Assembly: GCF_000585335.1 (NCBI RefSeq)
Contig: NZ_KK073872.1
Coordinates: 3,215,283 to 3,279,282, forward strand
Length of the DNA: 64,000 nt
Reading direction: 5' to 3'
Source: Cloacibacillus evryensis DSM 19522
Lineage (GTDB): Bacteria > Synergistota > Synergistia > Synergistales > Synergistaceae
In this document: positions 1 through 64,000 of the stretch, piece after piece
How positions within the stretch are numbered: the stretch's first letter is position 1
Layout of the letters: every line of letters begins with the position of its first letter
The notes under the pieces: generated by a model
Database searches by the model: none
Told to the model about the DNA's origin: nothing
The model's input: the letters and a program-made list of their open reading frames with translations, nothing else
Position numbers and translations under genes: made by a program

Positions 1-352
1 GGCTGCATAGGTAGTTGGCCCCGATGAGCGCCGTGGGCGGCAGGCCGATGGGCATCGCCGAAAATATGAGGAAACCCGTGAGCCTCCCCATGCCGGAGCC
101 GAAGGCCTGCCGCGCGTAGGCGGCGATCCCTCCCGAGTCCGGGTAGCGCGAGGACATCTGAGCGATCGCGGCGAGCATCGGCAGAGAGATGAGCCCCATC
201 AGCAGCCAGCTCACGAGCGAAGCGGGCCCGGCTATTTCCGCGGCGATCGCCGGAAGCACCAGTATTCCCGCGCCGATGACGGCGCCGATGGTCATCGCCG
301 TCCCTTGAAGCCAGGTTATGCTTTTCCTAAGTTCTCCTCTGCCGCCAGCCAT
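1..352 (-). CDS. Amino acid permease, APC superfamily (N-terminal part; runs off the left edge)
   Basis: The first 117 codons of a membrane transporter are visible on the minus strand. The protein starts MAGGRGELRKSITW and goes straight into a first membrane segment with the motif GAVIGAGILVLPA, the glycine-rich unwound TM1 typical of APC amino acid transporters. A second segment (SWLLMGLISLPMLAAIA) and the family motif YPDSGGIAAYARQAFG follow. It should act in the inner membrane as an amino acid/proton symporter or exchanger (YjeH-like). The start at 352 has an AAGGGAG ribosome site about 12 bases upstream. The substrate cannot be told from this fragment. The gene points away from the hydrogenase operon's end and shares its direction. 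Confidence 0.8.
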   Translation of the reverse strand, partial: MAGGRGELRKSITWLQGTAMTIGAVIGAGILVLPAIAAEIAGPASLVSWLLMGLISLPMLAAIAQMSSRYPDSGGIAAYARQAFGSGMGRLTGFLIFSAMPIGLPPTALIGANYLCS

Positions 353-423
353 TTATACCATCACTCCCTTGCCTCTAATGACGATCATACTGTGTTTTTG
401 GTCCGCGGCATCATTAGTAGTAT

Positions 424-449
424 AAGGGAGAGGCCGAAGCCTCTCCCTT
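424..449 (-). terminator. Terminator-like hairpin after the hydrogenase operon
   Basis: AAGGGAGAGGC (424-434) and GCCTCTCCCTT (439-449) form an 11-bp perfect stem. Read on the minus strand the loop is TTCG closed by C-G, the very stable UUCG tetraloop. No strong T-run follows, so termination may be imperfect. It lies between hydA and the permease gene, both on the minus strand. Confidence 0.6.
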
Positions 450-484
450 TATATGACGCGCGTATTGCTGATTGTTGCGAATGG

Positions 485-2230
485 CTAGATCTCTCTCGGC
501 TGTGCGCTGTAATGCGTATGGAGAAGATGGTGCGACTTCTCGCCGAGCGGTTTGCCAAGCCATTTCTCATAGAGGGCGACGATGTCGGGGTTCTTGTGCG
601 ACTGGCGCAGCGTTTTGCACTCGTCTTCACGGTAGACGGCAGCCGTGCGGGCCGCGCGGATCTCCGCGTTGACGGGCTGGGGCTGTCCGCCCCCGCCGAT
701 GCAGCCGCCGGGGCAGGCCATGACTTCAATGAAGTGATAGTCGGCTTCGCCGGCGCGAATTTTGTCCATGAGGATCTTCGCGTTTTTCAGCGTATGGGCG
801 ACCGCGAGTTTGACGGTGACGGTCTGTCCGCCCACCGGAACGTCGACGGAGGCCTCTTTGATGCCCTCCATGCCGCGCACGGGCTGGAAGATGATCCCCG
901 GGATGTCCTTGCCTTCGTTGAGGACGGCGTAGACGGTGCGGAGGGCCGCCTCCATAACGCCGCCGGTGACGCCGAAGATGACCGCGGCGCCGGTCGACGA
1001 ACCAAGCGGGCTGTCATAGTCCTCTTCGGGGAGGTTTTTGAAGTCGATGCCGGCGTTCTTGATCATGCGCGCAAGCTCGCGTGTCGTGAGAACGGTGTCC
1101 ACATCGGGTATTCCGGGATTGCTCTGGAGCTGCGGGCGCACGCACTCGGCCTTTTTCGCGGTGCAGGGCATGATGGAGACGCTGTAGATGTCCTCAACAG
1201 GGATCCCCTGCGTTTCGGGCCAGTAGGTCTTCGCGAGGGCGCCGAACATTCCCTGCGGCGATTTCGCCGTCGAGAGATGCGGCAGGAGGTCGGGATATTT
1301 GATTTCGATGAAGTTGATCCAACCCGGCGAGCAGGATGTGATCATCGGCAGCACGCCGCCGTTGACGACGCGGTCAAGGAATTCGTGTCCCTCTTCCATG
1401 ATCGTGAGGTCGGCGGAGAAGTCGGTGTCGAATACTTTGTCGAATCCGAGGCGGCGCAGAGCGGCGACCATTTTGCCGGTCACGATCTCACCGGCGGGCA
1501 GGCCGAGCGCTTCGCCGAGGGCGACGCGCGTCGCGGGAGCGGTCTGGACGATGGTGTATTTTTTCGGGTCGGCGAGGGCGGCGAAGACCTTCTCGGTGTC
1601 GTCGCGCTCACAGATGGCTGCCGTCGGGCAGACGGCGGCGCACTGTCCGCAGTATGTGCAGGCGACCTTGTCAAGTCCGTAGCCGAAGGCGGGCTCGACG
1701 ATCGTTTTGAAGCCGCGGTTCACAAAGCCGTAGACGTCAAGGCCCTGACGCTCGTGGCAGGCTCTTATGCAGCGTCCGCAGAGAATGCACTTGTTGGGAT
1801 CGCGGACAAGGCTCGGGTTGCTCTCGTCTTTCACGGCGGAGCGGGTCGCGCCCTTGTACGGGACCTCGCGGATGCCGAGGTCGGCGGCCGTCTGCTGAAG
1901 TTCGCAGTCCTGGTTCTTCTGACAGAAGAGGCAGTCCTGCGGGTGGTTCGCGAGAAGGAGCTCGACGACCGCTTTGCGGGTCTCGCGCACCTTCGGTGTG
2001 TTTGTATGAACGACCATGCCGTCCGCTACGGGGTAGACGCAGGCTGCGCCGAGTCCGCGGCCGCCGACGATCTCAACTACGCAGACGCGGCAGGCGCCCT
2101 CTTTGGAAAGCTCCGGGTGATAGCAGAGCTGAGGAATGCGGATTCCGGCTTTGGCAGCGGCTTCGATCACGGTAAAATCGGATGGCACCTCTACTGTTAT
2201 GCCGTCTATTGTAACCTTAACAAGTTCCAT
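485..2230 (-). CDS. hndD: [FeFe]-hydrogenase catalytic subunit (HydA/HndD type)
   Basis: This 581-residue protein is the H-cluster subunit of a multimeric cytoplasmic hydrogenase, reducing protons to H2 or oxidising H2. Visible domains in order: an N-terminal [2Fe-2S] domain (C36, C47, C50, C64); a His-Cys3 [4Fe-4S] site (H96, C100, C103, C109); two [4Fe-4S] ferredoxin motifs (CILCGRCIRAC, CTYCGQCAAVC); then the H-cluster signatures TSCSPGW, MPCTAKKAE and MACPGGCIGGGGQP. This is the group A architecture found in trimeric and tetrameric NAD(P)-linked or electron-bifurcating enzymes. It is the last gene of hndABCD, 31 bases after hndC. Whether it bifurcates with ferredoxin or uses NAD(P)H alone cannot be decided from sequence. 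Confidence 0.95.
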   Translation of the reverse strand: MELVKVTIDGITVEVPSDFTVIEAAAKAGIRIPQLCYHPELSKEGACRVCVVEIVGGRGLGAACVYPVADGMVVHTNTPKVRETRKAVVELLLANHPQDCLFCQKNQDCELQQTAADLGIREVPYKGATRSAVKDESNPSLVRDPNKCILCGRCIRACHERQGLDVYGFVNRGFKTIVEPAFGYGLDKVACTYCGQCAAVCPTAAICERDDTEKVFAALADPKKYTIVQTAPATRVALGEALGLPAGEIVTGKMVAALRRLGFDKVFDTDFSADLTIMEEGHEFLDRVVNGGVLPMITSCSPGWINFIEIKYPDLLPHLSTAKSPQGMFGALAKTYWPETQGIPVEDIYSVSIMPCTAKKAECVRPQLQSNPGIPDVDTVLTTRELARMIKNAGIDFKNLPEEDYDSPLGSSTGAAVIFGVTGGVMEAALRTVYAVLNEGKDIPGIIFQPVRGMEGIKEASVDVPVGGQTVTVKLAVAHTLKNAKILMDKIRAGEADYHFIEVMACPGGCIGGGGQPQPVNAEIRAARTAAVYREDECKTLRQSHKNPDIVALYEKWLGKPLGEKSHHLLHTHYSAQPREI

Positions 2231-2261
2231 ATTCTTTTTACTCCCCTTCCATTAACCGAAA

Positions 2262-4052
2262 TTAGCCGCGCACGATCGCTTTGAACGGGCACTTTGTCAT
2301 ACATACGCCGCACTTGATGCACTTGGCCGCGTCAATGACGTACTTCTGCTTCGGTTCGCCGCTGATCGCATCGACCGGGCAGTTCTTCGCGCAGAGGCCG
2401 CAGCCTTTGCAGGCGTCGGTGATCTTGTAGCTCAGCAGGTGGTGGCACTGGCCGGCAGGACATCTCTTCTCCTTGATATGCGCCTCGTATTCGTCCCTGA
2501 AGTAGCGCAGTGTGGAGAGGATGGGGTTCGGAGCCGTCTGGCCAAGGGCGCAGAGCGCTCCGGCTTTGACGGAGGCCGCCAGCTTCTCGAGCTTCTCGAT
2601 GTCTCCCTCTTCGCCCTTGCCGTCCGTGATCTTTTCGAGCATTTCAAGCATGCGCTTCGTGCCCTCGCGGCAGGGCGTGCACTTGCCGCAGGATTCGGAC
2701 TGGGTGAAGTTGAGGAAGAACTTCGCGACGTCGACCATGCAGGTCTCCTCGTCCATGACGACGAGTCCGCCCGAGCCCATCATCGCGCCGGCGGCGATGA
2801 GCGAATCATAGTCGATCGGAGTGTCAAGAAGTTGCTCGGGGATGCATCCGCCGGAGGGGCCGCCGATCTGGACGGCTTTGAATTTCTTGCCGCCAAGGAT
2901 GCCGCCGCCGATCTCAAAGATGATCTCGCGCATCGTGATGCCCATCGGGACTTCGGCAAGACCGGTGTTGTTGATCTTGCCGGTGAGGGCGAAGACCTTC
3001 GTGCCCTTTGATTTTTCTGTCCCGAGCTTCGCGTATTCCTCCGCGCCCACGCGGAAGATGTAGGGGATGTTGGCGAATGTTTCAACGTTGTTTATGTTCG
3101 AAGGTTTCTCCCAGAGTCCCTTGATGGCGGGGAACGGCGGGCGGGGACGCGGCATGCCGCGCTTGCCTTCGATGGAGGCCATAAGGGCCGTCTCTTCGCC
3201 GCAGACGAACGCTCCGGCTCCCTCTTTGATGTGGATGGTGCAGCTGAAATCCGTGCCGAGGATCTTGTTTCCAAGAAGTCCGGCCTCTTCAGCCTGCGCT
3301 ATGGCCTGCTTCAGGCGCTTGATCGCGAGCGGGTATTCGGCGCGGCAGTAGATATAGCCCTCGTCGGCTCCGATCGCGTAGGCGCCGATGATCATGCCCT
3401 CGAGTATCGCGTGGGGGTCGCCCTCAAGCAGCGAGCGGTCCATGAACGCGCCGGGGTCGCCCTCGTCGGCGTTGCAGATGATATATTTCTTCGGGCCCGG
3501 CGACTTCTGGCAGAAGCCCCACTTCATGCCTGTCGGGAACCCGCCGCCGCCGCGGCCGCGGAGTCCGGTCTTCTTCATCTCTTCGACGACCTGCTCCGGC
3601 GTCATCGTGAGAAGGACCTTCGCAAGTCCTTCGTAGCCGTCGGCTCCGATGTATTCCTCAAGCGAGTCGGGGTTGATGTGTCCGCAGTTCTTGAGGACTA
3701 GGCGGTGCTGCTTCTTGTAGAAGTCGATATCAGCATAGTCGGGAACGCTCTGCGACGTGAGGGGTTCTTTGAAGAGCAGGCGGTTCACGATACGTCCCTT
3801 GATGAGGTGTTCGCTGACTATTTCCGGAACGTCGGCCTCCTGCACGTGGGTGTAGAAGGTCCCCTCCGGGTAGATGATGACGAGGGGACCCTGCTCGCAG
3901 AATCCCTGACAGCCGGTCTCTACTATCTTTACTTCCTTATCAAGGCCGTTCGCCTTGAGTTCTTCTTCGAGTTTCGCAATTACCTTTCTTGAACCGGAGG
4001 AGACGCAGCCCGTTCCGGTGCAGACCAGTACGTGAGCTCTTACGAGAGCCAT
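2262..4052 (-). CDS. hndC: Hydrogenase flavoprotein subunit, NuoF-like (HydB/HndC)
   Basis: A 596-residue NAD(P)H/FMN subunit that passes electrons between pyridine nucleotide and the H-cluster subunit. The N-terminus is a thioredoxin-fold [2Fe-2S] domain (CTGTGCVSSG near residue 11, then CQGFCEQGP). The central NuoF part has the FMN/NAD motifs GRGGGGFPTGMKW and NADEGDPGAFMDR, the GAGAFVCGEETAL stretch, and the [4Fe-4S] motif ESCGKCTPCREG. The C-terminus adds two ferredoxin-type clusters (CKGCGLCAKNCPVDAI, CIKCGVCMTKCP). The start ATG at 4052 has a GGGAGGA site eight or so bases upstream. The order of fused domains matches HndC of Desulfovibrio and HydB of bifurcating hydrogenases. It lies between hndB and hndD in one operon. 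Confidence 0.94.
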   Translation of the reverse strand: MALVRAHVLVCTGTGCVSSGSRKVIAKLEEELKANGLDKEVKIVETGCQGFCEQGPLVIIYPEGTFYTHVQEADVPEIVSEHLIKGRIVNRLLFKEPLTSQSVPDYADIDFYKKQHRLVLKNCGHINPDSLEEYIGADGYEGLAKVLLTMTPEQVVEEMKKTGLRGRGGGGFPTGMKWGFCQKSPGPKKYIICNADEGDPGAFMDRSLLEGDPHAILEGMIIGAYAIGADEGYIYCRAEYPLAIKRLKQAIAQAEEAGLLGNKILGTDFSCTIHIKEGAGAFVCGEETALMASIEGKRGMPRPRPPFPAIKGLWEKPSNINNVETFANIPYIFRVGAEEYAKLGTEKSKGTKVFALTGKINNTGLAEVPMGITMREIIFEIGGGILGGKKFKAVQIGGPSGGCIPEQLLDTPIDYDSLIAAGAMMGSGGLVVMDEETCMVDVAKFFLNFTQSESCGKCTPCREGTKRMLEMLEKITDGKGEEGDIEKLEKLAASVKAGALCALGQTAPNPILSTLRYFRDEYEAHIKEKRCPAGQCHHLLSYKITDACKGCGLCAKNCPVDAISGEPKQKYVIDAAKCIKCGVCMTKCPFKAIVRG

Positions 4053-4072
4053 CGAAAATTCCTCCCTTCGAC

Positions 4073-4453
4073 CTATGCTTCTTTGTTGGGGATCTTAGCT
4101 ACCACAAGATCCTCAACCACAACGCCGTTGATGAGATGGTCCGCGATGATACGCGGGACATCAGTCGGGCTGACGGGGCCGTAGGTGACTCTGTCTTCGC
4201 CGGGGCGTACTATGTCGAGAAGGGGCTCCTTCTGGCACATGCCGATGCAGCCGGTCTGAAGGACCGCCACATCGTGAATGTTGCGCTTCGCGAGCTCTTC
4301 GAGGACCGCCGTCATTACCGCGCGCGCTCCGGCGGCGATGCCGCAGGTGCCCATGCCGATGATGACCTGTTTCTCATTGAGCTTTCTCGTCTCTGTCTGC
4401 TTCTTTGCCTCTGCCTTTATTTTACGAAGATCTTCAAGACTTTTGATAGCCAT
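4073..4453 (-). CDS. hndB: Small thioredoxin-like [2Fe-2S] hydrogenase subunit (HndB-like)
   Basis: A 126-residue [2Fe-2S] ferredoxin of the thioredoxin-like fold. The motifs MGTCGIAAGA and QTGCIGMCQKEPLLD supply the four-cysteine pattern. The N-terminus (KSLEDLRKIKAEAKKQ) is a basic helix typical of HndB. An upstream reading-frame extension exists, but the ATG at 4453 carries a GGGAGGA ribosome site at the right distance and is the better start. It lies 19 bases after hndA and 20 before hndC, so all four genes should be cotranscribed. It probably relays electrons within the complex; its exact role in tetrameric hydrogenases is not settled. Confidence 0.88.
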   Translation of the reverse strand: MAIKSLEDLRKIKAEAKKQTETRKLNEKQVIIGMGTCGIAAGARAVMTAVLEELAKRNIHDVAVLQTGCIGMCQKEPLLDIVRPGEDRVTYGPVSPTDVPRIIADHLINGVVVEDLVVAKIPNKEA

Positions 4454-4472
4454 TTTATGTTCCTCCCTTTCC

Positions 4473-4949
4473 CTATGCGTACTTATCCAGGATCGGTCCG
4501 ACCGATTCGGGCGTAAGTCTGCCGTGCGTGTCGTCATTTACCATGAAGACAGGCGCAAGGCCGCATGCGCCGATACAGGCCACCGTCTCAAGCGTGAACT
4601 TGAGGTCCGGCGTCGTCGCCTGGCCCTCTTTGAGGCCAAGCTTTTCACGAATGGCGTTCAGGACGCCCTTCGCTCCGCGGACGTGGCACGCCGTTCCCTG
4701 ACAGGACCTGACGATGTTCTTTCCGCGCGGCTCGAGATGGAACTGAGCGTAGAAGGTCACCACGCCGAATATCTGGCTGATGGGGACCCCTAGCTTATCG
4801 CTGATTTCGATCAGGACCTCTTTCGGCAGATAGCCGAAGATGTCCTGTGCCTGCTGAAGCACGGGAATGACGCTTCCCTTAGTGCCGCGGTATTTGCCGA
4901 GGAGCTCAGCCAACTGCTCCCACTGCTTTTCCGACGCTTTCTCCACCAT
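4473..4949 (-). CDS. hndA: NuoE-like [2Fe-2S] hydrogenase subunit (HydC/HndA)
   Basis: A 158-residue NuoE-family subunit and first gene of the hydrogenase operon. It shows the standard helical N-terminus (KYRGTKGSVIPVLQQAQDIFGYLP), with GVVTFYAQF, and the [2Fe-2S] cysteines in CQGTACHVRGA and ETVACIGACGLAPV. With HndC it forms the NAD(P)H-oxidising half of the complex. I chose ATG at 4949 because AAGGAGGG (4958-4965) sits eight bases upstream. A GTG at 4958 overlaps that ribosome site and is unlikely. The gene is divergent from the formate dehydrogenase genes, with about 480 bases between them. Confidence 0.92.
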   Translation of the reverse strand: MVEKASEKQWEQLAELLGKYRGTKGSVIPVLQQAQDIFGYLPKEVLIEISDKLGVPISQIFGVVTFYAQFHLEPRGKNIVRSCQGTACHVRGAKGVLNAIREKLGLKEGQATTPDLKFTLETVACIGACGLAPVFMVNDDTHGRLTPESVGPILDKYA

Positions 4950-4974
4950 AAAACGCACCCTCCTTAATTGTCTC

Positions 4975-5000
4975 CTTTTCAGGCCCTCCCGCCTGAAAAG
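4975..5000 (-). other. Hairpin in the hydrogenase operon leader
   Basis: CTTTTCAGGC (4975-4984) and GCCTGAAAAG (4991-5000) form a perfect 10-bp stem with a 6-base loop, just upstream of the hndA ribosome site. It would lie in the 5' untranslated RNA and could affect mRNA stability or initiation. Function unknown. Confidence 0.5.
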
Positions 5001-5086
5001 ATGAAAATGTAACCCAATAGAAAAAGTTACAGGTCATTCCGCACGCCTCAAAAACGCTCCAAATGAGACACTCTATATTGGCAATC

Positions 5087-5105
5087 GTGCTGTGCGAGAC
5101 AGCAC
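5087..5105. promoter_or_regulatory. Inverted repeat between the hnd promoter and gene; candidate operator
   Basis: GTGCTGT (5087-5093) and ACAGCAC (5099-5105) are a perfect 7-bp inverted repeat around GCGAG. Outer GCAA/TTGC arms add partial symmetry. It lies about 20-40 bases downstream of the predicted hnd transcription start, a position suited to a repressor or a leader hairpin. It does not obviously match a Rex consensus. Confidence 0.4.
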
Positions 5106-5132
5106 TTGCGAAAAAGTACACAAAGCATGATT

Positions 5133-5162
5133 ATTATAGCCCCTTGACGATAGTAACCGCAA
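5133..5162 (-). promoter_or_regulatory. Predicted promoter of hndABCD
   Basis: On the minus strand a perfect -10 TATAAT (5133-5138) is preceded by TTGCGG (5157-5162) at an 18-base spacing. It would start transcription near 5126, giving an untranslated leader of roughly 175 bases before the hndA ATG. Sequence match only. Confidence 0.55.
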
Positions 5163-5365
5163 CCGAGAATTCCTTTTTTCAGACAATTTAATTTATATTT
5201 GCGCTTTTTTGTCTGCTTTTGTTTTCGGGGTATTCAGTTAAAACTCCTTGAATTCTTAAAAATTTCTTAATCGCCGCCAATGTTTGGCGAAGCCGCCGGT
5301 CCATTCAACAGATCAACGCTCTTTTTTTAAAAAATTGCAAGTTTGTTGCGAATAAATCCATTCTC

Positions 5366-5394
5366 TTTATTAAAGATTAATAAAAACGTATAAT
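5366..5394 (+). promoter_or_regulatory. Predicted promoter of the fdh genes
   Basis: TATAAT at 5389-5394 with a weak TTTATT at 5366-5371 and a 17-base spacer would start transcription near 5402, about 28 bases before the small ORF at 5430. The remaining spacer (5163-5365) is AT-rich with a short CGCCAA/TTGGCG hairpin; I see no gene in it. Confidence 0.5.
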
Positions 5395-5429
5395 AAGCTT
5401 TAATCATCTTCGTTCGGAGGAAAAAAGGA

Positions 5430-5522
5430 ATGTCTTTTTCAGACATAGAGATAAAATATTTGGCGCGCGGGCTCGCCGTCCCCCGGGAGGGAGAAAAAGT
5501 GACGCCGGAGGAGCAAAGATAA
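5430..5522 (+). CDS. Small 30-residue ORF translationally coupled to fdhA
   Basis: ATG at 5430 follows a good ribosome site (CGGAGG, 5415-5420), and the frame runs 30 codons (starting MSFSDIEIKYLARG, ending TPEEQR). Its TAA (5520-5522) shares a base with the fdhA ATG (5522-5524). The fdhA start itself has GGAGGAGC close upstream, inside this ORF. The peptide is hydrophilic, with no signal, cysteines or membrane segment. It could be a genuine small protein linked to formate dehydrogenase, or a leader whose translation tunes fdhA. I do not recognise a family. Support comes from the ribosome site, the overlapping stop/start and codon content resembling its neighbours. Confidence 0.55.
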   Translation: MSFSDIEIKYLARGLAVPREGEKVTPEEQR

Positions 5523-8209
5523 TGCCGGCGGCGGTGATAAACGGCAAAGAGGTATCTTTCGAGCCCGAAATGACGATATTACAGGCGGCGGAGCGCGCCG
5601 GGGCCATCATCCCAACGCTTTGCCACCACCCGGCGCTTGAAACATTCGGAGGCTGCCGCGTATGCCTTGTGGAGGTGAAGGGATATTCCAAGCTCGTCCC
5701 CGCCTGCGCGACTCCCATATCGGAGGGCATGGAGGTCGTGACCGAGAGCCCGCTCCTGCGCGAAACGCGGCGCGCCATTGTGGAGCTGATGCTGCTGCGC
5801 CATCCGTTTGAATGCCTTTACTGCCACGCGAACGGCCGCTGCGAATTACAGCGGCTCGTCTATAATCTTGGAATAAAGCGGGAGTCGTTCCCCTGGCGCG
5901 GAGACCCATCCCCGACGCCGCATCCCGTCGACGAATCCAACCAGTTCTTTATCCGCGAACCGGATAAATGCGTGCTGTGCGGCCGCTGCGTGCGCGTCTG
6001 CGAAAGCCACGCGCAATACCGCGCCATCGACTTCCTGAATCGCGGCATCGATACCGTGATACAGCGCCCCGCCGATTTCGGCGTCGAGGCCTCCGACTGC
6101 AAGTTCTGCGGGCAGTGCGTCGCCGTATGCCCCGTCGGGGCACTCTCCGACCGCGCCGCGCTCGGCGGCGGCCTCGCGGCGGAGATGAAGCGCGTAAAGA
6201 CGGTCTGCCCATACTGCGGCGTCGGCTGCGCCGTCGTCGTTGAGGTAAACCGGCAGGGAAGGGTGGCGAACGTGACCACCGACCACACCGACATGAGCTC
6301 TCTCAATCAGGGAAGAAGCTGCGTCAAGGGACGCTTCGGCTGGGAATTTGTCAACAGCCCCGACCGCCTGACGACGCCGCTTATAAAGGAAGGGGGGGAG
6401 TTCCGCGCCGCCTCGTGGGATGAGGCGCTTGACCGCGTCGCGGAGGGGCTGCGCCGCAACATGGGACGCGCGGGATTTTTCACCTCGGCCCGCTGTACGA
6501 ACGAGGAAAATTATCTGATGCAGCGTTTCGCGCGCGAGGTGATGTCCACAAACAACGTGGACCACTGCGCCCACCTCTGACACTCCGCCACGGTAGCGGG
6601 TCTCGGCGAGACCTTCGGAAGCGGAGCGATGACTAACGACTATGAATCGATAAAACAGGCCGATACTATCATGGTGATCGGCTCCAACACGACGGAGGCG
6701 CATCCCGTCATCGGCGCGATGATCAAGGAGCGGGTGCGCGGCGGAGCGAAACTCATCGTCTGCGACCCCAGGCTTATCGAGCTGCACCGGTACGCCGACG
6801 CCTCGGTGCGCCAGCGGAGCGGCTCGGACGTCGCGCTGGTCAACGCGATGATGCATGTGATATTAAAGGAAGGGCTTCACGACGAGGCCTTCATCGCGGC
6901 GCGCGTCGAGAATTTTGAGGCGCTCAGGGCCGCGGTCGAAAGATACTCCCCCGAATACGCGCGGGAGATCACGGGCGTGCCCGCGGAGACGATCGTCAAG
7001 GCGGCGCGCCTGTACGGCGGAGCGAAGAACGCCGCCATCTTCTATACGATGGGCATCACGCAGCACGTAACGGGGACAAACAACGTACGCAGCCTTTGCA
7101 ACCTCGCGCTGCTCTGCGGCAACCTCGGCCGCCCAGGCACGGGGGTCAATCCGCTGCGCGGCCAGAATAACGTGCAGGGGGCCTGCGACATGGGATGTCT
7201 GCCCGCCACGCTGCCGGGATATCTCAAGGCGGATACGGAGGCCGCCGCCGAAAAGGCGCGCGCCTATTGGGGATGCGAACTTCCCTCCGAGGCCGGGCTC
7301 ACCGTCGCCGCGATGATGGAGGCGGCCTCGGGGGGAAAGATCGGCGCGCTCTTCATCATGGGGGAAAACCCCGCCGTCACCGACGCCGACACCGGCCACG
7401 CCGTCCATACGCTGAAGGATCTCGACTTCCTCGCTGTGCAGGATATCTTCCTCACCGAGACGGCCCGGCTCGCGGATGTCGTGCTGCCCGCCGCCTGCTG
7501 GCCCGAAAAAGAGGGCACCTGTACCAACACCACGCGCGCCGTACAGCTGCTGCGCAAAGCCAGCGACGCCCCCGGCGAGGCGCGCGACGACTGGCGCACC
7601 TTCGTCGGGCTCGCCCGGCGTTTCGGCCATGAGTGGCGCTTCGACAGCCCGAAAGATATATTCGAGGAGATAAGAAAACTCAATCCCGCCTACGCCGGCA
7701 TGAGCTACGAGCGGCTCGAAAAGGGCTATTTGCAGTGGCCCTGCCCCGATGAGGACCACCCGGGGACGCCGATCCTGCATAAGGATAAGTTCGCGCGCGC
7801 GGGCGGCAAGGCGGCCTTTTCGCCCTGCGAATGGCGCGCGCCGCACGAATGGCCGGACGGGGAATATCCGCTTATAGCGACGACGGGACGCAGCCTCTTC
7901 CACTATCATTCAGGGAGCATGACGCGGCGCGGCGCGCCCGGACGCCACCTCAAAGAGCTCTACATCGAGATCAACCCGGCGGACGCGGAAAAACTCCCGC
8001 TCGCCGAGGGGGAGACGCTCACGGTGACCTCGCGCCGCGGCTCCGTCTCGGGACGCGCGAGGGTCACGGAAAAGGTGCCATCGGGAATGGTCTTTCTGCC
8101 ATTCCACTTCGCCGAGGCCCCGGCCAACCTGCTGACGGCGGCGGTCTGGGACCCCACCTCCGAAACGCCGGGCTTCAAGGTGAGCGCCGTGAGGCTCTCG
8201 AAGGGATAG
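5522..8209 (+). CDS. fdhA: Selenocysteine-containing formate dehydrogenase, catalytic subunit
   Basis: An 895-residue molybdenum/tungsten formate dehydrogenase (formate to CO2, reversible). An in-frame UGA at 6578-6580 encodes selenocysteine 353, in the context DHCAHL-U-HSATVAGLGETFGSG, the family's active-site signature. The frame continues unbroken to 8209. N-terminal NuoG-like part: [2Fe-2S] (CHHPALETFGGCRVC), His-Cys3 region (CLYCHANGRC) and two [4Fe-4S] motifs (CVLCGRCVRVC, CKFCGQCVAVCP). Then the catalytic [4Fe-4S] site (CPYCGVGCAVVV), the molybdopterin domains, and a C-terminal dinucleotide-binding domain. No diaphorase subunit follows, so the electron partner is open; the neighbouring HndA/HndC pair is one candidate. 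mobA lies four bases downstream. Confidence 0.95.
6578..6613 (+). promoter_or_regulatory. UGA-Sec codon and SECIS-like hairpin in fdhA
   Basis: The UGA at 6578-6580 is followed, 18 bases on, by a stem GGTCTC (6599-6604) / GAGACC (6608-6613) with a short GGC loop. A hairpin at this distance inside the coding region is what bacterial SelB-dependent recoding needs. The protein sequence downstream of the UGA is conserved formate dehydrogenase, which excludes a real stop. Confidence 0.8.
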
Positions 8210-8213
8210 CGCC

Positions 8214-8840
8214 GTGCCGGATCGTATCGGATCATCGCTGCTGCTGCTCGCCGGAGGGCTCGGCAGCCGGATGTGGGGAAAGAACAAGCTATATCTCGAG
8301 TTAAGCGGCGCGCCGCTGCTCGGGCACATCCTGGCGCGCCTCGCGCCGCTCTTCGACGAAACGCTGCTGCTCGCGGCCCAGGGCGGCGCGCGGGAGGCGC
8401 GCGAGCGGCTTGGACCGCTGCTCGACAGATGGGACGTCCGCGTAACGGAGGACCGCGCCGCGGGGCGCGGCCCCCTTGAGGGGCTCTGCCGGGGCCTGGC
8501 TGAAATGAACGGAGAATGGGGCTTCCTCCTCGGCTGCGACATGCCGGGCGTCGACGAAGCGGTGCTGCGCGGCATGGCCTCGCTGCGCGCGGAGGAGACC
8601 GACATCGTGGCGGCGGAGATCGGCGGTTATCTGGAGCCGCTCCACGCCTTCTACAGCCGCCGCTGCCTGCCGCGCGCCGAGGCCGCGCTCGCGGGATGCG
8701 GACGGATAAGAAGTTTCTACCGCGAATCACGCCTCACGATCGTAAACGAGGAATCGCTCTCACGTTTCTCAAAAGACTACAGAGGGTCGTTTACAAACCT
8801 CAACACTCCCGGCGATCTGTCCATGTTGATGCGCTCATAA
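8214..8840 (+). CDS. mobA: Molybdenum cofactor guanylyltransferase
   Basis: A 208-residue MobA-type nucleotidyltransferase that joins GMP to molybdopterin to give the bis-MGD cofactor needed by FdhA. It carries the family signature LLAGGLGSRMWGKNK at the N-terminus, where GTP binds, and the metal-binding motif GCDMPGVD in the middle. The start is a GTG at 8214, four bases after the fdhA stop, consistent with coupled translation and a dedicated cofactor-finishing enzyme. The last 45 bases (8796-8840) recur nearly identically at 17359-17403. The C-terminus is somewhat longer than the core domain and ends NLNTPGDLSMLMRS. Confidence 0.9.
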   Translation: MPDRIGSSLLLLAGGLGSRMWGKNKLYLELSGAPLLGHILARLAPLFDETLLLAAQGGAREARERLGPLLDRWDVRVTEDRAAGRGPLEGLCRGLAEMNGEWGFLLGCDMPGVDEAVLRGMASLRAEETDIVAAEIGGYLEPLHAFYSRRCLPRAEAALAGCGRIRSFYRESRLTIVNEESLSRFSKDYRGSFTNLNTPGDLSMLMRS

Positions 8841-8859
8841 GCGGCAAAATATTGACGGC

Positions 8860-9570
8860 CTAGTCCGCGGGCGACTGGCCGCCGGCGGCGTCGCCGGCCG
8901 GCTTTGTTCCGGCAATATCCGCGCGTCCGTCATTATACATCCGCACCGGCGACGGTATCCTCCGGGCAGGGCTGCCCACCCAGGTACCGCCGGGACCGAT
9001 GTCTTTTATAACGGCGCTGCCTATGCCGACGGCGGAGTTTTCGGCGATCGCCGTGTAAGGCCGGACGAGAGAGCCGATGCCGAGAAAGACGCCGTCCGCA
9101 ATCGTAACGTTATCACCGGCTGCGCTTCTCGGAGCCGCGTGGCAGTAATCGCCGACCTTCGTATCGTGGCCGATGTAGCAGCCCGAGTTGACGATGCTAT
9201 GGCGGCCTATCACCGCGTCTGGCTCGATGATGCAGCCGGCCATGACGATCGTGCCCTCGCCGATGCGCACGGAGCTGTCAACCTCGCTCTTCGGATGAAT
9301 GACGACGGGCCAGCAGACATTTTTAAACTTCTCACAGATGGCGCGGCGCACGCCGTTGTCCCCGATCGCGAGAACGGCCATCGTCTCCGCGGTGTCGGGC
9401 ATTTTTGAGACAGGGCCGTAAATTGGCAGACACCAAAGGGTTTGCCCCCATAGCTCCTGGTCGTCGTCGTAAATTCCCATACATTCAAAACCGCACGCCA
9501 CAAGCGCCGAAAGAACAACCTTGGCGTGGTTGCCGGCGCCGATAAGAAAAACGCGGGACTTCTTTTCCAT
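8860..9570 (-). CDS. NeuD/PglD-type sugar O-acyltransferase, left-handed beta-helix
   Basis: A 236-residue protein with an N-terminal Rossmann-like nucleotide-sugar-binding domain (FLIGAGNHAKVVLSAL) and a C-terminal hexapeptide-repeat beta-helix (repeats such as VRIGEGTIVMAGCIIEP, AVIGRHSIVNSGCYI, VTIADGVFLGIGSLV). This is the layout of NeuD sialic-acid O-acetyltransferase and PglD. It would acetylate a surface sugar using acetyl-CoA. The tail after residue 215 (DGRADIAGTKPAGD and on) is low complexity. No other glycan genes are adjacent, so the substrate is unknown. It is convergent with mobA, 19 bases apart. Confidence 0.8.
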   Translation of the reverse strand: MEKKSRVFLIGAGNHAKVVLSALVACGFECMGIYDDDQELWGQTLWCLPIYGPVSKMPDTAETMAVLAIGDNGVRRAICEKFKNVCWPVVIHPKSEVDSSVRIGEGTIVMAGCIIEPDAVIGRHSIVNSGCYIGHDTKVGDYCHAAPRSAAGDNVTIADGVFLGIGSLVRPYTAIAENSAVGIGSAVIKDIGPGGTWVGSPARRIPSPVRMYNDGRADIAGTKPAGDAAGGQSPAD

Positions 9571-9599
9571 GTCATTCCAACCTTTCCATTTTTATTTGT

Positions 9600-9621
9600 C
9601 CGCCCCGCCTAGACGGGGCGG
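9600..9621. other. GC-rich hairpin after the efflux operon
   Basis: CCGCCCCG (9600-9607) and CGGGGCGG (9614-9621) form an 8-bp perfect stem with a 6-base loop, between the outer-membrane factor gene and the acyltransferase gene. There is no good T-run, so I call it a hairpin and not a firm terminator. Confidence 0.4.
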
Positions 9622-9640
9622 AGACTGTCGTATACGGCTC

Positions 9641-11146
9641 TTAGTCCTTTTTTCGGGCGGCCGCGGCCATCGTTTTTTCCGCCTCGTCCAGCGGCTGCCA
9701 GCCGCCTCCGAGCGCTTTGAAGAGCCGGACGGCGTTTGTCGATATCTGGCCTCTGCTTATCGTGTATTCTTCGGAGAGCGCCGTCAGCGAGCGCTGCGCG
9801 TTGATGACGTTCGTGAAATCGACGAGGCCGTTCGCGTATTTGTCGTTCGCCATGTCAAGCGCCGCCTGCGCCGCTTCCATGCCGCGTTTGAGCGAAGCGT
9901 TCCTGTCATATTCCTGCACGTTCGCGGAGAGCGCGTCCCTCACTTCGCCGACGGCCTGCAGCACCGTCTGTTCATAACTGTTGAGCAGCTGTTCGGCGAC
10001 GGCGCCCTGCACTTTAATGTTTTTCCTGATCGCGCCGGCGTGGAAGATGGGCCAGCTTATCTGCGGCATAAAGCCGTAAAGTTTGGCGGGGCCTTCAAAT
10101 AGGCTTCCCCAGCCGCCGGCTTCGGTGCCGATCGAGCCCGTCAAATAAAATTTGGGCCACAGGTCGGCCTGCGCAGACTTTTTGCGCGCGAGCTGCGCTA
10201 CGAGCAGGCGCTCCGCACGGAGGATGTCGGGACGCTGGCGGATGGCGTTTGCCGGGATGCCGATATATTCTCTGCTTTCAAGAACGGGGATCGGCCCCTT
10301 TGCGGAAAGTTCCGCTTCCAGCGTCCCCGGCAGTTCGCCCGTGAGGATGGCGAGCGCGTTTTTTGTCTGTTCGAGCGCGGCTTCGATGTTCGGGATCATG
10401 GCTTTTGTCTGTTCCATCGTGTACTGCGCCTGTTTCAGAGTGAGGGAATCGGCAAGGCCGGAGTTTGTTTTCGACAGCTGTATCTCAACGGTGTCGTTCT
10501 GCAGCCCGAGGTTGTAATTCGCGATATCCAGGCGCTCCTGCAGCGTGCGCAGCGAGATGTAGTTTATCGCGACCTCCGAGGCGAGCGAGGTCCACGTCGA
10601 GTATAGCGCCGCGTACTGCACCTCAAGCGTCGCCCTCTGTGCTTTGACCTTCTCGCGCCGGCCGCCGAAGACGTCTATCTCCCACGAGGCGTCGACACCG
10701 AGGCGATAGAGACTGCCGCTGCTGCCCGTGCCTCCGGCTGCGGCCGGCGTGCGGCTGTTGTTCCAGAAGTTTGCGGTGTCGAGCCACGGAAGGAGCGCGG
10801 CCCGGCTGATGCCGAGCGCGGCGCGCGCCTCCGTCACCTTTGCCCGCGCCGCGGCGAGGTCTCTGTTTTTCTCAAGAGATCTCTTGATCAGCGAGGTCAT
10901 CGTCGGGTCGCCGAAAGAATCCCACCAGCTTGCGAGCCTTTCCGGCGTGAGCGCCTCAGACGTGTCGGATGATATGGCCGCCACGGGGTATGCCCGCGCG
11001 AGCTCCGTCCACGCGCTTTCCGCGAGCTTCCTGTCGGCGGAGGCCAAAGCGGCGTCCGTCTTCTGCGCGGCGCAGGCCGCCGAGGAGGCAAAAGCCGCCA
11101 GCGCCGCGGCCGCCGCGCATCCGCGAAGAATATTTATCGTTTTCAT
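9641..11146 (-). CDS. Outer-membrane efflux factor, TolC/OprM (NodT) family
   Basis: A 501-residue trimeric outer-membrane channel for drug efflux. It begins with a signal peptide ([26 protein letters not shown]); the cysteine after SSAA could be lipidated as in OprM, but the lipobox is not canonical. The family's two-fold repeat is visible: paired coiled-coil helices and beta segments with [22 protein letters not shown]-type and [15 protein letters not shown]-type strands; the conserved [16 protein letters not shown] lies between the halves. The start overlaps the RND stop by four bases (ATGA), so the two are coupled. Last gene of the efflux operon. Confidence 0.92.
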
Positions 11147-14100
11147 TGTGCCGCCCTCGCTTTCCTGCCCATAGCTTTGATGCGCCGCTTCACCTTTTCA
11201 CGTATCCTCTGGAAGAATACGTAGAGCGCCGGAATGAGGAAGATGCCGAAGATCGTGGCCGCGTTCATTCCAAAGAACATCGTCGTGCCGACCGCCTTGC
11301 GGCTCGCGGCTCCCGCGCCGGAGGCGAAGAGCATGGGGAGCACGCCGAGGACGCAGGTGAAGGCCGTCATGAGCACCGCGCGGAAACGTTCGCTCGCGGC
11401 GCGCGCGGCCGCCTGGATCAGCGGCAGTCCGTGTTCCTCGCGCTGCTCTTTGGCAAACTCGACGATAAGTATCGCGTTCTTCGCGGCGAGACCCACCAGC
11501 AGCAGTATCCCCAGCTGGGCGTAAATGGAAAGCGAAAGCCCCATCACCCAGAGCCCGGCGAGCGCGCCAAGCATGGCGACCGGCAGCGAGAGTATGACCG
11601 GCACCGGTACCGACCAGCTTTCATACTGCGCGACGAGGAAGAGGTAGGCGAAGATGAGCGCGATCACGAGAACGACCACCACGCTGCTGCCGGATTCCTG
11701 TTCCTGATAGGTCATGCCGGACCATTCGTAGCCGTAGCCGCGGGGCAGCGCCGCTTTCGCTATTTCCGCCACGCGCGCTATTCCCTGTCCCGTCGAATAG
11801 CCGGGGTTCATAACGACCGTTATGCCGGCGCTGGGGAAGAGGTTGTAGCGGTCGAGCGTGCGCGGGGCCAGCGTTTTGCGCGCCGCGGCCAGGCTCTGCA
11901 TCGGCGTCTGCCCGCCGTCGCTGTTGCGCACGAAGATGCCGCCGATGCTGTCCGCGCTGTTTCTATAGCTCCACTCGGACTGGAGCATGACCTTATTGAC
12001 CTGCGTGCCGATATTTATGTCGTTGATGTACGCCACGCCGAAATATGTCTGCAGCGTTGAGAAGATGGAGCTTACCGGAACGCCCATCATCTCGGCCTTC
12101 TGGCGGTCGATGTTGAGGAATAGGTGCGGCGTGTCGGCGGAGTAGGTGCTGAAGGCGTAGAGGAACTCCGGCGCCTGGTTCAGCGCGGCGAGAAGTCCCT
12201 GCATCACCGACGCGAGCCTTTCAGGGTCGTTTTCCTCGCGCGACTGCAGCCTCAAGTCAAGGCCGGAGGCCATGCCGAGCCCCATTATCGCCGGCGGCGT
12301 GAAGATGTTCGCCGCGGCTTCGGGATACTCCGCGGCTATCTTTTTGATCTCGTCGGCTATCGTCAAAAGCTGCGTCTCTTTTGTCTTCCGTTCGTCCCAA
12401 TGTTTCAGCGGAACGAGCAGCGAGGCGACGTTTTCGCCGTAACCTCCCATGATGTTGACTCCGTTGATGCTGGAAACGCTCTCTACCCCCGCGAGCTTTG
12501 AGACCTCGGCCCCCATGGAGCGGGTCACCCTTTCCGTACTCGTAAGGGGAGAGCCCTCCGGCAGCTGTATGGTGGAAAAGACGACGCCCTGGTCCTCGTC
12601 TGGGATAAACGACGAGGGCATAGTTTTACCCAGGGCCCAGCAGCCGGCGATCATCAGCGCGAAGATGCCGAAGGTGACGAGCGTGCGCCGCGCAAGCCAG
12701 ACGGAGCCCGTGACATAGCCGCGCGTGGATTTCGCGAGCGTGATGTTGAACCATTTGAGCGGCCCTCTCTCCGCCGGTCTCACGCTGCGCAGTATATGCG
12801 CGCACATCGCCGGCGACAGCGTGAGCGCCACCACGAGCGAGAAGCATACGGCAAAGGATATCGTCACGGCGAACTGCTTGTATATCTGCCCGGTGATCCC
12901 GCTCATGAATCCCACCGGCACGAATATCGCGAGAAACACGAGCGTCGTCGCGCACATCGGGCCGGTAACGTCGCCCATCGCCTGAAGCGTCGCCTCCTCC
13001 GGCGAACAGCCGTCCCTGTCCATAACGAAGAGCACGCGCTCGACGACGACGATCGCGTTGTCGACGACGGTCCCGATCACAAGCACCAGGCCGAACAGCG
13101 ACAGGATGTTGATACTGTACCCCATAGCCGCGAGCCCCGCGAAGGTAGCCAGCAGGGAGATGGGTATGGCCGCCACGGGGACGAGCGTTACGCGCCAGTC
13201 CTGAAGGAAGAGGTAGCAGACGATGACGACGAGCATGAAGGTGAGAATGAGCGTCGTCAATATTTCGTTGATCGTTGCCTTTACATAGTCGGTAGAGTCG
13301 CGCAGCACGACGAATTCCATGTCGTCCGGCAGCGTGCTTTTTATCTCCGCCATCGTTTTTTTCGCGCCGTTCATAACGTTGAGGGCGTTTGAACCGGCGG
13401 CCTGAGAAAGCGATATCATCGTGGAGGGCGCGCCGTTCACGATAGCCTTGATAGAGTAAGTCTCCTTGCCTATTTCGATTTTCGATATATCGCGCAGCTT
13501 GACGACGCCGCCGTTTTTGTTTACGGAGACGACGATCTCTTCAAAATCTCTGATGTCCGCAAGCCGCCCCTTGGTCATCAGCGTGTAAACCATAGGGCTG
13601 TCCGTCGCGCTGGGCATCGCGCCGACGGAGCCGATGGAGGCCTGTTTGTTCTGGCTCTCGATGGCCGCCGCCACGTCGCCGATAGAGAGCCCTAGCGATG
13701 TGATCCGCACTGGGTCGAGCCAGATGCGGATGCTGTATTTTGAACCGTAGACCTGGACGTCGCCCATCCCGGGAACGCGTTTCAGGACGTTTTTGATATT
13801 CGCGTGGGCGTAGTTTGACAGATCAAGCTCGCTGTGAGTCCCGTTGGGTGAAATGATCGCGAGAAAGGCCAGTATGTCCGAAAAGGCCGTCTCCACCGTG
13901 ACGCCCTCCGCGACGACTTCGGCGGGCAGCTGCGGCGTTACCTGCGATACGCGGTTCTGCACGCGCACGAGCGCCATATCGGGATCGGTGCCCGTCGCAA
14001 AGGTAACGGTCAGCTTATACTCGCCGTTGTTGCTCGAACTCGAGTTCATATAGATCATATCCTCGACGCCGTTGACCATCTCTTCCAGCGGTGCGCCGAC

Positions 14101-14283
14101 CGTGTTGGCCAGCGTCACCGCGTCAGCGCCGCGATAGGTGGTGGTCACCTGGATCTGCGGCGGCGTGACGTTGGGATACTGTTCGATCGGCAGAGAGAAA
14201 GCGGCGATCATACCCGAGAACGCCATCAGCACGCAGACGACGATCGCAAAGCGCGGGCGGTCGATGAAAAATTTAGAGAACAT
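11143..14283 (-). CDS. RND multidrug efflux pump, AcrB/MexB (HAE1) family
   Basis: A 1046-residue inner-membrane proton/drug antiporter. It begins [15 protein letters not shown], as AcrB homologues do. Visible features: the large periplasmic loop after TM1; the TM4 proton-relay motif [18 protein letters not shown] with paired aspartates; the second periplasmic loop; and a TM10-11 stretch [17 protein letters not shown] place the start at 14283, four bases after the membrane-fusion protein's stop and with GAGG upstream, giving the usual AcrB length; a 10-residue longer frame exists but overlaps the preceding gene. It works with the genes on either side as a tripartite pump. Confidence 0.95.
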
Positions 14284-14287
14284 CCTC

Positions 14288-15517
14288 TTAGTCCTCTTTC
14301 TTCCGGTCATCACCGGCTGAATCTGACGCCTTGCCGGACGGAGCCGGAGCGTTTATCTTGACCTTCACGCCGGGCCGGATATTCTGCAGCCCCGCGACGA
14401 CGACACGCTGCCCTTCCGACAGTCCGGCGTCGACTTCACGCTGCATACCGAATTCCCGGCCAAGTTTCACGCGTATGTCGCGAACCGTATCGTCAGCCTC
14501 AACCACGTATACAAAGTCGCCTTTAGCGTCGGCCATGACCGCCGCCTGCGGAATGACCGGGACCATGCGGCTCTTTACAGACTGCGTGAATACGCGCACC
14601 ATTTCGCCGGGGATGAGCCGGCCGTCCCCGTTCTTATAGCGTAAATGCATGAGCACCGTTCCCGTCTGCCGGTCCACAATATTGTCTTCAAAATCGCGGG
14701 AGCCCGCCGCGCCGAATGTCGTGCCGTTGCTGAGGACGAGCTTCGTTTTATAAACCGCGCCCTGACTTTTAAAATATTCAAGCTGGTCCAGGTAATCACG
14801 GTCCGGCAGCGTATAGGAGACGCGGATAGGGTCCATCTGGACGATGGAGGCAAGCGGTCCCGAGGCGGGGGTCACATAGTTGCCCTTCGTGAAAATTGCC
14901 GCGCCGATCTTGCCCGTGATCGGAGAGGTGATACGGCAGTAGCCGAGGTCGATCTCGGCGAGACGCAGGCCGGCCTTCGCCTGCGAGAGAGCGGCGCGGC
15001 ACTGAAGAAGGTTCGCCTCGGCGCTGTCCCGCTCCGCGGCAGAGACGGCGCGGCTGTCCGCGGCGGTCACCCGTCGATAATATTTGTCGGCCTCGGCGAG
15101 CGAGGCCCCGGCCTTTTCAAGCTCCGCGCGGCGGAGCTCCACCGTCGCCTGATAGCGTGCGGGGTCTATCTGGAAAAGCGGCTGTCCTTCCCTGACCATG
15201 GAACCCTCTTGAAAATAGACGCGGGCGATCTCGCCGGATATCTGCGGTTTGACCTGCACGCTCTGAATAGCCTCGGCGCGCCCCACATACTCCGACGGCC
15301 GCGCCGAGATATCCGCGCTCTTCACGACGGCCACGGTCACGCTCGGCGCTTCGGCGGCGGCGTTCCCGCCTTTAGCGCCGGCGCCCATCCTTGGCGCCGC
15401 GTACCAGCAGCAGACGGCCGCGGCGATCAGCGCCGCGGCAGCCGCAGCTTTTATCCATTTTTTTGATTTCGGTTTGCTTTTGACTTCTATGTCGTTGTAC
15501 GGTTCATGATTTCTCAT
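14288..15517 (-). CDS. RND efflux periplasmic adaptor (membrane fusion protein, AcrA/MexA type)
   Basis: A 409-residue adaptor. After a short basic N-terminus comes a membrane anchor or uncleaved signal ([19 protein letters not shown]), then the lipoyl half-motif [22 protein letters not shown], an alpha-helical hairpin (residues about 125-185), the second lipoyl half ([23 protein letters not shown]) and beta-barrel/membrane-proximal domains. The tail ([16 protein letters not shown]) is charged. AGAAGG precedes the ATG. It links the RND pump to the TolC-like channel. The gene lies 74 bases downstream of tetR in the same direction, so the four genes probably form one operon. Confidence 0.93.
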
Positions 15518-15591
15518 ATTTAATATACCTTCTCTTTTGAATTTCGTACCTTTTGCAGATACCTTTTTAAATACCGTAATGGTTCGCCCTA

Positions 15592-16230
15592 TCAGTTTCG
15601 CAGCAGCACCGCGTTCTCATCCGCGGTCAATATCTTGTTGAAAGTGTCAAAGAGGATATCCGTATGCTCGGAAAAACTTTTCGGAAGGTTTCCCGCGAGC
15701 TGCATCATATACAGGCCGTGGAATATGGAGCTGATCAGTACGGCGATATCTCCTGTCGGAATGTCCTTTTTGAAACGGCCCTCTTTTTGTCCCAGGACAA
15801 CGAACCGCTCTACGGCCAGCCTGTCGCGTTCAAAGTAGTCGACGATTATCTGCCGCGCCTTTTCCTGGACCTCGGCGGGCCACTCGTACTGCCGGCGGGC
15901 CATCATCATGTGGATCTTCGCGTACCTGGCGTTCTCCTCTAATTTTGCCAACTCTTTTTTGTAATAGCCCCACAGCTCTCCGCTTAAACGCGGCGTGCCC
16001 AGGATATTTCTGAAACTCTCCTCGTTATCCTGGCAAATGGATTCGACAAGCTGCAGCAAAAGATCGCTCTTATTCCGGAAATGCCAGTAAAACGCCCCCT
16101 TGGTGAGGCCCGCGCGATTTGATATCTCCGTAACCGAGGTATTCGCGAAATTTTTTACGCTGAGTATGTCAAGCGCCGATTCGAGTATGTTGGCGCGGGT
16201 CTCAAGAGCCTCTTTCTTTGTTCTTTTCAT
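15592..16230 (-). CDS. TetR/AcrR-family repressor of the efflux operon
   Basis: A 212-residue regulator with an N-terminal TetR helix-turn-helix: NILESALDILSVKNFANTSVTEIS followed by RAGLTKGAFYWHFRNKSDLL, the family's most conserved stretch. The C-terminal ligand and dimer domain is helical and resembles AcrR/TtgR-type efflux regulators. As the first gene of the tetR-adaptor-RND-OMF row it should repress its own operon and release on binding a pump substrate. A palindrome sits directly at its start codon and a consensus-like promoter just upstream, consistent with autorepression. Confidence 0.9.
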   Translation of the reverse strand: MKRTKKEALETRANILESALDILSVKNFANTSVTEISNRAGLTKGAFYWHFRNKSDLLLQLVESICQDNEESFRNILGTPRLSGELWGYYKKELAKLEENARYAKIHMMMARRQYEWPAEVQEKARQIIVDYFERDRLAVERFVVLGQKEGRFKKDIPTGDIAVLISSIFHGLYMMQLAGNLPKSFSEHTDILFDTFNKILTADENAVLLRN

Positions 16231-16232
16231 TC

Positions 16233-16249
16233 ATTCACCCCCAGTGAAT
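16233..16249. promoter_or_regulatory. Candidate TetR operator at the efflux operon start
   Basis: ATTCAC (16233-16238) and GTGAAT (16244-16249) form an inverted repeat around CCCCA, three bases upstream of the repressor's start codon and just downstream of the predicted transcription start. Position and symmetry suit autorepression by the adjacent TetR protein. Confidence 0.5.
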
Positions 16250-16266
16250 ACAAATAAAGTGCGAGG

Positions 16267-16296
16267 ATTATATTTACCGCGGAGTATGTAAGTCAA
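16267..16296 (-). promoter_or_regulatory. Predicted promoter of the tetR-RND operon
   Basis: On the minus strand TTGACT (16291-16296) and TATAAT (16267-16272) are separated by 18 bases, a near-consensus sigma-70 promoter. Transcription would start near 16260, next to the candidate operator. Confidence 0.65.
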
Positions 16297-16683
16297 TATG
16301 AACAGCCCTCGTTTTAAATGTGCAAAAAGATTAGAACGACTTTAATTTCATAGGCGAATGGCGGATCAATGGCGTGTCAAAACGATAAACATACGGAATT
16401 CCGCGCTCCCTAAAGGGCGGCAAAAAACACTGACGGGCATTCGCCTCACAGCATAAGAAAAACAACGCCGCGCTTACGACAGCCGTCCCGGGTAAAAACC
16501 AAAGCAGATATTTTTATTGAAAATAACCATAATTACATTCTTAATTACGTCCATTCAACAGTATAACGCGGCCAAATGCATAGTAACCGGAGCCGCCTGT
16601 AAAAATATGTGCTATCATTGACCCCAGAAAAACCGGCATAGAAGCGGGTACCGATTTCAAAGCGGTGTAAGGAGGAAAACCTT
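16297..16683. other. Intergenic spacer between two divergent TetR genes
   Basis: About 390 bases between the efflux promoter and the second TetR gene. I see no convincing reading frame or RNA gene. The end near 16590-16680 should hold the promoter of the second TetR gene, but no clear -35/-10 pair stands out. Confidence 0.4.
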
Positions 16684-17301
16684 TTGCGCAGGACGAAAGA
16701 AGCGGCGGAAAATACGCGAAAGCGGATAATGGAGGGCGCGCTGGATCTTTTTATAGAAAAGGGGTTCTCCAATACGTCGCTTACGGAGATCGCTCACAGC
16801 CTCGGCATCACAAAGGGCGTCGTATACTGGCACTTTAAAAATAAAGAGGACATCCTTCTCCAAATCGTCAAACGCCATTGCGAAGCCAAGATACAAGAGG
16901 CGGTGAACGCGCTGAGCGACCCTATGCCGGAGCAAACTTTATACTCCTTTTACAAAAAGAGCTTGAACTGTTTCACCTCGGACGAACGGTTTATTCGCGT
17001 TTACAATCTGCTGAGCCAGAATCACAGCTGGCCGGAAGACATCAGGAACCGTGTTTTCGACATGCTCCACGACGCGGGCCTTAAGGAACGCGGGATCGTT
17101 ACGGCTCACATAAAGAAAGCCCAGGAGGCGGGAGCGATCCGCGGAGACATTGAGGCCGAAAAGATCGCGGTCGTAATAACGTCGGTTTTCAACGGCCTCT
17201 ATATGCTTCAAACGAAGGATCTGCTGCCGCGGGAATTCTTCATGTACGACAAACTGATCTTCGAGCCGTTCTCGCAGACGTTGGCCTCTTTGAACCTCTG
17301 A
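16684..17301 (+). CDS. TetR/AcrR-family regulator
   Basis: A 205-residue TetR regulator: helix-turn-helix at residues about 12-55 (RIMEGALDLFIEKGF, then LGITKGVVYWHFKNKEDILLQIV) and a helical C-terminal domain. It is clearly related to the regulator at 15592-16230, sharing the TKGxxYWHF(K/R)NK stretch and similar length, so the two may be paralogues. The start is TTG at 16684, preceded by AAGGAGG at good spacing; no suitable ATG lies nearby. It is divergent from the efflux operon and could also control it. The next gene downstream is an EamA-type exporter on the same strand. Confidence 0.88.
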   Translation: MRRTKEAAENTRKRIMEGALDLFIEKGFSNTSLTEIAHSLGITKGVVYWHFKNKEDILLQIVKRHCEAKIQEAVNALSDPMPEQTLYSFYKKSLNCFTSDERFIRVYNLLSQNHSWPEDIRNRVFDMLHDAGLKERGIVTAHIKKAQEAGAIRGDIEAEKIAVVITSVFNGLYMLQTKDLLPREFFMYDKLIFEPFSQTLASLNL

Positions 17302-17358
17302 TCCTGCGAAGGGAATTTTCGTGCGCCGCACGTCGGCAGAGAAAAGGCTTCTCACGCA

Positions 17359-17403
17359 AACCTCAACACTCCCGGCGATCTGTCCTTGTTGATGCGTTCA
17401 TAA
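17359..17403 (+). pseudogene. Duplicated 3' end of mobA (45-base remnant)
   Basis: These 45 bases match the last 15 codons of mobA (8796-8840) at 43 of 45 positions, including the stop codon. They encode NLNTPGDLSLLMRS-stop in one frame. Nothing upstream of 17359 resembles the rest of mobA. It is the scar of a duplicated or rearranged mobA, lying about 65 bases before an exporter gene. Confidence 0.75.
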
Positions 17404-17468
17404 TGACAAAATAAGGGTATAATCTCTCCGGTTCGGTAAATTTTTACAGAGAAGGAGTGCCTGCGCTT

Positions 17469-18392
17469 ATGCCCCCAGGAGAACTCGACAACGCGCGCCC
17501 CGACGGGCCGCGTCTTTACGATTACATCATCATTCTCACCACGGTCATCATTTGGGGCGGCAGTTTCGCCTCGACAAAATACGCGCTCGCACAGGCGGAG
17601 CCGTCGCTCATCCTGCTGCTGCGCTTCCTCTTCGGCATACCCGTGCTCGCCGCCGGCTGCCTCTTTGAAAAAAGCCTGCGGCTGCCCACGAAGGAAGAGG
17701 CGGTAATCCTGCTCCTCATCGGCTTCCAGGGCATCTTCTTCCACCAGGGAATACAGGCGGTGGCGATGAAGACCGCCGGCGCGGGGAACGCAAACTGGAT
17801 GATGGTCGCCTCTCCCGCGATCGTCGCGGTGCTCGGGCGCATCTTCCTTGGGGAAAAAATCTCACGGGCGGGCGTCTTCGGACTCATCCTCTCAGCCGTC
17901 GGCGTCACGATGGTACTCGCCTGGGGAACGGTGAAAGAGACCGCCGAGACCGGTTCATTCGGCACCGTCGGCGACTACATCATCCTGCTCTCCGTGCTCA
18001 ACTGGGCCGTCTTCCTGATCGCTTCGCGCAAATTCCTCAAGACAAAAATGTCTCCCGCCTTCTCTATCTTCTGGGAGATGATCTTCGCCTTTTTCTACGC
18101 GCTCGTCACTTCCTTCGCCGTCGGCACGGATTTTTCCCAGATGGCCGCCTTCACGACGCAGACCTGGCTTTCGATCCTCTTCCTCGGCGCGCTCTCCTCG
18201 GCCTTCGCCTACCTGCTCTGGTATCAGGCCTTGGCCGTGATGCCCGTCGCGAAGCTCATCGTCTTCCAGTTCCTCCAACCCGTCGCCGGCATGGTCATTT
18301 CCTACTTCCTCATCGGCGAGCGCTACACCCTCTGGCTCGCGTTCGGCGCGGCGATGATCATGAGCGGTATCTGGCTCGTGAATAAACGGTAG
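17469..18392 (+). CDS. DMT-superfamily exporter, EamA family
   Basis: A 307-residue inner-membrane protein with about ten hydrophobic segments arranged as two EamA repeats, each near 140 residues. The first repeat begins YIIILTTVIIWGGSFASTKYAL, the usual EamA signature around TM1. The second ends with SSAFAYLLWYQALAVMPVAK and FLQPVAGMVISYFLIGE, also typical. It probably exports amino acids or metabolites. I place the start at ATG 17469, with GAAGGAG eleven bases upstream; the GTG at 17457 overlaps that site. A strong terminator follows at 18469-18517. Confidence 0.88.
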   Translation: MPPGELDNARPDGPRLYDYIIILTTVIIWGGSFASTKYALAQAEPSLILLLRFLFGIPVLAAGCLFEKSLRLPTKEEAVILLLIGFQGIFFHQGIQAVAMKTAGAGNANWMMVASPAIVAVLGRIFLGEKISRAGVFGLILSAVGVTMVLAWGTVKETAETGSFGTVGDYIILLSVLNWAVFLIASRKFLKTKMSPAFSIFWEMIFAFFYALVTSFAVGTDFSQMAAFTTQTWLSILFLGALSSAFAYLLWYQALAVMPVAKLIVFQFLQPVAGMVISYFLIGERYTLWLAFGAAMIMSGIWLVNKR

Positions 18393-18468
18393 CGGCGCGG
18401 CCTCACGCGGGGCAGGCGCATCAACAAAGGACAGGCAAATTACAAACAGCGGTTTATCTTCCGCCGGG

Positions 18469-18517
18469 ATATCATGCGCGCGGCATTGACAACGCCGCGC
18501 GCAGATGATATGTTTTT
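18469..18517 (+). terminator. Rho-independent terminator of the EamA gene
   Basis: ATATCAT plus GCGCGCGGC (18469-18484) pairs with GCCGCGCGC, a 2-base AG bulge and ATGATAT (18494-18511), followed by GTTTTT. A 16-bp stem with a 9-base loop and T-run. Confidence 0.8.
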
Positions 18518-18839
18518 GTATACACCGTTTTTACTGCGGCTGATTAACTAAACAAGGGGTGCCTGTTTGGCCATAGCGTAAGGGAGACAAACCGCATAGG
18601 GGACAACGAAACGGTATATTTTATATCGTGGTGTTGGTGTGCGGTTTTGTCCTTAGGGTATGCGAAACGGGCTTTTTTATTGAATTACGCCGCGGCTTGC
18701 GGCACGCCTCTTCGTTTCTCATAAAGGAAACCTCCCTCTCCCATCCCCATCTTTGCGGACCATCACCGTAAAAATAATACCGCTGCCGGCTGCCCGTATG
18801 AACCGCCGGCGGCAAGACAATGACAGGAGGCAGCAAACT
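18518..18839. other. Intergenic spacer with an imperfect inverted repeat
   Basis: About 320 bases without a convincing gene. GACAAACCGCA (18586-18596) and TGCGGTTTTGTC (18640-18651) are imperfect inverted arms separated by about 43 bases, which contain the AT-rich ACGGTATATTTTATATCG. It could be a degraded mobile-element end or a regulatory fold. The methyltransferase ribosome site (AGGAGG near 18824) ends the spacer. Confidence 0.4.
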
Positions 18840-19565
18840 ATGAAATACACAAAATCAAACAAATATGATCAGAAATTTCTCAAGAACTACATAATGGGCC
18901 CCAATCCGATGAAGCTGCTTGAAGAGCTGCTCGCGAAATCCCCGCTGATGCCGGGACAAACTGTGCTTGACCTGGGCTGCGGCCGCGGCGTCACCTCGCT
19001 CTTTCTCGTCAAAGAATATGGCGTGAGAGTATTTGCCGCCGACCTTTGGATATCGCCGAGCGAAAACAAGAAATTCTTCGACGAAATGGGCTTAACCTCA
19101 GAGCAGGTCATACCGATAAAGGCCGAGGCGCATGAGCTGCCATTCGCCGACGGTTTCTTCGACGCCGTCGTCTCCGTCGATTCCTACCACTACTTCGGCC
19201 TCGACCCCGAATACCTGGGCAAGCATCTGCTGCCGCTGATAAAAGACGGCGGGCGGCTGATCTTTGCGGTGCCGGGAATGAAGAGGGACATCCACGACGC
19301 CATACCGGCGGAGATGCTGCTTTCCTGGCGCCCGGAGGATCTGGACACCATGCATGACGCGGCCTGCTGGCGGCGTATACTATCGGCGACGGATGGCATC
19401 GAGATCGTATCCCTCCGGGAGATGGACAGCTTTGACGAATGCTGGAACGACTGGCTCGCCTGCGACAACGAATACGCCGTCGGCGACCGTAAGGCGATGA
19501 ACGCCGGCGCGGGAAAGTATATGAACTTCATCGCCGCCGAGATACGCAAAAAGAACCTCTCTTAA
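18840..19565 (+). CDS. SAM-dependent methyltransferase, class I
   Basis: A 241-residue class I methyltransferase. Motif I is VLDLGCGRGVTSLFL (residues about 43-57), with an acidic residue following the second strand (FAADLW) and a motif IV-like VVSVDSYHYFG. The fold matches UbiE/YafE-type small-molecule methyltransferases (Methyltransf_11 group). The substrate is not evident, and the isolated context gives no clue. The ATG at 18840 has a strong AGGAGG site, which rejects the longer upstream frame beginning at 18753. A perfect terminator hairpin follows at 19632. Confidence 0.85.
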   Translation: MKYTKSNKYDQKFLKNYIMGPNPMKLLEELLAKSPLMPGQTVLDLGCGRGVTSLFLVKEYGVRVFAADLWISPSENKKFFDEMGLTSEQVIPIKAEAHELPFADGFFDAVVSVDSYHYFGLDPEYLGKHLLPLIKDGGRLIFAVPGMKRDIHDAIPAEMLLSWRPEDLDTMHDAACWRRILSATDGIEIVSLREMDSFDECWNDWLACDNEYAVGDRKAMNAGAGKYMNFIAAEIRKKNLS

Positions 19566-19631
19566 ACAACGATCAGGGGGCCGCGGAAACAGACTTTTTT
19601 GCCGCCCCTTACAAAGAGTGCCGCCGCCCCC

Positions 19632-19660
19632 AAAAGAGCGCGCGGCGCTCTTTTACTTTT
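19632..19660 (+). terminator. Terminator of the methyltransferase gene
   Basis: AAAAGAGCGC (19632-19641) and GCGCTCTTTT (19645-19654) form a perfect 10-bp stem with a 3-base loop, followed by ACTTTT. Confidence 0.75.
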
Positions 19661-19666
19661 GCAATT

Positions 19667-20020
19667 AACAAATTTCAACGGCGGTTTTTCTGCTGCGGCA
19701 AAAGCGAACAGATACACCACGTCCTAAAAGAAGAGCTTGCGGGAGGACACGTAGTCACAAACACGTTAGGCGCCAACGCCGCATGGTGGCAGATAACGGT
19801 CCTGGCGGCAAACCTCTTAAGCTTTATAAAACGACTGTTCCTGCCGGAAGCATACCAGAACGCACGTCCGAAACCTCTCTTATACGAGGTTTTCTGCCAA
19901 GCGGCAAGACATACGTCCCATGCCGGCAAAACGGTAATAAAAGTGTTTGCTGCAGGCAAGGAAAGTCTTTTCGCCAAGGCGGCGGAGAAGATAAAAAGTT
20001 TCGACCTGCTGCTCGAATAA
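19667..20020 (+). pseudogene. C-terminal fragment of a DDE transposase (IS1380-like)
   Basis: An open stretch with no start codon encodes the tail of a transposase, ending DLLLE-stop at 20018-20020. Recognisable pieces are EQIHHVLKEELAGGHV, LGANAAWWQITVLAANLL, LPEAYQNARPKPLLYEVF and AGKTVIKV, a pattern known from IS1380-type and related transposase C-termini. The catalytic domain is absent. The upstream terminator at 19632-19654 abuts the break. I see no terminal repeats. The minus-strand frame across it is a shadow. The following 340 bases (20021-20362) hold no gene I can support. Confidence 0.65.
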
Positions 20021-20362
20021 CGGCGAGGTGATGTGAACGTTAATTGCAGCGCAGGCCGCAGGATAAAAACTATCTGCGTCTGGTATTGCTGTATCCCGGT
20101 GATAAATTGATGGTGCAATGTCTGCTGCTTCATCAGAATTTATCACGTTCTTATGCAGAACGGCTATCTTTCAGTCTCATATCTTGCTATTGAAAGGAAC
20201 GTTTCGAGAACTTGGAGATTAAGGGGAGACGAGGATCATGGACTTTGGCTTGATGGCCTGCATAATAACTTAAGAACGGCATGTAGTCAATTATAAATTT
20301 TTAAAAAGTTGACAACGGCGCGGCGGGCGCGGCCGATTTTTTATGCGAAAGGAAAAACAAAG

Positions 20363-20575
20363 ATGGATAAAGACAACGAAGAGATAGTATGCTGGTGCTC
20401 CAGCGTCACAAGGGGCGAAATCATAAAGGCGATCGAAGCGGGAGCTTCGTCGCTGGACGACATACGCAGCGCGACCGGCGCATGCACCGTAGGCCGCTGC
20501 CGCGAGCTGAGCCCGAAGAAGCGCTGCTGCGCGCCGGATATCGCCAAGATCTTAAAGGAATTCGGGAAGGCCTGA
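20363..20575 (+). CDS. Small BFD-like [2Fe-2S] protein
   Basis: A 70-residue protein with the BFD (bacterioferritin-associated ferredoxin) cysteine arrangement: EIVCWCSSVTRGEIIKAI, later TGACTVGRC and RCCAPDI. BFD-like domains bind a [2Fe-2S] cluster and often serve as small electron carriers or fused domains of larger oxidoreductases. The ATG at 20363 follows a GAAAGG site. It is convergent with the NifU-like gene, 17 bases away, and lies next to the molybdenum-hydroxylase operon, so a role in cluster delivery or electron transfer to that enzyme is plausible but unproven. Confidence 0.78.
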   Translation: MDKDNEEIVCWCSSVTRGEIIKAIEAGASSLDDIRSATGACTVGRCRELSPKKRCCAPDIAKILKEFGKA

Positions 20576-20592
20576 CGCGGGAGTCCGCGCTT

Positions 20593-20997
20593 TTATAAAA
20601 CGCCGGTCCCGCGGCGGCTGGAATAATTTACCACGGCCCGTTTCAGCGCAAGCTCCGCCATGAGCGCGCAGTGTATGTGCGCTTTATCCAGCTCTCCGTC
20701 GTCGCTGAGAAGCGCGCCGATATCTTCGAGGCTTACGGCGTATGCCGCGAGCGCCGGTTTGCCCAGAGCAAGCGAGACCGCTGCGGCGGCGCTGGCGTAA
20801 AGCGCTGAGCATGCGCTCTTTGTCACGCTGTATCCGGCGGCAGTTACGATCTGCCGTTGGTTGACCGTCAGGCTGATTCGCAGCAGGTCGCGGCAGTTTA
20901 TCTCTTTAGCCTCTCCGCAGCCGTTCGCGTCCGCAGGGACTATCCTGTATGAGCCGGCTTCGGCCAGCTGCGCCACTTTTTCTATATTTGTCGCCAT
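20593..20997 (-). CDS. NifU/IscU-like iron-sulfur scaffold protein
   Basis: A 134-residue protein whose three cysteine motifs fall in the order expected for the NifU N-terminal scaffold domain: INCRD, KSACSAL, and HIHCALMAELALK. The overall pattern (cluster ligands, alanine/serine-rich helix, K/H-C near the end) matches IscU/NifU, though divergence is high. It would assemble [2Fe-2S] or [4Fe-4S] clusters. It is the last gene of the molybdenum-hydroxylase operon, 86 bases after the flavoprotein gene, which suggests a scaffold dedicated to that enzyme. The start at 20997 has GAGGAG upstream; a longer frame from 21042 lacks one. Confidence 0.65.
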   Translation of the reverse strand: MATNIEKVAQLAEAGSYRIVPADANGCGEAKEINCRDLLRISLTVNQRQIVTAAGYSVTKSACSALYASAAAAVSLALGKPALAAYAVSLEDIGALLSDDGELDKAHIHCALMAELALKRAVVNYSSRRGTGVL

Positions 20998-21083
20998 ATC
21001 GAATATCTCCTCGTTATTTGCGTTTTGGCGGTCCGCCGGCAATAAAAACAGATGGGGAGGGATTACGCCTCCCCGTCTGCGAA

Positions 21084-23459
21084 CTACTGCCTAAGCGCCT
21101 CTATCGAGCGCCGAACCATCGTCTTTGCGATGTCGATCTTATAGGAATTGTATTTGAGCGGTATCGCGCCCTTCAGCGCCAGTTCTGCGGCTTCGGCGGT
21201 CACGCTGTCGTCCGGGGTTTTGCCGACGAGGAATTTTTCCGCCTCGACGGCGCGGCGCGGTACGGGCGACGCCGCTCCGAGCACGATCTTTGCGTCGCTT
21301 ATCCTGCCGTCGGACAGCGTGTATACGGAGGCTACCGCCAGTATGGCGAAGTCGATGGAATCGCGCAGCCTGTATTTGTTGTAGGCGGCCTTTGCGCCCG
21401 CGGCGGGGCGCGGCACGACGATCTCCGTTACGATTTCTCCAGGCAGCAGCACGTCTTTGACGCGCGTCTTCACGCTTAAAAGTTCTTCGGCGCTGAGCGT
21501 GCGCATGCTCGTTTTTACAGAAGCGCCGTATGCCGTAAGCATGTTGGCCATGTCGCTGCAGTTTACGGCAAGGCAGCCGCAGTTGAAGCAGCGCAGCGAC
21601 TCTTCGTGCGCCTCGTCCGGCATGAAGCCGCACTGGTCCTCGCTGTCGATGCCGCGCTGCTCGACGGGCAGAGTCTTCGGATGTCCCGCGTGCGCGCGGC
21701 CTTCCACTCCCGCTTCAAACGAGACGAGCTGACGCTTCACTCTGCCGCTCGCCGCCGCTTCCACAGGCAGCGCGCCGCCTCCGCAGTATTCGTTGATTGA
21801 GAGCGCCGTCTCTTTTCCCGCCGCGATGGCCGCGATGACCGTGGCCGGCCCCGAGGTGACGTCTCCCGCCGCGAAGATGCCGGGAACGGAGGTCGTATAA
21901 TCCGAATCCGCCGTTACGCGGCCGCGCTGCGTCTCTACTCCGAAAGCGCCGTCCAGGAAGTCGAGGTCGGAACGCTGCCCGATCGCCATCATTATCATGT
22001 CCGCTTCGCACGACAGCGTGCGGCTTTCGTCGTAGCAAGGATTGAAGCGGCCCGTCTTGTCGAGCACGCTGACGCAGGATTTGAATATTATTCCCGAAAC
22101 GTCATCGCCAGCCCTGTTTATGGACAACGGGCCCCAGCCGTTGCATATATCCACGCCCTCTTCGACGGCGTGCGCTGTCTCTTCGGCGTTCGCCGGCATG
22201 TGCTCGCTGTCCTCGAGGCACACCATCCGCACGTTTTCCGCGCCGAGGCGCTTTGCGGTGACGGCCACGTCTATCGCGACATTTCCGCCGCCCACGACGA
22301 CCACGTTCCGCGGCATTTTTTCGCGCATGTAGCGGTTCACTTCAACGAGGAAATCCAGGCCGAAGCGCGTAAGCTCCTCGCCGGCGAGCCCGATCAACGG
22401 GCGCTTCCAGCAGCCGGTGTCAAGCATCACGCTGTCGCTGTCCGCGACTAATCCGTCAAGCGACACATCCTCGCCGACATGAACGCCGCAGTGTATCCGA
22501 ACGCCCATCTCTTTCAGCGCGGATACGAATTTCCGCACGATATCCTTAGGCAGGCGGTACGGCGGTATCGCGTAGGTCAAGCAGCCTCCTGCCTCCGGCT
22601 GGCGTTCGTATACATCCACGCAGTAGCCGGCCTGCCGCAGATAATATGCGGCGGTGAGGCCGGCGGGGCCGGAGCCGGCGATGGATACGTGCTTTCCGTT
22701 TTCCCGCGCGGGACCCTGCATGAAGTCCTTGCTGTGCTCGAGGATATGATCTCCGAGGAAACGCTCCACAGAACCGACGTTCAGCGTCTCGTCGTATTTG
22801 TTCCGGTTGCAGTTCTCCATGCAGAAGTGGGCGCATACTCTGCTCGTCACGGCAGGCATCGGATTTACTTCCATAATGACGCGGGCGGCCTCGTCAGTTT
22901 TGCCGGCGCGCATGAGCGCCATGTAGGCGGAGATGTCCGTATGTGCCGGGCAATTGTCTGTGCAGGGCGTCACGCAGACCTTTGCCGCGCCGAATATTGA
23001 ATGGTAGCGGTTCTCGCCCATCATGGCGGAGCAGAGATGCCCCTCTTTGCGGGCGCAGTTGACGCTGCCGCCAAGAGAGTTCGGATAGCGGTAATACCAG
23101 CAGCGTATGTCCTGGCAGATATTGCCTCCTACGGTGGCGGAAGAGCGGATATTCGGACTGGCGACGGAGTATGCGGCGTCCGCCAGCGCGCCCCAGCTTT
23201 CGCGGACGATCCCGCTGGCGCTTATGTCTGCAAGCGTGGCGGCCGCGCCCAGGTGAAGGCCGTCTGTCTCTTCTCTGATGGAGTCGAGTCCCTTCACGTT
23301 TTTAAGACTTATCACCCGATCTGGATATGCGGGCAGCAGCTTTTCTTTCAGAACGCCGACAAGGTCCGTGCCCCCGGCTGAAAGTACGGAGCCTTCTTCT
23401 TTCAGCAGCGCGGAGGCCTCCTCCAGCGTTTCCGGCGCAATATAAGCGAAAGGCTTCAT
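21084..23459 (-). CDS. Molybdenum-hydroxylase FAD subunit with an embedded GltD-type oxidoreductase
   Basis: A 791-residue fusion of unusual layout. Residues 1-158 are the FAD-binding half of a xanthine-dehydrogenase-type medium subunit (SAGGTDLVGVLKEKLL; SSATVGGNICQDIRC; cysteines C120, C135, C143). At NRYHSIFG the sequence switches to a glutamate-synthase-small-subunit-like module: a cysteine-rich [4Fe-4S] N-terminus (CVTPCTDNCPAHTDIS, CAHFCMENC), two dinucleotide folds (SIAGSGPAGLTAAYYL at about 260; VVVGGGNVAIDVAV at about 390) and AAGDVTSGPATV. From about residue 624 (CFNCGCLAVNCSD) it returns to the medium-subunit C-terminal domain. It would move electrons between the hydroxylase's clusters and NAD(P)H or ferredoxin. 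Its ATG directly follows the large-subunit stop. Confidence 0.85.
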   Translation of the reverse strand: MKPFAYIAPETLEEASALLKEEGSVLSAGGTDLVGVLKEKLLPAYPDRVISLKNVKGLDSIREETDGLHLGAAATLADISASGIVRESWGALADAAYSVASPNIRSSATVGGNICQDIRCWYYRYPNSLGGSVNCARKEGHLCSAMMGENRYHSIFGAAKVCVTPCTDNCPAHTDISAYMALMRAGKTDEAARVIMEVNPMPAVTSRVCAHFCMENCNRNKYDETLNVGSVERFLGDHILEHSKDFMQGPARENGKHVSIAGSGPAGLTAAYYLRQAGYCVDVYERQPEAGGCLTYAIPPYRLPKDIVRKFVSALKEMGVRIHCGVHVGEDVSLDGLVADSDSVMLDTGCWKRPLIGLAGEELTRFGLDFLVEVNRYMREKMPRNVVVVGGGNVAIDVAVTAKRLGAENVRMVCLEDSEHMPANAEETAHAVEEGVDICNGWGPLSINRAGDDVSGIIFKSCVSVLDKTGRFNPCYDESRTLSCEADMIMMAIGQRSDLDFLDGAFGVETQRGRVTADSDYTTSVPGIFAAGDVTSGPATVIAAIAAGKETALSINEYCGGGALPVEAAASGRVKRQLVSFEAGVEGRAHAGHPKTLPVEQRGIDSEDQCGFMPDEAHEESLRCFNCGCLAVNCSDMANMLTAYGASVKTSMRTLSAEELLSVKTRVKDVLLPGEIVTEIVVPRPAAGAKAAYNKYRLRDSIDFAILAVASVYTLSDGRISDAKIVLGAASPVPRRAVEAEKFLVGKTPDDSVTAEAAELALKGAIPLKYNSYKIDIAKTMVRRSIEALRQ

Positions 23460-25838
23460 TTATTTGCCCTCCTTTGCTTTTAATGCGGCCAATACTTTGG
23501 CCGGTGTGATGGGATAATCGTTTAGTTTTACGCCGAGCGCGCCGTAAAGCGCCATGCGTATCGCGGGCGCGCCCGGCGAGAGCAGCGGTTCTCCGGTTCC
23601 GAACGCACCGAAGGGGCATGACGTTTCGCGCCCTTTGTTGCTTTCAAGAATTATATGGTCGTGCGGCACAACGTCGTTGAACGTGCGTGTCTTGTAATCT
23701 ATGTTGCTGGGGTTCAGCACGCGGAAATCGTTGGGATCCCAGATCGTCTCTTCCATGCAGGCGATATCGACGCCGGCGTAGAAGGATTGCACCTGATTGC
23801 GCAGCGGCAGCGGGTTGATGATGACGCCCGCGTCGGAGCCGCCGAAATGATCGATGATGCGGAACGTTCCCATCTCCCTGTCGGCCTCGACCTCGACGCA
23901 CTGCAGGTGGAAAATGGTGCCGTTGTCCGTGCCGTCGAAATGGCCGCAGCCGGTAACTCCGTCCACCTTGCCCATGAGCTGCGGAAAGAGCGAATATTTC
24001 GTCTCCGGATCTGAAAGGCGGTAGACATAGCAGTCTTTGAAACCGAGATCGTCAATGGGAACGCCGAATCTTTCGTTCGTAAGCGCAAAGAGCTTTTTCT
24101 TCAGGTCGCGGCAGGCGCGCAGCATGGCGGTGCCTCCGCAGTATGTGGAACGGGAGGCGGTGGAGCCGAATTCCGGCGGTGCCGAGTTCGTGTCGGAGGG
24201 GCTCACGCGGATGCGCTCGATGGGGATGTCAAGCTCCTCGGCGCAGATCTTCTGCTGCACCTCGCGGATGCCGGAACCGAATTCCGTCATCATCGTGGAG
24301 ATATAGACTCCGCCCAAGGCGGTGATGGTGACGTTTGCGTTGGAGGGGCGTTCCGCGGTGTCAGAGTGTCCGCACGAGCATACGCCGATGCCGCGGGAGA
24401 AACGCCCGTCCTTGGAGACCCATGTGGGCTTGCCCCAGCCCGGCCAACGTTCCTTCCAACGGAATGCGGCGGCCGTTTCGCGCACGAGGTTCTTCCAGTC
24501 GCATGTGACGTTGTACTGCCAAAAATGCGGGCCGGCCATAGGGTTGTAATAGCGTTCTCCGAGCCCCATCGCATTCTTTTCGATAAAGACCATTGGGTCG
24601 AGGTCGGCTTTCTCGCAGGCCTCGAATATTGCCTGCGTAACCAGCAGCGTGCTTTCCAAATATCCGTAGCCGCGGAACGATCCGGAGGGAACGTGATTTG
24701 TGACCACCACCGAGCCGTCATATTTTTTGCTGGGAGGGTTCATGACGATGGACATGGTGTTCGTTCCGACCTGCATCATAAATTCCTGCGTGCTCGCGCA
24801 GGCGCCGGCGTCGGAGTATTGGCGCATGCTAATGGCAAGCGGGGAACCGTCTTTCTTCATTCCGAATTTTATGTGGCTCTGTGTGCGCATACGCGTCTGA
24901 TGCGCTCCGAAGTGCTCCTCTTTGCTGTAAGCGTAAAAGACGGGGCAGTTTGCGGCCTTCGACATTAGCGCGGCGTATATCAGCACATGGACGTTGCCGC
25001 TGTACAGCTTCGAACCGAAGGAGCCGCCGACGGCGGGCGTAAAGATGCGCACGTTCTCATACGGTATGTCCAGAGACGTGGCGACGTTCTGCTGGCAGTA
25101 CGACGGCGTGGCGGCCGAAGCGATAAAGGACACGTCCTCGCCGCTCCAGTCGGCGATGATCACGGGCGACTCCAACGGCAAAGGATTCTGTCCGCTGTTG
25201 AGGGCTGTGTCGAGCTCTACGACGACGTCCGATTCGGCAAAGCCGGACTCGACGTCTCCGACCTCAAAGTTGAGATTCACCTTATGCGGGGCGATGTTGC
25301 CCGGGAATTCCGGGAAGAGCTGCGGCGCGCCGTCTGCAATGGCCTCGTCTATAGTGAACACCGGCTTGTATTCCTCGTACTCCACCTCGATCAGCGCCAT
25401 GGCCTCGTCTGCGATATCGGCTGTCGTAGCTACGATCAGCGCAACGGCGTCGCCGACGTAGCGGACGCACTCGTTGAGGATGCGGTAATGCTTGGGCGGC
25501 GTGAAGCCGTTTGTGATGAAAACGTTGTCCGGAATGTCCTTGTATGTCACGACCGCCGTGACGCCCGGCAGCGCCTTCGCCTTTTCGGCGTTGATGGAGA
25601 CGATGCGGCCGAAGGGGATCGGGCTCCTCAAAACTTTGCCGTACTGCATCATCGGCAGCGTGAAATCGCCCGTATACCTCAGCTTGCCCGTGACGATCTC
25701 GTCTCCTTTGATGCGTTTGGTCTCCTTGCCGATATAGCGCATATTCTGCTTCGGTATCTCAAATGTTTGGTCTATCTTGTAGCTTTCAGACTCTATCAGC
25801 GCTCTGGCCGGATTATAAGAACTTTTGACCTCGCTCAT
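23460..25838 (-). CDS. Molybdopterin-binding subunit of a xanthine-dehydrogenase-family hydroxylase
   Basis: A 792-residue catalytic subunit. It has the conserved N-terminal MRYIGKETKRIKGDEIVTGK, the molybdopterin-contact motif GGSFGSKL, the arginine-containing loop GSFRGYGYLEST, and the C-terminal catalytic glutamate motif GTGEPLLSPGAPA. No in-frame UGA occurs. The ATG at 25838 overlaps the small-subunit stop as ATGA and has GGAGGG upstream, so the longer frame to 26198 is spurious. Substrate is uncertain: purine (xanthine or a related heterocycle) is favoured by the ureide-pathway genes elsewhere in the window, but nicotinate- or aryl-type substrates are possible. Confidence 0.88.
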   Translation of the reverse strand: MSEVKSSYNPARALIESESYKIDQTFEIPKQNMRYIGKETKRIKGDEIVTGKLRYTGDFTLPMMQYGKVLRSPIPFGRIVSINAEKAKALPGVTAVVTYKDIPDNVFITNGFTPPKHYRILNECVRYVGDAVALIVATTADIADEAMALIEVEYEEYKPVFTIDEAIADGAPQLFPEFPGNIAPHKVNLNFEVGDVESGFAESDVVVELDTALNSGQNPLPLESPVIIADWSGEDVSFIASAATPSYCQQNVATSLDIPYENVRIFTPAVGGSFGSKLYSGNVHVLIYAALMSKAANCPVFYAYSKEEHFGAHQTRMRTQSHIKFGMKKDGSPLAISMRQYSDAGACASTQEFMMQVGTNTMSIVMNPPSKKYDGSVVVTNHVPSGSFRGYGYLESTLLVTQAIFEACEKADLDPMVFIEKNAMGLGERYYNPMAGPHFWQYNVTCDWKNLVRETAAAFRWKERWPGWGKPTWVSKDGRFSRGIGVCSCGHSDTAERPSNANVTITALGGVYISTMMTEFGSGIREVQQKICAEELDIPIERIRVSPSDTNSAPPEFGSTASRSTYCGGTAMLRACRDLKKKLFALTNERFGVPIDDLGFKDCYVYRLSDPETKYSLFPQLMGKVDGVTGCGHFDGTDNGTIFHLQCVEVEADREMGTFRIIDHFGGSDAGVIINPLPLRNQVQSFYAGVDIACMEETIWDPNDFRVLNPSNIDYKTRTFNDVVPHDHIILESNKGRETSCPFGAFGTGEPLLSPGAPAIRMALYGALGVKLNDYPITPAKVLAALKAKEGK

Positions 25839-26350
25839 TTTGCGGCCCTCCTTTGTTCTACGTATGCCATAATGGATTCCACGGCGGAGTAATGCGTTCC
25901 GCAGCGGCAGTAGTTTCCTGCCAGCGCCTCGCGCACCTCTTCCTCGGTGGGCAGCTCCTCCCTCTCCAGCAGAGCCTGAGCGCTCATGATCACGCCCGGA
26001 GTGCAGAAGCCGCACTGATAGCCGCAGTGATCCACGAACGACTGCTGTAAGGCGCTCAGCCGGCCTGTCGCGGCGTCCGCGAGACCCTCGATGGTCACGA
26101 TCTCCGCCTCGTCGCAGTCCAGCGTAAGCGTCATGCAGCTCATTACCGGCTTTTTGTTGAGGATCACCGTACACGCGCCGCACGCGCCCTGCCCGCACCC
26201 CAGCTTTACGCCGGTGCAGCCGACGCGGTTCCGCAGAGTATCTGCCAGCAGTTCGTTTTCGGGCATATCGTTCTGCCCGTCTCCGATGGTAAAGCTGTAT
26301 GATCGCCTGTTTACTGTCAGGGTGATTGTCTTTACGGTCCTTTCTTTCAT
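25835..26350 (-). CDS. [2Fe-2S] small subunit of the molybdenum hydroxylase
   Basis: A 171-residue iron-sulfur subunit of the CoxS/XdhC-small-subunit type. The plant-ferredoxin-like cluster motif KLGCGQGACGACTV and C72 come first; the second cluster is bound by CGYQCGFCTPG and NYCRCG. It transfers electrons from the molybdenum site to the flavoprotein. It is the first of three subunit genes (small, large, medium), overlapping the large subunit by four bases, and follows the MFS gene by 129 bases on the same strand. Length and motifs are normal for the family. Confidence 0.92.
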   Translation of the reverse strand: MKERTVKTITLTVNRRSYSFTIGDGQNDMPENELLADTLRNRVGCTGVKLGCGQGACGACTVILNKKPVMSCMTLTLDCDEAEIVTIEGLADAATGRLSALQQSFVDHCGYQCGFCTPGVIMSAQALLEREELPTEEEVREALAGNYCRCGTHYSAVESIMAYVEQRRAAK

Positions 26351-26430
26351 TTTTCCTTTTTCTCTCCTTAAAAGGTATTTATATATTTGCGGTTCGATTT
26401 ACAAGAAACCGCATTAAGCTTGCCTGTGAA

Positions 26431-26465
26431 GCGAAGGCGCAGTATGTTCTTTCGCGCGCCTTCGC
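26431..26465. other. Hairpin between the MFS gene and the hydroxylase genes
   Basis: GCGAAGGCGC (26431-26440) and GCGCCTTCGC (26456-26465) are a perfect 10-bp inverted repeat with a 15-base loop. There is no T-run. It may act as an mRNA-processing or partial attenuation hairpin that sets different levels of transporter and enzyme. Confidence 0.45.
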
Positions 26466-26479
26466 GGCTTACCTTTGCG

Positions 26480-27766
26480 CTAAGCGTTTGCCACGGCCTG
26501 CCGCGCCGTCTTTGCCCTGACGGGCAGCCGCATGGCGGCGACGGCGGATTCTCTGCTCGCAAGAAGTATCGATATAAGAGCCGCCGCCAACAGCACGCAG
26601 AAAAGCATCCACACCGGCATATAGCTGCCGACCACGCCGTTTACCGTCTGTGAGTCGAGCATAGCGCCCGTCACGATCGGGACGGCGACGTTCGAGCTCT
26701 GGAATATGAGGCACTGTATCGACGTAGTGGTCGCGGCGTATCGGTCGCCGCCAATATTGACGGCCCAATAGGCGAGGTGGGTGCCGGCCATGTTTGAAAA
26801 GAGGCCGAAAAAGACGGAGGTCATAAGCAGCGTTGAGAACGAGCGCTGCAGCGAGAAGGCCAGCAGCGTGACGATCATCATCGCAAAAACCGCGGCGCTG
26901 CAGGTCTTGGGATCGATCTTAAAGCGCTTGCCGAGAAAACCCGAACCGATAGAGCCGGCAATGGAAAAAATGCTGAACGCAGTGACTATCAGCCCCGCCT
27001 GCATCACGGTGAGCCCCGCGCCTCCCGGAGCTGCGCCGGTAATGAAGCGGTTTGCCCACGTTATGTAGCCGGCCGGGATCCCCATGAAGAAAAAACCTGC
27101 AACGGAGATGATAAGTATCTGCCTGTTGGTAAAATAATTTTTTATGCCGGCGGTAAAACTCGTCCTGTCGCCGCTTACGGCCTCCGCCTGCTTCGGCTCG
27201 CGCACTACGGCCAGCACCAGCAGCGCGATGACGGCGATGGTAAAGGCCGAAGCCTGAAAAGCGCCGCGCCAGCCTCCGCCCGCAAGAGCGAGCGGCGCCA
27301 GCTGATTGGCGATAAGAGAGCCGAGAGACGGAGAGGCAAGCAGTATGCCGAAAGCCACGCCGCGCTCCTGCGGCTCAAAATAATTTGACAGAAGCCTCGA
27401 ACAGAAAGCCATGATCCCGCCGCTGAAAAGGCCTCCGCAGACGCGATATACGCAGCCTGAAGAAAAATCCTGAGCATAAGCCATAGCCAGAGTGAGCGCA
27501 GCCACCCCCATCACCGAAGCGAACAGCAAATATTTGACGCGAAACTTATCGGCAAGAAAGCCGCCTGGGATCTGCGTCACGAGATAGCCGATATAAAACG
27601 CGGCCATGAGGCTGCCAGCCTCCGCCATGCTGATGCCAAGATCGGGGGCTGCGGCGGACAGCACCGGAGCCCAAATAAACCGACTGACAAACGTGCTTGT
27701 GAACGCCAATACCAGGACCGCCAGGATCAGCCAGCGATAAATATTATTTTTCTCTTTTGTTTCCAT
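26480..27766 (-). CDS. MFS transporter
   Basis: A 428-residue major facilitator with twelve predicted membrane segments. It begins YRWLILAVLVLAFTSTFVSRF and carries the MFS loop motif GGFLADKFRVKYLL between TM2 and TM3, with a central loop of about 30 residues near residue 195-220. The sequence style resembles anion/organic-acid symporters of the ACS/NNP-like groups. It heads the same minus-strand row as the molybdenum hydroxylase, so it probably imports that enzyme's substrate. The promoter region upstream carries a long inverted repeat and a divergent TetR regulator. Confidence 0.85.
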   Translation of the reverse strand: METKEKNNIYRWLILAVLVLAFTSTFVSRFIWAPVLSAAAPDLGISMAEAGSLMAAFYIGYLVTQIPGGFLADKFRVKYLLFASVMGVAALTLAMAYAQDFSSGCVYRVCGGLFSGGIMAFCSRLLSNYFEPQERGVAFGILLASPSLGSLIANQLAPLALAGGGWRGAFQASAFTIAVIALLVLAVVREPKQAEAVSGDRTSFTAGIKNYFTNRQILIISVAGFFFMGIPAGYITWANRFITGAAPGGAGLTVMQAGLIVTAFSIFSIAGSIGSGFLGKRFKIDPKTCSAAVFAMMIVTLLAFSLQRSFSTLLMTSVFFGLFSNMAGTHLAYWAVNIGGDRYAATTTSIQCLIFQSSNVAVPIVTGAMLDSQTVNGVVGSYMPVWMLFCVLLAAALISILLASRESAVAAMRLPVRAKTARQAVANA

Positions 27767-27988
27767 AAGCGTGGTTCCTTCTCTCTAAATAAGTTTTTCC
27801 ATCAGCCGGCCGCCTGAAGACGGCGGTTTTTCTGCTCTGCCGGAGCTTGCGCTAAATAATTTATCCATGTAAAATGAAAAACATCTCCATGAGCGGGGCC
27901 AATACTGCAATAATGTCCCGCCGCGATACAAATTTACCTAGTGCGCCAAACTGAGCCGAAAGAGTTTGCAATGCACTTGCATCTGTGG

Positions 27989-28044
27989 TATGATATTTTT
28001 TTAACTATACAAAAAGCCTTTTGTATAGTTAAAAAAATATCATA
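27989..28044. promoter_or_regulatory. 26-bp perfect inverted repeat in the MFS/TetR divergent region
   Basis: The left arm (27989-28014) and right arm (28019-28044) are exact reverse complements of 26 bases around AGCC. Each arm contains a run of seven T or A and the core AACTATACAAAA. It lies 223 bases before the MFS start and 60 bases before the TetR start. Both genes point away from it, so a terminator role for either is not expected; an operator for the adjacent TetR is the simplest reading. The rest of the 337-base spacer has a short GC hairpin (27810-27831) and no gene. Confidence 0.7.
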
Positions 28045-28103
28045 GTTTGTGAGCCTTGTCAATAGTATGTTGAAATATGGCCGAAAGAGGTGAAAAAAAA
28101 CTT

Positions 28104-28760
28104 ATGGGATCAATACGGGCAGAGCGGGCGGACGAATTGAGAAAAGACATTCTGGACGTCGCGGAAAAAATGTTTCACGATTACGGATACGCGGGGGCGA
28201 CGTTTCAGAAGATAGCGGAAACGCTGGGCATCACAAAAGGCGCGATAACATATCATTTTAAAAACAAGCATCTGATAATGGCGGAACTGGTAGAGATTTT
28301 TTTCATCGGCATCCGCAACTTTATCGACGCACATCCCGAATATTACCGCAACGCTTACTGGCGGTACAGCGTGATGTACATCTACGCTTACCGCATCATA
28401 ATGTCAAAACGCAGCTTTCAGGAACTTTTTTATCAGGAAGACCAGATCGTGCTGTGGGATAACGTGCTGTCAAAAAAATTAAAATTCGTTTACGAAAATA
28501 TCGCGAGAGATTTCGGCAAGTCCTTTACGGAGGACGAATTGCTGGTAACCGCCGTAATGGACCTGGGAGCCAGAAGGAACATGTACCATCTTTACATGAA
28601 GATACCGGGGCTCGACAGCATAGATAAATTTTGCCGCAGCCACGTCTATATGATAGGATGCCTAAGCAGGCTGGATGAGGCGACGATCCGCGAGAACATA
28701 AAATACGCCTTCGAGTTCACCGACGCCTTTGAGCTGCCTCCTTTACCTCTCTTTTGGTGA
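28104..28760 (+). CDS. TetR-family regulator of the molybdenum-hydroxylase locus
   Basis: A 218-residue regulator with the TetR helix-turn-helix: DILDVAEKMFHDYGYAGATFQKIA then LGITKGAITYHFKNKHLI. The C-terminal part is rich in aromatic residues (YYRNAYWRYSVMYIYAYRI), suggesting a pocket for an aromatic or heterocyclic ligand. It is divergent from the MFS-hydroxylase genes and next to the 26-bp inverted repeat, so it probably senses the substrate or a product. The start at 28104 follows AGAGGTG; an ATG at 28077 has no ribosome site. A terminator follows at 28841. Confidence 0.88.
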   Translation: MGSIRAERADELRKDILDVAEKMFHDYGYAGATFQKIAETLGITKGAITYHFKNKHLIMAELVEIFFIGIRNFIDAHPEYYRNAYWRYSVMYIYAYRIIMSKRSFQELFYQEDQIVLWDNVLSKKLKFVYENIARDFGKSFTEDELLVTAVMDLGARRNMYHLYMKIPGLDSIDKFCRSHVYMIGCLSRLDEATIRENIKYAFEFTDAFELPPLPLFW

Positions 28761-28840
28761 CGGCACGCATATGCAGGGTCCGGTCCGCTATGCGGCCGAG
28801 CCCGTTTTCGCGCCTTTATTTCAATAATAGTCTTTTGTGG

Positions 28841-28866
28841 CGACGCTCCTTAGACAGCGTCGTTTT
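28841..28866 (+). terminator. Terminator after the TetR gene
   Basis: CGACGCT (28841-28847) pairs with AGCGTCG (28856-28862), followed by TTTT. The stem is only 7 bp with an 8-base loop. Confidence 0.6.
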
Positions 28867-28877
28867 CCCCGGCTTGC

Positions 28878-29360
28878 TTACACAAGCGTGCCGACCGGGA
28901 ATGCTTTGCGGAACAGGAAGCGGACAAGCGGCCCCGCGACGGCTAGCTGCAAAGGAAAGGCGACCATAAAGTTGAGCGGGATGCCGATCAGATAATTTTT
29001 CGGAATTTCCGCAAGGCCGCCGTGATTGCCGCTTGCAACGATTGCGCCGTACAGCGACATGCCAAGCACCATCAAAATGGTCCTACAAAACGGCATCGCT
29101 AAAAAATTTGCAGCTTTTCCAGAGCCCTCATGCGAAAGGACGGCTCCCGCCAACTTTCTTGCCAGCGGCGAGGCCGCGTACCAATTTAATACGAAGGCGA
29201 TCGAATAAGTCAGCGGGAACGTGAGCCATGAATTCATCAAAGGTTTTAGCCCGATTTCGCCCATTTCCCTAACCTGAGCGTAATATCCCATGCAAAAGGC
29301 CATAAAAGCGCACATCATCAGCGTGAAAATTAAACTTTCTTTTTTGTTTTGCGGCATCAT
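28878..29360 (-). CDS. Small integral membrane protein, DUF2798-like
   Basis: A 160-residue protein with four hydrophobic segments in two similar halves: ESLIFTLMMCAFMAFCMGYY, LTFPLTYSIAFVLNWYAA, then FCRTILMVLGMSLYGAIV and IPLNFMVAFPLQLAVAGPLVRFLF. The repeated pattern (membrane helix with M-x-F/Y, then a helix followed by P-L-A/V-R) is that of DUF2798 proteins, whose function is unknown. The start at 29360 has GGGAGAG upstream; the longer frame to 29576 is spurious. It lies 181 bases downstream of the MarR gene on the same strand and may be its target. Confidence 0.75.
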   Translation of the reverse strand: MMPQNKKESLIFTLMMCAFMAFCMGYYAQVREMGEIGLKPLMNSWLTFPLTYSIAFVLNWYAASPLARKLAGAVLSHEGSGKAANFLAMPFCRTILMVLGMSLYGAIVASGNHGGLAEIPKNYLIGIPLNFMVAFPLQLAVAGPLVRFLFRKAFPVGTLV

Positions 29361-29541
29361 TAGAATCTCTCCCAACTGTTTATTGCATTTGTGAAATTGC
29401 AAAGTTAATTTTTGCGCGGCACAGCGCGTCAGAGCATAGACGCGGCGGCCGTCCGCGCATCCGAAAACTTTGGACTGCATGAGAAGAGCGCGGAGCATTC
29501 GACGGCGGAGCGATAAAAGCGCGCAAAGCGTCCCCTCTGCG

Positions 29542-30063
29542 TTAATCCTCCTCTCTTGCCCCGGACTTCCACGCAAACAACAATTTCAGCAGTATTTTTT
29601 CCAACGATTCCTGTTCCTCTTTGCTTAAAGGCGAGAAAATCTCTCTGGCAAACTGTTGATTTTCTTTGTGGATCCTCTGCGCTTCGCTGCTTCCCTGCGC
29701 TGTTAAACAGACGTTGACATTGCGGGCGTTTTGTTTGCTGCATTCCCGCGTGATATCGCCGTGCGCTTCGATTTTAGCTAAAAGTTCGCTCAGCGAAGCC
29801 GAACGGATATACGTATAGTCCCGAAGCTGGCGCTGCGTCATGTCCCCGTAATGCAGCAGGATCGCAAGTATCCTGTTTTTACCTTGATTTTGGCCGTTGC
29901 GATAAGTAAACAGATGGCAGAGCTTATAGAACAGGGCGGTCAGTTTGCCTTCAAGACTCCCGTGCTGCAGCCGGTCCAGCTCGGCGTATTTTTCACCGCT
30001 CTCGCATTCCGGCCGCGAACCCGGACAACGTCGTTCACAAATAGGACAAAATCGCTCCATCAT
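29542..30063 (-). CDS. MarR-family regulator with an N-terminal cysteine-rich extension
   Basis: A 173-residue winged-helix regulator. The MarR core covers residues about 35-160: NGQNQGKNRILAILLHYG, TQRQLRDYTYIRSASLSELLAKIEAHG, ITRECSKQNARNVNVCLTAQG. The N-terminal 20 residues (MMERFCPICERRCPGSRPEC) hold four cysteines spaced like a small zinc or iron site and are not standard for MarR. Such proteins typically repress their own gene and a neighbouring transporter. Two matching 9-10-base palindromes flank its promoter. The likely partner is the small membrane protein downstream. Confidence 0.85.
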   Translation of the reverse strand: MMERFCPICERRCPGSRPECESGEKYAELDRLQHGSLEGKLTALFYKLCHLFTYRNGQNQGKNRILAILLHYGDMTQRQLRDYTYIRSASLSELLAKIEAHGDITRECSKQNARNVNVCLTAQGSSEAQRIHKENQQFAREIFSPLSKEEQESLEKILLKLLFAWKSGAREED

Positions 30064-30081
30064 TTTCCTCCCTTATAATGC

Positions 30082-30134
30082 TAGGTACCTAACTAATAAT
30101 ATTAAAGCCTTTTTGCTCGATGTCAAGGTACCTA
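30082..30134 (-). promoter_or_regulatory. MarR promoter flanked by paired AGGTACCTA sites
   Basis: On the minus strand TTGACA (30121-30126) and TAATAT (30099-30104), spacer 16, form a promoter. TAGGTACCTA lies at 30082-30091, just after the predicted start. A second AGGTACCTA at 30126-30134 touches the -35. Two matching palindromes framing one promoter strongly suggest an autorepressor pair for the adjacent MarR protein. Confidence 0.65.
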
Positions 30135-30372
30135 TCATTTTTTTGCCTTATCGAGTATCCCAAAGCGCCGCGGATGCAGTAAGGGTAAATATCGGCCGGG
30201 CGCTTCGAATATCTTCCCATGAGCCGCACGCCGGCCGACGGGGTTAGTTTTACAATTAACAGCAAAGGGCGAGTTCAACTGTAAAAGTAACTCCGAGTTT
30301 GTAGAAGTAAACTCGAGCGCAGCGTCAGCTTTCGCACGATACAACGGTAAAAGGATAACTATAAGAATACCA

Positions 30373-30422
30373 CCGGCAATCAATGAAGTGTGTCTTGTAA
30401 TTTTTTTGATTGCCGGCGGTTT
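30373..30422 (+). terminator. Terminator-like hairpin beside the IS30-type remnant
   Basis: CCGGCAATCAA (30373-30383) pairs with TTGATTGCCGG (30406-30416), followed shortly by TTTTT (30420-30424 region). No gene upstream on the plus strand needs it. The 300-odd bases around it (30135-30560) hold no gene I can support, only a short CGAGTTT/AAACTCG inverted repeat. Confidence 0.45.
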
Positions 30423-30563
30423 TTATAGGATTTTCTAAAGGATTTTTAAGGTACACCAACACTGACCTGCCGTAAGCACGATTTTTGTCTAAAAGTTATC
30501 GCGACAGGTTATGTTCGCTCTCTTAATGTCACGGTTTCACATCGGCAATTTCAGGCTATACTA

Positions 30564-31626
30564 TTACCGCTGTCTGTTACGTAGTAACGCCGGCGTTAGA
30601 AGAACGTCCTCCGGCGAAACAGGCGAAGCGCCCAGCAAGCGGAGAGTCTCCTCTCCATGAAGAAAGCTGAACACCTCATAAGAGAAGATCGGCCGTTCAG
30701 CTTTCTCCTTAATAATGGGTTGATGTTGTTCGACAGCAGCTGCATATCGGCCTGGTCAAGATCATCGACGCTTGTTCCCTTCGGAAGCACCTTGCGTATC
30801 TGCTCATGGTTGTTCTCTATGGATCACTTTTGGACGGTTCGCAGTAAAAGACACGGCACGGCCTGTCCGCGCCACTGCCAAGCTCCAACGCCGCAGGGTC
30901 GGTAAATTCGCTGCCGTTGTCCGTAAGGATGACGGGGAAAAGCTCAACATAGAGTTCGCGCCCAAGGCGTCGGTATAAATCATTGAATATGCTGGAGGCA
31001 GACTTTGCAGTATTGGCATCGCGCAGATAGACCAGCATCAGCAGAGAATCCAGGAAATGGATCGTGAGCATTACCTTTCCTCCGACCCTGCCGTCCACGG
31101 AGTCGATCTCAACTATAGGAGTATCCGGGTGCGCCGCCATAAACGCATTGAAATCGCTGTACTCGCGTCCTTCTCTGCACTTGGGATCAACCTTGAAGTT
31201 CTGCTTTGACTGACGCGGCAGACGCCTGCGGACTTTGCGCGGAAGGTCCAGGTTTATCGCGTCAAACTTATTTCCGTCAATATAATTGTATATAGTCTTC
31301 TCCGAACACATCAGCGAATCCTTTTCAGACTGCCAGATATGATAGACCGACTGTCCCCGTTTTATGCGCGGGGAGATGATGTCGTTCAGTCGTTTCAGCT
31401 CCTCGTTGGAAGCCGTTATGCACTGTCTTGACTTCGACAGCACTGCTGCAGCCTCTTTCTCAGCGGGCAATGGCTCGTAATCCGCTTCAACACAACTCAC
31501 AACATCTTCATCGAGGGGGTTGACAATCACTCCGTTTGTATCTAAAATCTCACGCATTGAAAGACAACCAGCTTGAAACATCAGGAAGGAGGCAATGGGA
31601 CATGACGAATAAGACAACAAGAACAT
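30564..31626 (-). pseudogene. IS30-family transposase, broken by frameshifts
   Basis: Most of an IS30-type DDE transposase is visible: IISPRIKRGQSVYHI, SEKTIYNYIDGNKF, EIDSVDGRVGGKVMLTIHF (first Asp) and LTDNGSEF (second Asp). A stop at 30817 interrupts after CEPSKSDP. The protein then resumes in another frame with ENNHEQIRKVLPKG (catalytic Glu) and on to NGRSS, shifts again near 30680-30690, and continues YEVFSFLHGEETLRLLG to the final stop at 30564. The first break fits a deletion of about 14 bases where the family has SDPYQKGS. The N-terminal helix-turn-helix is also disturbed beyond 31500. The element cannot move by itself. Confidence 0.85.
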
Positions 31627-31750
31627 CGGCTGACAGTCGTGTCACACGGTTCTCCTTTACCGGCGCGGGTCCTCTTCACGGGATCTGCGCGAAGACTGCA
31701 TGATTCATAGATAGCACCGTTTGAATCCACGCACCGCGTATATGTCGTTG

Positions 31751-31786
31751 AAGCAGGGTCCGCACTTTGCGAGCCCTGCTTTTTTG
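31751..31786 (+). terminator. Terminator or attenuator in the paaK leader
   Basis: AAGCAGGG (31751-31758) and CCCTGCTT (31774-31781), with inner CGCA/TGCG pairs, form a hairpin followed by TTTTTT. It lies about 65 bases before the paaK-like start. A GCACCGCG just upstream (31730 region) recalls the core of a T-box antiterminator, but the rest of a T-box is not present; the leader may be truncated by the transposase remnant. Confidence 0.6.
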
Positions 31787-31849
31787 CTGCCGTTTGGCGG
31801 CATGAATTATAAAAATATCTTGAAAGCACAGAGAAAGGAAATGAGAACA

Positions 31850-33157
31850 ATGGAGAAACAGAACTACTACCAGCCAGAAATCGAATGCGCCTCACGCGAA
31901 CAGATCAAAGAATGGCAAAGCGAAGGACTTGTAAAGACAGTCAAGCACGCCTATGAGAACTCGCCCTACTACCGCAGAAAAATGGACGAACACGGAGTGA
32001 AGCCCGAGGACATCAAAAGTCTGGACGACCTCCACAAACTGCCATTCATCTGCAAAGACGACCTGCGCGAGGCCTACCCATACGGCCTGCTCTGCAAACC
32101 GCTCTCCGAGTGCGTGCGCATCCAGTCCACGAGCGGAACGACCGGCAAGCGCGTCATCGCCTTCTATACACAGCATGACATCGACGCCTGGGACGACTGC
32201 TGCGCGCGCGCGATCGCCGCGGTAGGCGGCACCAAGGACGACGTCGTGCACGTCTCTTACGGTTACGGCCTCTTCACCGGCGGCGCGGGGCTCAACGGCG
32301 GCTCGCACAAGCTCGGCTCCCTCACGCTACCGATGTCATCCGGCTCGACCGACCGCCAGATACAGTTCATGCAGGACCTCGGCTCGACGATCCTCTGCTG
32401 TACTCCCTCCTACGCCGCCTACCTCGGCGAGACGGTCGTAGAAAAGGGGCTCCAGGACACAATTAAACTCAAGGCAGGGATCTTCGGAGCCGAGGCCTGG
32501 AGCGAGGAGATGCGCCGCGACATCGAGGCGAAGCTCGGCATCAAGGCCTACGACATCTACGGCCTCACAGAGCTTGAGGGACCGGGCGTCAGCTACGAAT
32601 GCTGCGAACAGCACGGCATGCATATCTGCGAAGACCAGTTCATCGCCGAGATAATCAACCCCAACACCGGCGAAGTGCTGCCGGACGGAGAAAAGGGAGA
32701 GCTCGTCTTCACCTCCATAAACAAAGAGGCCTTCCCCATGATCCGCTACCGCACGCGCGACATCTGCGTGCTTTCGCACGAAAAATGCTCCTGCGGCCGC
32801 ACCCACGTCCGCATGGCAAAGCCGATGGGGCGCAGCGACGACATGCTCATCATCAAGGGCGTCAACGTATTCCCGTCACAGATAGAGACGGTGCTCATCG
32901 ACAACGGCTACTCGCCGAACTATCAGTTGATCGTAGACCGCGTCAACAACAGCGATACTCTTGACATCAACGTCGAGATGACGCAGGCGATGTTCAGCGA
33001 CACATTGGGCGAGATATCGGCGCAGGAAAAGACGCTCGTTGGCGCTTTGAAGGGCTTCCTAGGCATTTACGCTAAGGTACACCTCGTCGAACCGAAGAGC
33101 ATCCCGCGTAGCGAGGGCAAGGCGGTGCGCATCATCGACAAGCGCAAGCTCTACTAA
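31850..33157 (+). CDS. paaK: Phenylacetate-CoA ligase-like adenylate-forming enzyme
   Basis: A 435-residue AMP-forming ligase that activates an aryl acid to its CoA thioester. It shows the PaaK hallmarks: YENSPYYRRKMDEHG near the N-terminus, the P-loop IQSTSGTTGKRV, YGLTELEGPGVSYEC, and the C-terminal RSDDMLIIKGVNVFPSQIE. Length matches the family. I take ATG 31850, which has AGAAAGG at good spacing; the ATG at 31841 is too close. The adjacent tandem-ACT gene is a common partner of such ligases in amino-acid fermenters, where they act on aryl acids (phenylacetate, indoleacetate) made from aromatic amino acids. The exact substrate is inference. Confidence 0.88.
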   Translation: MEKQNYYQPEIECASREQIKEWQSEGLVKTVKHAYENSPYYRRKMDEHGVKPEDIKSLDDLHKLPFICKDDLREAYPYGLLCKPLSECVRIQSTSGTTGKRVIAFYTQHDIDAWDDCCARAIAAVGGTKDDVVHVSYGYGLFTGGAGLNGGSHKLGSLTLPMSSGSTDRQIQFMQDLGSTILCCTPSYAAYLGETVVEKGLQDTIKLKAGIFGAEAWSEEMRRDIEAKLGIKAYDIYGLTELEGPGVSYECCEQHGMHICEDQFIAEIINPNTGEVLPDGEKGELVFTSINKEAFPMIRYRTRDICVLSHEKCSCGRTHVRMAKPMGRSDDMLIIKGVNVFPSQIETVLIDNGYSPNYQLIVDRVNNSDTLDINVEMTQAMFSDTLGEISAQEKTLVGALKGFLGIYAKVHLVEPKSIPRSEGKAVRIIDKRKLY

Positions 33158-33240
33158 TCGGAACGCGTTAAATAAAAAATATTAAATTATCCATAGGGAT
33201 ATAAAGAAAAATTGATTATAATAGAAGGAGGAATAAGATT

Positions 33241-33696
33241 ATGAAGGGGGAAAAGACCATGACAGTCAAACAGATTTCCGTCTTTGTAGAAAATAAACCC
33301 GGGAAGCTTGCGGAGTTCGTGGAGCTCCTGCGCGCCAACGGCATCGACATGCGCGCGCTGTCGCTCGCGGAGGCCGCCGACTTCGGCGTGCTCCGCACGA
33401 TCGTCAGCGATCCGGACAAAGCGCAGAGGGTGCTCTCCGAGGCGGGCAGCATTTCGGCGGTGACGCCGGTGCTCGCCGTCGAGGTTTCCGACGAGCCGGG
33501 CGCGCTCTACCACATCCTTGAGATACTCAGAGAGGGAAACATCAACCTCGAATACACCTACGCCTTCACTACGCGCAGGAACCAGGGAGCCTACATGGTC
33601 TTCCGCGTCGCGGACAAGAACATCGAGAGAGCCGTGGCGCTCTTAGCCGAAAACGGCATCGGCATCGTCGCCCAGGAAGATATTTACGACCTGTAA
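33241..33696 (+). CDS. Tandem ACT-domain protein
   Basis: A 151-residue protein made of two ACT domains. The first begins KQISVFVENKPGKLAEFVELL (residues about 9-29) and the second VLAVEVSDEPGALYHILEIL (about 80-99). ACT domains bind amino acids; stand-alone tandem-ACT proteins commonly accompany PaaK-type ligases and indolepyruvate oxidoreductases. It probably senses an amino acid and regulates the neighbouring ligase, though no partner has been shown here. AAGGAGGA lies ten bases before the ATG at 33241; an internal ATG at 33259 is a weaker alternative. It is 83 bases downstream of paaK. Confidence 0.85.
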   Translation: MKGEKTMTVKQISVFVENKPGKLAEFVELLRANGIDMRALSLAEAADFGVLRTIVSDPDKAQRVLSEAGSISAVTPVLAVEVSDEPGALYHILEILREGNINLEYTYAFTTRRNQGAYMVFRVADKNIERAVALLAENGIGIVAQEDIYDL

Positions 33697-33716
33697 CGGC
33701 GCGTATTTCCATAAAG

Positions 33717-33749
33717 ATCATCGGCCCTCCGGTTCGGAGGGCCGATGAT
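33717..33749. terminator. Bidirectional terminator between convergent genes
   Basis: A 15-bp perfect stem: ATCATCGGCCCTCCG (33717-33731) and CGGAGGGCCGATGAT (33735-33749) with a GTT loop. T-rich sequence flanks both sides. It separates the ACT gene (plus) from the Synerg-CTERM gene (minus). Confidence 0.8.
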
Positions 33750-33772
33750 TTGTATAGCAACCGGTAAAAGAT

Positions 33773-35335
33773 TTACCTCTTTCTAAATAATACCGCCGCT
33801 CCGCCGAATGCCAGCAGCAGAAGCGGGAACGAGGCGGCGCTGCAGCCGGAAGAACCGCCGTCAACCTGTTTTTCGTAGGCGCCAGCATCGGCTTTCGGCC
33901 CCTGCGGACGGGATATGCCGCGCGCGTCGGACGCCGGAATCCAGGAGGTCCCGGCCGGTATGACCTCCAGAGCCGCGCTCTTATCGGCAAGAGCCACAGT
34001 TAAAACATTGCCGCCATTATCCTTCAGCGCCGGGGCACCGTCTTCATAGACAAGAACCTCGTTCGCAGCGGCATCTTTAACGTCCGAATCCGTGAGCGTA
34101 ATCGTAACGTCTTCCGATACGCCCGCTGGCTTCGCCAAATCAACTGTGCCAAGCACATTATACCCACCGCTGACAAAGTTGCCGTCGTAGCGTGCGACCC
34201 ACGGTCCCAACGCGGGATCAGGATCTTTATCGGCGTTGTCGGAATAGTGAACGCTTACGTCCTGAGCCGTTCCGTCTGCCAGTTTATTGCCAACGATGAC
34301 ACATCCCATAAAGTTTGCCGTCCCGACAGCCTTCATCGTATCATCGCTATGTGAGCCGTCATGCGCGTAGAGGCCGGCGCCCCCCATCGTTGCCACGTTG
34401 CCGGCCATTGTGCAGTTCACGATCGTCAGCTTGGAAAGTACATCAAGGATGAATCCTCCGCCGTATTTTGCCTTGTTGCCGATGATTGTACAGTTCGTCA
34501 GCTCCGCGTGGGCATTGTAAAAGAGAATCCCGCCGCCGTTGCCGACGCTGTTCGCGGAAACGTCGTTACTGGCGATGGTGCAGTTCTCAAAAACATTGAG
34601 CTTGTCATTCTCCGTGTTGACGTAGATCCCACCGCCGCGGCCGCCCTTATTGTTCATGACAAGGCAGTTGTACATTTTTACATTGCCGCCCCAGTCGCCG
34701 CCGCGGTTAGGCGCGGTATAGCCTGGGTCGACATAGATGCCGCCGCCGCGCGAGCCGCTTGAGTTGCCGGTTATCTTCGTGTTCGTCAGGACCGCGTTGC
34801 CCTTAAGGTATAGGCCGCCGGCTCGATCTTTACCGGTATTGTCGCTAATTTCGCAGTCCGTGAATGTCACTTTGGCTTTTGAGTCGATGAAGAGCGCCGC
34901 GCCGCCGTCGCGCGTGTGAGTGCCCTTTTCTGAGCCGCACTTTGTAACCTTGACATTCTCAAAACTTACGGTCAGAGACTGATCTATGTAGACGCCTCCC
35001 CCGCTTGCGGTAGAACCGCCCTTGGTGATCGTGACATTCTTGAAGGCAACATTTGTTCCCGTAACCTTAAAAACGCGAACGATGCCCATCGCGTCTATCG
35101 TGTATCCGTTGCCGTCAATAGTTATCGGCTTATCGACAGCGATTCCCTCTTCCGTGACATTGACGGCGTCTGCCGACACATCATAGGCATAATTCTCCGA
35201 CAGCACAAGCGCGCCGCCGCTGGCCGTTTCCGCTATCGCTTCTTTCAGTTCGCTGAAATTCCCCGCCTCCGCGCCGCCGGCAAACAAAAGGACGCAAGAC
35301 AACAGTACAAAAAACCTTTTGGTCATTCGTTTCAA
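33773..35335 (-). CDS. Secreted right-handed beta-helix protein with a Synerg-CTERM-like sorting tail
   Basis: A 520-residue exported protein. A signal peptide (FFVLLSCVLLFAGGAEA) is followed by a long run of beta-helix repeats rich in GGG(I/V)Y and N-C-T-I motifs, for example GGGVYIDQSLTV, GGGIYVDPGYTA, GGGIYVNTENDK, GGGILFYNAHAEL and FENCTIASND. These resemble right-handed parallel beta-helix adhesins or polymorphic outer-membrane repeats. The C-terminus SSGCSAASFPLLLLAFGG then AAVLFRKR has the small motif, membrane helix and basic end of the Synerg-CTERM sorting signal. The likely start is TTG at 35335, eight bases after AGGAGG; an ATG at 35326 is the alternative. Confidence 0.82.
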   Translation of the reverse strand: MKRMTKRFFVLLSCVLLFAGGAEAGNFSELKEAIAETASGGALVLSENYAYDVSADAVNVTEEGIAVDKPITIDGNGYTIDAMGIVRVFKVTGTNVAFKNVTITKGGSTASGGGVYIDQSLTVSFENVKVTKCGSEKGTHTRDGGAALFIDSKAKVTFTDCEISDNTGKDRAGGLYLKGNAVLTNTKITGNSSGSRGGGIYVDPGYTAPNRGGDWGGNVKMYNCLVMNNKGGRGGGIYVNTENDKLNVFENCTIASNDVSANSVGNGGGILFYNAHAELTNCTIIGNKAKYGGGFILDVLSKLTIVNCTMAGNVATMGGAGLYAHDGSHSDDTMKAVGTANFMGCVIVGNKLADGTAQDVSVHYSDNADKDPDPALGPWVARYDGNFVSGGYNVLGTVDLAKPAGVSEDVTITLTDSDVKDAAANEVLVYEDGAPALKDNGGNVLTVALADKSAALEVIPAGTSWIPASDARGISRPQGPKADAGAYEKQVDGGSSGCSAASFPLLLLAFGGAAVLFRKR

Positions 35336-35530
35336 AAATATCTCCTCCTATTTGATTTTATGCAACAGTGTTTCAATACTAATATAATTTATAGACCATT
35401 CGCTGTCTATTTTTAATCAGTAAAAATCTCTTATGCTCAATTTTAATTTCAAAATAAAGACATAAGGCTTGACATAAATCGAACTCTGCGCAAAAATAGC
35501 CAGTAATGCAATAATGGCAAATGCAATGAC

Positions 35531-35815
35531 TGGAAAGAAGTAGGTCTGCCGGATGTCCTACAGAGAGCCGCCGGACGGTGCGAGGCGGTGGACGGGCGAA
35601 CTGAAATACATTCCAAGAGCAGCACACCAAAAGGGATGGCACGTTTCCATCCGCGAGTAGGCTGTGACGGGTCCGCCCGTGACCGCGGACAGGGTATACT
35701 ACATTTTTTCGTACAGTACCCGACGAGGACGTATTTCGTGAGAATACGTCAAACTGAGGTGGTACCACGGGTGATCATTCCCCGTCCTCTGGATAACAGG
35801 AGGACGGGGATTTTA
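35531..35815 (+). promoter_or_regulatory. T-box riboswitch, apparent tyrosine specifier
   Basis: A T-box leader precedes the acyl-CoA synthetase. TGGAA (35531-35535) pairs with TTCCA (35611-35615) as the base of Stem I. AGAAGTAG supplies the 5' side of the specifier loop; AGAGAG (35562-35567) and GGTGCGA (35577-35583) fit the upper Stem I motifs. The 3' side reads GAAATACA, placing UAC (35607-35609, Tyr) before a purine as specifier. The T-box proper is TGAGGTGGTACCACGG (35755-35770). The terminator is TCCCCGTCCTC/GAGGACGGGGA (35779-35789, 35800-35810) plus TTTT. Uncharged tRNA should permit read-through. The region from 35336 to 35530 holds no gene. Confidence 0.85.
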
Positions 35816-35868
35816 TCTTTCCCTCCTCCGAGAAAAGCTGTGCAAAGTTTAAGGAGGAAGAAACAAAA

Positions 35869-37503
35869 ATGCCAATTACAGACCTGCTTGAGAGGAACGC
35901 CAGAGAATTCTGCCACGAGACGGCGCTCGTGGAGATAAACCCCGAGGTCAAGGAGCTGCGCCGCGTCACGTGGAAAGAATACGAACTTATCGAATCAAGC
36001 CCCGCGGAAAGCTACCGCCGTGAAATAACCTGGAGCGTCTTTGACGAGAAGGCGAACCGCTGCGCAAACCTGCTGCTCTCGCGCGGCATCAAAAAAGGCG
36101 ACAAGGTCGCAATCCTGATGATGAACAGCCTTGAATGGCTGCCGCTTTATTTCGGCATCTTGAAGACCGGTGCCCTCGCCGTCCCCCTCAACTTCCGCTA
36201 CACGGCGGAAGAGATAAAATACTGCCTTGACCTCGCGGACGTCGACGCGCTCTTCTTCGGACCGGAATTCATCGGCCGCGTCGAAGACATCTGCGGACAG
36301 ATACCGCGTGTGAAGCTGATATTCTACATCGGCGACAGCTGCCCGCGCTTCGCGGAAAATTACCTGCACCTGACGGCGAACCTCTCAAGCTACGCGCCGC
36401 GCATCCTGCTCTCCGACGACGACGACGCGGCGATATACTTCTCCTCGGGGACGACCGGTTTTCCAAAGGCGATACTGCACGACCACGAAAGCCTCATGCA
36501 CGCGGCGAAGGTCGAACAGAGCCACCACGGACAGAAACATGACGACGTCTTTCTCTGCATCCCGCCGCTCTATCACACGGGGGCGAAGATGCACTGGTTC
36601 GGCAGTCTCATCTCCGGCGGCAAGGGAATACTGCTCAAGGGCACCGACCCGGTATCGATAATAAAAACCGTCTCGGACGAGAAATGCACCATCGTATGGC
36701 TGCTCGTGCCGTGGGTGCAGGACATCCTCGACGCGATCGACGCGGGAAAGATACGGCTGGAAGACTACGAACTCTCGCAGTGGCGTCTCATGCACATCGG
36801 CGCGCAGCCGGTGCCGCCGAGCCTCATCAACCGGTGGCGCAAAGTTTTCCCGAAGCATAAGTACGACACGAACTACGGCCTCTCCGAGTCGATCGGCCCC
36901 GGCTGCGTGCACCTCGGCGTGGGCAACATCGACAAAGTCGGCGCGATCGGTATTCCAGGCTACGGCTGGAAGGTGAAGATCCTCGACGACGAAGGACGCC
37001 CCATCACAGACGGCAGCGTCGGCGAACTGGCCGTCAAGGGACCGGGCGTCATGACCTGCTATTACAAAGACCCCAAAGCCACCGCCGAGGTGCTGCACGA
37101 CGGCTGGCTCTCGACGGGAGACATGGCGCGTCAGGACGAGCAGGGCTTCATCTATCTTGTGGACCGCAAGAAAGACGTAATCATCAGCGGCGGCGAGAAT
37201 ATCTACCCCGTCCAGGTCGAGGACTTCCTCCGCGCCCACCCATCGATAAAGGACGCGGCGGTGATCGGCCTGCCGGACCAGCGTCTCGGCGAGATCGCGG
37301 CGGCGATCATCGAACTCAAAGAGGGTTTCTCCTGCACGGAGGAAGAGATAGAAAAGTTCTGCCTCGACCTGCCGCGCTACAAACGCCCGCGCCGGGTGAT
37401 TTTCGCCGAAATACCGCGCAATCCGACGGGCAAGATCGAAAAGCCGAAGCTACGGCAGATATACCGCGCGGAAAACCTCGTCGCGATGCAGACGAACAGC
37501 TGA
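35869..37503 (+). CDS. AMP-forming acyl-CoA synthetase under T-box control
   Basis: A 544-residue class I adenylate-forming enzyme. Motifs in order: P-loop YFSSGTTGFPKAI (about residue 190), the aromatic-acid-pocket region PPLYHTGAKMHWF, TNYGLSESIGPG, WLSTGDMARQDEQGFIYLVDRKKD, and the C-terminal catalytic lysine in NPTGKIEKPKL. It activates a carboxylic acid with ATP and CoA. The upstream T-box implies expression when a specific tRNA (apparently tRNA-Tyr) is uncharged, linking it to aromatic amino acid metabolism. AAGGAGGAAG precedes the ATG at 35869. The substrate is not determined by sequence. Confidence 0.88.
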   Translation: MPITDLLERNAREFCHETALVEINPEVKELRRVTWKEYELIESSPAESYRREITWSVFDEKANRCANLLLSRGIKKGDKVAILMMNSLEWLPLYFGILKTGALAVPLNFRYTAEEIKYCLDLADVDALFFGPEFIGRVEDICGQIPRVKLIFYIGDSCPRFAENYLHLTANLSSYAPRILLSDDDDAAIYFSSGTTGFPKAILHDHESLMHAAKVEQSHHGQKHDDVFLCIPPLYHTGAKMHWFGSLISGGKGILLKGTDPVSIIKTVSDEKCTIVWLLVPWVQDILDAIDAGKIRLEDYELSQWRLMHIGAQPVPPSLINRWRKVFPKHKYDTNYGLSESIGPGCVHLGVGNIDKVGAIGIPGYGWKVKILDDEGRPITDGSVGELAVKGPGVMTCYYKDPKATAEVLHDGWLSTGDMARQDEQGFIYLVDRKKDVIISGGENIYPVQVEDFLRAHPSIKDAAVIGLPDQRLGEIAAAIIELKEGFSCTEEEIEKFCLDLPRYKRPRRVIFAEIPRNPTGKIEKPKLRQIYRAENLVAMQTNS

Positions 37504-37543
37504 GCCCTAAGGCTTTCCGCATAGGCGGCGCTTGTGCGCGTGT

Positions 37544-37571
37544 TTGACAAAAAAAACAGATAATGTATAAT
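37544..37571 (+). promoter_or_regulatory. Consensus promoter of tRNA-Thr
   Basis: TTGACA (37544-37549) and TATAAT (37566-37571), both perfect, spaced by 16 bases. Transcription would start near 37579, 22 bases before the tRNA. Confidence 0.85.
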
Positions 37572-37600
37572 GTTCTCCGGCATCCGTACGGGTGCCTTTT

Positions 37601-37676
37601 GCCGGTGTAGCTCAGCTGGTAGAGCAGCTGACTTGTAATCAGCAGGTCGGGGGTCCGAATCCTCTCGCCGGCTCCA
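37601..37676 (+). tRNA. tRNA-Thr (anticodon TGT)
   Basis: A 76-base tRNA with encoded CCA. The acceptor GCCGGTG pairs with CGCCGGC, the D-arm is GCTCAGCTGGTAGAGC, and the anticodon stem GCTGA/TCAGC encloses CTTGTAA with anticodon TGT at 37634-37636. The T-arm is GGGGG-TCCGAAT-CCTCT with two G-T pairs. Confidence 0.96.
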
Positions 37677-37684
37677 GTGACAGC

Positions 37685-37718
37685 AAGGACTCAGACGATT
37701 TCGTCTGAGTCCTTTTTT
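37685..37718 (+). terminator. Terminator of tRNA-Thr
   Basis: AAGGACTCAGACGA (37685-37698) and TCGTCTGAGTCCTT (37701-37714) form a 14-bp perfect stem with a 2-base centre, ending in a T-run. Confidence 0.85.
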
Positions 37719-37763
37719 ATTCGAACCAACATTATGCCGTCAAAGATATGTTATGTTAGGACG

Positions 37764-40035
37764 TTATTTCTTCTCGGAGAGAGCGGTGAAAGCATCTATG
37801 AGCTCATTGATGACTTCTTCGCTTCTCTTTAGCATCGTGTCTTTTTCTTCATCTCTCTTTTTCAATTCGAGAAGCATCTGCTGCATACCTGCCATTTGAC
37901 GCTGTACGCTCTCGATGTCCCTTAGAATGGACACCTGTTTCCTACCGCCTTGCCCAATGGCAAAGCTTATGCCGGCACGTCCCATCGTGTCACCGTTGGA
38001 ATTGATTGAGAGCCCAGCGTTTACCAGCATATTTTCTCTAACATAATGGAATGCTCCAACCGCCACTGACTGTTCATTGCGGTACATGCCCAAACCTGCG
38101 CTGAGTGTAGTCGGCTGGTATGGGTTGTAAGGGACGGGATGGAGCGCGCTTAACGCCGCAGCATGTGCGCCTACGATCTGAACACGTTCATCGATGGTAT
38201 CGATTTGGCGGTACGCGTTCCATAGCTGGTCTCCATTGACTGCATCAGTACTTCCCTGACTAACGCTGCCATTGGCAAGCCCGGTTATTGTGCTGCCGCC
38301 CATGTTGATGCCGCCCTGGCTTATGTCAATAGTTCCGATTTTGACCTCTTTGAATTTAGGCGTCTCTGCAACGCCAAACGTATAGGTCCCATGCGCATCT
38401 TGCGTTATGCTGAGGTTGCTGCCTTCGGCAATGGCAAACTTGCCGCCATTTGTGATATTAGTTTCTTTGCCGTTGACTGAGAGCGTCCAGCTTCCCGAGC
38501 CTTGGCCGGCACCGGATGCGGCAGCTTCTTTGATGGCCTCCTGAATGCTTGTGAAGCTCTTGCCGTTAACGTTGAAAGTACCGTTAATGCGGCCGTTAGT
38601 TGTAAGCTTGAACGAGCCGCCCATCGCCTGAACCATGGAATCGGCAAGAGTCCACATCTGTTTTCCGGATATTGCGTCTACGCTGTTTTTTGAGATATCT
38701 CCGTTGGCTACGTTCGTGAGTTTTACCTCGCTGCCGGGCGCGCCGCCAACTAAAGTGATGGTGCTCTTGGTGTTGTCGTCATACTTCACTGAGAGCATGT
38801 CCGCACCACCGGCTTTTATTATGTTGTTGATCTTCATGCCAAGGTCGTTGCTGACCGTTTTAAGCTGGCTGAAGTTGACGGCGTCGCTGGCAGCGTCTCC
38901 GTTCGCAACGTTGGATATCTTGACCGCCGTTCCGGAATCCGTGACTGAAAGTTTGTTCTTCGCGCTCTTGAGATATTTGACGGAGAGATCGTCTCCCTCC
39001 CGCAGACCCTCTATCCTCGCATCCTGGGGACGCCACCTGCCCTCCCAAAGCCGCCACGTCGCCGCTTACTGTCATGAGCTGGCTGAAGTTGACGGCGTCG
39101 CTGGCAGCGTCTCCGTTCGCAACGTTGGATATCTTGACCGCCGTTCCGGAATCCGTGACTGAAAGTTTGTTCTTCGCGCCCTTGAGATATTTGACGGAGA
39201 GATCGTCTCCCTCCCGCAGGCCCTCTATCTTCGCATCCTGGGACGCCACCTGCCCTCCCAGAGCCGCCACGTCGCCGCTTACTGTCATGAGCTGGCTGAA
39301 GTTGACGGCGTCGCTGGCGGCGTCTCCGTTCGCAACGTTGGATATCTTGACCGCCGTTCCGGAATCCGTGACTGAAAGTTTGTTCTTCGCGCCCTTGAGA
39401 TATTTGACGGAGAGGTTGACGTCCTTGGACACTTCTGTCACGACATTGTCCAACGCCTTCAATTGAGCGATGTTGACCGCATCGGTATCCTCTATCCCGG
39501 CCGCTACATTGGCTATGTTGCGGGTGTTGCCATCACTCCCGACAGATACCTCCCCCCAGCCATCTTTGGCGGCAGTTTGATTTATCGCATTGATATAAGC
39601 GGTATTTGCCGCGGTAGGAATGTATAATTTTATATTAGTGCGCATTTTTGATGAAGAGAATGCCCCTAAGGCAACTCCGCCCGCAGCCTCTCCAACGGCA
39701 TTGCGCCCTATGGCGAGGCTGTTAATATTATTCGCTGTAGAATATGCCCCGAGAGAAATGGCGCCAGAAAGTTGCGCATGTGCCGACATTCCAAGCGCTA
39801 TATCCCCCCAATTGTCAGCTTTCGCAGTTGCTCCCAAGGCAACCGTGCTCTTCCCACCGGCTATAGCGTCACACCCTGCCGCAACGCTAAATTGATTTGG
39901 AGCGGACGAGCCTTCGCCCCATTCAACACTTTTCTTCCCCGGCGCCGCTTTGGCTGAACAGGGGAAAAAAAATAACAGGATCACCAACCACGTCAATATA
40001 TCTTTTTTTGCCAACAAGGTCATATATTTATTCAT
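37764..40035 (-). pseudogene. Trimeric autotransporter adhesin (YadA type), interrupted by a 1-base frameshift
   Basis: Two frames together make one protein of about 756 residues. The N-terminal part (38860-40035) has a signal peptide (LVILLFFFPCSAKA), YadA-head repeats such as AVALGATAKADNWGDIALG and SLAIGRNAVGEAAGGVALG, and stalk repeats. The C-terminal part (37764-38837) continues the stalk and has the YadA anchor (STDAVNGDQLWNA, LSAGLGMYRNEQSVAVGAF, GRAGISFAIG). The break is an extra G near 39027, where one stalk copy reads CTGGGGACG and the others CTGGGACG. An unusual 62-residue coiled-coil tail follows the anchor. The start overlaps the upstream gene as ATGA. It could be a true pseudogene, a slippage-switched gene or a read error. 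Confidence 0.85.
38864..39415 (-). repeat. 213-base tandem stalk repeats in the YadA-type gene
   Basis: Near-identical units begin at 38864, 39078 and 39291. The second unit is 213 bases (71 codons); the first is 214, carrying the frameshifting base; the third is partial (to about 39415). Each encodes SVKYLKGAKNKLSVTDSG followed by TAVKISNVANGDAASDAVNF. Such repeats allow stalk length to change by recombination. Confidence 0.88.
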
Positions 40036-40718
40036 TTATTTTCACCTCTTGTAAAGTCGATCGCGACTTTGTTGAAAAGGCGCAAAATTTCAGCGCTGAC
40101 ATCGGTATCCGGCAAAGCTGCTATCGCAAGGCCGTCCTGGATGAGCACTTTGACTCCACGCTTGTTGCATTTCAGCCATTCCAGCGACGTTCTCCTTAGT
40201 TCGATTATAAGAATGTCAGAGACGCGCGCTACTTCTTCCTGATAGAGCGCTCCCATTTCCGCGCGCTTTTGTGCGGCGTGACTCTCGGCATCTTTCACTC
40301 CGCCGAGGCTTGCCCTATATTTCTTAAACTCGGCGTCAAGCTTATCTCTAAGCCTGTCGAGATGAGCCTGCCCCGCCTTTCCTGGAACGCTTGAATCTAT
40401 CACCGCCGCCACGTTGATGACGGCGACCTCTGAGGAAGGCGCCGGATTTGCGCTCGTGCCTGGGGCCGCAGGAACCGCCTCCGGACGCTTGCTGTAATGT
40501 ATCCCGCTCATAACAGTACTTACAGCAGCCTCTCCATTTTTGTCGGCGTTGCGAATCCATCCGGCATTCTTTTTGCTGGAGACAAACGCCTCGGTATGAT
40601 CCGCTGCTTCCGCCGGCTCATGCCAATTACATGCCACCATCGGCATAATAACCGCGATAAAAATAGTTATTATGACTATAAAAATATTCTTGGATTTTTT
40701 CATAAAATATCCATGCAT
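40032..40718 (-). CDS. Exported OmpH/Skp-like coiled-coil protein
   Basis: A 228-residue exported protein. The N-terminal signal (NIFIVIITIFIAVIMPMVAC) could be a lipoprotein signal with cysteine at the end, or be cleaved later near AEAA. Residues about 120-228 resemble OmpH/Skp: SSEVAVINVAAVIDSSVPGK, a basic helical hairpin (HLDRLRDKLDAEFKKYRAS; HAAQKRAEMGALYQEEVARV) and the final VLIQDGLAIAALPDTDVSAEIL. Skp-type chaperones escort outer-membrane proteins. It overlaps the adhesin start by four bases (ATGA), so a dedicated chaperone for the adhesin is likely. The start at 40718 has AAAGGAG upstream, unlike the longer frame. Confidence 0.75.
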   Translation of the reverse strand: MHGYFMKKSKNIFIVIITIFIAVIMPMVACNWHEPAEAADHTEAFVSSKKNAGWIRNADKNGEAAVSTVMSGIHYSKRPEAVPAAPGTSANPAPSSEVAVINVAAVIDSSVPGKAGQAHLDRLRDKLDAEFKKYRASLGGVKDAESHAAQKRAEMGALYQEEVARVSDILIIELRRTSLEWLKCNKRGVKVLIQDGLAIAALPDTDVSAEILRLFNKVAIDFTRGENK

Positions 40719-41943
40719 CGTTATTTCTCCTTTGCCAACGAAAGTCTTTGTTTGACCATTGGCGCATTCTTCTCTTTTATTTTCTCTCCCGCTGGAAATC
40801 AAGTGCAGGTAAATAATAAGCCTATAACTGGCTTTAAACGTGTATTTTTGCTAATTTTTCATGAAACACCCCATATTTATAATATTCTATGCCTTAATAC
40901 TGGATATTTTATTCCAATATTACAGATTTTCAATATACAATTTGACCAATTTTATCCAAAATAAAAATTCAACTATAATGATTATTTCACCATTAAAATA
41001 CCAATAAATACCATGTTTTATAGCATATAAATAATTGAATTATTGGTTTTTAGAATAAAAAATCAACTTTTAATAAAGAAGAATACAAAAAACATTGTAC
41101 AAGGTTCCTAAATTGTTTATATTTACAGAAAAGTCGGCAGCAATCCTGTTGCAATGTAACTCCCATTGATTTTTTCTGTTGGGCAATTTGCACAAAATAA
41201 AATTTTCTGCCGAATTACAAAATAATAAAATTTCAGTGAACGTACGAACGGCAACTCTGCAATAATTTAAAGCGTTATGTTTGTTTTAAAGGCGGCGTTA
41301 TCTTTGTGAGGATTGCATACACGCTTGATGTGCGAAAATATTTTATGCCTTGTCGTCATTTATTTATGGGTGGCAACAATAAACGGCATAATTAAATAAC
41401 ATTGTTCGTGATACGGGCGATCGGCGATGTATGTTTGAGATATGCCGCTTTTGATTTTGCGGCGCCGATATCGTATCTCGAGCACGGTGTTATCCATAAG
41501 GAGAACTGTCCGCGGCAATGTAATGAAGGCTTGTTTTCGTGAAGGGACTAGGGCGGGGCCGGTGACCTGTAGAAACGAGGAGGTATTCTTTAGAGACATT
41601 ATCTGAAACCACAGCCGTGAGGCCGGTTTTCTTACAATAGAGTTGCTTATAAATCAACTTTTTATGGCTAAAAAGTATAACAAGATCACACTTCGCCAAA
41701 ATACCGCTTATTTTATCGTTTTATCGATATGTAAGAAACAAATGCGCATTAAGTCATATTCAAGAGAGACCTTTTTAATTTGCGTTTATAAGGCCTCCGG
41801 ATATATATATATATCGAATTAAGTTTGTCACTTAATATTTTATGGCTATATGTGAAATAGATGATAGCATTTAGAATGTAATTTACACGATATAGCTTTG
41901 AATTTTAAGTAATTTTTCAAAAAACAAAAAAGTGAGGTAATAC
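40719..41943. other. AT-rich 1.2-kb gene-free region
   Basis: This spacer between the adhesin operon and the autotransporter is far richer in A and T than its neighbours. It includes an (AT)n run near 41804-41815 and an ACTTTTTA/TAAAAAGT hairpin (41657-41676). Short frames occur on both strands (longest about 79 codons, 41360-41599 minus) but lack ribosome sites and recognisable motifs. It should hold promoters for both flanking surface-protein genes. Confidence 0.5.
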
Positions 41944-44900
41944 ATGAAACTCTCGAAAATAATGTACTCTTTGCTGTGTCTGCTTTTGGTTTTGTTTACA
42001 CTTTTCTTCTCTCCCCCATCTGGCTGCTCCGCAGCGGACGACACGAGTTGGTTGGTGTTCCACGGAGACCATACCGTAAGTTCGGCGGATATCACGACAG
42101 GCAGCAAGGGCTCCCCTGGCATAAGCGTCGGTGGTTCAGGTTCCTCTATTACCATTACCGGCTTGGCAAAAGTTCAGACAAATGGTGAATATTCCGATGG
42201 ATTGTGTGCCGAAAATGGCGGTCGGTTAACCGTGAGATCTGTCGACGTAACGACAAACGGCAGTCAGTCAAACGGTATCCACACCGATACAGGCACAATA
42301 TCCGTTGGCGGGAACATAAACGCCGTCACGAACGGTGACTCGGCGCGCGCCCTCTGGGTCCAAGGTAGCGGCAAGATAAATGTGAGCGGCGACGTGACGG
42401 CATCCACAAGCGGAGGCCAATACGACGGCTTTATGTCGAACGGCATAGCCGCAGGCGGCAGCGGCATTATGAATGTTGACGGGACCGTAACTGTGAAAAC
42501 AAGCGGCGCAGACAGGATTTATGCCGTCATGGTCGATGGTAACTCCATGGTAAATGTTGGCAAAAACCTGGACGTTGTGACCACGGGACGCCATGGACAT
42601 GGTGTTTACGTCCTTTCCAAAGGGCGGTTAAGCGTCAAAAAAGATATCGATGTTATGACGCAGGGCGAGACCGCATTTGGTATTTCCGTTAATGAAGGAA
42701 AGATAGATGCCGCGGGAAACATAACCGTAACGACAGAGGGGGCTACCTCATACGGAGTAGACTGCATCAACGGCGGCGTGATCAATGCCGGAGGAAAGAT
42801 AACCGCAAAGACAAGCGGAGATGACGCTTACGGCGTGGCGGCGAATATGGCGGGCAGTGCGATAAATGCCTCCGGAGATATAAACATCGTCACCGGCGGA
42901 GCGCGAGGGTACGGCTTCTATATTAAAGAAAACGGCAGAGTAACCGGCGGCGGAAACGTGAAAGCCAAGACCGGCGGCGAATCGGCCCATGCCGTATGGG
43001 CCAATAACGGTACTTTGGACGTGAGCGGCAACGTAGACGTTTCCGCCTCCGGCAAGTATGCCGGCGGAATTTATGTTACAGGCACAGACGGCATGGTAAA
43101 TGTCGGCGGAAACCTGCTCTCCACAACCAGCGGAAACGGGGCAAGCTCTCTCTGGTGCAGTATGGGAAAGCTTAACCTGCACGGAGATACCGCTGTCAAC
43201 AGCGCGAACGGGGACAGGGCCGCCGCCGTCTTCGCTGAAAATAAGGGGGCCGTGACGGCGAACGGCAATGTAAGTGTCAAAATGAGCGGAGATGACACAT
43301 ACGGCCTCCTTGCCATGACAGAAGGCACCATCAACGCGGAAGGCAATGTAAACGCGGCCATCAGCGGAAAGAATTCCTTAGCCGTCGTTGCCGGCGGCGG
43401 CGCGGTCAATATAAGCAAAGACGTTGCGGCATCGGCCGACGGGGACGGCGCGGTCTGTGTATATGCCAGTAGAAACGGCTCCGTAAATATAGACGGCGGC
43501 CTGCGGGCGAAGATAAACGGAAGCGGCGCGGAGGGCGTTTCCGCCGCCTCAGGCGGAACGGTGAATCTTAACCGCGGCGCGGCGATCCGCGTCGGGGATA
43601 ACCCCGTTTCTTGCGCCGTCGCCGCCCGCGGCGCAGGTTCGTCAATAAACATCAACAGGGCAGGCGGCGGCCTTGTCAAGATAGACGGAGACATATTTGC
43701 CATGGAAGACGCAAAGGTAAATATAAATATGGACGCCGCGGGATCTTATATCACGGGAAGTTCCGGCCTCAACGGCGCCGGCGGCAGCATCGCTGGGAAA
43801 CTGGACATAAACGTCGGAGCCTCCGCCGCCGCGTGGAACGTTACCGGAAACTCTTTCGTAACCGGGCTCCGCAATGCCGGCACAGTCAACTTTGCGCATG
43901 ATCCCGGCAAGCCGTCCGCATCCTACATCAAGGTCAGCGCAAAAGATTATGTCGGCGCCGGCGGAAACCTTGTGATGAGGGCTGACATCGACGGCCAAAC
44001 GGGAGACCGGCTTGAGGCGGAGAAAATAAGCGGCGAAACGACGATCACGGCCATACCGGTAAGAGCCGGCACCGCCGAGCGTTCCGGCGCGCTCGTGACC
44101 GCCGTCAGCAACAACGGCGCACGGTTCACGCTTACCGGGGAAAGAGTCGCGGCCGGCGCCTGGTATTACGAACTGGGCGACGCGCCTACGGCATCCGGCC
44201 GGGAATGGTATTTAAGGAGGTCCACCTCAACGGAGAGGCTCACCTCCACGGGATACGGGATCGCATCCGCCTCCTACCATCCCAACCTCTGGGACACCGA
44301 GGTGAACACACTGTTTCGACGCATGGGGATATACAGAGACGACATGTACAACGGAGGCCTTTGGTTTACCGGCGTTGTAAACAAGAACAGCTATGACTTT
44401 GCGGACAGCGGGAGCTATACGGACAACCGCACCTATAAAACGGGAACTATCGGCTATGACAGGAAGGTAGAAACCGGCGACGAACATACAAAGCTATGGA
44501 TCGGCGCCATGTTCGGTTACGGCAAAGACAACCGTGACATGGACTTCGGCATCGGCGAGTCAAGGATGGATTCGTATCACGCCTCTCTGTACGGCATATA
44601 CAGGGCGGACAACGGATTCTACGCCGTAGGCATCGCAAAGTATAATAGATACAAGAACGATTATGAGATAACGAGACCTGACCCGTTCACAAAGCAGATC
44701 CTTGAATTTGACACGGTCACGGGAGATTTTAAACAAAAAGGCTGGGGGTTGTCTCTCCAGGTCGGAAGGAAGTTTGAAATCAAGCCCGCAAAGGAAGGCG
44801 CGGCGGCCGCAGGCTGGTACTGGGAACCTCAGATACAGGCGTCATGGAACAGAGTGGACGGCGCAGACTACAAGACCAACAGCGGGATCGACGTACAGGT

Positions 44901-45216
44901 AAGCGGCAGCGATTACTTCCGCCTGCGCGGCGGTGTTGAATTGGGGCGCACATGGGAACTGGCGAACGGAACGATGCTCAACCTATACGGAGACGCCTCG
45001 TACTCTCATGAGTACGGCGGCGATACGGATTTCATAATGGACGGCGGCCGATTCTCAACTAAACACAGCTTCGGCGGAGGATATGGTATCTTTGGAATCG
45101 GCGCGAACTGGAGATACGCTCCGGGAAAATACATAAACGCGAGGTTCCAGCATTCCGCGGGTTCAAAATATACGGAACCCTTTGCCGTCTATCTCGGGCT
45201 TTCGTTTGAAATTTGA
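41944..45216 (+). CDS. Autotransporter (type Va) with repetitive passenger domain
   Basis: A 1090-residue outer-membrane autotransporter. A signal peptide (MYSLLCLLLVLFTLFF, ending near CSA) is followed by about 700 residues of passenger built from irregular repeats of about 20-40 residues (motifs like GKINVSGDVTASTSGG, GNLDVVTTG-type, GVINAGGKITAKTSGDDAYG), predicting a beta-helix. The last 280 residues form the beta-barrel translocator: WYLRRSTSTERLTSTG, then NLWDTEVNTLFRRMG, GLWFTGVVNKNSYDF, KLWIGAMFGYGKDNRD, and the terminal YLGLSFEI ending in I after F-E. GTGAGGT precedes the ATG. Likely a surface adhesin. A strong terminator follows. Confidence 0.9.
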   Translation: MKLSKIMYSLLCLLLVLFTLFFSPPSGCSAADDTSWLVFHGDHTVSSADITTGSKGSPGISVGGSGSSITITGLAKVQTNGEYSDGLCAENGGRLTVRSVDVTTNGSQSNGIHTDTGTISVGGNINAVTNGDSARALWVQGSGKINVSGDVTASTSGGQYDGFMSNGIAAGGSGIMNVDGTVTVKTSGADRIYAVMVDGNSMVNVGKNLDVVTTGRHGHGVYVLSKGRLSVKKDIDVMTQGETAFGISVNEGKIDAAGNITVTTEGATSYGVDCINGGVINAGGKITAKTSGDDAYGVAANMAGSAINASGDINIVTGGARGYGFYIKENGRVTGGGNVKAKTGGESAHAVWANNGTLDVSGNVDVSASGKYAGGIYVTGTDGMVNVGGNLLSTTSGNGASSLWCSMGKLNLHGDTAVNSANGDRAAAVFAENKGAVTANGNVSVKMSGDDTYGLLAMTEGTINAEGNVNAAISGKNSLAVVAGGGAVNISKDVAASADGDGAVCVYASRNGSVNIDGGLRAKINGSGAEGVSAASGGTVNLNRGAAIRVGDNPVSCAVAARGAGSSININRAGGGLVKIDGDIFAMEDAKVNINMDAAGSYITGSSGLNGAGGSIAGKLDINVGASAAAWNVTGNSFVTGLRNAGTVNFAHDPGKPSASYIKVSAKDYVGAGGNLVMRADIDGQTGDRLEAEKISGETTITAIPVRAGTAERSGALVTAVSNNGARFTLTGERVAAGAWYYELGDAPTASGREWYLRRSTSTERLTSTGYGIASASYHPNLWDTEVNTLFRRMGIYRDDMYNGGLWFTGVVNKNSYDFADSGSYTDNRTYKTGTIGYDRKVETGDEHTKLWIGAMFGYGKDNRDMDFGIGESRMDSYHASLYGIYRADNGFYAVGIAKYNRYKNDYEITRPDPFTKQILEFDTVTGDFKQKGWGLSLQVGRKFEIKPAKEGAAAAGWYWEPQIQASWNRVDGADYKTNSGIDVQVSGSDYFRLRGGVELGRTWELANGTMLNLYGDASYSHEYGGDTDFIMDGGRFSTKHSFGGGYGIFGIGANWRYAPGKYINARFQHSAGSKYTEPFAVYLGLSFEI

Positions 45217-45304
45217 CAGACCGGCAAAAAACAAAAATAAGGCAGGATAGTGCGAAAAATCATATAGTACGGCGCTGACAAAAAGTTCTACTGAACAATT
45301 AACT

Positions 45305-45348
45305 CCGAAGAGGGCCTGCTTCTCGAAGATGGCCCTCTTCGGTTTTTT
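45305..45348 (+). terminator. Terminator of the autotransporter gene
   Basis: CCGAAGAGGGCC (45305-45316) and GGCCCTCTTCGG (45331-45342) form a 12-bp perfect stem with a 14-base loop, followed by TTTTTT. Confidence 0.88.
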
Positions 45349-45378
45349 GCCGCAAAACCATCATGATACATAACTTCA

Positions 45379-46230
45379 TTAATACTGCCCCGTCATCCGC
45401 AGATAGCTCTCCATCTTCATGAGCCTTTCCTCGTTGCCCTTTCTGTTTCGTTTGCTCACGAGGACGAGTATCTTTTCCATGTTGGAGAAGAAGCTGACGT
45501 AGGAATCGAAAAAGCCCATATTGCGGCTGTTACTGATGATCACCTTCGCCGCGCCTTTGGCGACGGGGGCGGCATAGCTGTCGGTCATCGCGATCACGGG
45601 ACAGCCGGCGTCGCGGGCCATCCGCGCGGCAAAGGCCGTTTCGCTCGAATAGCGGGCGAAGGAGATCGCGATCATCGCGTCCTCTTTCGTAATATCGATG
45701 AGGGAATCGATCAGCGGCGCTCCGCCGCCTACGACGAAAACGTCGGGACGCACGCAGGTGAGCATCACTCCCGCCGTCGAGGCAAAACCGGCGCAGGTAC
45801 GGAAACCAACGATGAATACGCGGCGCGCGCGCAATATAATGTCGGCGGCGTCGATTATCTTCCTGTTGTTCTCCGCGTTCGTGTCGCCGCGGAGGTTTTT
45901 CTGCACGTTGTCCATATAGGCCGCCAATATCTCTTCGTCGGGCAGGTTCTCATACTCCTTTATCCTTTCGTGCGGCACCGGCAGCGCCTCAAAGCGCGGA
46001 GCGCCGGCCACCTCCTCCTGCAAAGCGCGTTTGAAGGCCGAGAAGTTTTCATACTCCAGCTTTTTCGAGAGGCGCACGACGGACGAGGGGCTCGCGCCGA
46101 GCTGAGCCGCGATCTCGTTCGAGGTGAGAAAACAGGCCGTTCTCCGGTTCGCCATAATGAAATCCAAAACTCTCTTGTCATTCTCCGTCAGCTTTGCGGC
46201 AGCCACGCGTTCTTCGATCGCTCCGTTCAT
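45379..46230 (-). CDS. RpiR/MurR-family regulator with SIS domain
   Basis: A 283-residue regulator. The N-terminal RpiR helix-turn-helix (residues about 10-75) reads KRVLDFIMANRRTACFLTSNEIAAQLGASPSS-type with VVRLSKKLEYENFSAFK. The C-terminal SIS domain includes ARRVFIVGFRTCAGFA and DAMIAISFARYSSETAFAAR, and would bind a sugar phosphate or related ligand. RpiR proteins repress or activate sugar or amino-sugar genes. It is divergent from the MATE exporter. The shared spacer holds two similar palindromes and a promoter, so it probably controls the MATE-F420 pair and itself. Confidence 0.9.
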   Translation of the reverse strand: MNGAIEERVAAAKLTENDKRVLDFIMANRRTACFLTSNEIAAQLGASPSSVVRLSKKLEYENFSAFKRALQEEVAGAPRFEALPVPHERIKEYENLPDEEILAAYMDNVQKNLRGDTNAENNRKIIDAADIILRARRVFIVGFRTCAGFASTAGVMLTCVRPDVFVVGGGAPLIDSLIDITKEDAMIAISFARYSSETAFAARMARDAGCPVIAMTDSYAAPVAKGAAKVIISNSRNMGFFDSYVSFFSNMEKILVLVSKRNRKGNEERLMKMESYLRMTGQY

Positions 46231-46267
46231 CCTTACGATTCCCCCTTCATCACTATTGTCATTATAT

Positions 46268-46345
46268 ATGATTTTATAAAATCATACAAAATATTTTCTG
46301 CTTGACAAAAACCAAAACACTGTTATTATGATTTTTATAAATCGT
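46268..46345 (+). promoter_or_regulatory. MATE promoter with two palindromic candidate RpiR operators
   Basis: ATGATTTTATAAAATCAT (46268-46285) is a perfect 18-base palindrome. ATGATTTTTATAAATCGT (46328-46345) is a near copy 60 bases on, and a weaker TGATTATATAAAACCA lies at about 46359. Between them TTGACA (46302-46307) and TATTAT (46324-46329) form a promoter with spacer 16. The second palindrome overlaps the -10, suiting repression. Confidence 0.68.
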
Positions 46346-46392
46346 ATTTAAGATTTTTTGATTATATAAAACCATAAGCGGAGAGATAAAAA

Positions 46393-47757
46393 ATGCGCGA
46401 CATGAGCAAGGGAGATATAACGAAACAGATGGTGATCTTTGCCGTCCCGCTGATGCTTGGGAATATATTCCAGCAGCTGTATGGCGTCATCAACTCCGTC
46501 GTCGTCGGCAGATACCTCGGCAAAGCGGCGTTCGCGGCCACAGGTACCGCGATCCCGGTCATTAATATCATGATGTTCCTCCTGTTGGGGATGACGATGG
46601 GAGCCTCCGTGCTGATGGCGGAGTTTTTCGGCGCGGGCGACGAGAAGAGATTAAAAGAAGAGATCTCCACCTCCGTCATCTCCGGCCTGATCTTCACCGT
46701 TCTGCTCACAGCCGCGGGGATGTTCTGCGTCGAGCCGGCGCTGCGCCTGACCAGGGCTCCAGCCGAGATCATGCCGCAGGCCGCCTCCTATTTGAGGATA
46801 ATCTTCGCCGGATTGCTCTTCGCGTTCCTCTACAACCTGATGTCGTCGGCGATGCGCGCGGTGGGCGAATCGACCGCGCCGCTCCTCTTCCTGATTTTTT
46901 CCTCGCTGATGAATATCGCGCTCGCCGTCGCCTTCGTCGGCAGGCTGGGCATGGGCGTGGAAGGCGCGGCCCTGGCAACGGTGATATCGCAGGCCGTTTC
47001 CGTACTGCTCTGCCTGATCTATATAAAGCGGAAGCTGCCGCTGCTGCTGCCCGACCCCGCCTCCTTCAGGATAAGTCTCCCGCTTTTGAGAACAACCGCC
47101 TCCTACAGCTCAGTTTCGGGCGTGCAGCAGGCCGTGATCTACGTGGGCATCTTCCTGCTGCAGGGCGCCGTCAACCCGTTGGGGATAGACGCCATCGCGG
47201 CCTTCTACGCCGTCTGCCGCATAGACGAGTTTGTTTTGGCTCCCAACGAAAGCCTCACCAGCTCTCTGATGATGTTCGTATCGCAGAACAGGGGCGCCGG
47301 GAACGATGCCCGGATAAGGAAGGGGGTCCTGCGCTCGGCGTACGTCAATCACGGCTGTACCGCGGCCTGTTCGCTGATATTGTTCCTCATGGCCCGCACG
47401 CTGGTATCGATGTTCCTGGGCGACGTCGAAACGACGGCGATAGCGATGGGGACTAAGTACCTGAAGTTCATGAGCGTCATTTATCTGCTTTCGGCCAGCT
47501 GCAACACCTTCCAGGGCTTCTTCCGCGGCATCGGGAGGATGGACGTCACTCTCTACGCGACTTTGATACAGATACCGACGCGCATCGTCCTGACTTATAT
47601 TTTAGCCGGCTCCATGGGTATAAACGCCGTCGCCGCCGCGACCGGCGCGGGATGGGCGCTGATGACCGCGTATCTGTTTGTCGAATATCTCAAATACCTG
47701 AAGGCGGAAGCCCTTCCCGCCGGCGAAAGGATGAATAAGTATGGAATCGATTTTTGA
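46393..47757 (+). CDS. MATE-family efflux transporter
   Basis: A 454-residue multidrug and toxin extrusion protein with twelve membrane segments. It begins KGDITKQMVIFAVPLMLGNIFQQLYGVINSVVVGRYLGKAAFAATG, typical of the DinF/NorM-like bacterial subgroup. The two six-helix halves are linked near residue 225. It exports cationic or other small compounds using Na+ or H+. The downstream F420-hydrogenase-beta-like gene overlaps its end by 17 bases, which implies cotranscription. Probably regulated by the divergent RpiR protein. Confidence 0.9.
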   Translation: MRDMSKGDITKQMVIFAVPLMLGNIFQQLYGVINSVVVGRYLGKAAFAATGTAIPVINIMMFLLLGMTMGASVLMAEFFGAGDEKRLKEEISTSVISGLIFTVLLTAAGMFCVEPALRLTRAPAEIMPQAASYLRIIFAGLLFAFLYNLMSSAMRAVGESTAPLLFLIFSSLMNIALAVAFVGRLGMGVEGAALATVISQAVSVLLCLIYIKRKLPLLLPDPASFRISLPLLRTTASYSSVSGVQQAVIYVGIFLLQGAVNPLGIDAIAAFYAVCRIDEFVLAPNESLTSSLMMFVSQNRGAGNDARIRKGVLRSAYVNHGCTAACSLILFLMARTLVSMFLGDVETTAIAMGTKYLKFMSVIYLLSASCNTFQGFFRGIGRMDVTLYATLIQIPTRIVLTYILAGSMGINAVAAATGAGWALMTAYLFVEYLKYLKAEALPAGERMNKYGIDF

Positions 47758-48826
47758 AAGCAAAGAAAGGTGCTGCGGCTGCCGTGCCTGCGAGGCCAAG
47801 TGCCCGCGGCGCGCCATAACGATGGCGTCCGATGAGGAAGGGTTCTTATACCCGCGAGCGGATGATAAACTGTGCGTCGGCTGCGGGCTCTGCGTCAGGG
47901 TATGTCCGCTGCGCATCGACGGCAACCGCAAAGAAAGCGGCGAGCCGCGCTTCTTCGCGGCGACGCACGACTCCGAAGAGGTGCTCATGAACTCCACCTC
48001 CGGCGGCGCTTTCACGGCGATTTCGGACGTCATCCTAAATCAGGGGGGAGCCGTGTGCGGCGCGGACTTCGACGACGGCCTGCGCGTACTGCACCGCGTG
48101 ACGGGCAGCGCCGAAGGACGCGACCGCATGCGGTTTTCAAAATATGTACAGAGCGACGTCGGCGAGGTATATTCGATAATAAAAGAAACTCTTGCAAAGA
48201 GGCCCGTGCTCTTCACCGGCACGCCCTGCCAGTGCGCGGGGCTGCGCTCCTTTCTGGACGGAGAGCCGGAAAACCTTTTCGTCTGCGACGTCATCTGCCA
48301 CAGCGTGCCCAGCCCGCTGGTCTGGGAGGAATACAAGCGGCTGCTGGAGGAGGAACACGGCGGCAGGGTCACGGCGGCGCGGTTCCGCTCAAAAAAATAC
48401 CCCTGGAGCAGGGAAAACAGCAATAAGGGCTTTATGTTCAAAATTGAAGGTTCAGATGAATGGCTGGAAGACGGCCGCTTCTACGACCTCTTCATTCGCA
48501 AAAGGGCCATTTCGCGCCCTTCGTGCGCGGAATGCCGCTTCACCGACACCCGCCGCGCCTCGGACATGACGATCGCCGACTGCTTCGGCATCGAAAAACA
48601 GGCGCCGGAGCTCTACGACAGCCGCGGCGTCTCGCTCGTCATCGTGAACACGCCCAAGGGCGCGGCGATGCTGGAGGCGATCTCAAAAGATATGAATATT
48701 TCGGAGAGGCCGGAAGCGGAGATAACTGCCGAACAACAGCGGCTCAGCGCCCCCGGCAAATTCCCGCCGGAGCGCGCCGCGTTCTGGGAGACGCTGCGGC
48801 GCGAAGGGCTGAAGGCGGCGCTGTAA
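47741..48826 (+). CDS. Ferredoxin/F420-hydrogenase beta-subunit-like oxidoreductase
   Basis: A 361-residue iron-sulfur flavoprotein-like protein. Two [4Fe-4S] ferredoxin motifs lie at the N-terminus (CCGCRACEAKCPRRAI; CVGCGLCVRVCPLRI). The FrhB domain follows, with SGGAFTAISDVIL, FTGTPCQCAGLRSFL and FVCDVICHSVPSPLVWEEY, and a C-terminal part with CAECRFTDTRRASDMTIADC. Proteins of this type occur in bacteria without F420, often in polysaccharide loci, and reduce unknown substrates using ferredoxin. It overlaps the MATE gene by 17 bases. Substrate unknown; tight coupling to an exporter hints that it modifies a small molecule that is then exported. Confidence 0.85.
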   Translation: MESIFESKERCCGCRACEAKCPRRAITMASDEEGFLYPRADDKLCVGCGLCVRVCPLRIDGNRKESGEPRFFAATHDSEEVLMNSTSGGAFTAISDVILNQGGAVCGADFDDGLRVLHRVTGSAEGRDRMRFSKYVQSDVGEVYSIIKETLAKRPVLFTGTPCQCAGLRSFLDGEPENLFVCDVICHSVPSPLVWEEYKRLLEEEHGGRVTAARFRSKKYPWSRENSNKGFMFKIEGSDEWLEDGRFYDLFIRKRAISRPSCAECRFTDTRRASDMTIADCFGIEKQAPELYDSRGVSLVIVNTPKGAAMLEAISKDMNISERPEAEITAEQQRLSAPGKFPPERAAFWETLRREGLKAAL

Positions 48827-49024
48827 GAAAACGGCACGGCCTCAAAGAACGCTTGACTGACCACCTATTCTCTTACAAAGGGACGGTTTTCTTTGCCAAC
48901 CTTTCCCACGTTAAAAGGCATTCGGCAATGGTTTCCCCTTCATGCGGATAACTTTTGCGGATAAGGTGGGGGCGGTTTCAGGTCATATCATTATAAAAGC
49001 GGTAATTGAGGCATGTCATTATTT

Positions 49025-49501
49025 TTATTTTCCGCTATTGAGATACTCCATATCGATTCTTATGACAACTTTTTTTATTGACTGAAGGGTACCTTTCGCC
49101 ACATAGGGTTGGTGTCCGTCCTCCGGGAAGAAAATGGCGATACTTTTATTGGCTTCATTTCTCATGACGCAATCCGCCTGCCCGGTATAATTCTGAACAT
49201 CCGCAGCGGCATCATAGCACCCGAATTTTTCTAATCTCGATACTGGGCAGTAGCCTACGCACTCATCGCCGGAAAGTGTCATCTGCAAGTCCGCACTGCG
49301 TAGGTGGTTTTCAAAAGGCGCATCTTCGGGCCGCATCGTACAGACCTCTTGTATCAAAGCGAAGACCTTCGTACCATCTATGGAATAACGGCCCGGCTCA
49401 AGAGCGGCCAAGTCATTATTATTGATAAAATCAACGGCCTGTTCGATCCCCCTCCCCTGACAAAAATATCTTTTAATATCTGTTATGGTGGTTCTGATCA
49501 T
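49025..49501 (-). CDS. YhcH/YjgK/YiaL (DUF386) family protein
   Basis: A 158-residue cupin-like protein. It has the family pattern: LAALEPGRYSIDGTKVFALIQEV, ENHLRSADLQMTLSGDEC, and IAIFFPEDGHQPYVAKG, where the E, H and D/H residues bind a metal in the cupin fold. Relatives include TabA and the EbgC beta-galactosidase accessory subunit; some act as anomerases. The ATG at 49501 has GGAGGAGG upstream, rejecting the longer frame. It is the last gene of the ureide block, 34 bases after the first allantoinase-like gene, so it may help with isomerising a ureide or hydroxy-acid intermediate. That role is inference. Confidence 0.82.
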   Translation of the reverse strand: MIRTTITDIKRYFCQGRGIEQAVDFINNNDLAALEPGRYSIDGTKVFALIQEVCTMRPEDAPFENHLRSADLQMTLSGDECVGYCPVSRLEKFGCYDAAADVQNYTGQADCVMRNEANKSIAIFFPEDGHQPYVAKGTLQSIKKVVIRIDMEYLNSGK

Positions 49502-49535
49502 CAGATTTTGCCTCCTCCCAATATACGACGATGCG

Positions 49536-50891
49536 TCAGCTTTCGGGTGTAACCAGACGCCCGTCGTAAAAAACGGTGCCGCCTCCGCCGTATAGGTAAA
49601 TTGTCTTCCCTCGCAAAATAGTTCTGACTGGCAAACCGCGGCCGGATAATCCGGTGAAGGCGGATATTTTATTTTTATAGAACAGGGAATCCTTTGTGAT
49701 GCGCCACAGCAGGTTGGGATCAAATATAACGAGGTCCGCGTCATAACCGACCTTGACCGCGCCTTTTTGGCCGTATAGGCCAAAGATCTTCGCCGGATTC
49801 GCGGACAGAGCTCTGGCAAGCAGCGTTGGAGAACATCCTCTTTGATTTATGGCATATTCAAAGAATAACTGCATTGTGCTTTGGAGTCCGCTTATTCCTC
49901 CCCACGCGCCAAATATCCCGTGCCGAGAAACATCTTTTTCGTCCTCCATGCAGGGGGAATGGTCTGAACAGATGACGGACAGAACACCGTTGACAACGTA
50001 ATCCCATAACTTTTTTTGCTCGTCGGCGGCTCTTAGGGGTGGAGCACATTTAAAAAGCGGCCCTTTTGTCAGTAAATCCGTCTCGTTAAAGATGAGATAG
50101 TGCATACAGGTTTCTGCCGTTATCGGCAGGCCGCATCTTTGCGCCGATCCGATCAGTTCCGCTGCATCCGGATGGCTTACGTGGCAGATGTGGGCGCGGA
50201 CTCCAGTTTTCCTTACCAGCGCGATAACATTTTTTACGGCGGTAAGTTCCGCGGATACCGGTCTTGTGGCTAAATAATCCCGCCAGCCGCAATTATTTTT
50301 ATTAAAAAATTTACTCTCTTCGCCCTTGATAATGGAGTAATCCTCCGCATGGAAGCCGATCAGACCGTCAAATTTTAAAACCTCTTCAACGACCTTTGCT
50401 ATGGTCTCTTCCCCAAGAGTCTGGTAATCTTCCGACACCGGACCAAGAAATATTTTATATGCCACACATCCGGCTTTGTGCAATTCTTTTATATCGTCGA
50501 TATTGTAGTCAAGCGCGGCGCCCCAAAACGCATAATCCACAGCAGCACGGCCGGACAGAACTCCGATTTTCTTTGAAAAGGCGTTTAGGTTAAACAGCGG
50601 GGGCTCGTTCTGGAGGGGCATGTCGATAACCGTTGTAACCCCTCCGGCCGCCGCCGCGGAGGTGCCTGCGTTGAAATCTTCACGCCACGTAAACCCAGGA
50701 TCGTTGAGATGCACATGGCAGTCCACCAGTCCAGGGAAAATATATTTTCCCTGAGCGTCAATAACCTCAGCGGCACAATCAGAAGGCAATTCCCTCATGG
50801 CGGTGATTTTACCATCTTTCACACCTATATCTGCGCAAACGACCTCTTCCTCAAGTACAATTTTTCCACCCGAGACGATCAAATCATACAC
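49536..50891 (-). CDS. Allantoinase/dihydropyrimidinase-family cyclic amidohydrolase (first copy)
   Basis: A 451-residue metal-dependent amidohydrolase that opens a cyclic ureide. Metal ligands: HVHLNDPG (HxH), the carbamylated-lysine strand VAYKIFLG, FHAED and CHVSH histidines, and the aspartate in CSDHSPCMEDE. The FTWREDFNAGTSAAAAGGVTT stretch is allantoinase-like. The best start is GTG at 50891, with GGAGG seven bases upstream; a GTG at 50897 overlaps that site. It lies below a terminator (50933-50971) separating it from the aminotransferase gene. A second copy sits at 52205-53563. Specificity (allantoin versus hydantoin or dihydropyrimidine) cannot be told by eye. Confidence 0.85.
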   Translation of the reverse strand: MYDLIVSGGKIVLEEEVVCADIGVKDGKITAMRELPSDCAAEVIDAQGKYIFPGLVDCHVHLNDPGFTWREDFNAGTSAAAAGGVTTVIDMPLQNEPPLFNLNAFSKKIGVLSGRAAVDYAFWGAALDYNIDDIKELHKAGCVAYKIFLGPVSEDYQTLGEETIAKVVEEVLKFDGLIGFHAEDYSIIKGEESKFFNKNNCGWRDYLATRPVSAELTAVKNVIALVRKTGVRAHICHVSHPDAAELIGSAQRCGLPITAETCMHYLIFNETDLLTKGPLFKCAPPLRAADEQKKLWDYVVNGVLSVICSDHSPCMEDEKDVSRHGIFGAWGGISGLQSTMQLFFEYAINQRGCSPTLLARALSANPAKIFGLYGQKGAVKVGYDADLVIFDPNLLWRITKDSLFYKNKISAFTGLSGRGLPVRTILRGKTIYLYGGGGTVFYDGRLVTPES

Positions 50892-50932
50892 TTGCACACC
50901 TCCAATTTACGGCAGTCATCCTTTGCATCAAA

Positions 50933-50971
50933 AATTTAGATGGCGTATAAACTAACTGCGCCATCTAAATT
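50933..50971 (-). terminator. Terminator between pucG and the first allantoinase-like gene
   Basis: AATTTAGATGGCG (50933-50945) and CGCCATCTAAATT (50959-50971) form a 13-bp perfect stem with a 13-base loop; on the minus strand TTTTTG follows. It may be partial, setting lower expression of the last two genes. Confidence 0.75.
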
Positions 50972-50991
50972 CAATTTCATTAATTTTGAAG

Positions 50992-52176
50992 CTATTTCGC
51001 AGACAGAACCTCCAGTGCCGCGCCTGTGTCGCATTTGTATCCATATGTGTTGAATGCGTCGCAGAGCGCCACTGTCAGCAACGCCATTTTTGCGGGGTTC
51101 GAGTTGACTCCCATAAGTCCGACTCGGTGGATTTTCCCTTTGAGTTCGCCAAGGCCGCCGCCGATCTCTATGTTGTATTTATCCATGAGATATTTGCGTA
51201 TCACCGCTTCATTCACGCCCTCAGGGGTGTAGTAAGTGGTCAGGCTCGGCAGGCGGTATTGTTCTTCCACCACCAATTTCAGCCCCATGGCCTCCAGTAC
51301 TTTCCAGAAGAGCCGCGCGTTGGACCAGTGACGCTGCCAGCGCTTTTCGTTTCCCTCTTCGAGGATGATACGCAGCGCCTCGTTGAGCGCATAGGTCATG
51401 TTGATCGGCGCGGTATGGTGGTAGAAACGATCTTCTCCCCAATAGCGCATTATCATGTTAAGGTCAAGGTACCAATTTTTGACGGGCACAGAGCGATTTC
51501 TTATCCATTCACCCATGCGTGGGGAAACGGTCAGCGGCGCCAGGCCAGGAGGGCAGTTGAGGCATTTCTGGGTCCCGCTGTATGTCATATCAAATTTAAG
51601 CCTCTCAACGGGGACTTCGACGCCTCCGAGGGAAGTCACGCAATCAACAAGCAGGAACATTCCTGCTTCGTGTACGAGCCTGGATATTTCGTCGAGCGGC
51701 TGCAGGACGCCAGTGGAGGTCTCAGCGTGGACGATACCGACGACCTTCGCATCGGGGTTGTCGTTGATGGCTTTTTGCAGGTCGGCTGGGTCAATGGGTT
51801 TACCCATCGGCGAGCTGACGACGACAACATTGGCTCCGTAGCGGGAGGCGACGTCGGTCATTCTTTGCCCAAAAACACCGTGGACGCAGATGATGACTTT
51901 CATCTCCGGAAGTACCGTGTTGGCCCAGGCGGCCTCCATGCCGGCGCTTCCAGTTCCAGGCATCGCCATGGTGAGCTCGTTTTTCGTCTGAAAAACGTAT
52001 TTGAGGAGTTCCCTGGTCTCATTCATGATCCCAAGGAAATCGGGATCAAGGTGTCCAAGCATTGGTTCGCTCATCGCCCGCAGCACGCGCTGGTCGGCGT
52101 TGGAGGGTCCGGGGCCCATAAGTAATTTTTCTGCTGTCTTACGCAGCGGTAATGTCATCCCTGTTTTCAGTTCCAT
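50992..52176 (-). CDS. pucG: Class V aminotransferase, (S)-ureidoglycine-glyoxylate aminotransferase-like (PucG)
   Basis: A 394-residue PLP enzyme. The family pattern is clear: LLMGPGPSNADQRVLRAM, MAMPGTGSAGMEAAWAN, HAETSTGVLQPL, LVDCVTSLGGVEV and the PLP lysine in YSGTQKCLNCPPGLAPL. PucG converts ureidoglycine and glyoxylate to oxalurate and glycine. The close relatives are serine- and alanine-glyoxylate aminotransferases, so the assignment rests on the neighbouring allantoinases and AllE. I choose ATG 52176, with AAGGGAG about twelve bases upstream; a longer frame to 52197 lacks a site. It lies 28 bases after the second allantoinase-like gene. Confidence 0.8.
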   Translation of the reverse strand: MELKTGMTLPLRKTAEKLLMGPGPSNADQRVLRAMSEPMLGHLDPDFLGIMNETRELLKYVFQTKNELTMAMPGTGSAGMEAAWANTVLPEMKVIICVHGVFGQRMTDVASRYGANVVVVSSPMGKPIDPADLQKAINDNPDAKVVGIVHAETSTGVLQPLDEISRLVHEAGMFLLVDCVTSLGGVEVPVERLKFDMTYSGTQKCLNCPPGLAPLTVSPRMGEWIRNRSVPVKNWYLDLNMIMRYWGEDRFYHHTAPINMTYALNEALRIILEEGNEKRWQRHWSNARLFWKVLEAMGLKLVVEEQYRLPSLTTYYTPEGVNEAVIRKYLMDKYNIEIGGGLGELKGKIHRVGLMGVNSNPAKMALLTVALCDAFNTYGYKCDTGAALEVLSAK

Positions 52177-52204
52177 CTTGTGTTCGGCTCCCTTCATTCA
52201 GACA

Positions 52205-53563
52205 TTAATTTTTCTTGTTGCAATCCAACAACTTACCATGTATTAAATTGATGACGCCGTTATCAAAAACACATTTCCCTCTTACGAATGTCATCACCAC
52301 CTTCCCCGTGATCTCCATTCCGTGGTATGGAGTGTGTTTGTTCTTATAAAAAAGTTTTTCTTGGGAGACCGTCCATTTTGCCACCGGATCAAAGACCGAG
52401 AAATCTGCGTCACACCCGACGGCAATAGCCCCCTTTTGAGGCCAAAGTCCAAATATTTTGGCCGCTTTTGTGGATGTTAATTGTGCAAGTTCCTCTATAC
52501 CAAGCCCTCTTTTTATTACTCCATAATTGAAAAGAATCGGCAAGAGCGTTTGAACTCCGGTTACTCCTCCCCAAACATCCCAAAAATTGCCGCGCGGCGA
52601 TACTTTCTGAGATAATGTCGAAGGAGAATGATCGGAACTTACGATATCAATTTTCCCCGACAACAGCATCTCCCACATACCCTCCACGTCATCCTGCTTT
52701 CTCACGGGAGGCGTACATTTTAGAAATCCCTGCTGTTTTTCAAGATCGTCTTCGGTAAAAATCAGGTAGTGAGGACATGTCTCCACCGTGGCCTTGATTC
52801 CCCGGCTTTTGGCGGCGGTCACTTTCCTCACCACACTGGGAAGGGTTGCGTGACAAATATGAACGCGGGCACCACTGATTTCGGCGGCCTCTAAAACCAT
52901 GTCCACCGCCTTTTCTTCGGAAATTGGAGGATGCGCACAGAGAAAGTCCCTTACGCTGTTGTTACCCGATGATCTGGCATCGATCTCCATCGCGCTGATA
53001 ATTTCCTCATCTTCACAATGGACGCCTATCAAAAAATTGTGCTTCGCCGCTTCCAGCATTCCTTTAAGAAGGATATCTCTGGTAACATAAGGAAAATCGT
53101 CCCCCGCACAGCAGGTGAATGCTTTGAAGGCACAAACGCCCGCGGCTGCCATTTCCGCCAGGTCTTCCGTATTGTCATTTACCAGCCCGCCCCATAGGGC
53201 ACAGTCGACGACTGCTCTTTCAAGAACCGCATCCTTTTTCCGGGTAAGCGCCGCAGATGAGATTATCGTCGGGTTTCCGGAGAGAGGCATGTCCGCCACC
53301 GTCGTCACACCGCCGGCGGCGGCGGACATTGTGCCGGTACGAAGATCCTCCCGATCAGGAAGCCCCGGATCATTAAAATGAACATGCAGGTCAATGACTC
53401 CCGGGAACAGATACTTGCGGCCGACATCAATAGTGGACACCGCCGGCAGACATCTTCCGCATGAAACTATATCGGCGATCTTTTCATCCTTTACGCAAAC
53501 ATCAGAGAGGATGACGCCCTGAGGGGTAACGACCATACCGTTCTTCAGCACAAGGTCAAACAT
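52205..53563 (-). CDS. Allantoinase/dihydropyrimidinase-family cyclic amidohydrolase (second copy)
   Basis: A 452-residue paralogue of the enzyme at 49536-50891. All expected metal ligands are present: DLHVHFNDPG, the lysine in CAFKAFTCC, GVHCED, CHATLPS and SSDHSPSTL. The N-terminal core LPDREDLRTGTMSAAAGGVTTV matches the first copy's counterpart. The two differ around the lysine strand (YKIFLG against FKAFTCC) and the loop after DHSP, which suggests different substrates. Its ATG has AGGAAAGAG upstream. It lies 17 bases after the carbamoyltransferase gene in the main operon, so it is cotranscribed with the ABC transporter and AllE. Confidence 0.85.
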   Translation of the reverse strand: MFDLVLKNGMVVTPQGVILSDVCVKDEKIADIVSCGRCLPAVSTIDVGRKYLFPGVIDLHVHFNDPGLPDREDLRTGTMSAAAGGVTTVADMPLSGNPTIISSAALTRKKDAVLERAVVDCALWGGLVNDNTEDLAEMAAAGVCAFKAFTCCAGDDFPYVTRDILLKGMLEAAKHNFLIGVHCEDEEIISAMEIDARSSGNNSVRDFLCAHPPISEEKAVDMVLEAAEISGARVHICHATLPSVVRKVTAAKSRGIKATVETCPHYLIFTEDDLEKQQGFLKCTPPVRKQDDVEGMWEMLLSGKIDIVSSDHSPSTLSQKVSPRGNFWDVWGGVTGVQTLLPILFNYGVIKRGLGIEELAQLTSTKAAKIFGLWPQKGAIAVGCDADFSVFDPVAKWTVSQEKLFYKNKHTPYHGMEITGKVVMTFVRGKCVFDNGVINLIHGKLLDCNKKN

Positions 53564-53580
53564 ATCTCTTTCCTGAAAGG

Positions 53581-54597
53581 CTATTTCAAGCCCACCATTG
53601 CGGCGATCAAAGCCATCCTTATAGGCACGCTGAAGGCCATTTGCTGGAAATAGAGCTGATATTCGCTGTTATCGATCGCCGGATCAAACTCAACGTCGTT
53701 CCGCGGCAGAGAGTGCATGATGCCGACCCTTTTGCCATTTTTCTTTTTTATCGTTTCCAGTCCTTCAAGCGTAACGTAAAATGGTTTTATCAGATCCAGG
53801 AATGCCGCACGGTCTTCGGGATTATCCTTGGGCACACTGCAGCCGGGCAGGTAGCAGGCGTCGCAGCCTGCCATCAGATCCATGATTTCGGCATTGCTCA
53901 AATCGTTGTATATCTCGTATTTCGCTCCGGCCTCGTTCAGCTTGTCCTGCACCAAAGGAAGCATCTTATTTTTACTTGAACCGACATAGATGATTTCAGC
54001 TCCCATCTGGGCAAGCCCCATAGCGAAAGAATGTCCGCTCCTCGCCCTTGAAAGATCCGGCGTGGCGATCATGATCTTCATCCCTTCAAAATTTCCAAAG
54101 GCCCGATAGCATGTGTAGAGGTCAAGTATCCCCTGCGTCGGGTGCGTAACATTTCCCCAGCCGCAGCTTATCACTGGTACCGTGGCTCCCTCCAGAGAAC
54201 GAAATACGTTTCCGTCATCATAATGACGCAATCCGATTATGTCAGCATAGGTCGATACGGTCCGCAGATAATCAAAAAGGGACTCGCCTTTGGCGGTTGA
54301 CGAGCTGTGAAGCGGATTAGATTCTGAAAGCACGCTGCCTCCAAGCCTTACCATTGCGTCTTCGGTACTAAAACGCGTCCTCGTGCTCGGCTGGAAAAAT
54401 ATTGTCCCTAAAACTTTATTATTCATCAAGTTCAGTCGGTGCTTCCAGAAGGGCTCTATCATTTGAGCCGCCTCAAAAAGGCTTATGAGCTGCTCGCGTT
54501 TCCAGTCTGTGAGGAAGATAAAATTTTTTCCCCGCATTCCGGTCTCTTCTAATTTATCTGCGATATTAACCGGCGCAAAACTTCTTGGAAGTGTCAT
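53581..54597 (-). CDS. Aspartate-transcarbamoylase-like carbamoyltransferase of unassigned substrate
   Basis: A 338-residue transcarbamoylase. The carbamoyl-phosphate site is intact: FFQPSTRTRFSTEDAM, RLGGSVLSESNPLHSSSTAKGESL (S and K of the 80s loop), and HPTQGILDLYT. The second-substrate region departs from true ATCase: HPLPR becomes MHSLPRNDVEFDP, and the arginine loop reads LPGCSVPKDNPEDRAAF. Pyrimidine genes are absent nearby; allantoinase and ureidoglycine genes surround it. It may split a carbamoyl group from a ureido compound to give carbamoyl phosphate, hence ATP. Start at 54597 with AAGGAGA upstream. The substrate is my inference. Confidence 0.8.
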   Translation of the reverse strand: MTLPRSFAPVNIADKLEETGMRGKNFIFLTDWKREQLISLFEAAQMIEPFWKHRLNLMNNKVLGTIFFQPSTRTRFSTEDAMVRLGGSVLSESNPLHSSSTAKGESLFDYLRTVSTYADIIGLRHYDDGNVFRSLEGATVPVISCGWGNVTHPTQGILDLYTCYRAFGNFEGMKIMIATPDLSRARSGHSFAMGLAQMGAEIIYVGSSKNKMLPLVQDKLNEAGAKYEIYNDLSNAEIMDLMAGCDACYLPGCSVPKDNPEDRAAFLDLIKPFYVTLEGLETIKKKNGKRVGIMHSLPRNDVEFDPAIDNSEYQLYFQQMAFSVPIRMALIAAMVGLK

Positions 54598-54624
54598 CTC
54601 TGCTCTCCTTAACACATTTATTCT

Positions 54625-55407
54625 TTAAAGTTCCACATCTCTGTTGAAGTCTTTTGAATATACGTAGCTGAACCGCTCGCGGCCCGTCGCGTACGTCGCC
54701 TGTTCCGTATACGCGCCCATGAAAATAAAATCATCTTTTTTGACATGCACACGGTCAGGCCCCAGCGTGTAGATACCCTCCCCCGAGGTAACGTACGCCC
54801 CGTGCTCCTGTACGTGGGTCTCAATAAACGGATGGCAGGCACCAGGATCAAATGATAGGATGTGGAAGTTGAAATCAAAGGCAATGTCATTGACGGGCAG
54901 GAAATCTTTCAAAAAGACGTTATCCATCTCCGCATAATTCATCTCCTTGGCATTATTGATATTGCCGATCACCGGGGAGGGCAGGGGCACGCCTTTAACG
55001 GGAATGTAGCGCTGCTTATACAAAATCACCCGGAATATCCCGCCGGACGTGTTAAAGAGCTCCAGCCCTTTGTCGGCCGGGCAAAATGCAAATCCGCCCT
55101 GCTGTAATTTTTCAGTTCCGTCCTCGATCTTTACAGTAAGTTCTCCTTCTCCATCCATAAAATAAACAAACGTCTCGATCCCGTCTCCGCCCCACGGCAT
55201 AGTTGTCTTTGCTCCCGGTGCAACCTCGGAGACAATCATTACAAAACTTGCTCCAAGTTTGGGGGAGGCTAGGATCGTTGACGCAAACCCCTCAAAACCA
55301 GGGAGGGTATTTATCACTCTGCCTTCCGGCGGAATAACAGAATATACTCCATGCTTGATGACTGCTCTTGTCGACAAAGGTTCAGTTGGGTAACCAATTC
55401 TTCCCAT
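54625..55407 (-). CDS. allE: (S)-ureidoglycine aminohydrolase, bicupin (AllE-like)
   Basis: A 260-residue two-cupin protein. The first cupin has KTTMPWGGDGIETFVYFMDGEGE; the second has ACHPFIETHVQEHGAYVTSGEG, with the H/E/H/Q residues that bind Mn2+ in AllE, and then RVHVKKDDFIFMGAYTEQATYATG. AllE removes ammonia from (S)-ureidoglycine to give ureidoglycolate, the step after allantoate amidohydrolase. The end (YVYSKDFNRDVEL) is AllE-like. It lies between the Liv-type ATPase gene and the transcarbamoylase gene, with gaps under 50 bases, which anchors the whole operon in ureide catabolism. Confidence 0.88.
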   Translation of the reverse strand: MGRIGYPTEPLSTRAVIKHGVYSVIPPEGRVINTLPGFEGFASTILASPKLGASFVMIVSEVAPGAKTTMPWGGDGIETFVYFMDGEGELTVKIEDGTEKLQQGGFAFCPADKGLELFNTSGGIFRVILYKQRYIPVKGVPLPSPVIGNINNAKEMNYAEMDNVFLKDFLPVNDIAFDFNFHILSFDPGACHPFIETHVQEHGAYVTSGEGIYTLGPDRVHVKKDDFIFMGAYTEQATYATGRERFSYVYSKDFNRDVEL

Positions 55408-55450
55408 TTACAATCTCTCCTCTATATTTTTATTTGTATTGACAAATAGA

Positions 55451-56179
55451 CTAGCGACTCCCGCCAAGGTAAGCCTCTTCGATCTCTTTATTGTGCAAAA
55501 GGTCAGAGGAATTTCCCTCCATGATGATTTGCCCCGTCTGGAGAACATAGGCCCGGTGCGACAACAGCAACGCTTTTCTGGCATTCTGCTCAACGATCAG
55601 TATGGTCGTGCCGAACTGCCTGTTAATCTCGGTCAGCTCCTTGAATATTTCGCTGATAATGATAGGAGCCAGGCCCAAAGAGGGCTCATCCAGCAGAAGG
55701 ACGCGCGGTTTTGCCATCAAAGCCCTGCCTATCGCCAACATCTGTTGCTCCCCTCCTGACAGGGTGCCGGCATACTGCGCCCTTCGCTCGTTCAGTCTTG
55801 GAAAAAGCTTAAAAATACTTTCCATTTCAGATGCGATCTCTTCTCTGTTTTTTATAGGAAAGGCTCCCATATTAAGATTTTCAATAACCGTCAGCGGCGC
55901 AAAAACCTTTCGTCCCTCGGGAGACAGAGATATACCGGCAGAGACAATGTTGAAGCTTTCTTTAGGGAGCAGTTTCCCATCTAAAAACACTTCCCCGCCG
56001 GCCCGCGGGACAGCTCCCATTATGGCGTTCATCAGCGTTGATTTTCCCGCTCCGTTGGCACCGATCACGGCGACTATCTCACCGCGGTAGACATCCAGGT
56101 TCACACCCTTCAAAGCCTGGATAGCACCGTAATTGACCATCAGGTTATTCACGGAAAGCAGCGCAGCTTTGTCCTTCAT
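55451..56179 (-). CDS. livF: ABC transporter ATPase, LivF type
   Basis: A 242-residue ATPase of a branched-chain-amino-acid-type importer. Walker A is GANGAGKSTLMNAI, the signature TLSGGEQQMLAIGRAL, and Walker B VLLLDEPSLGLAP, all typical LivF. The start ATG at 56179 is two bases after the livG stop. With LivG it powers uptake through the LivHM permease. The context of allantoinases and AllE suggests a ureide or purine-derived ligand and not a branched-chain amino acid. Motifs and length are complete. Confidence 0.92.
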   Translation of the reverse strand: MKDKAALLSVNNLMVNYGAIQALKGVNLDVYRGEIVAVIGANGAGKSTLMNAIMGAVPRAGGEVFLDGKLLPKESFNIVSAGISLSPEGRKVFAPLTVIENLNMGAFPIKNREEIASEMESIFKLFPRLNERRAQYAGTLSGGEQQMLAIGRALMAKPRVLLLDEPSLGLAPIIISEIFKELTEINRQFGTTILIVEQNARKALLLSHRAYVLQTGQIIMEGNSSDLLHNKEIEEAYLGGSR

Positions 56180-56181
56180 CG

Positions 56182-56952
56182 CTAATCGTCCTCTCCCAGA
56201 TAAGCAACGAGGACGTCCCTGTTGTTTTGTATCTCATTAGGAGTGCCCTCCGCTATCTTCGCACCAAAATTAACGCAGATGATATGCGGGCAAATTTTCA
56301 TAACAAGCTCCATATGATGCTCTATCAACAGGATCGTCAGGTTGAAATCAGAATGCACTTTAAGTATCAGCTCGTTGAGCTGTTCGATCTCTTCCGCGTT
56401 CATACCTGCGGCAGGCTCGTCCAATAGGAGCAGTTCCGGCTCAAGAGCGATCGCGCGTGCCATTTCGAGACGCCTTTGAAGGCCATATGGCAAAGTCCCC
56501 GCCTCCTGCAGGTAACGATCCACCAGACCTACCCTTTCCAGCAATGCCATGCTCCGTTCTTTGGTAGCCTTTTCCTTGCCGTTCCAGCGTCCCAGGTGGC
56601 TCACCGCCTCCAGGAAAGAATATTCTTGCTGCTGCTGCATCGCCGTCATCACGTTTTCCAAAACAGACGCGTCATTGAAAAGCCTGAGGTTTTGGAATGT
56701 GCGCGATATCCCCATTCTAACAATCTGATCCGGCCTAAACCTGAGCAAAGATTTGCCATTGAAAAAGATTTTGCCTGAAGATACTTTATATACACCGGAG
56801 ATAAGATTGAATATCGTCGTCTTGCCGGCTCCGTTGGGGCCAATGATGGCGGTAAGTTCTCCTTGTGCGATTGTCATACTTATGTCTTTTACGGCGTGTA
56901 CCCCACCAAATGATTTGTTGACGTTTTCCAATCTCAGTATTTCATTATTCAT
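56182..56952 (-). CDS. livG: ABC transporter ATPase, LivG type
   Basis: A 256-residue ATPase. Walker A is GPNGAGKTTIFNLI, followed by GISRTFQNLRLF (LivG-specific loop), the short signature LPYGLQRRLEMARAI, and Walker B LLLLDEPAAGMNAEE. Its ATG at 56952 follows the livM stop by five bases, with AAGGTG upstream; a triplet at 56961 would be a non-standard start and is rejected. It pairs with LivF. Confidence 0.92.
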   Translation of the reverse strand: MNNEILRLENVNKSFGGVHAVKDISMTIAQGELTAIIGPNGAGKTTIFNLISGVYKVSSGKIFFNGKSLLRFRPDQIVRMGISRTFQNLRLFNDASVLENVMTAMQQQQEYSFLEAVSHLGRWNGKEKATKERSMALLERVGLVDRYLQEAGTLPYGLQRRLEMARAIALEPELLLLDEPAAGMNAEEIEQLNELILKVHSDFNLTILLIEHHMELVMKICPHIICVNFGAKIAEGTPNEIQNNRDVLVAYLGEDD

Positions 56953-56957
56953 ACAAA

Positions 56958-57833
56958 TCACCTTCCCGCCGCCGCAAGTTTTCTTTTACCGGCAATAAAC
57001 TCCTTTATATGTTTGGGGGTGAGTTCATGTTTACCCATGATTCCCGAAGGTCTCAGAACCATTATCAATACCAACACCATCCCATATACCAACATACGGT
57101 ATTTTGACATCGGCCGGAAAAGTTCCGTGACTAACGTAAGGATGGTCGCGCCTACAAGACTTCCGCTCATTGATCCTAGTCCGCCGAAAACAACCAGAGC
57201 TACCAGTTCCGTAGATTTCGCGGAGTCAAACATTACTGGCTGAACGAAAGACATATAGCCTGCCATCAAAGCTCCGGCTATTCCACAATAGAACGCCGAT
57301 ATTGCCAAGCTAAAAACTCTGTAATGCGCAGTGTGAAATCCAAGCAGCGATGAGGCTTGACTGTCGTCTCTGCAGGCCTTGAAAGCCCTGCCATAGTTGC
57401 CGTCGATTAGAAAAAACATCGCGGCCGCCATGAAAACCAAAAATGATAGTGCTACCGGCACCGTTGTAAAAGCGTCTATTCCTGGGTAGCCCCGCGCTCC
57501 GTTCGTGACGGAACCGCCATTTTCGATCAGAAGCCGGATTGTCTCTCCCAAACCTAACGAAGCGATGGAATAGTAGTCTCCTTCTAGTTTCAATGTCGGG
57601 ATACCTATAAGCCACCCAACGATCATTGATAAAATACCGCCGCAAACAACGCTTGGAAACCAGTGAACAGAGTATTCAACAGTCATGACCGCCGCAGTAT
57701 AGGCCCCTATAGCCATATATCCCGCGTGCCCTAAAGAGAAAATACCGGTAAAACCAGTAAGCAGAGAAACCCCCATGCCGGCAATGCAATTGATGCAAAG
57801 AAGAGCGATGATTCCCTCCATGTATCCCGACAT
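56958..57833 (-). CDS. livM: ABC transporter permease, LivM type
   Basis: A 291-residue inner-membrane permease with about eight to nine hydrophobic segments. It has the LivM signatures LLTGFTGIFSLGHAGYMAIGAYTA and GRAFKACRDDSQASSLLGFHTAHYRVFSLAISAF, the latter being the loop that contacts the ATPase. The best start is ATG 57833 with AGGTGG upstream; a GTG at 57842 directly abuts the livH stop. It forms the channel with LivH. Confidence 0.9.
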   Translation of the reverse strand: MSGYMEGIIALLCINCIAGMGVSLLTGFTGIFSLGHAGYMAIGAYTAAVMTVEYSVHWFPSVVCGGILSMIVGWLIGIPTLKLEGDYYSIASLGLGETIRLLIENGGSVTNGARGYPGIDAFTTVPVALSFLVFMAAAMFFLIDGNYGRAFKACRDDSQASSLLGFHTAHYRVFSLAISAFYCGIAGALMAGYMSFVQPVMFDSAKSTELVALVVFGGLGSMSGSLVGATILTLVTELFRPMSKYRMLVYGMVLVLIMVLRPSGIMGKHELTPKHIKEFIAGKRKLAAAGR

Positions 57834-57842
57834 ACAGCCCAC

Positions 57843-58724
57843 CTACACTTTCTCGCCAATTTGTTTATTGAAGAAACCTGTAGGCTTAAAGAGAAGCGTC
57901 AAAATAAGCAGTGAGAAAACTAGAATGTCACGGAATTGACTGGAAATATATGCGGTGGTCAGCATTTCGGCAAGCCCCAGCACCAGACTTCCTATTACAG
58001 CGCCCGGCAAAGAACCGAGGCCTCCGATGACAGCCGCGATAAAGGCCTTGATCGTAATTCCTCCCATCTGCGGATAGAGCGTGTATCTTGCAGATAAGAA
58101 GATGCCTCCGACGGCAGCCAATACGCCGGCAACAAAAAACACTATTGCTATTAACCGATTTACATTTACTCCCATTAGACCGGCAGTTCTAAGATTATAA
58201 GCGGCAGCCCTTATTGCAAGCCCCCATTTGGTTTTTATGAGGAAAAGCTGCAGTATCACCAAAAAAATGGCAGAGATTACCAACGAGAACAAATCAAAGT
58301 AACTTGCCGTTACAACCCCGCCTAAATTAATACTCCCGCTGGGGAAAATAGCCGGCAGCGCTCTGAACCTTCCGCCAACAGATACGACGAAAATATTCTC
58401 AATAACAATACTTATACCCATGGAAGCGATCATCAGATATATGGTCCTGGATGACCGTTCCCTTATGGGCCTGTATGCGAGCCTGTCTGTGAACACCGCG
58501 ACGACGCCGGCTCCAACCATTGCAGATATGGCGGCTGTGGCAATATCCATGCCGGCGGAGAGCATCGCATAATAGCAAATATAACCGCCGATCACCAAGA
58601 AACCACCATGTGCAAAATTCGAAAAGAGAAGGATCGAATATACCAAAGAATATCCGACTGCGATAAGCGCGTATACTGAACCTAAAGATAGACCGTTTAG
58701 TATCTGGCGAAGCAGTATTTCCAT
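57843..58724 (-). CDS. livH: ABC transporter permease, LivH type
   Basis: A 293-residue permease opening with ILNGLSLGSVYALIAVGYSLVYSIL and the LivH NFAHGGF stretch, both diagnostic. The conserved ATPase-contact loop is GLAIRAAAYNLRTAGLMGVNVNRL. About eight membrane segments. It is the first permease gene after the YtcJ-type amidohydrolase, 37 bases downstream, and abuts livM. Confidence 0.92.
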   Translation of the reverse strand: MEILLRQILNGLSLGSVYALIAVGYSLVYSILLFSNFAHGGFLVIGGYICYYAMLSAGMDIATAAISAMVGAGVVAVFTDRLAYRPIRERSSRTIYLMIASMGISIVIENIFVVSVGGRFRALPAIFPSGSINLGGVVTASYFDLFSLVISAIFLVILQLFLIKTKWGLAIRAAAYNLRTAGLMGVNVNRLIAIVFFVAGVLAAVGGIFLSARYTLYPQMGGITIKAFIAAVIGGLGSLPGAVIGSLVLGLAEMLTTAYISSQFRDILVFSLLILTLLFKPTGFFNKQIGEKV

Positions 58725-58761
58725 AATTTTAACCCTCCATAAAACAGTGCGGCAATGTTTG

Positions 58762-60405
58762 CTAGATGCTTATTGAAGAATCTCCCGCAAAGGTGATGCG
58801 ACCGCCCATAACCGTCATGTCAACGGGAATGGAGGCTATTTCGTTTGGCTTCACCAAGAAAGGATCTTCCTTTAAAATCACCATGTCCCCATATTTTCCA
58901 TTTTCCAACGTTCCCTTTAGCTTTGATTCGCCACAGACCTCCGCTGAGCCCAGCGTGTACATACGAAGCGCACGGTCAACCGTCAGGCTTTCATTGGGCA
59001 GCCATCCATTTACAGGCAGGCCCTCCGCGTTCGTCCTTGTGACTGCAACCTGTATCCCCCAAAGCGGGGCAAACGGTTCCACAGGAGAATCGCTGCTTCC
59101 TCCCAATTCTACGCCTACATCGAGAAGAGATTTCCATGCATAGCTTTCTTTTTCCCTTTTTTCTCCAACCCGGTCCTTGACCCAACGCCATTCGCTCGCG
59201 ACGAAGGGTGCCTGTACGTCGGCATTGACTCCCAGCCTCGCCATACGTTTATAAATTTCCTGATTTCCGACTTGACAATGAACTATGCGATGTTTCCATG
59301 GATTTGCATGTTTTTTCTGAAGAGATTCAATAATATCGAGAACTTTGGTACTTGCCGCGTCCCCGATAGAGTGAATGGCCATTTGCATGTCGCTAATATG
59401 AGCAAGAGTCATCATCTCTAAAAGTTCTTCATCACTATGGACGAAAAGCCCTTTCGTCTCCGGTGCGTCATAGTAGCTCTCCGCAAGAGCTGCCGTCCTT
59501 GATCCTAGAGAGCCGTCAACTATAATTTTTAACGGGCCGGTGTAGAACAATTCTCCGCCATCGCCGGTTCTGCGCCCTTGGGCAATAAATGGATTCAGCA
59601 TATCCATATTTCTCAGCAAATACTGCTGCCCTACTCTTAATGAAAGTTCTCCCGCCGCCGCCAATTTTGAATATGCGTCATCAAGAAAATCCACATCATT
59701 AAGAACCATGATCAAATCATCCGACTGTGCAGATGTCATTCCCGCCGCCGCGCCCAGCTGCGTCATCCTTTTTAAAAGGAATCGCGATCTTTCCGGTGTG
59801 ATTTTGGGAAGCAGTTTTTTTACCCAGCCATCAAGAGCCTCTCTGCGAACGACCCCCGTTACGTTGCCATCGGAATCTTTGTCAACAACGCCGCCTTTTA
59901 TACTAAATTTTTCATCAATTTTCGCTATCTCGAGCGCTTTTGTATTAAGGACGCCGACGATGCCGCAGCAACGCTGGTAAAGGATGGGACGGTCAGAACT
60001 TATTTTATCTAAATCATGCCTAGTGGGGTAGGCTTTGCCTGGGAATTTTTCCTGATCCCAGCCTCTGCCTAAAATCCATTCAGATTTACTTTGAATTGTT
60101 TCGGCATCTTTACGGCCTATTTCAATCATTTCACCTATCGAATTGACATTGCCTAGCCACGTTTCATCCATAACCTTAGAAGTTTCCATGAGGTGGATGT
60201 GACTGTCATAAAACCCGGGGAGGACGGTACGCCCTTTAAGGTCTACTTTTTGTACGCAACTATCACAGTTTGCCAGAACATGACTTGCCTGACCAATAGC
60301 GGCAATCCTTCCTTCGTCGATAAGTATTGCCTCCGCCTGCCTATGATCTGCAAATGGTCTGATCTTTCCATTAAAGAACGCTATTCTATTTTTACTAACA
60401 GTCAT
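58762..60405 (-). CDS. YtcJ-type metal-dependent amidohydrolase
   Basis: A 547-residue amidohydrolase-superfamily enzyme of the Amidohydro_3/YtcJ kind. Visible elements: VLPGFYDSHIHLME (HxH), the inserted domain with SEWILGRGWDQEKFP, GPLKIIVDGSLGSRTAAL, MAIHSIGDAAS, HRIVHCQVG and GGSSDSPVEPFAPLWGIQVA, with the family's terminal aspartate. No signal peptide. Such enzymes hydrolyse amide or cyclic amide bonds of varied substrates. It lies between the binding-protein gene and the permease genes of a Liv-type importer, so it probably acts on the imported compound. Start at ATG 60405 (GTGAGG upstream); a GTG at 60414 overlaps that site. Confidence 0.82.
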   Translation of the reverse strand: MTVSKNRIAFFNGKIRPFADHRQAEAILIDEGRIAAIGQASHVLANCDSCVQKVDLKGRTVLPGFYDSHIHLMETSKVMDETWLGNVNSIGEMIEIGRKDAETIQSKSEWILGRGWDQEKFPGKAYPTRHDLDKISSDRPILYQRCCGIVGVLNTKALEIAKIDEKFSIKGGVVDKDSDGNVTGVVRREALDGWVKKLLPKITPERSRFLLKRMTQLGAAAGMTSAQSDDLIMVLNDVDFLDDAYSKLAAAGELSLRVGQQYLLRNMDMLNPFIAQGRRTGDGGELFYTGPLKIIVDGSLGSRTAALAESYYDAPETKGLFVHSDEELLEMMTLAHISDMQMAIHSIGDAASTKVLDIIESLQKKHANPWKHRIVHCQVGNQEIYKRMARLGVNADVQAPFVASEWRWVKDRVGEKREKESYAWKSLLDVGVELGGSSDSPVEPFAPLWGIQVAVTRTNAEGLPVNGWLPNESLTVDRALRMYTLGSAEVCGESKLKGTLENGKYGDMVILKEDPFLVKPNEIASIPVDMTVMGGRITFAGDSSISI

Positions 60406-60475
60406 GATATCCACCTCACAAAAAAATCTATCTCTCTATCAGGTCAATTGAAATTATCTGCGCGATAAACTCCTT

Positions 60476-61621
60476 TTACTTAACCGTCCACGTCTCTACG
60501 TAGTACATTTTTCCAGAGCGGAACTGCTGAATGACGAGCGGCTTTGCGAGAGGGTCGTGTGTAGCCGGATCCATTGTAAGTTTAAAATGAGCGAGCTGGA
60601 GGTTTTTAGTTTTTTCGAGGGCGTTCTTTATGCTTTCTCCGTCATATTTTCCGGCCCTCTTAAGAGCGTCCGTAATTGCGTACATTATGTCATATGCCAT
60701 GACTACGCTGGTATATTCGGCCTCTTTTGCACCGTATTTTTTTTCATATTTTGCCAAAACTGACTGAACGTTCTTGTCCTCTAAGTCCATATTGCTGGAC
60801 CAGTAACTGTTATTCATCGTATCGCCGGCTATCTCGTACATCGTCATGCTAAAACCGTCGCCTCCCAACAGGGCCGGTTTCCAGCCCAGTTCCGCCGCCT
60901 GTTTTACCATCAGTCCCATTTCTTTATACATGGAAGGCATTACAAGGGCGCCGGCGCCAGTAGCTTTAGCCTTTGTCAATTGTGCTCTGAAGTCAACGTC
61001 TCCAGACCTGTAGCCATATGAAAATACTTTTCCGCCCAACTGCGTGTAACGCTCGACAAAAAACTGTTTTACACCTTCCGAAGACTCACTGCCTACGTCA
61101 TGCAGCAGCGCGGCTGTTTTGATTCCTAATTTCTTAAAAAGATAGTCGGCCATAACTGTTCCATGCCAAGGATCCGTTGCGCAGAGCCTAAACACATACG
61201 GGCGAACCTTCTTTTTCTTGGCATCGAACGTTGCCGCCGGATTGGAAGCAAATGGAGAAACGAGCGGGACACGGGCCCTTTCAAGTATAGGTGCCAGCGC
61301 CATTACCATTCCGCTGCTATTCGCGCCTCCCAAAACCTGTACGCCATCATCGATCATACGGCGGGCGGAGACGATTACGTCTTCCTGCCTTCCTCTGTCA
61401 TCGTAAACTATGAACTCCAGCTTTTTTCCGTTGACTCCACCCGCAGCGTTGATTTCGTCTATCGCGATATTGGCACCCCGAACCTGCTCCTGTCCAAAGG
61501 TGGATCCTTCTCCGGTTAATGATGCCAAGAATCCGATCTTGATGGTATCTGCCGCCATTGCTGAAGAGACGAAAATCAAAACGAGGCTTAATGCTGTCAA
61601 CGCTCTTTTTATTGTTTTCAC
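60476..61621 (-). CDS. livJ: ABC transporter substrate-binding protein, LivJ type
   Basis: A 381-residue periplasmic binding protein of the Leu/Ile/Val family. The signal peptide (ALTALSLVLIFVSSAMAA) is followed by IKIGFLASLTGEGSTFGQEQVRGANIAIDEINAAGGVNGKK, the standard first lobe. Later YVFRLCATDPWHGTVMADYL and GDTMNNSYWSSNM line the ligand cleft region. The likely start is GTG 61621 after GGAGGAG; an ATG at 61636 overlaps that site. It heads the ureide operon and is divergent from the PucR-type regulator. Its ligand is predicted to be a ureide or purine derivative from context only. Confidence 0.9.
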   Translation of the reverse strand: MKTIKRALTALSLVLIFVSSAMAADTIKIGFLASLTGEGSTFGQEQVRGANIAIDEINAAGGVNGKKLEFIVYDDRGRQEDVIVSARRMIDDGVQVLGGANSSGMVMALAPILERARVPLVSPFASNPAATFDAKKKKVRPYVFRLCATDPWHGTVMADYLFKKLGIKTAALLHDVGSESSEGVKQFFVERYTQLGGKVFSYGYRSGDVDFRAQLTKAKATGAGALVMPSMYKEMGLMVKQAAELGWKPALLGGDGFSMTMYEIAGDTMNNSYWSSNMDLEDKNVQSVLAKYEKKYGAKEAEYTSVVMAYDIMYAITDALKRAGKYDGESIKNALEKTKNLQLAHFKLTMDPATHDPLAKPLVIQQFRSGKMYYVETWTVK

Positions 61622-62081
61622 ACAAATCTCCTCCATTTTAAATCAAGGTCGTTGAATAACTTTCATGCTATCTGTCCTACAAAAACAAAACACTCATACC
61701 AAACCGGTCTACGGACACTGTGTCTCTTTGTAAAACATTAATGAGATATAGTTCTGCCCCTATATTCTCCCTCCTTTCTGTCAGGCTGGAACAATTGGAA
61801 ATTTCTGGCAGCAGATCATTTAATTGCCTTGGCTACACACTTCCCATGAATAACCAAGGAGGGGGTAAAACAGTGGTAATTCAATTAAATGCCGCTAAAT
61901 ACCTTTGTACAATAATCACTTCATGCAACTAAATATATAATGGCGTACCTATTTTGTCATCGGAAATACAGGACAAATGTCAACGAGAAATATGTCTATA
62001 TCAGATAAAAAATAGTCCTCTAAAATCCTGATTTTGATATAATACTATTATCTTTTTGCAGCGCGAAGGGGGAAAATCATA
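61622..62081. other. Divergent spacer between livJ and the PucR-type gene
   Basis: About 460 bases, AT-rich, with no convincing gene. TTTGTC (61953-61958) and GACAAA (61972-61977) form a small inverted repeat about 105 bases before the PucR-type start. Promoters for both directions should lie here, but I cannot single out a strong -35/-10 pair. The ribosome site of the regulator (GAAGGGGG) is at about 62065. Confidence 0.4.
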
Positions 62082-63254
62082 ATGATATGGACGACTGACA
62101 AGATGGTAAGTCTTCTGGAAAAGACAGAAATAAGCGACGTCTTGCAAGAGGCTTTTTTAATCTCCGGCAACAGTTTTTCATACAGGGATAACATTACATT
62201 AAAGACTATCGCCTACTCCGAATCGCAGGAATTTCTAAGCACGGTTAGGTCGTGTCCGCTGCGCGAAACGGCAAAAAGGTATAAGGTCCGTCAAATCACA
62301 GAAAACAGCGTCGTGCGTGGTTATTTAATTGTCGATAAGATTACGGAACTGTCAGAGGACAGCAGAAACCTTACCGAGACAGTATTGCTGGCAATTAAGT
62401 TGTTGCTGAGGCAAACGATAACAAAAAAAACTCACGAAGCACGGATAACAAGCAATCTATTTTCAGAACTTATATCAGGCAAAATCACGACGCAGGAATC
62501 CTTGTCAAGCCGCCTTCGGCTGCTTTCAATAAAATTCCCCTGGAGCATGGTGGTATTATCCGCCGACTTCCCACATGTCACAAAGGAGGAAGAAGTGTAT
62601 ATAGAAGAACTTCTCACCAACAAAGTCAGTAATTTTTACCCTGATTCGTACATATATCACGATGGCGCACTTTTTTCGTGTATTCTCGCGTTGAAAAGGG
62701 TCACCTCGGCTGAAATATTGGAAAAGGATATACGTATGATAGCCGATCAGGTAAATTTGGAAATTTCAAGAAAAAAGGTGCTCTGTGACAAGATCCCATA
62801 TTGGGGGTGCGGGAAAATATATCCTTCGCTGCTTTCATTGAAAAAAAGCTATTATGAGGCATCTCAGTCTGTTCTTTACGCGAAAATTTATTCTAATAAA
62901 AAAAACGATATCATCTTTTGGACGGATACCGGCGCTTTCAGATTAATAGGGCGATGCGCCGCCACTCAGGATGCGATCGATTTTCATAATGAAATCCTCT
63001 CACCATTTCTGGAATATGAATATTTAATAGAGACACTGGGCGGGCTGGACGCAAATAACTGGAATTTAGCAGGTACGGCAGAATCTCTGTCATGCCATTA
63101 CAATACCATAAAGTACCGCTATAAAAAGATCCGTGATATCCTGACGGAGGGCGGGTACGATATTGAAAGCCATGATACGCGTTTTGACATTTCCATCGCT
63201 TTAAGGCTCTACAAAATTTATATGGAAAGAGGATTTTCCAATGAGGAAAAATAA
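62082..63254 (+). CDS. PucR-family (CdaR-like) transcription regulator
   Basis: A 390-residue regulator. The C-terminus carries the PucR helix-turn-helix (residues about 315-375): LIETLGGLDANNWNLAGTAESLSCHYNTIKYRYKKIRDIL. The middle resembles the GGDEF-like CdaR domain (LEKDIRMIADQVNLEISRKKVL, then YWGCGKIYPSLLSLKKSYYEASQSVLYAKIY). The N-terminus would sense a ligand. PucR proteins activate purine and allantoin catabolism in Bacillus and relatives, which agrees with the divergent ureide operon. The end overlaps the M20-type gene by 14 bases, so both are probably cotranscribed. It probably controls the livJ operon in response to allantoin or a related ureide. Confidence 0.85.
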   Translation: MIWTTDKMVSLLEKTEISDVLQEAFLISGNSFSYRDNITLKTIAYSESQEFLSTVRSCPLRETAKRYKVRQITENSVVRGYLIVDKITELSEDSRNLTETVLLAIKLLLRQTITKKTHEARITSNLFSELISGKITTQESLSSRLRLLSIKFPWSMVVLSADFPHVTKEEEVYIEELLTNKVSNFYPDSYIYHDGALFSCILALKRVTSAEILEKDIRMIADQVNLEISRKKVLCDKIPYWGCGKIYPSLLSLKKSYYEASQSVLYAKIYSNKKNDIIFWTDTGAFRLIGRCAATQDAIDFHNEILSPFLEYEYLIETLGGLDANNWNLAGTAESLSCHYNTIKYRYKKIRDILTEGGYDIESHDTRFDISIALRLYKIYMERGFSNEEK

Positions 63255-64000
63255 AGAAACCTCTCAGCCCGCGGATAACGCGCTGGCTATCTTGCAGCAG
63301 CTTATCAGGATACGCACGAACCATACAGAGGGATACGAGATGGATGCCGTAAAATATATCGCCTCTCTCTTTCCGCCGAAAACAGAAATGTCCGTAATCG
63401 ATCATGGCGGCAACAGAGGATCTCTGATCGTCGAAATCAAAGGTCGGGTACCAGATAAAAAGATTGCTGTCTTTAGTTACTTGGATACGGTAAAAAATAT
63501 TGGCATGGACCGTTGGGAACACCCTCCTTTTTCCGCCGATTATATAAACGGCGCGGTCCACGGGAAAGGCGCGGCGAATATGAAGGGAGGAGTAACTTCG
63601 GCAATATTGGCCATGATGGAACTTAGCAGGACGCCGCCCCCGCCATTGTCGGTGTTGATGTGCCTCACGGCAGACGGCACAGGAGATGGGCTGGGTGCCG
63701 TCGAAATAGCAGAAAAAGGCTACCTTAATGGTGTTGTTGAAGCAATTTTTACCAGCGCAACAAAAGAAAAAATCGGCATATCGCAAAAGGGCGCCCTGTG
63801 GACAAAAGTAGAGGTGACTGGAACCACAAGTTATTCGGCATCTCCTTCAAGCGGCACAAACGCCGTTGAAGCCCTTATTGCATTTTGTCAGCGCCTTCGT
63901 AAGGAGGTAATAGGGAAAAAAAACAAAAAACACCTTTTGTTTGGGCTGCCCAGCTGTACAATCACGCAATTCAACAGTGGGACGGGAGAGGTCAATCAGA
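63241..64000 (+). CDS. M20-family peptidase homologue lacking metal ligands (5' part; runs off the right edge)
   Basis: The first 253 codons of an ArgE/DapE/AllC-type (M20) protein. The fold pattern is clear, yet the catalytic residues are replaced. HLDTV is SYLDTV (Y80 for His). The bridging Asp is N113 in GKGAANMKGG. The catalytic Glu pair is G146-T147 in LTADGTGDGLG. The later Glu (EPT) is S172 in FTSAT. The lid-domain His is Y198 in SYSASPSSGTNAVEAL. Only D82 remains. Family members use two Zn2+ or Mn2+ ions, so this should not hydrolyse in the usual way. It starts inside the pucR-like gene (14-base overlap). It may be a binding or regulatory pseudoenzyme. Confidence 0.82.
   Translation, partial: MRKNKETSQPADNALAILQQLIRIRTNHTEGYEMDAVKYIASLFPPKTEMSVIDHGGNRGSLIVEIKGRVPDKKIAVFSYLDTVKNIGMDRWEHPPFSADYINGAVHGKGAANMKGGVTSAILAMMELSRTPPPPLSVLMCLTADGTGDGLGAVEIAEKGYLNGVVEAIFTSATKEKIGISQKGALWTKVEVTGTTSYSASPSSGTNAVEALIAFCQRLRKEVIGKKNKKHLLFGLPSCTITQFNSGTGEVNQ

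Follow-up and report, generated by a model that had tools for sequence, protein, structure and literature searches.

A gene on the minus strand of the window (the whole 64,000-nucleotide stretch of Cloacibacillus evryensis DNA that was analysed) reads as one redox flavoprotein interrupted by another, which raises the question of whether this architecture is real, where the one protein enters the other, and what route electrons would take through the product. The gene and its parts are located as follows.

21084..23459, minus strand: nested gene, 791 aa, xanthine-oxidase (XO)-family FAD subunit with an inserted GltD-type module (from the ORF, Pfam, NCBIfam and solved relatives)
22983..23459, minus strand: host part 1, residues 1-159, FAD_binding_5 and cysteines C120, C135 and C143 of a [4Fe-4S] loop of the kind seen in 4-hydroxybenzoyl-CoA reductase (HBCR) and PaoB
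21579..22982, minus strand: insert, residues 160-627, Fer4_20 cysteines, FAD and putative NAD(H) Rossmann domains, and the closing C624-x2-C627
21087..21578, minus strand: host part 2, residues 628-791, carrying the fourth cysteine of the loop (C629) and the CO_deh_flav_C domain

The reading frame is unbroken from the ATG at 23459 to the stop at 21084 (minus strand), and the Pfam matches in its product follow the order FAD_binding_5 (residues 3-116), Fer4_20 (163-242, 64 bits), Pyr_redox_2 (257-548, 122 bits) and CO_deh_flav_C (693-787), all above the Pfam cut-offs. The outer pair identifies the host as an XO-family medium subunit, and the host part aligns over nearly the whole of such subunits; the inner pair, with Fer4_20 cysteines C166, C170, C209, C213 and C217, identifies a GltD/Nfn/Stn module. 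A preliminary description of this DNA had proposed a GltD-type module nested in the FAD subunit, and the single frame, the domain order and the recovery of 43 distinct proteins with the same insertion site bear this out. No internal stop was present in the nested rows of the genome searches, several of the 43 proteins come from complete genomes, and one nested protein is encoded on the complete chromosome of [Clostridium] asparagiforme DSM 15981 (CP102272). Given an identical site in 43 distinct, stop-free proteins with all ligand cysteines kept, it is practically excluded that the gene is a product of misassembly or misannotation, or a fusion that arose by chance in a single genome; no point in favour of this reading was found, and it was rejected. 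The nested architecture is real, conserved and uncommon, and is a variant of the XO-family medium subunit.

The point of entry was defined by alignment with un-nested relatives, which match the nested protein at residues 1 to ~159 and then from ~628 onward, and in most of which the two host pieces abut with few residues between them (sibling positions 158 and 162). The exact loop had been given earlier as the break between NRYHSIFG and CLAVNCSD; these motifs fall at residues 150-157 and 629-636, and un-nested siblings are contiguous there, with the expected GCYAVHPSD (for example NRYHSIFGG...GCYAVHPSD). The earlier insert size of ~465 residues was near the mark, and is ~468 aa by sibling alignment (residues 160-627). 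The insert is placed between the third and fourth cysteine of an extra [4Fe-4S] loop, and its closing motif, RC-x2-CGC, leads directly into C629 (C624-x2-C627-G-C629), so that the last cysteine pair of the module ends 2 residues before the fourth host cysteine. The locus offers a clear example from nature of a redox enzyme that sits within another at a metal-binding loop, with the host cluster loop closed only across the inserted module.

In the un-nested sibling L026, the loop has the spacing C-x14-C-x8-C-x17-C, and the sibling loop cysteines correspond to C122, C138, C146 and C155 of HBCR (numbering counted in an alignment of 1rm6_B with an un-nested sibling), which we take, from the HBCR structure, to be [4Fe-4S] ligands. 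The four cysteines of the HBCR/PaoB type (C120, C135, C143, C629) are present in 43/43 nested proteins, in the same order as in 1rm6_B and with similar first two spacings, as compared via the un-nested sibling alignment. Eleven ligand-type cysteines are invariant in 43/43 (C120, C135, C143, C166, C170, C209, C213, C217, C624, C627, C629), and E232, Y301 and R302 are also kept in all 43. The host [4Fe-4S] cluster would accordingly be held by C120/C135/C143/C629, and the two clusters of the module by C166/C217/C624/C627 and by C170/C209/C213 with E232; since the cluster loop is a low-confidence region of the AF2 model, these assignments rest on sequence only.

The AF2 model of the nested protein was built with 25 sequences, un-nested siblings among them, producing a pLDDT of 74.9 and a pTM of 0.68, with values <50 in the cluster loop (residues 115-147). 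In the model, the host fold closes around the insert, which is partly expected because the alignment contained un-nested siblings. Comparison with solved structures (VIA-align) matched the discontinuous host part of model 1..791 to 5y6q_B (Z 35.0, rmsd 2.4, 315 aligned), to PaoB 5g5g_B (Z 33.4, 303 aligned) and to HBCR beta 1rm6_B (Z 32.5, 307 aligned), and model 161..627 to residues 99-566 of 9bov_A (Z 36.3, rmsd 3.3, 414 aligned).

The host had been described as a xanthine-dehydrogenase medium subunit; it is indeed an XO-family FAD subunit, but by its four-cysteine loop and its tree position it is of the PaoB/HBCR kind with the extra [4Fe-4S] loop, which is more precise than the plain XDH/YgfM type. 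In the host tree, it groups with four-cysteine HBCR/PaoB-like subunits, apart from plain XDH-type ones. Scores fell below the equivalog cut-offs both for HBCR (TIGR03193/03194/03195: 153.5, 326.3 and 132.4 bits against 257.8, 994.55 and 404.55) and for XdhABC (NF043082, NF043083, NF043084: 365/780, 126/310 and 144/217 bits). The large subunit has HBCR alpha as its nearest solved relative (243 bits; next 172 bits) at only ~28% identity, and un-nested XO enzymes of the same genomes are nearer to HBCR alpha, at up to 37%. HBCR beta (1rm6_B) shares with the host the FAD-subunit fold and the extra [4Fe-4S] loop, and the large and small subunits are related as well, but it lacks a nested module, takes its electrons from reduced ferredoxin according to PMC12771579, and is of moderate sequence similarity, below the NCBIfam cut-off. 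The best structural matches, PaoB of E. coli PaoABC (5g5g_B) and the medium subunit of the Methylobacillus aldehyde oxidase (5y6q_B), have the host fold without an insert, and PaoB has the loop cysteines and a stretch ...HAVVG..AC-IATHPSD as in the host. PaoABC and the Methylobacillus enzyme oxidise aldehydes, and since PaoABC does so with the same [4Fe-4S] type of host subunit, the host cluster is no proof of reduction.

For the insert, the best NCBIfam match was PRK12771 (395 bits), followed by YgfK (TIGR03315, 255 bits over residues 162-637 only, cut-off 835.3), both below cut-off. Its solved relatives are NfnA (9n5u, 9bov) and StnC (8oh5), then NfnB-type proteins (4ylf, 5jca); as in 9bov and 8oh5, and unlike 4ylf, the insert has its RCxxC pair after the Rossmann domains, and the end of the module carries the C-terminal EAxRCxxCGC of those two. 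StnC of Sporomusa StnABC (8oh5_C) and subunit A of Nfn-ABC (9bov_A, 9n5u_A) thus contain the same GltD-type FAD/nicotinamide module with two clusters and the same C-terminal motif, but within NuoG-like transhydrogenase subunits and with YRR at the nicotinamide site, whereas the insert sits within a Mo-enzyme flavoprotein and reads CLE. The preliminary description had pointed to YgfK and YgfM of E. coli, which are, as it said, encoded by separate genes of one locus (ygfK, b2878; ygfM, b2880; PMC2276186). These GltD-like and FAD-subunit proteins of one Mo hydroxylase locus resemble the parts of the nested protein, which is a single chain; as the closest relation, however, a YgfK/YgfM origin was rejected on the NCBIfam scores and the host tree, YgfK not being nearest to the insert, the best solved relatives being Nfn-ABC and StnABC, and the host lying with HBCR/PaoB-like subunits.

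The nicotinamide preference was read from the site at which the second beta strand of the nicotinamide fold ends, where 5/5 aligned solved relatives have YRR (NADP(H)-type). E416, mostly within CLE, stands in 40/43 nested proteins where the solved relatives have RR, making NAD(H) the likelier partner of the insert over NADP(H); the remaining 3/43 read C/F-R-K in place of CLE and are perhaps NADP(H) users.

The nested gene forms an operon with the genes for the large and small subunits, and its neighbours are the following.

23460..25838, minus strand: large Mo subunit, 792 aa when read from its ATG (25838), the frame being extendable to 26198 with a GTG start; among solved structures closest to HBCR alpha
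25835..26350, minus strand: small subunit, 171 aa, two [2Fe-2S]-type domains
20593..21042, minus strand: NifU_N-like protein, directly downstream, with the three NifU-type cysteines intact; also encoded in the nested operons closest to this one (type A)
26480..27766, minus strand: MFS transporter, encoded upstream of the genes for the subunits; most type A operons retain it
28077..28760, plus strand: TetR-type regulator, transcribed divergently; several type A operons retain it

The large-subunit gene runs right up to the nested ATG, close to which, on the 5' side, there is an AGGAGG-like stretch; the start of the large-subunit gene overlaps the end of the small-subunit gene. In neighbourhood searches (large-subunit query trimmed at the N-terminus), a large subunit was found directly upstream of 31/33 nested genes with flanks, counting L099 and L106, where it is split into two frames; the two exceptions were L100, cut by a contig end, and L097, which has no large subunit. 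Type A operons have large subunits 43-72% identical to that of the window, mostly with the MFS gene and often with the TetR and NifU-like genes, and type B operons have large subunits 31-36% identical to it. Besides the window, the NifU-like gene is present in 8/33, all type A (L014, L015, L017, L018, L019, L020, L024, L099). MocA/DVU_1551-like genes lie near L015, L017, L020, L091, L092, L094 and L155, and XdhC-like genes near L014 and L024. As possible pointers to selenium dependence, yqeB, yqeC and mocA flank the un-nested Smithella operon L026, but of 32 stretches with nested genes only L106 had a yqeB-like gene, and none a yqeC-like gene.

A pattern scan of the genome contig collection gave 53 loci, of which 11 (L014-L024, gut Bacillota; L023 truncated by a contig end) have the nested form; nearly all others are un-nested ~320-aa subunits of Desulfobacterota-type, Chloroflexota and Acidobacteriota genomes, and at L047 and L057 the pattern matched in a GltD part. 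The 43 distinct nested proteins come from gut Bacillota and from the phylum of the window (Synergistota). The genome count called for earlier shows the nested form to be uncommon: counting the query genome in each case, it occurs in 3/60 genomes of relatives, in 5/185 of the phylum of the window, in 6/299 of the family to which Enterocloster asparagiformis belongs (one of the matches being limited to residues 1-444) and in 4/391 of a class-wide draw around Angelakisella, and it was found in 10/17 genomes of the E. asparagiformis genus. The Cloacibacillus evryensis genome has 1 nested copy and E. asparagiformis 3; a second Cloacibacillus genome gave none at E 1e-100. Among 72,556 plasmid records (E 1e-60), no match covered 80% of the query, and the single match spans 59% of it, in the GltD part only.

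For the question of origin, a host tree was computed from 42 nested host parts (L023 dropped for length), 42 un-nested four-cysteine subunits and 17 subunits without the loop, leaving out un-nested frames >480 aa; this and the insert tree are quick trees with long-branch warnings, and the un-nested sequences, collected by a pattern scan, are an incomplete sample. The nested host parts form one side of a branch (SH-aLRT 99) beside the four-cysteine group, and a single branch likewise separates the inserts from 8 other GltD-type proteins (SH-aLRT 97). Host and insert distances are correlated (Mantel r 0.67, 0/999 permutations as high, n=42). The single clade of host parts suggests that the GltD-type module was inserted once, and since rows from the family of the window (Synergistaceae) and from Bacillota are interleaved, transfer of the nested gene between phyla is suggested as well.

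What remains is the use to which the insertion is put. We consider it fairly probable that the product is part of a three-subunit XO-family Mo enzyme of the HBCR/PaoB type, into whose cluster loop an NAD(H)-FAD-2x[4Fe-4S] module was inserted once, replacing the ferredoxin donor. The predicted electron path would run from NADH through the insert FAD, two successive [4Fe-4S] clusters of the module, the host [4Fe-4S] cluster and the host FAD to 2x[2Fe-2S] and Mo, the nested module serving as a covalently built-in NADH donor in place of soluble ferredoxin. The two flavin-type domains, added Fe-S clusters and nicotinamide link foreseen in the preliminary description are consistent with the domains and cysteines of the sequence. 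The purpose would probably be to let NADH drive chemistry on aromatic compounds directly; in the reductive direction, an aromatic hydroxyl would be removed and NAD+ regenerated in a fermenting gut anaerobe. PMC12771579 provides the two ends of such a change, HBCR accepting reduced ferredoxin and the related gut dehydroxylase Ucdh accepting NADH. Such wiring, if correct, would account for the ability of an HBCR-type Mo enzyme to run on NADH. More tentatively, and with slightly less than an even chance in our view, the nested proteins may be gut Mo reductases in which an NADH dehydrogenase module, hard-wired via the [4Fe-4S]-binding loop, has put NADH in the place of ferredoxin as the driver of dehydroxylation of dietary aromatics, a genome carrying several paralogues that act on different substrates.

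The same wiring could also run in reverse, as an NAD+-dependent hydroxylase in which a heterocycle or aldehyde is oxidised with water at the Mo site, the module handing the electrons to NAD+. The large subunit keeps, in alignment, a Glu that we take to be the catalytic residue of the XO family, its NCBIfam score against XdhA (365 bits) is as high as that against HBCR alpha (326), and the MocA/DVU_1551- or XdhC-type genes near several nested operons are maturation genes of hydroxylases. The majority of XO-family enzymes hydroxylate, according to PMC10420851. The nearest solved relative of the large subunit is nevertheless the reductive HBCR, and ucd and UbiD/UbiX-type genes occur in the neighbourhood. 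Ordinary XDH-type FAD subunits, to our knowledge, reach NAD+ without any such module, so the insert is less needed for oxidation. Hydroxylation is therefore a serious possibility that we nonetheless rate as somewhat doubtful, and reduction is favoured over it by a narrow margin. In bifurcation, raised in the preliminary description, the insert FAD would send part of the electrons of NADH to the Mo chain and part to ferredoxin, and in confurcation it would join NADH with reduced ferredoxin; this reading gained no positive evidence and is improbable. Two flavins and three predicted [4Fe-4S] clusters would suit it, and R302 and the proximal-cluster Glu (E232) align with residues of bifurcating NfnB named in PMC10482914; the same text places the Arg also in StnC, a non-bifurcating protein with the same module type, so that conservation of R302 and E232 in the nested proteins is not diagnostic. 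At loci with flanks, the nested genes showed no conserved neighbour of the ferredoxin, Etf or HydBC type, and the BFD-like gene of the window is on the opposite strand and has no counterpart at other nested loci.

For the preferred reading, an NADH-driven reductase, the nearest functional parallel is Ucdh, the urolithin C 9-dehydroxylase of Enterocloster bolteae, described in PMC12771579 as a three-subunit XO-family enzyme with NADH as donor in vitro, closest to HBCR (32.7% identity, 49.2% similarity), with homologues >90% in E. asparagiformis and E. hominis and all others <60%. One E. asparagiformis operon fits this description (large subunit 32.9% identical and 49.7% similar to HBCR alpha; 96-98% identical large subunits in four other genomes of the genus, 5/17 overall, next 53%), and we infer that it is ucd. 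Its FAD subunit is a plain one of 288 aa that has neither cluster loop nor insert (XdhB-like in NCBIfam). Most likely, then, Ucdh is not nested and has another way of reaching NADH. Ucdh thus resembles the proposed nested enzyme as a three-subunit, HBCR-related XO-family enzyme of gut anaerobes with NADH as donor (PMC12771579), but differs in having, by the putative operon, the plain subunit instead of the nested 791-aa protein. That the nested enzyme is itself Ucdh is very unlikely, despite the shared genus (Enterocloster), the NADH donor and HBCR as closest characterised relative (PMC12771579): the putative ucd operon is un-nested, and the large subunit of the window is 27% identical to the putative Ucdh large subunit, far from the >90% of Ucdh subunits, subject to that operon assignment. 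Identity of the type A operon with Ucdh was rejected separately, as the search in PMC12771579 gave Ucdh no homologue >60% outside Enterocloster, and the large subunit of the window is 67% identical to that of the E. asparagiformis type A operon.

The nested form is apparently undescribed in searchable open-access papers: no description was found in the open-access PMC literature, a scope that most subscription papers fall outside, and PMC6147048 enters a GltD fusion for the DMSO-reductase family and '-' for the XO family. The architecture singles out a group of gut operons, as yet uncharacterised, that probably encode NAD(H)-linked enzymes modifying aromatic compounds, beside the recently reported genes of urolithin dehydroxylase. 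In 3/5 genomes (L092/L152, L153, L154), the putative ucd operon has a nested operon of one subtype next to it; in a fourth (L155), a nested operon of another subtype lies ~7 kb downstream of ucd, and in the fifth (L156), none was seen within a 12-kb stretch of a 27.7-kb contig. At L091, UbiD and a UbiX-type flavoprotein are encoded upstream of the nested operon. The putative ucd operon and, this once, the UbiD/UbiX-type set beside nested operons hint at phenolic substrates.

A nested-type molybdenum operon, with the GltD-type module inserted in its FAD subunit, was found close to the inferred urolithin C dehydroxylase operon in four of the five genomes of the genus Enterocloster that have the latter (loci L092, L152, L153, L154, and L155). 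Two further features were recorded in the window, the first adjoining the nested operon on the opposite strand to it, and the second a candidate picked out by eye from the sequence:

20309-20575, plus strand, BFD-like [2Fe-2S] protein
30817-31626, minus strand, candidate partial IS30-type transposase frame

A counterpart of the BFD-like gene was looked for beside other nested genes, and none was found.

A tandem pair of nested operons, each with its own small and large subunits, occupies L101:5720-16741. At L108:7569-10526 the nested gene is preceded by a single frame of 985 aa that apparently comprises both the small and large molybdenum subunits, the small-subunit part being recognised by eye from the start of the frame.

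Immediately behind a complete nested gene, a truncated relative of 525 aa (L093:11337-12914) retains the cysteines of the cluster loop and Fer4_20, and carries an RCLNCSC motif; most of its FAD_binding_5 part is missing, and no clear nicotinamide Rossmann motif was seen in its sequence. The most diverged nested gene (38%; L097:7470-10370) is placed after a small-subunit gene, with no large molybdenum subunit gene within the L097 stretch.

Elsewhere in the genome of the window, a further operon of the xanthine oxidase (XO) type (large, FAD, small; L109:2519-10727) is followed by a gene for an 824-aa protein, with a GltD-like C-terminal half and an N-terminal start that, by eye, resembles an old-yellow-enzyme reductase. 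A comparable start, likewise named reductase-like by eye, adjoins XO genes at L130. In Smithella, XdhC-, YqeB-, YqeC-, and MocA-type genes, a set linked to selenium-dependent molybdenum hydroxylases, come after an operon of the un-nested sibling, which lacks the insert (L026:9021-12172).

Follow-up and report, generated by a model that had tools for sequence, protein, structure and literature searches.

We have identified in Cloacibacillus evryensis an M20-family protein of the DapE/ArgE type that retains none of the five metal ligands of its family, although its gene is under ordinary purifying selection and overlaps by 14 bases the gene of a PucR-type regulator. The 5′ part of this pseudoenzyme gene, recognized from its M20 Pfam domains and from the ligand positions read in an alignment, occupies positions 63241..64000 (+ strand) of the window, that is, of the whole 64,000-nucleotide stretch that was analysed; the regulator gene, recognized from its HTH_30 and GGDEF_2 matches, precedes it at 62082..63254 (+). 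The reading frame of the M20 gene is open through the window end and its remaining 413 bp lie beyond it, the full gene (G000:C1:3278523-3279695, equivalent to L021:2524-3696, in the single 3,488,464-bp contig of the window's genome, G000) encoding 390 amino acids. We put at about an even chance the explanation that the dead M20 protein is a dedicated effector-binding partner of the regulator encoded with it. In broader terms, its present role is probably that of a sensor component and not of an enzyme, because relatives with partly lost sites adjoin the same type of regulator across the phylum.

Both M20 domains of the window protein score above their cut-offs (PF01546, 62.1 bits; PF07687, 63.7 bits), and the top NCBIfam matches are DapE/ArgE-type models, at 178 bits and, for TIGR01910 (DapE-ArgE), 171 bits, each below its cut-off. 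A PDB sequence search gave 7uoi, a DapE, as the best match. The 253-residue fragment encoded in the window yielded a structure prediction of moderate quality (pLDDT 66) with, again, 7uoi as the best structural match, while a full-length relative with one of the five ligands (L128, of set III described below) is predicted to have an intact DapE fold (pLDDT 87, pTM 0.85; TM 0.86 to 7uoi). The domain scores and this model agree with the initial annotation in that the M20 fold has been retained. Descent from AllC finds no support in the NCBIfam ranking, which favours the DapE/ArgE models: AllC models (TIGR03176 / NF0067xx tested) are absent among the 25 NCBIfam matches listed for the window protein, and the window M20 gene is not among the matches listed in an AllC search of its own genome.

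The roles of the ligand positions in M20 enzymes are established family knowledge. Mapped through the alignment, the His of HxD has become Y80, the bridging Asp N113, the general base Glu G146, the adjacent ligand Glu T147, the distal Glu S172, and the lid (oxyanion) His Y198, all as the initial annotation had described. Its count of all but one metal ligand replaced has to be corrected, as the C-terminal His, the fifth ligand, is S361 (its codon lies outside the window), which makes the loss complete: zero of five ligands remain, and the general base Glu and the lid His have been replaced as well. Tyr, Asn, Gly, Thr and Ser stand in their place; none of the positions has a His, Asp or Glu as a substitute. 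Because ligands, general base and oxyanion His are all gone, the M20 mechanism is unavailable to the window protein, which would have no hydrolase activity. With DapE and ArgE (PDB 7uoi, 3ic1, 5vo3, 7rsf) it shares the fold, the two-domain layout and the dimerisation domain, as well as D82 (the Asp of HxD, not a ligand), the MKGG loop, the lid Asn252 and the lid Arg265; it differs from them in the replaced residues and in its scores below the family cut-offs. Arg265, just one of the ligand contacts, aligns with Arg258 of Haemophilus influenzae DapE (HiDapE), which contacts sulfate and, by inference or docking, substrate, inhibitor or substrate-like groups (PMC4012986, PMC10815964).

When 188 Synergistota genomes were searched with a profile, the protein fell into a clade of 27 sequences scoring 430-575 bits, the next sequence reaching at most 291 bits, and in a maximum-likelihood tree of these 27 and 12 outgroup M20s the branch separating the clade has a support of 100/100. 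Arg265 and Asp82 are invariant in all 27 members. The complete set of five ligands is present in none of them, as compared with 10 of the 12 nearest outgroup M20s, so that homologues with intact ligands, which the initial annotation would have taken as a refutation, do not occur within the clade. Its members fall into three sets. In set I (n=12, family f3, including a protein of Fretibacterium fastidiosum) the sole change is that of the distal Glu to Lys (12/12); set II (n=3, family f4) combines a bridging Asp changed to Asn with a C-terminal His changed to Tyr; and set III (n=12, family f1 and three f3 copies; support 99/95) keeps 0 to 3 ligands, the window gene and its two closest relatives representing its extreme, with none.

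Among the genome contigs, a scan with the single protein found no relatives, and an alignment-based scan found 11 loci. One of these, L126:3187-4353, is a clade member accompanied by pucR; its contig, 4.5 kb long, is binned as Caldisericia, and as no other searched Caldisericia genome holds a further member at clade-level scores, the case reflects either transfer or mis-binning. Apart from the PucR-linked clade, a separate pair of M20s (L064:4046-5266 in G030 and L065:7909-9060 in G082) shows partial ligand loss, with the lid His changed to Phe/Ser, the C-terminal His to Gly/Ala and, in G030, a Glu to Leu. There is no pucR on the stretches examined around either gene, and in this pair the M20 site may have been inactivated independently.

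The association with the regulator is a feature of the clade as a whole. A PucR-type gene lies within 3.1 kb of the M20 gene in 26 of the 27 members, with no gene between them in 22, and the expectation that the M20 gene would stay beside pucR in other Synergistota is borne out; the only member with no pucR nearby (in G028) comes from a contig of 11 kb. The gap between the two genes ranges from -47 to +3 bp in seven set III copies, some starts being uncertain, and the overlap of 14 bases in the window, already given in the initial annotation, is confirmed by the two reading frames (62082-63254 and from 63241). Genomes with two copies (G000, G001, G115, G119, G122) have a pucR for each. As the window's genome encodes seven HTH_30 proteins above cut-off, fewer than 1% of its genes would have a pucR neighbour by chance. 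In a tree that includes unlinked PucRs, the linked ones group together (77/94) with a topology that largely mirrors that of the M20 tree, and the family distances of the two proteins are correlated (Mantel r 0.907, with none of 2000 permutations as high), a co-divergence that is in part due to the physical linkage of the genes.

Metabolite sensing by PucR-type regulators is poorly known. The window regulator has the HTH_30 (47.4 bits, cut-off 27) and GGDEF_2 (24.6 bits, cut-off 24.5) domains, in common with the purine catabolism regulator PucR of Bacillus subtilis, with which it also shares a divergent position beside an allantoin operon. Unlike the latter, it has no match to the N-terminal PucR domain PF07905 at E<=0.1, leaving room for a separate sensor, and it is paired with a dead M20. 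PF07905 is also missing in the tested partners of the other M20s (the second copy of G000, G015, G019, G095, both copies of G122, and G166). The linked PucRs of G027, G090 and G111 do match it, only that of G111 above the cut-off, and these might sense without an M20 partner.

The pair is divergent from a ureide/Liv operon, from which it is separated by the intergenic region 61637..62081; in an alignment with the congener (L052), the pucR-proximal half of this region is strongly conserved. Here, a repeat search together with the congener alignment reveals an exact inverted repeat, TTTGTC-N13-GACAAA (61953..61977), whose arms are kept in the congener while the spacer has changed. With one mismatch allowed, 0.07 such sites are expected per window, and the repeat is a candidate operator to which PucR would bind. 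On the opposite strand (-), the operon begins with a LivK-like branched-chain-type ABC substrate-binding protein recognized from its translation (60476..61636; 95% identical in the congener G001) and includes LivF, LivG, LivM and LivH-like ABC transporter genes, read from the open reading frames (55451..58724, -), in the same order in G001. Within this Liv transporter operon sits an amidohydrolase (58762..60414, -), assigned by reading and lacking any NCBIfam match at E<=1e-20, which is possibly an undescribed enzyme of the ureide pathway. The ureide cluster proper, which belongs to purine breakdown (49536-55407, all on the - strand), has three genes above curated cut-offs, namely an (S)-ureidoglycine aminohydrolase of the AllE cupin type (54625..55407; TIGR03214, 306.8 bits, cut-off 200), the allantoinase AllB (52205..53563; TIGR03178, 467.5 bits, cut-off 357.85) and a second allantoinase-type gene (49536..50897; TIGR03178, 432.4 bits). 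A carbamoyltransferase of the aspartate/ornithine superfamily (53581..54615; aspartate carbamoyltransferase model TIGR00670, 194.3 bits, below the cut-off of 236.95) adjoins the allantoin genes and may be a ureide or oxamate carbamoyltransferase, and an aminotransferase (50992..52197; NCBIfam aminotransferase matches all below cut-off) is perhaps, from gene context, of the ureidoglycine-glyoxylate type. The ureide cluster of the window contains no allantoate amidohydrolase. AllC, of the same superfamily as the window M20, is the M20 step expected in a pathway like the adjoining one; nevertheless, the best models of the window protein are those of DapE/ArgE, and the AllC-like genes of this genome lie elsewhere (C1:847010 and C1:3155925, both below the AllC cut-off).

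The neighbours of the other pairs widen the range of possible ligands. Many set I and set II pairs adjoin genes for a TRAP transporter, glutamate formimidoyltransferase, methenyl-THF cyclohydrolase and formate-THF ligase; the pairs of G015 and G027 adjoin a sodium symporter and an agmatinase/formimidoylglutamase-like ureohydrolase; and the second copy in G000 and G001 adjoins a sodium symporter and a creatininase-like gene. Their common theme is small nitrogen-rich metabolites rather than ureides alone. Since the protein resembles DapE/ArgE rather than AllC and the other pairs adjoin other catabolic genes, the loci probably differ in their ligand, an allantoin-pathway intermediate being a first guess for this locus only. 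Of the reading put forward in the initial annotation, the part that finds good support is a pseudoenzyme maintained by selection in association with a PucR-type regulator (a clade of 27, none with the full ligand set and 26 of them near pucR, with matching trees and purifying selection), whereas the binding of a ureide by the window M20 is something that we only infer.

Proximity to pucR is not in itself a sufficient sign of a regulatory role, and we have rejected it as such, because several M20s with intact ligands also have another pucR gene at a distance of about 1.5 kb (L068, L120, L121 and L124, in the f3/f4 outgroup). These intact outgroup proteins suggest that the ancestor of the clade was likely an active M20 within a PucR-controlled operon. 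They are also compatible with a different role, in which the M20 protein would be a catabolic or allosteric subunit that heterodimerises either with an active M20 or with another enzyme of the pathway, and pucR would be adjacent only as the regulator of the operon. Dimerisation of M20 proteins runs through the lid domain, which the window protein keeps (the PF07687 match), and in f3/f4 the gene sits in a PucR-TRAP-formimidoyltransferase operon, the TRAP and formimidoyltransferase genes often following it, an order that also fits the M20 as an operon member under PucR control. Nonetheless, neither the window nor L052-L054 has an active M20 gene beside the pair, the two AllC-like M20s of the genome are distant, and in the most eroded lineage the M20 gene is coupled by overlap to pucR itself and not to the catabolic genes; we consequently regard a subunit role as unlikely.

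Still less probable, in our opinion, is that the protein remains an enzyme with a non-standard site (without metal, with one metal, or containing Lys), a proposal that concerns at least the 12 members in which the distal Glu has become Lys. These keep the His, the Asp, both Glu, the lid His and the C-terminal His, and mono-zinc DapE structures are known (3isz, 4o23). The replacement itself, within a KPT motif (L058, L105, L106, L108, L112, L118, L119 and others), is unusual, and the Lys could place a positive charge in the second metal site. Such an activity is, however, difficult to extend to the window protein, from which all the ligands, the general base and the oxyanion His are missing.

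The loss of the site is neither an error nor an accident of this genome. The same seven positions have been lost in the congener G001 (86% identity) and in G029, of another genus of the same family (63%). The replacement is identical in the three genomes at five of them; the distal one varies (S, N or H), as does the lid one (Y, Y or F). Between G000 and G001, dN/dS is 0.05-0.06 for the M20 gene, 0.04-0.06 for pucR and 0.01-0.07 for the catabolic neighbours, rough values since dS is high. The shared losses and a dN/dS of about 0.05 exclude both a sequencing or assembly error and a pseudogene, and they settle the concern about a local oddity or sequencing fault raised in the initial annotation. 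A gene decaying after a recent lifting of selection, which the gradation of ligand loss within the clade might evoke, is extremely improbable and is already contradicted by the low dN/dS, by reading frames that are intact in all 27 members, by the loss of the same positions in relatives at 63-86% identity and by the maintained linkage to pucR.

Returning to the M20 protein as an effector-binding partner, the two domains would close over a small metabolite of the pathway, held in the cleft with the participation of the lid Arg265, and the protein, in either its ligand-bound or its ligand-free form, would then contact the regulator, switching on the divergent ureide/Liv operon (and the pucR-M20 pair). 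For the clade as a whole, the corresponding proposal, that it is a family of subunits derived from M20 proteins and sensing effectors on behalf of PucR-type regulators, is more tentative, and we hold it at somewhat below even confidence. It would have started in a PucR-controlled operon with the neutralization of one ligand (distal Glu to Lys or bridging Asp to Asn); in the window lineage, the whole metal site would subsequently have been lost and the gene coupled to pucR and, with a change of ligand, redeployed next to ureide, creatininase and ureohydrolase operons.

Gal3, NmrA and Ngs1 (PMC5063960) are known cases of dead enzymes that have acquired a role in transcriptional control; all have lost catalytic residues, with the ligand site kept in Gal3 and Ngs1. 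As in Gal3 and Ngs1, the window M20 combines lost catalytic residues with a retained contact residue, under purifying selection and in conserved association with a transcription regulator. The known cases are, however, fungal and of other folds, and for the M20 protein the binding of a ligand and the contact with the regulator are what we infer. Among bacteria, a parallel would be the DhaQ/DhaS pair of Lactococcus. A text search of a 2024 review of pseudo-metallopeptidases (PMC11266112) returned no M20 entry, and in the open literature searched we found neither an M20 pseudoenzyme associated with PucR nor an M20 example of an enzyme-derived sensor.

All in all, the window M20 would extend to this family the enzyme-derived sensors represented by Gal3 and Ngs1, and labelling its gene automatically as an M20 'succinyl-diaminopimelate desuccinylase' would be wrong. 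M20 homologues with four, three, two, one and no ligands, nearly all of them beside a matching PucR, constitute a natural record of the passage from an enzyme to a likely sensor, and the M20/PucR pair of the window, with a PucR devoid of its usual sensor domain, offers a testable pair for ureide sensing.
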